11,611 bases of DNA. It comes from Paludibacter sp. GTDB lineage: Bacteria; Bacteroidota; Bacteroidia; Bacteroidales; Paludibacteraceae. Under the pieces are notes generated by a model. It had not been told where the DNA came from, ran no database searches, and saw only the letters and a list, made by a program, of their open reading frames with translations. Numbering within the stretch: the stretch's first letter is position 1; each line of letters opens with the position of its first letter. Below, one piece after another: positions 1-11,611 of this stretch. Both the position numbers and the translations under genes were made by a program. The stretch lies in assembly GCA_028748945.1 (NCBI GenBank), contig JAQTOL010000059.1, positions 1 through 11,611 on the forward strand, read 5' to 3'.

Positions 1-957
1 GGAGTTGAAATTGTAATGATCTCTTCCGGTGCAGTTGCTTCGGGACGAAGCATTATGGGCATCAACAAAAAAATGGATGTGGTGGATCAACGTCAACTAT
101 TTTCGGCAGTGGGGCAGGCTAAACTGGTCAATCATTATTACGACCTGTTTCGTGAACATGGGATAATAGTGGGACAGGTACTGACGACCAAAGAGAATTT
201 TAGTAGCCGCCGACACTATCTGAATCAGCGTAATTGCATGCAAATCATGATAGAAAACAAGGTTATTCCCGTTGTGAATGAGAACGATGCTGTTTCTGTT
301 TCGGAATTAATGTTTACGGATAACGACGAACTTTCGGGATTAATTGCTTCGATGATGGATATGGAAGCACTTATAATCCTCAGCAATATTGATGGTATTT
401 TTAATGGAAATCCCGCTGATCCGGAATCAAAAGTAATTCGCCGCATTGAAAAAGGCCAGGACATCTCGGATTATATCCAAATATCAAAATCGACTTTTGG
501 GCGGGGTGGCATGAACACGAAAACCACTATTGCCCGTAAGATTGCCGATCAGGGAATTAATGTGTTCATTGCCAACGGAAAAACAGACGATATGTTGTTA
601 GAACTGCTTGACTCCAAATCCGATGTGGTTTGTACACAGTTTGTCGCATCGAGCGGAGACGTCTCCAGTGTGAAAAAATGGATTGCACACAGCGAAGGTT
701 TTGCTAAAGGAGAAATCCATGTCAATGAAAATGCAGCCATTGCACTAACCGGAGAAAAAGTTGTCAGCCTGTTACCTATTGGTGCTACAAAAATTGTAGG
801 CGATTTTGAAAAAGATGATATTGTCCGGATTTTCAATCACAAGGGAACATCACTTGGTGTTGGAAAAGTGCAATACGACAGCGATAAAGCACGCGAAATA
901 CTCGGCAAAAAGAACCAAAAACCTTTGGTGCATTGCGATTATTTGTATTTGGAATAA
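1..957 (+). CDS. proB: Glutamate 5-kinase, 5' end outside window (partial)
   Basis: ATP-dependent phosphorylation of L-glutamate to glutamyl-5-phosphate, the first step of proline synthesis, in the cytoplasm. The frame is open from base 1, upstream of the first ATG (16), and begins GVEIVMISSGAVASGR, the conserved SSGA segment of the amino-acid kinase fold. The gene is therefore truncated by the window and lacks roughly 40 N-terminal residues. Further kinase motifs are NENDAV, FTDNDELSGLIASMM, LSNIDGIFNGNP and the GGMNTK loop. About 80 C-terminal residues, from KGEIHVNENAAIAL through SLLPIGATKIVGDF, form the PUA domain found in full-length ProB. The partner proA follows, separated by a nuclease cassette. 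The last nine codons including the stop (931-957) are duplicated downstream of that cassette, so the proB C-terminus is intact. Confidence 0.97.
   Translation, partial: GVEIVMISSGAVASGRSIMGINKKMDVVDQRQLFSAVGQAKLVNHYYDLFREHGIIVGQVLTTKENFSSRRHYLNQRNCMQIMIENKVIPVVNENDAVSVSELMFTDNDELSGLIASMMDMEALIILSNIDGIFNGNPADPESKVIRRIEKGQDISDYIQISKSTFGRGGMNTKTTIARKIADQGINVFIANGKTDDMLLELLDSKSDVVCTQFVASSGDVSSVKKWIAHSEGFAKGEIHVNENAAIALTGEKVVSLLPIGATKIVGDFEKDDIVRIFNHKGTSLGVGKVQYDSDKAREILGKKNQKPLVHCDYLYLE
931..957 (+). repeat. 27-bp direct repeat, left copy (3' end of proB)
   Basis: Begins CATTGCGATT and ends TTTGGAATAA. It encodes the final HCDYLYLE and stop codon of proB and is identical over 27 of 27 bases to 2004-2030. 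The match stops abruptly on both sides. The two copies flank the DUF1016-type nuclease gene, so one copy is presumably the original proB end and the other was created or carried in by the insertion. Confidence 0.95.
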
Positions 958-970
958 ATATTTCAATATT

Positions 971-982
971 AACTTCTGAATA
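971..982. repeat. Imperfect inverted repeat, left cassette arm
   Basis: AACTTCTGAATA matches the reverse complement of 1991-2003 (AACTATCTGAATA) except for one missing base. It lies 13 bp inside the left cassette boundary and just upstream of the nuclease ATG. In AT-rich DNA a 12-of-13 match can arise by chance, so its role as a cassette end is uncertain. Confidence 0.35.
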
Positions 983-987
983 ATATT

Positions 988-1985
988 ATGAGCAAAAATC
1001 TTAATATACAATTTGATGAAATTAGTCTACTGATTTCTCAAGCAAAAGAAAATTCAGTATTGGCCGTTAATGTTGAATTAATTTCCTTGTATTGGAAAAT
1101 TGTAGAACAAGTTCATTTGAAGGTTGAGAGTAGTGAATGGGGTAAATCATTGTAAGTTCACTATCTGAGTTTATTCAACAAAAAGAACCCGGAATTAGAT
1201 GATTTTCGAGCCAAAACATATGGCGAATGAAACAATTCTACGAAAATTATAAGGATTCACCAAAACTCTCGGCACTGCTGAGAGAACTAAGCTGGACAAA
1301 CAATCTTTTAATTATTTCAAAAACAAAATCTATTCAGGAAAAAGAATTTTACATAAAACTGACAATTCAGGAAAGATACAGTTCACGCGAACTTGAGAGA
1401 CAACTAGATAGTGCATTGTTTGAAAGAATGTTGTTGTCAGATAAAAAGCTCTCAGCAGTACTGAGAGAAGTTCATCCAAAAGCCGAAGAAACATTTCGAG
1501 ATAGTTATATGCTTGATTTTCTGTCGCTACCGGTTATTCACTCTGAAAAAGATTTACGAAAAGCTATAGTTGGGAATTTGAAGCAGTTTATTATTGAATT
1601 CGGTAAGGATTTTTCATTTGTTGGTGAAGAATATCGACTGCAAGTAGGAAGCAAAGATTTTTTTGTGGATTTACTGTTTTTTCATCGTGAATTACAGTGT
1701 TTGGTGGCTATAGATTTAAAGATTACCGATTTTCAACCCGAATATTTGGGAAAAATGGAATTTTATTTGGAAGCGCTTGACAATATTGTAAAGAAATCAC
1801 ACGAAAAACCAAGTGTTGGAATAATTCATTGTAAAAATACAGATTCAAAAGTCGTGCAATACGCATTAAACAGGAGTATGTCGCCTACATTAATAGCAAA
1901 ATACGAAACAATTTTGTTTGATAAAAGTTTATTAGAAAGAAAGCTGGATGAATTTTTTCAATTAGAACAAGATTTAGAAAATTAA
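988..1985 (+). pseudogene. DUF1016/YhcG-family PDDEXK nuclease, broken by three indels
   Basis: The ATG at 988 opens a reading frame (MSKNLNIQFDEISLLISQAK..) that runs through ELISLYWKIVEQ and WGKS to a stop at 1153-1155, matching the DUF1016 N-terminal domain. The match continues one frame over (VSSLSEFIQQKE, from 1152), shifts again for PELD near 1189-1199, and returns to the earlier frame for FSSQNIWRMKQFYENYKD from 1203. From there it stays open to 1985. The C-terminal part has the PDDEXK core: EEYRLQVG, DFFVDLLFFHRELQCLVAIDLK, then FQPEYLGKMEFYLEAL. One missing base near 1150, one extra near 1188-1190 and one missing near 1202 restore a protein of about 332 residues, the usual family size. 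YhcG-like proteins are predicted nucleases of poorly known role. The active-site half is intact, but no single unbroken ORF covers both domains. Sequencing error is the main alternative to true decay. Confidence 0.85.
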
Positions 1986-1990
1986 TCTTA

Positions 1991-2003
1991 TATTCAGATA
2001 GTT
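1991..2003. repeat. Imperfect inverted repeat, right cassette arm
   Basis: TATTCAGATAGTT is the near reverse complement of 971-982, with one unpaired base. It directly abuts the right copy of the 27-bp direct repeat at 2004. It may mark the cassette end or form part of a terminator for the nuclease gene; the sequence alone does not decide. Confidence 0.35.
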
Positions 2004-2030
2004 CATTGCGATTATTTGTATTTGGAATAA
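2004..2030 (+). repeat. 27-bp direct repeat, right copy (proB 3'-end duplicate)
   Basis: Exact copy of 931-957, including the proB stop codon. It is non-coding here, lying 18 bp after the nuclease stop and 43 bp before the proA start. Perfect identity in a segment no longer under protein-level selection suggests the duplication is fairly recent, or that the sequence is kept as a recombination site. Confidence 0.95.
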
Positions 2031-2073
2031 TCATTTTATCATGATTATTTAATATTTAACTGACTCTTATATA

Positions 2074-3327
2074 ATGACACAAAATAATATAAACTGGAAA
2101 CAATCCGCCGTACTCGCTTCCCGCTCACTGAATTTAGTGAGTGACGAAACAATTAATCAGGTTTTACTTGCTCTTGCTGATACAGCTGTAGTTAAAACCT
2201 CAATTATTATGACTGAAAATGCAAAAGATCTGGCTGCTATGGATAAATCGAATCCAATGTACGACAGGCTTTTACTGAGTAAAGAAAGAATTGAGGGTAT
2301 AGCTGCCGATATTCGCAATGTTGCTTCTTTGACTTCGCCACTAGGTAAAACATTGATGGAAACCGAACGTCCGAACGGGATGAAAATCACGAAAATCACA
2401 GTTCCTTTTGGGGTGGTTGGCATTATTTATGAAGCCCGCCCGAATGTGAGTTTCGATGTGTTTTCACTTTGTCTGAAATCCGGAAATGCCTGTGTGCTGA
2501 AGGGAGGAACAGATGCTTATCATTCCAACACGGCCATTGTACAAGTTATTCAATCGGTGTTGGAGCAGTTTGGATTAGATAAAAATATCGTGACTTTGCT
2601 CCCTGCCGGTCGTGAGGCTACTGCAGAATTGATGAACGCTGTTGGAACGGTGGATGTCATTATTCCACGCGGTGGAAAAGGATTAATTGATTTTGTGCGC
2701 GACAATTCCCGCATTCCGGTTATAGAAACTGGTGCCGGAATCTGCCATACTTACTTCGATGAATTTGGAGATTTGAAAAAAGGGAAAGAAATTGTTTTCA
2801 ATGCCAAAACCCGCAGAGTAAGTGTTTGTAATTCTTTGGACTGCCTGGTGATTCATGAAAAACGATTGGCCGATTTACCCGAGCTTTGTGAAAAATTAGC
2901 TACAAAAAATGTGATCATTTATGCCGATTTAAAAGCCTATACTTTCCTGAATGGCCGCTATCCTGCTGCATTGTTGCAAAAAGCCAATGAAGAAAGTTAT
3001 GGGACCGAATTTTTAGATTACAAAATGGCTGTGAAAACGGTTGCTTCCCTTCGGGATGCAGTGGATCATATTTCAAAATTCAGTTCCAAACATAGTGAAT
3101 GCATTGTAAGTGAGAATAGTAATAGTGTGTTGTTTTTTGATAAAATGGTGGATGCTGCTTGTGTTTATACAAATGTTTCGACCGCATTTACTGATGGAGC
3201 TCAATTTGGATTGGGTGCTGAGATTGGAATCAGTACGCAAAAATTACATGCCCGTGGCCCAATGGGATTGGGTGAACTGTGTTCTTATAAGTGGATCATA
3301 AAAGGAGATGGACTCGTACGGAGCTAG
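2074..3327 (+). CDS. proA: Glutamate-5-semialdehyde dehydrogenase (gamma-glutamyl phosphate reductase)
   Basis: NADPH-dependent reduction of glutamyl-5-phosphate to glutamate-5-semialdehyde, which cyclises to pyrroline-5-carboxylate: step two of proline synthesis, cytoplasmic. The 417 residues match the family's usual length. Visible aldehyde-dehydrogenase-fold motifs include [19 protein letters not shown] (111-129), CVLKGG (140-145), [10 protein letters not shown] (196-205) and [12 protein letters not shown] (218-229). The catalytic cysteine is expected at C252, in [12 protein letters not shown]. The C-terminal [27 protein letters not shown] is the family's substrate-binding end. The ATG at 2074 gives the normal N-terminus; no Shine-Dalgarno sequence is seen, as usual in this phylum. 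It would normally follow proB directly; the nuclease cassette now lies between them, so expression depends on read-through or a new promoter. Confidence 0.98.
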
Positions 3328-3692
3328 GAATTAAAATCATAAGTGTTTTCGGATTAAATAATTGCATTTCACCTGAAACAATTCACAGCGGAATTCAAAA
3401 AATGGAATGAACATATTTGTTAATATTCGCATGTGAATTCGCTGAATGATCAATTTATTTACTAATTTGTAACGTATAACCCCTGATATATCCGTATAAT
3501 TCACTAAATTTCAATTATTTTTACAAAATTTCTTGTGAATTTGAAATTAAATGATTTCCTTTGCATCTGAAAAGAAAGTGTATTTTCTCGTCATGGTTAT
3601 TTTCAACTATCCATTTCCTGGACAGATATTTCTAACTACGTTTGTTTGCACTGTTCTTGAATCACAATTTTATCAATTTTTTATTCTATTTT
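3328..3692. other. 365-bp non-coding region between proA and the RRM gene
   Basis: No credible gene. The reading frame that appears to start at 3642 is only an upstream extension of the RRM gene (MFALFLNHNF..., unlike any RRM start). An imperfect inverted repeat lies at 3382-3396 and 3434-3446, around EcoRI-like GAATTC centres, and could fold with a loop of about 37 bases. A candidate promoter lies at 3533-3563. The remaining 125 or so bases to the RRM start would be an unusually long leader for a small gene. Confidence 0.6.
3533..3563 (+). promoter_or_regulatory. Candidate Bacteroidota promoter for the RRM gene
   Basis: TTG at 3533-3535, a 20-base spacer, then TTCCTTTG at 3556-3563, one base off the TAnnTTTG -7 consensus of the primary sigma factor in Bacteroides relatives. 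Transcription would start near 3570, leaving a leader of about 120 bases before the ATG at 3693. This is only a motif match. Confidence 0.45.
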
Positions 3693-3938
3693 ATGAACAT
3701 TTACGTAGGTAACCTAAGTTACAAAGTTAGGGAAAATGACCTTCAAGGGGTTATTGAAGAGTATGGTCAAGTTGAATCTTGCAAAATTATTAAAGATCGC
3801 GAAACAGGTAAATCTAAAGGATTTGCATTTGTTGAAATGACAGACGACGCTGCAGCTTCAAAGGTCATTGAAGAATTAAACGGCGCAGAATTCGATGGTC
3901 GTTCTATGGTTGTTAAAGAAGCCAGACCAAGAGCTTAA
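3693..3938 (+). CDS. Single-RRM RNA-binding protein
   Basis: Cytoplasmic RNA-binding protein of 81 residues consisting of one RNA recognition motif. RNP2 is IYVGNL (residues 3-8) and RNP1 is KGFAFVEM (42-49), with the aromatic residues that stack on RNA bases. The stretch between them, DRETGKSKG, is typical of bacterial RRM proteins. I chose the ATG at 3693 (MNIYVGNLSYK) because family members begin immediately before RNP2; an in-frame ATG at 3642 would add 17 hydrophobic residues with no counterpart. Small RRM proteins of Bacteroides (RbpA/RbpB/RbpC) act as post-transcriptional regulators of surface-polysaccharide and glycan-use genes. As I recall, many carry a Gly/Arg-rich tail; this one ends at ARPRA without it. 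The RNA targets cannot be read from the sequence. Confidence 0.93.
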   Translation: MNIYVGNLSYKVRENDLQGVIEEYGQVESCKIIKDRETGKSKGFAFVEMTDDAAASKVIEELNGAEFDGRSMVVKEARPRA

Positions 3939-3986
3939 GATTTAATTTCTAAGAAACAAGAGAACTTCTGTTATCGAAAGGTGGCA

Positions 3987-4016
3987 GGAGTTTTTTTATA
4001 AAAAAAGTTATACTCC
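3987..4016 (+). terminator. Inverted repeat with T7/A7 palindrome after the RRM gene
   Basis: GGAGT (3987-3991) and ACTCC (4012-4016) enclose a perfect 16-bp palindrome of seven T, AT, seven A (3991-4006). It lies about 50 bases after the RRM stop codon and before the protease start. This could fold as an AT-rich terminator for the RRM transcript. It lacks a strong GC stem, so the call is tentative. Confidence 0.35.
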
Positions 4017-4061
4017 GCGGATTTATGAAAGACCGCATTTTGAATTTCTAAATTGAAGAAT

Positions 4062-4934
4062 ATGATTAAATTTAAAGGAATACTTGAAAATAATGGAATT
4101 TTCTCCAACCTGCTTCTGATCGTTGGAACTGCCAGTTTTTTTGCATTATTCGGCGTTCTTTTATGGACCACAACGGGAGGAAATGCCAATGATATTGACT
4201 CGATTAAATTGCTGCAATTAATTCAATCGCTGGGTATGTTTGTCATTCCACCCTTTTTTTTGGCCTATTTCTGGAGTAAGAAACCTCTCGTTTATCTTCA
4301 TTTGGATAAGAAATTAAACCGGACAAATGCCGGATTACTAATTCTATTTATGCTGTTGATTATCCCGTTTATCAATCTGCTGGGAGAAATAAATCAACAA
4401 TTAGTTCTTCCCAAAGCATTTGCCGGTATAGAGGCATGGATGAAGGCTGCTCAGGAACAAAGTGATCTGATTACCGGCAAGTTACTTGATGTACATAATT
4501 TGGGTGGCTTATCCCTGAATATTTTATTAATAGCCATGGTTCCCGCTTTGGGAGAAGAGTTATTTTTCAGGGCTGCATTGCAGGGAGTAATTCAAAAATG
4601 GAAAGGGGCAACCATTGCCATCTGGATAAGTGCTTTTATTTTCAGTGCCATTCATTTGCAATTTTACGGATTTGTACCGCGTTTGCTTTTGGGTGCGTTT
4701 TTTGGCTATATGTTAGTTTGGAGTGGAAATTTATGGTTGCCAATTTTGGCTCATTTTGTAAATAATGCCACGGCAGTCATTTTCTATTATTTTAAAAATA
4801 ACGGGTACAATCTTCCGGATATCGATAAGTTGGGCACAGGCAATACTTTGTGGATAGGAATATTAAGCGGTTTCGTGGCAATTGCAGGAATCATCTGGTT
4901 CAAAAAAAGAATGCAAAAAGTAAATCTTCCCTGA
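4062..4934 (+). CDS. CPBP-family intramembrane glutamic endopeptidase
   Basis: Integral inner-membrane protein of 290 residues with about seven or eight hydrophobic segments (for example 16-35, 53-71, 90-107, 152-163, 184-200, 206-221, 223-243, 263-280). The C-terminal half carries the CPBP (Abi/CAAX protease, PF02517) motifs: GEELFFR (motif 1, E165, E166, R170), FSAIH (motif 2, H198) and HFVNN (motif 3, H231 and N235). All expected catalytic residues are present, so an active protease is likely. Family members cleave within or near membranes and include eukaryotic Rce1; bacterial substrates are mostly unknown. I chose the ATG at 4062 over an in-frame TTG at 4053. The gene ends 8 bp from the convergent downstream gene. 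Its substrate cannot be inferred. Confidence 0.9.
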   Translation: MIKFKGILENNGIFSNLLLIVGTASFFALFGVLLWTTTGGNANDIDSIKLLQLIQSLGMFVIPPFFLAYFWSKKPLVYLHLDKKLNRTNAGLLILFMLLIIPFINLLGEINQQLVLPKAFAGIEAWMKAAQEQSDLITGKLLDVHNLGGLSLNILLIAMVPALGEELFFRAALQGVIQKWKGATIAIWISAFIFSAIHLQFYGFVPRLLLGAFFGYMLVWSGNLWLPILAHFVNNATAVIFYYFKNNGYNLPDIDKLGTGNTLWIGILSGFVAIAGIIWFKKRMQKVNLP

Positions 4935-4942
4935 ACTGCCGG

Positions 4943-5335
4943 TTATACCGCTCTTCGTTCGCTTACGATCAACAGCGCCTGTTCGCGTAACTCCTGGGGT
5001 AATTGAATCCGCCTCATTTGTAAGCTGCGCAACCAACCGGCAACATCACTTTCTTTCAGTGTGTAGAATACATCTGAAAGTTGATTCAATTGTTCTTCGG
5101 TATAGTTATTTGGTGACACATCCGATAATGCATCTAATTCTTCGTCATCGAAATAAATGATTATATTATCAGCGCTTAAAAGCGTGTCGTGTTCACAAAC
5201 TGCATGCGCTCCACAACATTCTCCTTCCGGTTCCAGGTATATTTCCGGTTCTTCTGTTTTATTCCTCCGTTGGAAATAGGTTGTAATTAGCAATATTAAA
5301 CCAAGTGCGACAACAGATAATAATAGGATTAGCAT
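4943..5335 (-). CDS. Small membrane-anchored protein with CC-C motif, function unknown
   Basis: 130 residues. An N-terminal hydrophobic helix (about 1-20) is followed by QRRNK, which by the positive-inside rule suggests the remainder faces the cytoplasm. A short stretch GECCGAHAVCEHD holds three cysteines and two histidines (C40, C41, H44, C47, H49), resembling a metal-binding or redox site. An acidic segment, YFDDEELDAL, and a helical C-terminal half follow (YTLKESDVAGWLRSLQMRRIQLPQELREQALLI). I recognise this as a conserved Bacteroidales small protein but cannot name a function; I recall some database copies labelled phospholipase, which nothing here supports. It converges with the protease gene (8-bp gap) and diverges from porW. 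A consensus promoter element lies just upstream. Confidence 0.85.
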   Translation of the reverse strand: MLILLLSVVALGLILLITTYFQRRNKTEEPEIYLEPEGECCGAHAVCEHDTLLSADNIIIYFDDEELDALSDVSPNNYTEEQLNQLSDVFYTLKESDVAGWLRSLQMRRIQLPQELREQALLIVSERRAV

Positions 5336-5382
5336 AAAATAATGTTATTGTTCGTTTTCTTAATTCAACATAATTTTCGCCG

Positions 5383-5390
5383 CAAAGTTA
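5383..5390 (-). promoter_or_regulatory. -7 promoter element for the small CC-C protein
   Basis: On the minus strand this reads TAACTTTG, a perfect TAnnTTTG element, followed by CGGCG. It lies 48 bases upstream of the ATG at 5335, a typical leader distance. No clear -33 TTTG is seen at the right spacing. Confidence 0.6.
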
Positions 5391-5412
5391 GATATTAATG
5401 CCCGAAATTATG

Positions 5413-5420
5413 TATTTTTG
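5413..5420 (+). promoter_or_regulatory. -7 promoter element reading toward porW
   Basis: TATTTTTG fits the TAnnTTTG consensus exactly and lies only 22 bp from the opposing minus-strand element. It would leave a porW leader of about 150 bases containing a five-codon open frame (ATG at 5495). The -33 region is weak, so this could be a chance match in AT-rich DNA. Confidence 0.4.
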
Positions 5421-5580
5421 TAAGTTAAAATACAATAGAAAGCACTTTTTGAAGTTTGTATTTCGGTATCTTCTTTTTCAACCATAGCGTTTTTATGAAA
5501 AAGCAAGCTTAAAGTTGTATTCATTTTGTTTGGTTTTAAATATCAGCACTTTTAATTTAATTTCTTCAGCCTAAAATCTT

Positions 5581-8500
5581 TTGAAAAAACAGTTCATATA
5601 TAAAATTTCATTTTTGTTGATAATAATCTTTATCAGCGGTTGCTCAACAAAAAAGAATACCTGGATTTCAAGGTTTTATCAAGCAACAAATACACGGTTT
5701 AACGTGTTTTTTAATGGTATGAATAGCTATGAAGATGGTTTGAAAAATATTGAGAAAGCCAATCAGGAAGATTATTCGACAATTATTCCCATGTATCCGA
5801 TAAGCCGGCATTCGAATGCAAAAGCTGCGACAGCAAACATGGACCGAACCATCGAAAAGTGCAGAAAAGCCATTAAATTACATTCCATTAAAGTTAAGCC
5901 GAAAAAAAATTATAAAAAGGCTAATTCACCTGAATATAAGCTTTTTTATAACCAGCAAGAGTTCAACCCGGCCCTCAAGGATGCCTGGTTGTTGTTGGCT
6001 AAAGCCGAATTTCACAAGGCTGATTTTTTAGGTTCGGCCGCAACGTTTTCGTATATCGCGCGCCATTATACCAATGATAAGGACGTGGAAACAGTTTGTC
6101 AACTTTGGAAAGCCCGTGCTTATGCCGAAATGGGCTGGATATTCGAAGCAGAACAAGTTCTTTCCAAATTAGATCAAAACAATTTGAAACCGGAGGATAT
6201 TGGACTTTTTGCATCGGTTAATGCCGATTTGTTGCTTAAAAAGCGTCAATATAAAGAAGCAATCCCTTTTTTGGCATTAGCTCTATCGAAAGAAAAAGAT
6301 AAGGATTTAAAACAACGCTTTAGTTTCTTACTGGCTCAACTTTATCAGAAAACAGGAAATGACAAAGCCGCTTTTGAGGCTTATACGAGTGTCATCAAAA
6401 TGAATCCTCCTTATGAAATGGATTTTAATGCCCGGATCAGTCGTGCTCAAATTGATAAAGGAAACGTGCAGAGTGTACGGAAAGATTTAAAGAAAATGCT
6501 TAAGAATCCAAATAATAAAGATTACCTGGATCAACTTTATTTTGCACTGGCAAAAACGTACCTGAATCATTCCGACACTGTAAGAGCAATTGAAAACTAT
6601 AAGCTATCCATTGAAAAAAGTACACGGAATGGTATTGACAAAGCCGTTACTTTAATTACGTTAGGTGATTTGTATTATTCAAAAAGGAAATATATTCTGG
6701 CACAACCATGCTATGACGATGCATCCAAAATAATTACCAATGAACAAAATGATTACGACCGCGTAACAAACCGGGCCGAAACCTTGGCCGAATTGGTGAC
6801 GCAAAACAACGTTGTGGAACTGCAGGATAGTTTGCAACGACTGGCTGCTATGCCCGAAAATAAAAGGTTGGAAGTAGTAACCAAGTTGATAGAGAAGTTG
6901 GAAGCAGATGAAAAAGCAGCTGCTCAAAAACAGTTGGAAAAAGCAGCAAATCCGAATTCGGATGAGGATTTTGCAAATCAACCGCCAATTGGTGGAAATT
7001 TGCCCGGTGCTGCAGGCGACTGGTATTTTTATAATCCGAATCTCATGCGGAGCGGTAAGTCCGATTTTTTGAAGAAATGGGGTAATCGTAAATTGGAGGA
7101 TAACTGGAGACGAACGAATAAGGCTACCTCACTCTTTGCCGATGATGCAACTGCATCTATATCCAGTACTGACTCCACCGATACTATTGCAAAGACTGCT
7201 GCTTCGTCCGATTTTAAGGATCCGCAATTTTACCTGAAACAAATACCGGTTACAGCTGCTCAAATAGCCGGTTCGAATGCTGAAATTGCAACGGCACTCT
7301 ATAATATGGGACTCATTTTTAAAGATAAAATTGAAGATATACCAATGGCAATCTCTACTTTTGAAGCGTTTATCCGCAGATTTGGTTCTGATGAAAGAGT
7401 TCCTGATGCTTATTATCAACTCTATGTCATGGAGACGATGCAGAATAATGCCGGCGGTGCGGACCTTTACCGAACAAAATTGATGACTGAGTTTCCGGAT
7501 TCAAAGTATCAGAAAATACTTTCGCAACCTGACTATGCAGCAAGGCAGGAACGCATGTATAAAGAACAGGATTCTATTTATAGCATTACATATAAGGCTT
7601 TCAGTGAGAGTAAGTTTGATACGGTTTTCAATAATGTTGCTTATATTCAACATAATTATCCATTGTCGACTCTGATGCCTAAGTTTTTGTTCTTAAACGC
7701 ATTGAGTATTGGGAAAAGAGATCCATCCGAAAAGTTTGAGACGGCATTGTCCGATTTGATCAAGAGTTATCCGGAAAGCGATGTAAGCGCCATGTCGAAA
7801 GACATTCTGGCACTTATGAAACAGGGTCGTGAAACTCAATTGGGAACTTCGAGCGGTACCTTGCTTGCCCGACGGGATTCGGACATGAAATCGGAAGAAA
7901 CGAATAAGAATCCGGAATTGCAATTTTCTACCGAGCGGCAATCTAAACACCGTCTTTTGCTGATTACTCCGACTAATCAGGATCACCTGAATAAGTTGCT
8001 TTATAATATCGCATCGTTTAATTTTTCCCGATTTATGATAAAGGACTTTGATTTGGTAATAAGTAAATTAGATACAGTTAGAAGCACTTTGTCTGTTACA
8101 AATTTTGAATCGTACGACGAGGTTGACTGGTATGCAAAATCATTAGCTACCGATCCTACCATCATGAAATTATTGAACGATTATCAGGTTCAGGAAGTTA
8201 TTATCTCGGAAGATAACTATGCACTATTAAAAACATCGTTTAGTCTGAACGATTATTTGGCTTTTCAGTCCAGACCTGTTGATGCTAAACAAATCGAAAT
8301 GGCTGCTGTAACAAAATCCGGAAAGAAAAACGATGTCATTGTAGTTCAAAAAGATAAATTGCCTAAAAATGAGGCAGGTACTATAACAAAAACGACGGAA
8401 AAAGCATCGCAGATAGAAAAGGTTGAAAAACCGGTTGAAAATCCTGTGAAAACTAATCCTGCGAAAGCTACAAATGAAGTAAAAACGGATAAAACAACAG

Positions 8501-8961
8501 CCGATGTTAGTGCTTTGACAAAAGAAGAACCTGCGATAAAACCAGTTGAACCTGTTGTAACACAGCCAAAGGATGAAGCTCCTTTATTCAAAGGATTATT
8601 TACCTATCGATCGAATGAGCCTCATTATATAGCTATATACATTTTGTCCGGAACCATTGATTTTGAGAAAACAAAAGCTGCTTTCGATGCCTATAATGCT
8701 AAAAATTATGGAGTTATGAATCTGAAAGTTTCACTTGAAACAGTAGATAAACAGCAAATAATTATTATTGGAAGTCTGAGCGATGCTTACGTGGCAAAAT
8801 CGTATCTGATGCATATGGTAAAAGAGAAAAGTCTGTTTGAAGGGCTGAAAAACGCAAATTACAGAAACATACTTGGCTCTCATCAGAACCTGAATATTTT
8901 GATGCAACAAAATGCATTGAAGACCTATTTTGAATTTATGCAGGAATATTATTTGAAATAA
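5581..8961 (+). CDS. porW: T9SS-associated TPR lipoprotein, PorW/SprE family
   Basis: Envelope lipoprotein needed for type IX secretion in Porphyromonas (PorW) and for secretion and gliding in Flavobacterium (SprE). The start is TTG at 5581: an in-frame stop lies three codons upstream, and this start gives a lipoprotein signal peptide with lipobox ISGC (lipidated C21). Residues 130-420 and 565-750 hold tetratricopeptide-like helix pairs. A Lys/Glu/Ala-rich coil at 425-460 precedes a conserved core, WYFYNPNL (481-488) and WGNRKLEDNWRR (500-511), which I recognise as characteristic of this family. The C-terminus has two similar alpha/beta segments (about 790-896 and 1013-1120) joined by a Lys/Thr/Pro/Glu-rich linker (925-1000). 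At 1,126 residues it is larger than I recall for P. gingivalis PorW. porX follows, so the two T9SS genes are neighbours. The family call is firm; the exact role of the C-terminal repeats is not known to me. Confidence 0.92.
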   Translation: MKKQFIYKISFLLIIIFISGCSTKKNTWISRFYQATNTRFNVFFNGMNSYEDGLKNIEKANQEDYSTIIPMYPISRHSNAKAATANMDRTIEKCRKAIKLHSIKVKPKKNYKKANSPEYKLFYNQQEFNPALKDAWLLLAKAEFHKADFLGSAATFSYIARHYTNDKDVETVCQLWKARAYAEMGWIFEAEQVLSKLDQNNLKPEDIGLFASVNADLLLKKRQYKEAIPFLALALSKEKDKDLKQRFSFLLAQLYQKTGNDKAAFEAYTSVIKMNPPYEMDFNARISRAQIDKGNVQSVRKDLKKMLKNPNNKDYLDQLYFALAKTYLNHSDTVRAIENYKLSIEKSTRNGIDKAVTLITLGDLYYSKRKYILAQPCYDDASKIITNEQNDYDRVTNRAETLAELVTQNNVVELQDSLQRLAAMPENKRLEVVTKLIEKLEADEKAAAQKQLEKAANPNSDEDFANQPPIGGNLPGAAGDWYFYNPNLMRSGKSDFLKKWGNRKLEDNWRRTNKATSLFADDATASISSTDSTDTIAKTAASSDFKDPQFYLKQIPVTAAQIAGSNAEIATALYNMGLIFKDKIEDIPMAISTFEAFIRRFGSDERVPDAYYQLYVMETMQNNAGGADLYRTKLMTEFPDSKYQKILSQPDYAARQERMYKEQDSIYSITYKAFSESKFDTVFNNVAYIQHNYPLSTLMPKFLFLNALSIGKRDPSEKFETALSDLIKSYPESDVSAMSKDILALMKQGRETQLGTSSGTLLARRDSDMKSEETNKNPELQFSTERQSKHRLLLITPTNQDHLNKLLYNIASFNFSRFMIKDFDLVISKLDTVRSTLSVTNFESYDEVDWYAKSLATDPTIMKLLNDYQVQEVIISEDNYALLKTSFSLNDYLAFQSRPVDAKQIEMAAVTKSGKKNDVIVVQKDKLPKNEAGTITKTTEKASQIEKVEKPVENPVKTNPAKATNEVKTDKTTADVSALTKEEPAIKPVEPVVTQPKDEAPLFKGLFTYRSNEPHYIAIYILSGTIDFEKTKAAFDAYNAKNYGVMNLKVSLETVDKQQIIIIGSLSDAYVAKSYLMHMVKEKSLFEGLKNANYRNILGSHQNLNILMQQNALKTYFEFMQEYYLK

Positions 8962-8964
8962 ATG

Positions 8965-9045
8965 CCCCTTAAATCCCCCCAGGGGGACTTAAGAGAGCGA
9001 TTTGAAGTATTAATATTAATAGAGTAGTTTTAAGCCTTTTAGGGG
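8965..9045. repeat. REP-like palindromic element between porW and porX
   Basis: Inner hairpin: arms 8968-8979 (CTTAAATCCCCC) and 8982-8993 (GGGGGACTTAAG) pair at 11 of 12 positions around a 2-base loop. Outer arms 8965-8973 (CCCCTTAAA) and 9037-9045 (TTTTAGGGG) can pair at 8 of 9 positions, competing with the inner hairpin. The AAATCCCCC...GGGGGACTT pattern is one I recall as widely repeated between genes in Bacteroidota genomes. It could terminate or attenuate porW transcription or stabilise its 3' end. No poly-T tract follows the inner stem directly. Confidence 0.7.
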
Positions 9046-9060
9046 TTTGGGAACTAAATT

Positions 9061-9067
9061 GAGGAAG
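9061..9067 (+). promoter_or_regulatory. Shine-Dalgarno-like GAGGAAG before porX
   Basis: GAGGAAG lies 6 bases before the ATG at 9074. Such sites are uncommon in Bacteroidota. Together with the protein alignment it favours the ATG at 9074 over the in-frame TTG at 9047. Confidence 0.45.
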
Positions 9068-9073
9068 CTAATT

Positions 9074-10621
9074 ATGAGAAGAGACCGCATACTTTGGGCT
9101 GATGATGAAATGGATTTATTACGTCCGTATATTCTGTTTTTAGAAGAAAAAGGGTACGAAGTTATCACTGCTACTAATGGGAAAGACGCTGTGGAACTCT
9201 GTCAGAAGGAAAGTTTTGATATTATCTTTCTGGACGAAAATATGCCGGGATTAAGTGGTTTGGAAACTTTAGCCCTGATAAAGGATATTGATCCAAATGT
9301 TCCCATGGTGATGATTACCAAAAGTGAAGAAGAAAACATAATGAATATGGCTATCGGGAGTAAAATAGCCGATTATCTGACTAAACCGGTAAATCCGAGC
9401 CAGATTCTGCTCACACTGAAAAAAAATATTCATCAAAAAGAAATTGTTTCTGAACATACTACAACTACTTATCAGTCTCAATTTGGACGGATTGGTATGC
9501 AAATCAACGACACCTTGACATACGAAGATTGGGTGGAAGTCTATAAGAAGTTGGTTTATTGGGAACTGGAGTTGGCTGAAACCGATAATGGAATGGATGA
9601 AATGCTTCGTATGCAAAAAACCGAAGCGAATAATATCTTTACAAAGTTCATCAAGAAAAACTATGTGGATTGGTTTGAGCATACAGAAAAGCGTCCGTTG
9701 ATGAGTCCCGATTTATTCAAAACCAAGGTGTTTCCATTGCTGGATAAAGGAGAAAAGGTATTTTTCATTTTGGTCGATAATTTCCGTTATGATCAGTGGA
9801 AAATTATCCGCGAATTGTTGAATGAGTTTTATCAGATTAACGAGGAAGAATTATATTGCAGTATGCTTCCTACGGCCACTCAATATGCCCGTAATGCTAT
9901 CTTTTCAGGACTCTTACCTTTGCAAATTCAGCAAATGTTCCCCGATCTCTGGATAGAAGAAGAGGATGAAGAAGGGAAAAACATCTTTGAAAATGATTTA
10001 TTACAGACTCAGTTCAAGCGATACAGAAAGAATTATACTTATTCTTATCACAAGGTGAGTGACTCCGCATCCTGCGAACGTTTAATCGGACAACTTCCGC
10101 GAATTGATGGTAATCAGTTGAATGTTTGTGTGTTGAATTTTATTGATATGCTTTCACATGCACGGACCGAATCGAAAATGATGCGTGAACTGGCGAATGA
10201 TGAACAGGCTTATCGTTCCTTGACACTTTCGTGGTTTAAACATTCGGCAACCTATGAACTTTTTAAGGAAATTGCCCATCGCGGTTACAAAGTGATTGTA
10301 ACAACCGATCATGGAACCATACAGGTGAACAATGCCATTAAAGTGATAGGAGATAAACACACGAATGTGAATCTGCGCTATAAAGTAGGAAAAAATCTGA
10401 GTTATAATAAAAAGGAAGTATTTGAAGTAACACAGCCGGAAAAGATTGGTTTGCCTAGTCCAAATGTAAGTTCTGCCTATATATTTGCCACTAACGATGA
10501 TTTTTTTGCTTATCCTAATAATTACAATTACTACGCGGGATATTATAAAAATACATTTCAACACGGAGGAATTTCGTTGGAAGAAATGTTAATCCCTTTG
10601 GTCGTAATGCAACCCAAATAA
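9074..10621 (+). CDS. porX: T9SS response regulator with PglZ-type phosphodiesterase domain, PorX
   Basis: Cytoplasmic regulator of type IX secretion, in Porphyromonas linked to the histidine kinase PorY and the sigma factor SigP. The 515 residues match the PorX length. The receiver domain (1-120) has the acidic pair D10/D11, phospho-acceptor D54 (FLDENMPG), T82 and K104 (LTKPV). A helical linker leads to a PglZ/alkaline-phosphatase-like domain from about 210, with metal-site motifs FILVDNFRYDQ (D235), MLPTATQYARN (likely nucleophile T269), LNFIDMLSHARTE (D358, H362), VTTDHGT (D412, H413) and HGGISLEEM (H497). Crystal and biochemical work on PorX describes this domain as a zinc phosphodiesterase acting on oligonucleotides. 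All these residues are present, so it should be functional. Start ATG 9074: MRRDRILWADDE fits the family; the TTG at 9047 adds nine residues read from the preceding repeat. No PorY lies in this window. Confidence 0.96.
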   Translation: MRRDRILWADDEMDLLRPYILFLEEKGYEVITATNGKDAVELCQKESFDIIFLDENMPGLSGLETLALIKDIDPNVPMVMITKSEEENIMNMAIGSKIADYLTKPVNPSQILLTLKKNIHQKEIVSEHTTTTYQSQFGRIGMQINDTLTYEDWVEVYKKLVYWELELAETDNGMDEMLRMQKTEANNIFTKFIKKNYVDWFEHTEKRPLMSPDLFKTKVFPLLDKGEKVFFILVDNFRYDQWKIIRELLNEFYQINEEELYCSMLPTATQYARNAIFSGLLPLQIQQMFPDLWIEEEDEEGKNIFENDLLQTQFKRYRKNYTYSYHKVSDSASCERLIGQLPRIDGNQLNVCVLNFIDMLSHARTESKMMRELANDEQAYRSLTLSWFKHSATYELFKEIAHRGYKVIVTTDHGTIQVNNAIKVIGDKHTNVNLRYKVGKNLSYNKKEVFEVTQPEKIGLPSPNVSSAYIFATNDDFFAYPNNYNYYAGYYKNTFQHGGISLEEMLIPLVVMQPK

Positions 10622-10623
10622 AT

Positions 10624-11577
10624 ATGGAAAAATATACCAACGTAAAAGACCTCGGCAATTTGCAGGATGCGGTAAAAGAAGCATTGGAAATTAAGAAAAA
10701 CCGTTTTGCCTATAAACATACCGGAGAAAATAAAACCTTGTTAATGGTGTTTTTCAATTCCAGTTTGCGTACCCGATTAAGCACGCAAAAAGCTGGAATG
10801 AATCTGGGAATGAATACCATGGTATTGGATGTAAATGCCAGCGCGTGGAAACTTGAAACCGAACGGGGCGTAATCATGGATGGTGATAAACCCGAACATA
10901 TTCTGGAAGCAATTCCGGTTATGGCAAGCTATTGTGATGTAATCGGAGTGCGTGCTTTTGCCGGTCTGGAAGACAAAAATTTTGATTATCAGGAAACCAT
11001 TATCAACCAGTTTATTCAGTATTCAGGAAAACCGGTTTTCAGTATGGAAGCAGCGACTATGCATCCTTTGCAGGCTTTTGCCGATCTGATTACCATTGAA
11101 GAATACAAAAAAACGGCCCGTCCGAAAGTGGTTTTGACCTGGGCACCGCATCCAAAAGCTTTGCCTCAGGCGGTTCCAAATTCATTTGCTGATTTTATGA
11201 ACGAAGCTGACGTGGATTTTGTCATCACTCATCCCAAAGGGTACGAATTGGCAGAGCAATTTGTACGTGGAGCGCGGGTTGAATATGATCAAATGAAAGC
11301 ATTCGAAGGCGCTGATTTTATTTATGCCAAAAACTGGTCGGCTTTTCAGGATCCAGATTATGGTAAAATTCTGAGCACCGATCGAAGTTGGACGGTAAGT
11401 AATCGTCAAATGGGAGTGACAAATAATGCCCGTTTTATGCACTGTCTGCCGGTTCGTCGCAATATGATCGTAACCGATGAAGTCATTGAAAGTGCACAAT
11501 CTATCGTAATTCCTGAAGCTGCAAATCGAGAGATTTCGGCACAAGTTGTAATAAAACGATTATTAGAAAGTATTTAA
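10624..11577 (+). CDS. argF': N-succinylornithine carbamoyltransferase (ArgF'-type, annotated as N-acetylornithine carbamoyltransferase)
   Basis: Carbamoyl transfer from carbamoyl phosphate to an N-acylated ornithine, giving N-acylcitrulline in the Bacteroidota arginine pathway; cytoplasmic, a trimer in characterised relatives. The 317 residues closely resemble the Bacteroides fragilis enzyme throughout. The carbamoyl-phosphate loop is FFNSSLRTRLSTQK (SLRTR, 47-51), with MHPLQ (146-150) and FMHCLPVRRN (271-280). The loop VIMDGDKPEH has proline at residue 90; in work on this family, Pro90 marks N-succinylornithine enzymes whereas Glu at the equivalent position marks N-acetylornithine enzymes. 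I therefore predict the succinyl substrate. The ATG lies 2 bp after the porX stop, so the two are probably co-transcribed. Nothing recognisable follows up to the window end. Confidence 0.95.
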   Translation: MEKYTNVKDLGNLQDAVKEALEIKKNRFAYKHTGENKTLLMVFFNSSLRTRLSTQKAGMNLGMNTMVLDVNASAWKLETERGVIMDGDKPEHILEAIPVMASYCDVIGVRAFAGLEDKNFDYQETIINQFIQYSGKPVFSMEAATMHPLQAFADLITIEEYKKTARPKVVLTWAPHPKALPQAVPNSFADFMNEADVDFVITHPKGYELAEQFVRGARVEYDQMKAFEGADFIYAKNWSAFQDPDYGKILSTDRSWTVSNRQMGVTNNARFMHCLPVRRNMIVTDEVIESAQSIVIPEAANREISAQVVIKRLLESI

Positions 11578-11611
11578 CCGCAACAAACTGAAAAAAAATA
11601 ATACAAATGAA

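Follow-up and report, generated by a model that had tools for sequence, protein, structure and literature searches.

Restriction–modification (R-M) genes can insert into genomes with a long duplication of their target (Nobusato 2000 and Furuta 2010, as cited in the accessible parts of PMC3874152 and PMC3031569). Homology-facilitated illegitimate recombination has also been described (PMC3240628, accessible parts) and an anchored model was applied to arrays of immunity genes (PMC5361080, accessible parts). Genes of the DUF1016/YhcG family (PF17761, PF06250; PADLOC PDC-S02) are reported as cargo of conjugative elements in excerpts of PMC4316617 and PMC6300072, and DUF1016 is found in a table of genes common to gut genomes (excerpt of PMC10782964). 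In the accessible parts of the literature on this family, on long target duplication and on illegitimate recombination no description of duplicated gene ends around the DUF1016 family was found. Here, we show a cassette with a DUF1016/YhcG gene located behind proB of a Paludibacter sp. between two copies of the proB end, together with the recurrence of flanking repeats at other loci of this family.

A cassette inserted behind proB

The window, i.e. the whole analyzed stretch of 11,611 nucleotides (G000:C59:1-11611), belongs to a draft assembly of 540 contigs that is 85% complete. The proB part, the repeat copies, the cassette and proA are all located on the forward strand. The window opens with the 3' part of proB (1–957) comprising AA_kinase and PUA domains, the start of the gene being cut by the contig edge. 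The closing eight proB codons and the stop (931–957, encoding H C D Y L Y L E and TAA) constitute the first copy of an exact 27-base direct repeat, which heads the list of direct repeats in the window, and the second copy was found at 2004–2030 as the original prediction had it. We regard this second copy as the left-over old proB end; the native proB–proA spacer comes next, followed by the native downstream neighbour proA (2074–3327) with an aldehyde dehydrogenase fold. Between the copies lies a cassette body of 1046 bases (958–2003).

The insertion of this cassette behind proB is proven by an empty site in Paludibacter sp. UBA6032 (L082, DIZI01000017.1). Its DNA aligns with 97% to window positions 1–963 and with 95% to 2001–10028, the two pieces join within the repeat, and the locus equals the window minus 958–2030 with a single 27-base copy and with proA again 43 bases behind proB. 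This is the empty site that had been anticipated if the cassette was inserted; among the repeat loci such a comparison was made for the window locus alone. The empty state is the older one, because proA lies 22–58 bases behind proB in seven more Paludibacter loci (L083, L085, L096, L100, L101, L103, L106). Between UBA6032 and the window proB differs at 26 of 957 positions. As these mismatches are evenly spread and the final 57 bases have none, the proB end has not been exchanged for one that is visibly foreign. Neither a tRNA nor a tmRNA is present within the window as a possible insertion target. The repeat is not a dispersed sequence either: the proB-end pattern occurs 29 times in 60 genomes (G011 being included twice, with the pattern on two contigs), 27 times at proB ends and twice as a second copy (G000, G025).

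The cassette barely exceeds its gene, with 30 bases ahead of the ATG and 18 after the stop, and there is no methylase, integrase, mobility gene or any further gene between the copies. The prediction of a lone nuclease gene stands in that DUF1016 is the only sequence there, with the correction that the gene is not intact. The frame from the ATG at 988 comprises 55 codons and runs after a frame change into a stop at 1153–1155; this first piece (988–1155) matches Pfam DUF1016_N with 28.8 bits (E 1.5e-6), i.e. below the curated cut-off of 32.8. The protein goes on in another frame, in which reading-frame inspection revealed a TGA at 1200–1202 as second lesion. The longest open piece (1227–1985) exceeds the Pfam cut-offs both for YhcG_C, the PD-(D/E)XK nuclease domain (E 7.8e-53), and for DUF1016_N (65.7 bits), and its top match is the PADLOC candidate PDC-S02. 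By its domains the gene is thus a member of the DUF1016/YhcG family with a broken reading frame, and it is the sole YhcG_C match in the source genome. The two lesions fall within about 50 bases and suggest that the gene has decayed; alternatively, there may be a sequencing error in this metagenome-assembled genome. Farther downstream the window contains a long repeat lipoprotein (5581–8961), which we take to resemble SprE, and a response regulator with a large C-terminal domain (9047–10621), presumably similar to PorX.

The proB–proA interval is variable within the genus. Judged from translations, the genes found behind proB in relatives include DUF1016 (G011), AlbA_2-like, DUF262-like, DinD-like and MNT-type genes; the DUF1016 gene of G011 was also found by sequence match, and MNT matches occur in G005, G007, G009 and G025. 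In G025, which belongs to another family of the same order, an MNT gene and a HEPN-like partner behind proB are followed by a second proB end. The two ends are identical in 42 of 49 bases and differ synonymously in four codons and non-synonymously in one. Comparison of both ends with relatives did not single out the native one (41 versus 40 and 36 versus 38 of 49 positions). A general proB effect as source of the repeat was rejected, for no second proB end (at least 21 of 27 bases) was detected within 6 kb downstream of the 80 named proB loci, several of which hold less than 1 kb there; in another set of 25 loci, which overlaps these 80, G025 alone has one. Within 100 loci (L062–L161, i.e. proB loci and one proB-end contig) the window cassette has no blastn match, and tblastn retrieved only the distant DUF1016 gene of G011 (37% identical, L065/L090). 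On contig C695 of G011 (L065) proB is followed by this distant gene, inside which the contig breaks. Contig C456 (L066) opens with 201 bases of proB end that show four differences; an AlbA_2-like gene and proA come next. These contigs could represent a second duplicated proB end or a strain mixture.

Direct repeats around DUF1016 genes

For each gene 700 bases of upstream sequence were compared with 1500 bases of downstream sequence, and the highest-scoring direct repeat without gaps was taken, scores of at least 17 being counted as positive. The DUF1016 survey covers part of the matches listed, with many fragments and contig-end matches left out, and a few loci were dropped for too little flank: 9 of 121 among relatives, 2 of 26 among the nearest DNA matches of the window gene and 3 of 91 in the class-wide set. 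Repeats were found at 46 of the 224 DUF1016 genes tested, namely at 28 of 112 in relatives (window included), 18 of 88 in the class-wide set and at none of the 24 nearest DNA matches. Mispaired controls, which combine the upstream flank of a DUF1016 locus with the downstream flank of a different one, gave 0/394 with maximal scores of 16 (n = 220) and 15 (n = 174), and since the proB repeat scores 27 it is not a product of chance. Control genes of similar size around proB have repeats in 4 of 268 cases (by reading, one tRNA pair and two short-unit repeats), and control glycosyltransferase (GT2) genes in none of 23, seven of 30 having been dropped for short flanks. Fisher's test of 46/224 yields p 3.7e-13 against ordinary genes and 0.007 against glycosyltransferases. 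In a strict comparison restricted to gene ends, in which L085, consisting of a tRNA pair and a chance ORF, counted as zero, 17 of 224 DUF1016 genes face 0 of 268 ordinary genes. The expectation that the upstream gene's 3' end recurs behind DUF1016 genes more often than at random neighbours was supported. The overall repeat rate of 20% (46/224) is tempered by the accessible parts of PMC2884548, where 10–18% of small variable segments in three other species lie between direct repeats.

At the other DUF1016 loci the repeats comprise 23 to 393 bases and their sequences are unrelated between loci. The nearest DNA matches of the window gene, retrieved from 393 genomes of the order, are 68–72% identical over 740–925 bases; that none of the 24 usable ones has a flanking repeat differs from the other 200 genes with p 0.003. 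A close protein relative in the class-wide set (L485, 69% identical, fourth-closest among the loci compared) is located between copies of an 84-base repeat. At yhcG of E. coli K-12 a flanking repeat was not found.

For anatomy 45 repeat loci were inspected, 27 from relatives and 18 from the class-wide set, with L283 (score 17) outside this number. The upstream copy corresponds to the 3' end of a reading frame in 17 of them; the other 28 lack a clean gene 3' end. The targets, named by domain scans for the loci scanned, are proB (window), asnS (L522, L525), a batB-like gene (L263), a Ni_insertion family gene (L244), a DegT aminotransferase (L038), N6-methylases (L254; L447, which has also a GIY-YIG domain), ORF6N (L056), RhuM (L443) and a carB-like frame (L442) that in both copies stops about 130 positions short of the family model end. 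The gene-end loci also include L216, L227, L249, L055, L032 and L492, the last of which is a whole paralogous gene and a doubtful member. Not all targets are shown as whole genes, because the frames of L216 and L227 have 61 and 63 codons and several frames are cut at the locus edge. Except for L216 the copy ends at most 30 bases from the stop codon (16 of 17 loci); this distance is 0 in window proB, L254 and L522, where 39 identical bases reach up to the asnS stop, and 2 in L263 and L525. Spacers of at most 30 bases on both sides of the gene are found in the window, L038, L249, L211, L515 and L522. L515/L516 represent the mirror case, in which the downstream gene has its 5' end duplicated on the far side. 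L209 was rejected as gene-end case because its own 5' end is repeated, and L261, L221 and L508, which overlap frames, were left out of the 17.

L522 (G444) and L525 (G526) come from two species of one genus. Their alignment covers asnS, the nuclease gene and the repeat at 85%, and the genes located between the DUF1016 gene and a gene that we take to be rpoN-like differ. The same two species have another DUF1016 gene in common (L515 in G526, L516 in G444).

Other small genes were surveyed as well. Flanking repeats occur at 10 of 30 MNT-type genes, some of them weak or of low complexity, and at 7 of 27 RhuM genes; GxxExxY genes (4 of 27, mostly short-unit repeats) were rejected as a further case. 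Of 17 MNT and RhuM repeat loci inspected more closely, 14 lack a clean gene end, so that these genes back the flanking-repeat pattern and not the gene-end pattern, with proB of G025 as exception. In two species (L307, L311) MNT genes are paired with a partner, presumably HEPN-like, and flanked by direct repeats, 28 and 22 bases in length.

Origin of the two copies

Among the 17 gene-end loci, 14 have a downstream copy that remains readable as far as a stop of its own, some tails having just 8–14 residues. In L244 and L032 the downstream copy has decayed, as expected for a relic. Differences between the copies were assigned to codon positions for 15 of the 17 gene-end loci and for G025 (L492 and L032 were left out, and from the gapped copies of L038, L056, L244 and L216 only the ungapped part was used). 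In these 16 loci codon position 3 holds 61 of 99 differences, an excess with p 8e-9 against one third and 6.5e-4 against 0.45, which is our approximate value for the case that only one of the copies is under constraint; 55 codon differences are synonymous and 31 non-synonymous. In L038 the upstream copy ends EEDIQRIIEIIKKRK and the downstream copy ends EEDIQLICNTMVQ. A separate homologue (P0003, 87% identical) ends DEDIQLICNIVVQ and a named Paludibacter homologue (P0057) ends EDDIQLICSMLIH; both share the type of the downstream copy, and others, e.g. P0049, are nearer to the upstream type (ends were compared in 59 of the 120 homologues listed, with 7999 found). Since P0003 and P0057 carry this type of ending, the downstream ending of L038 occurs as a natural allele, and the two copies look as expected for alleles of two different lineages.

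As the copies resemble two target alleles in several loci, recombination with a donor would be preferred over a self-inflicted cut. Therefore, we suggest, with about even chances, that the recurring pattern results from recombination anchored in the end of the target gene with the old end being pushed downstream. In the donor DNA the cassette gene would stand behind a gene 3' end, and homologous recombination would align this end with the recipient's version of that gene. The anchor copy would complete the recipient gene, the far side of the cassette would be joined inside or just ahead of the recipient's own gene end, and this original end, displaced downstream, would become the second copy. 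General recombination would act here instead of a dedicated enzyme. At proB itself the identical copies, the lack of a visible foreign tract and a shared stretch of merely 27 bases speak against this anchored recombination, and no donor in which the same cassette follows the same gene turned up in the 393-genome sample of the order or in L062–L161. Also against it are the repeat-free nearest DNA matches (0/24), the 28 of 45 repeat loci without a clean gene end and the 5' end in L515/L516.

The foremost alternative, which we rate as possible but rather unlikely for the pattern as a whole, is plain insertion with a long target duplication of variable length copied from the recipient, e.g. by filling in a wide staggered break, with the copies drifting apart later. 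At proB it fits at least as well as anchored recombination, for the 27-base copies are identical and proB shows no foreign tract. The range of repeat lengths from 23 to 393 bases and the occurrence of a 5'-end copy are in line with it, too, and R-M systems are known with long variable target duplications in the order of 100 bp (accessible parts of PMC3874152). Such a process would leave one copy as a free relic, in which the third-position bias and two natural C-termini are unexpected, and a random cassette edge would hardly encode a family-like C-terminus as in L038.

According to the original prediction the nuclease would cut a site and drive its own move. In such homing a DUF1016 enzyme would cut near the stop codon of the target, and repair would copy the nuclease-bearing allele and leave a partial duplication. 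The PD-(D/E)XK domain, the compactness of the cassette and the 16 of 17 gene-end loci with copies ending close to a stop codon are compatible with this. Nevertheless, homing is improbable, because cassettes of MNT-type and RhuM genes without a nuclease also lie between repeats and the nearest DNA matches of the window gene have none. Moreover, target sequences are unrelated between loci, the same gene was not found at the same site in the other proB loci (L062–L161), the window gene is broken and the copies look allele-like in several loci, so the idea of a self-driven move is not supported.

Very improbable is a tyrosine recombinase that is supplied in trans and uses the 3' end of a gene for attachment. 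Integration at gene 3' ends is common and the cassette has no mobility gene of its own, but comparison of the repeats, which differ in sequence and length between loci, revealed no shared or conserved attachment core and the proB cassette contains no integrase. An artefact, i.e. misassembly or a feature that variable segments of these genomes share in general, is suggested by the many metagenome-assembled records among the named ones and by the baseline of 10–18% quoted above, yet it is just as improbable given an empty site from a separate assembly, diverged and codon-structured copies, two agreeing genome sets (28/112 and 18/88) and the rates of GT2 (0/23) and ordinary genes (4/268).

Comparison with known systems

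Taken together, these observations suggest that small defence-like genes can move without a mobility enzyme of their own. If it is true that a fifth of DUF1016 genes sit between repeats, duplicated neighbour ends mark transfers and name the gene at the landing site; they would also make the transfer mechanism of small defence genes without transposases or integrases testable. A wider proposal, possible though in our view more doubtful than anchored recombination itself, is that DUF1016 genes and perhaps MNT–HEPN pairs and RhuM genes represent integrase-free gene-sized mobile units that would travel with a copy of the target end as homology anchor. Each jump would restore the target and leave the old end behind the cassette, and would so make the repeats that enable the next excision and transfer between species.

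With free-standing homing endonuclease genes the cassette shares a compact nuclease gene adjoining a housekeeping gene, but no site common to relatives was found among the 100 loci L062–L161, the gene is broken and cutting is putative here. With known DUF1016/YhcG genes it shares strong domain matches and membership in a family already known to move between genomes; in conjugative elements, as described in the excerpts cited above, the DUF1016 gene is located inside a large element, whereas here it stands alone between copies of the neighbour's gene end. Homology-facilitated illegitimate recombination, in the accessible accounts, resembles the anchored recombination suggested here in its conserved upstream anchor, the added gene and the old gene or end displaced downstream; it is the general pattern that fits, with a putative donor and a putative illegitimate joint. 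Next to R-M insertion, the anchored model for arrays of immunity genes (PMC5361080) is the nearest precedent.

The closest known counterpart among those compared is the insertion of R-M genes with long target duplication. This locus differs from it by a single PD-(D/E)XK gene without methylase in place of an R-M system as the mobile unit, and the recurring pattern by some loci exactly behind the stop and by copies that look like two alleles. What both have in common, according to the accessible parts of the R-M literature, are genes without transposase, long direct target repeats of variable length (27 bases here) and recognition by comparison of near relatives, in this case by an empty relative with one copy.
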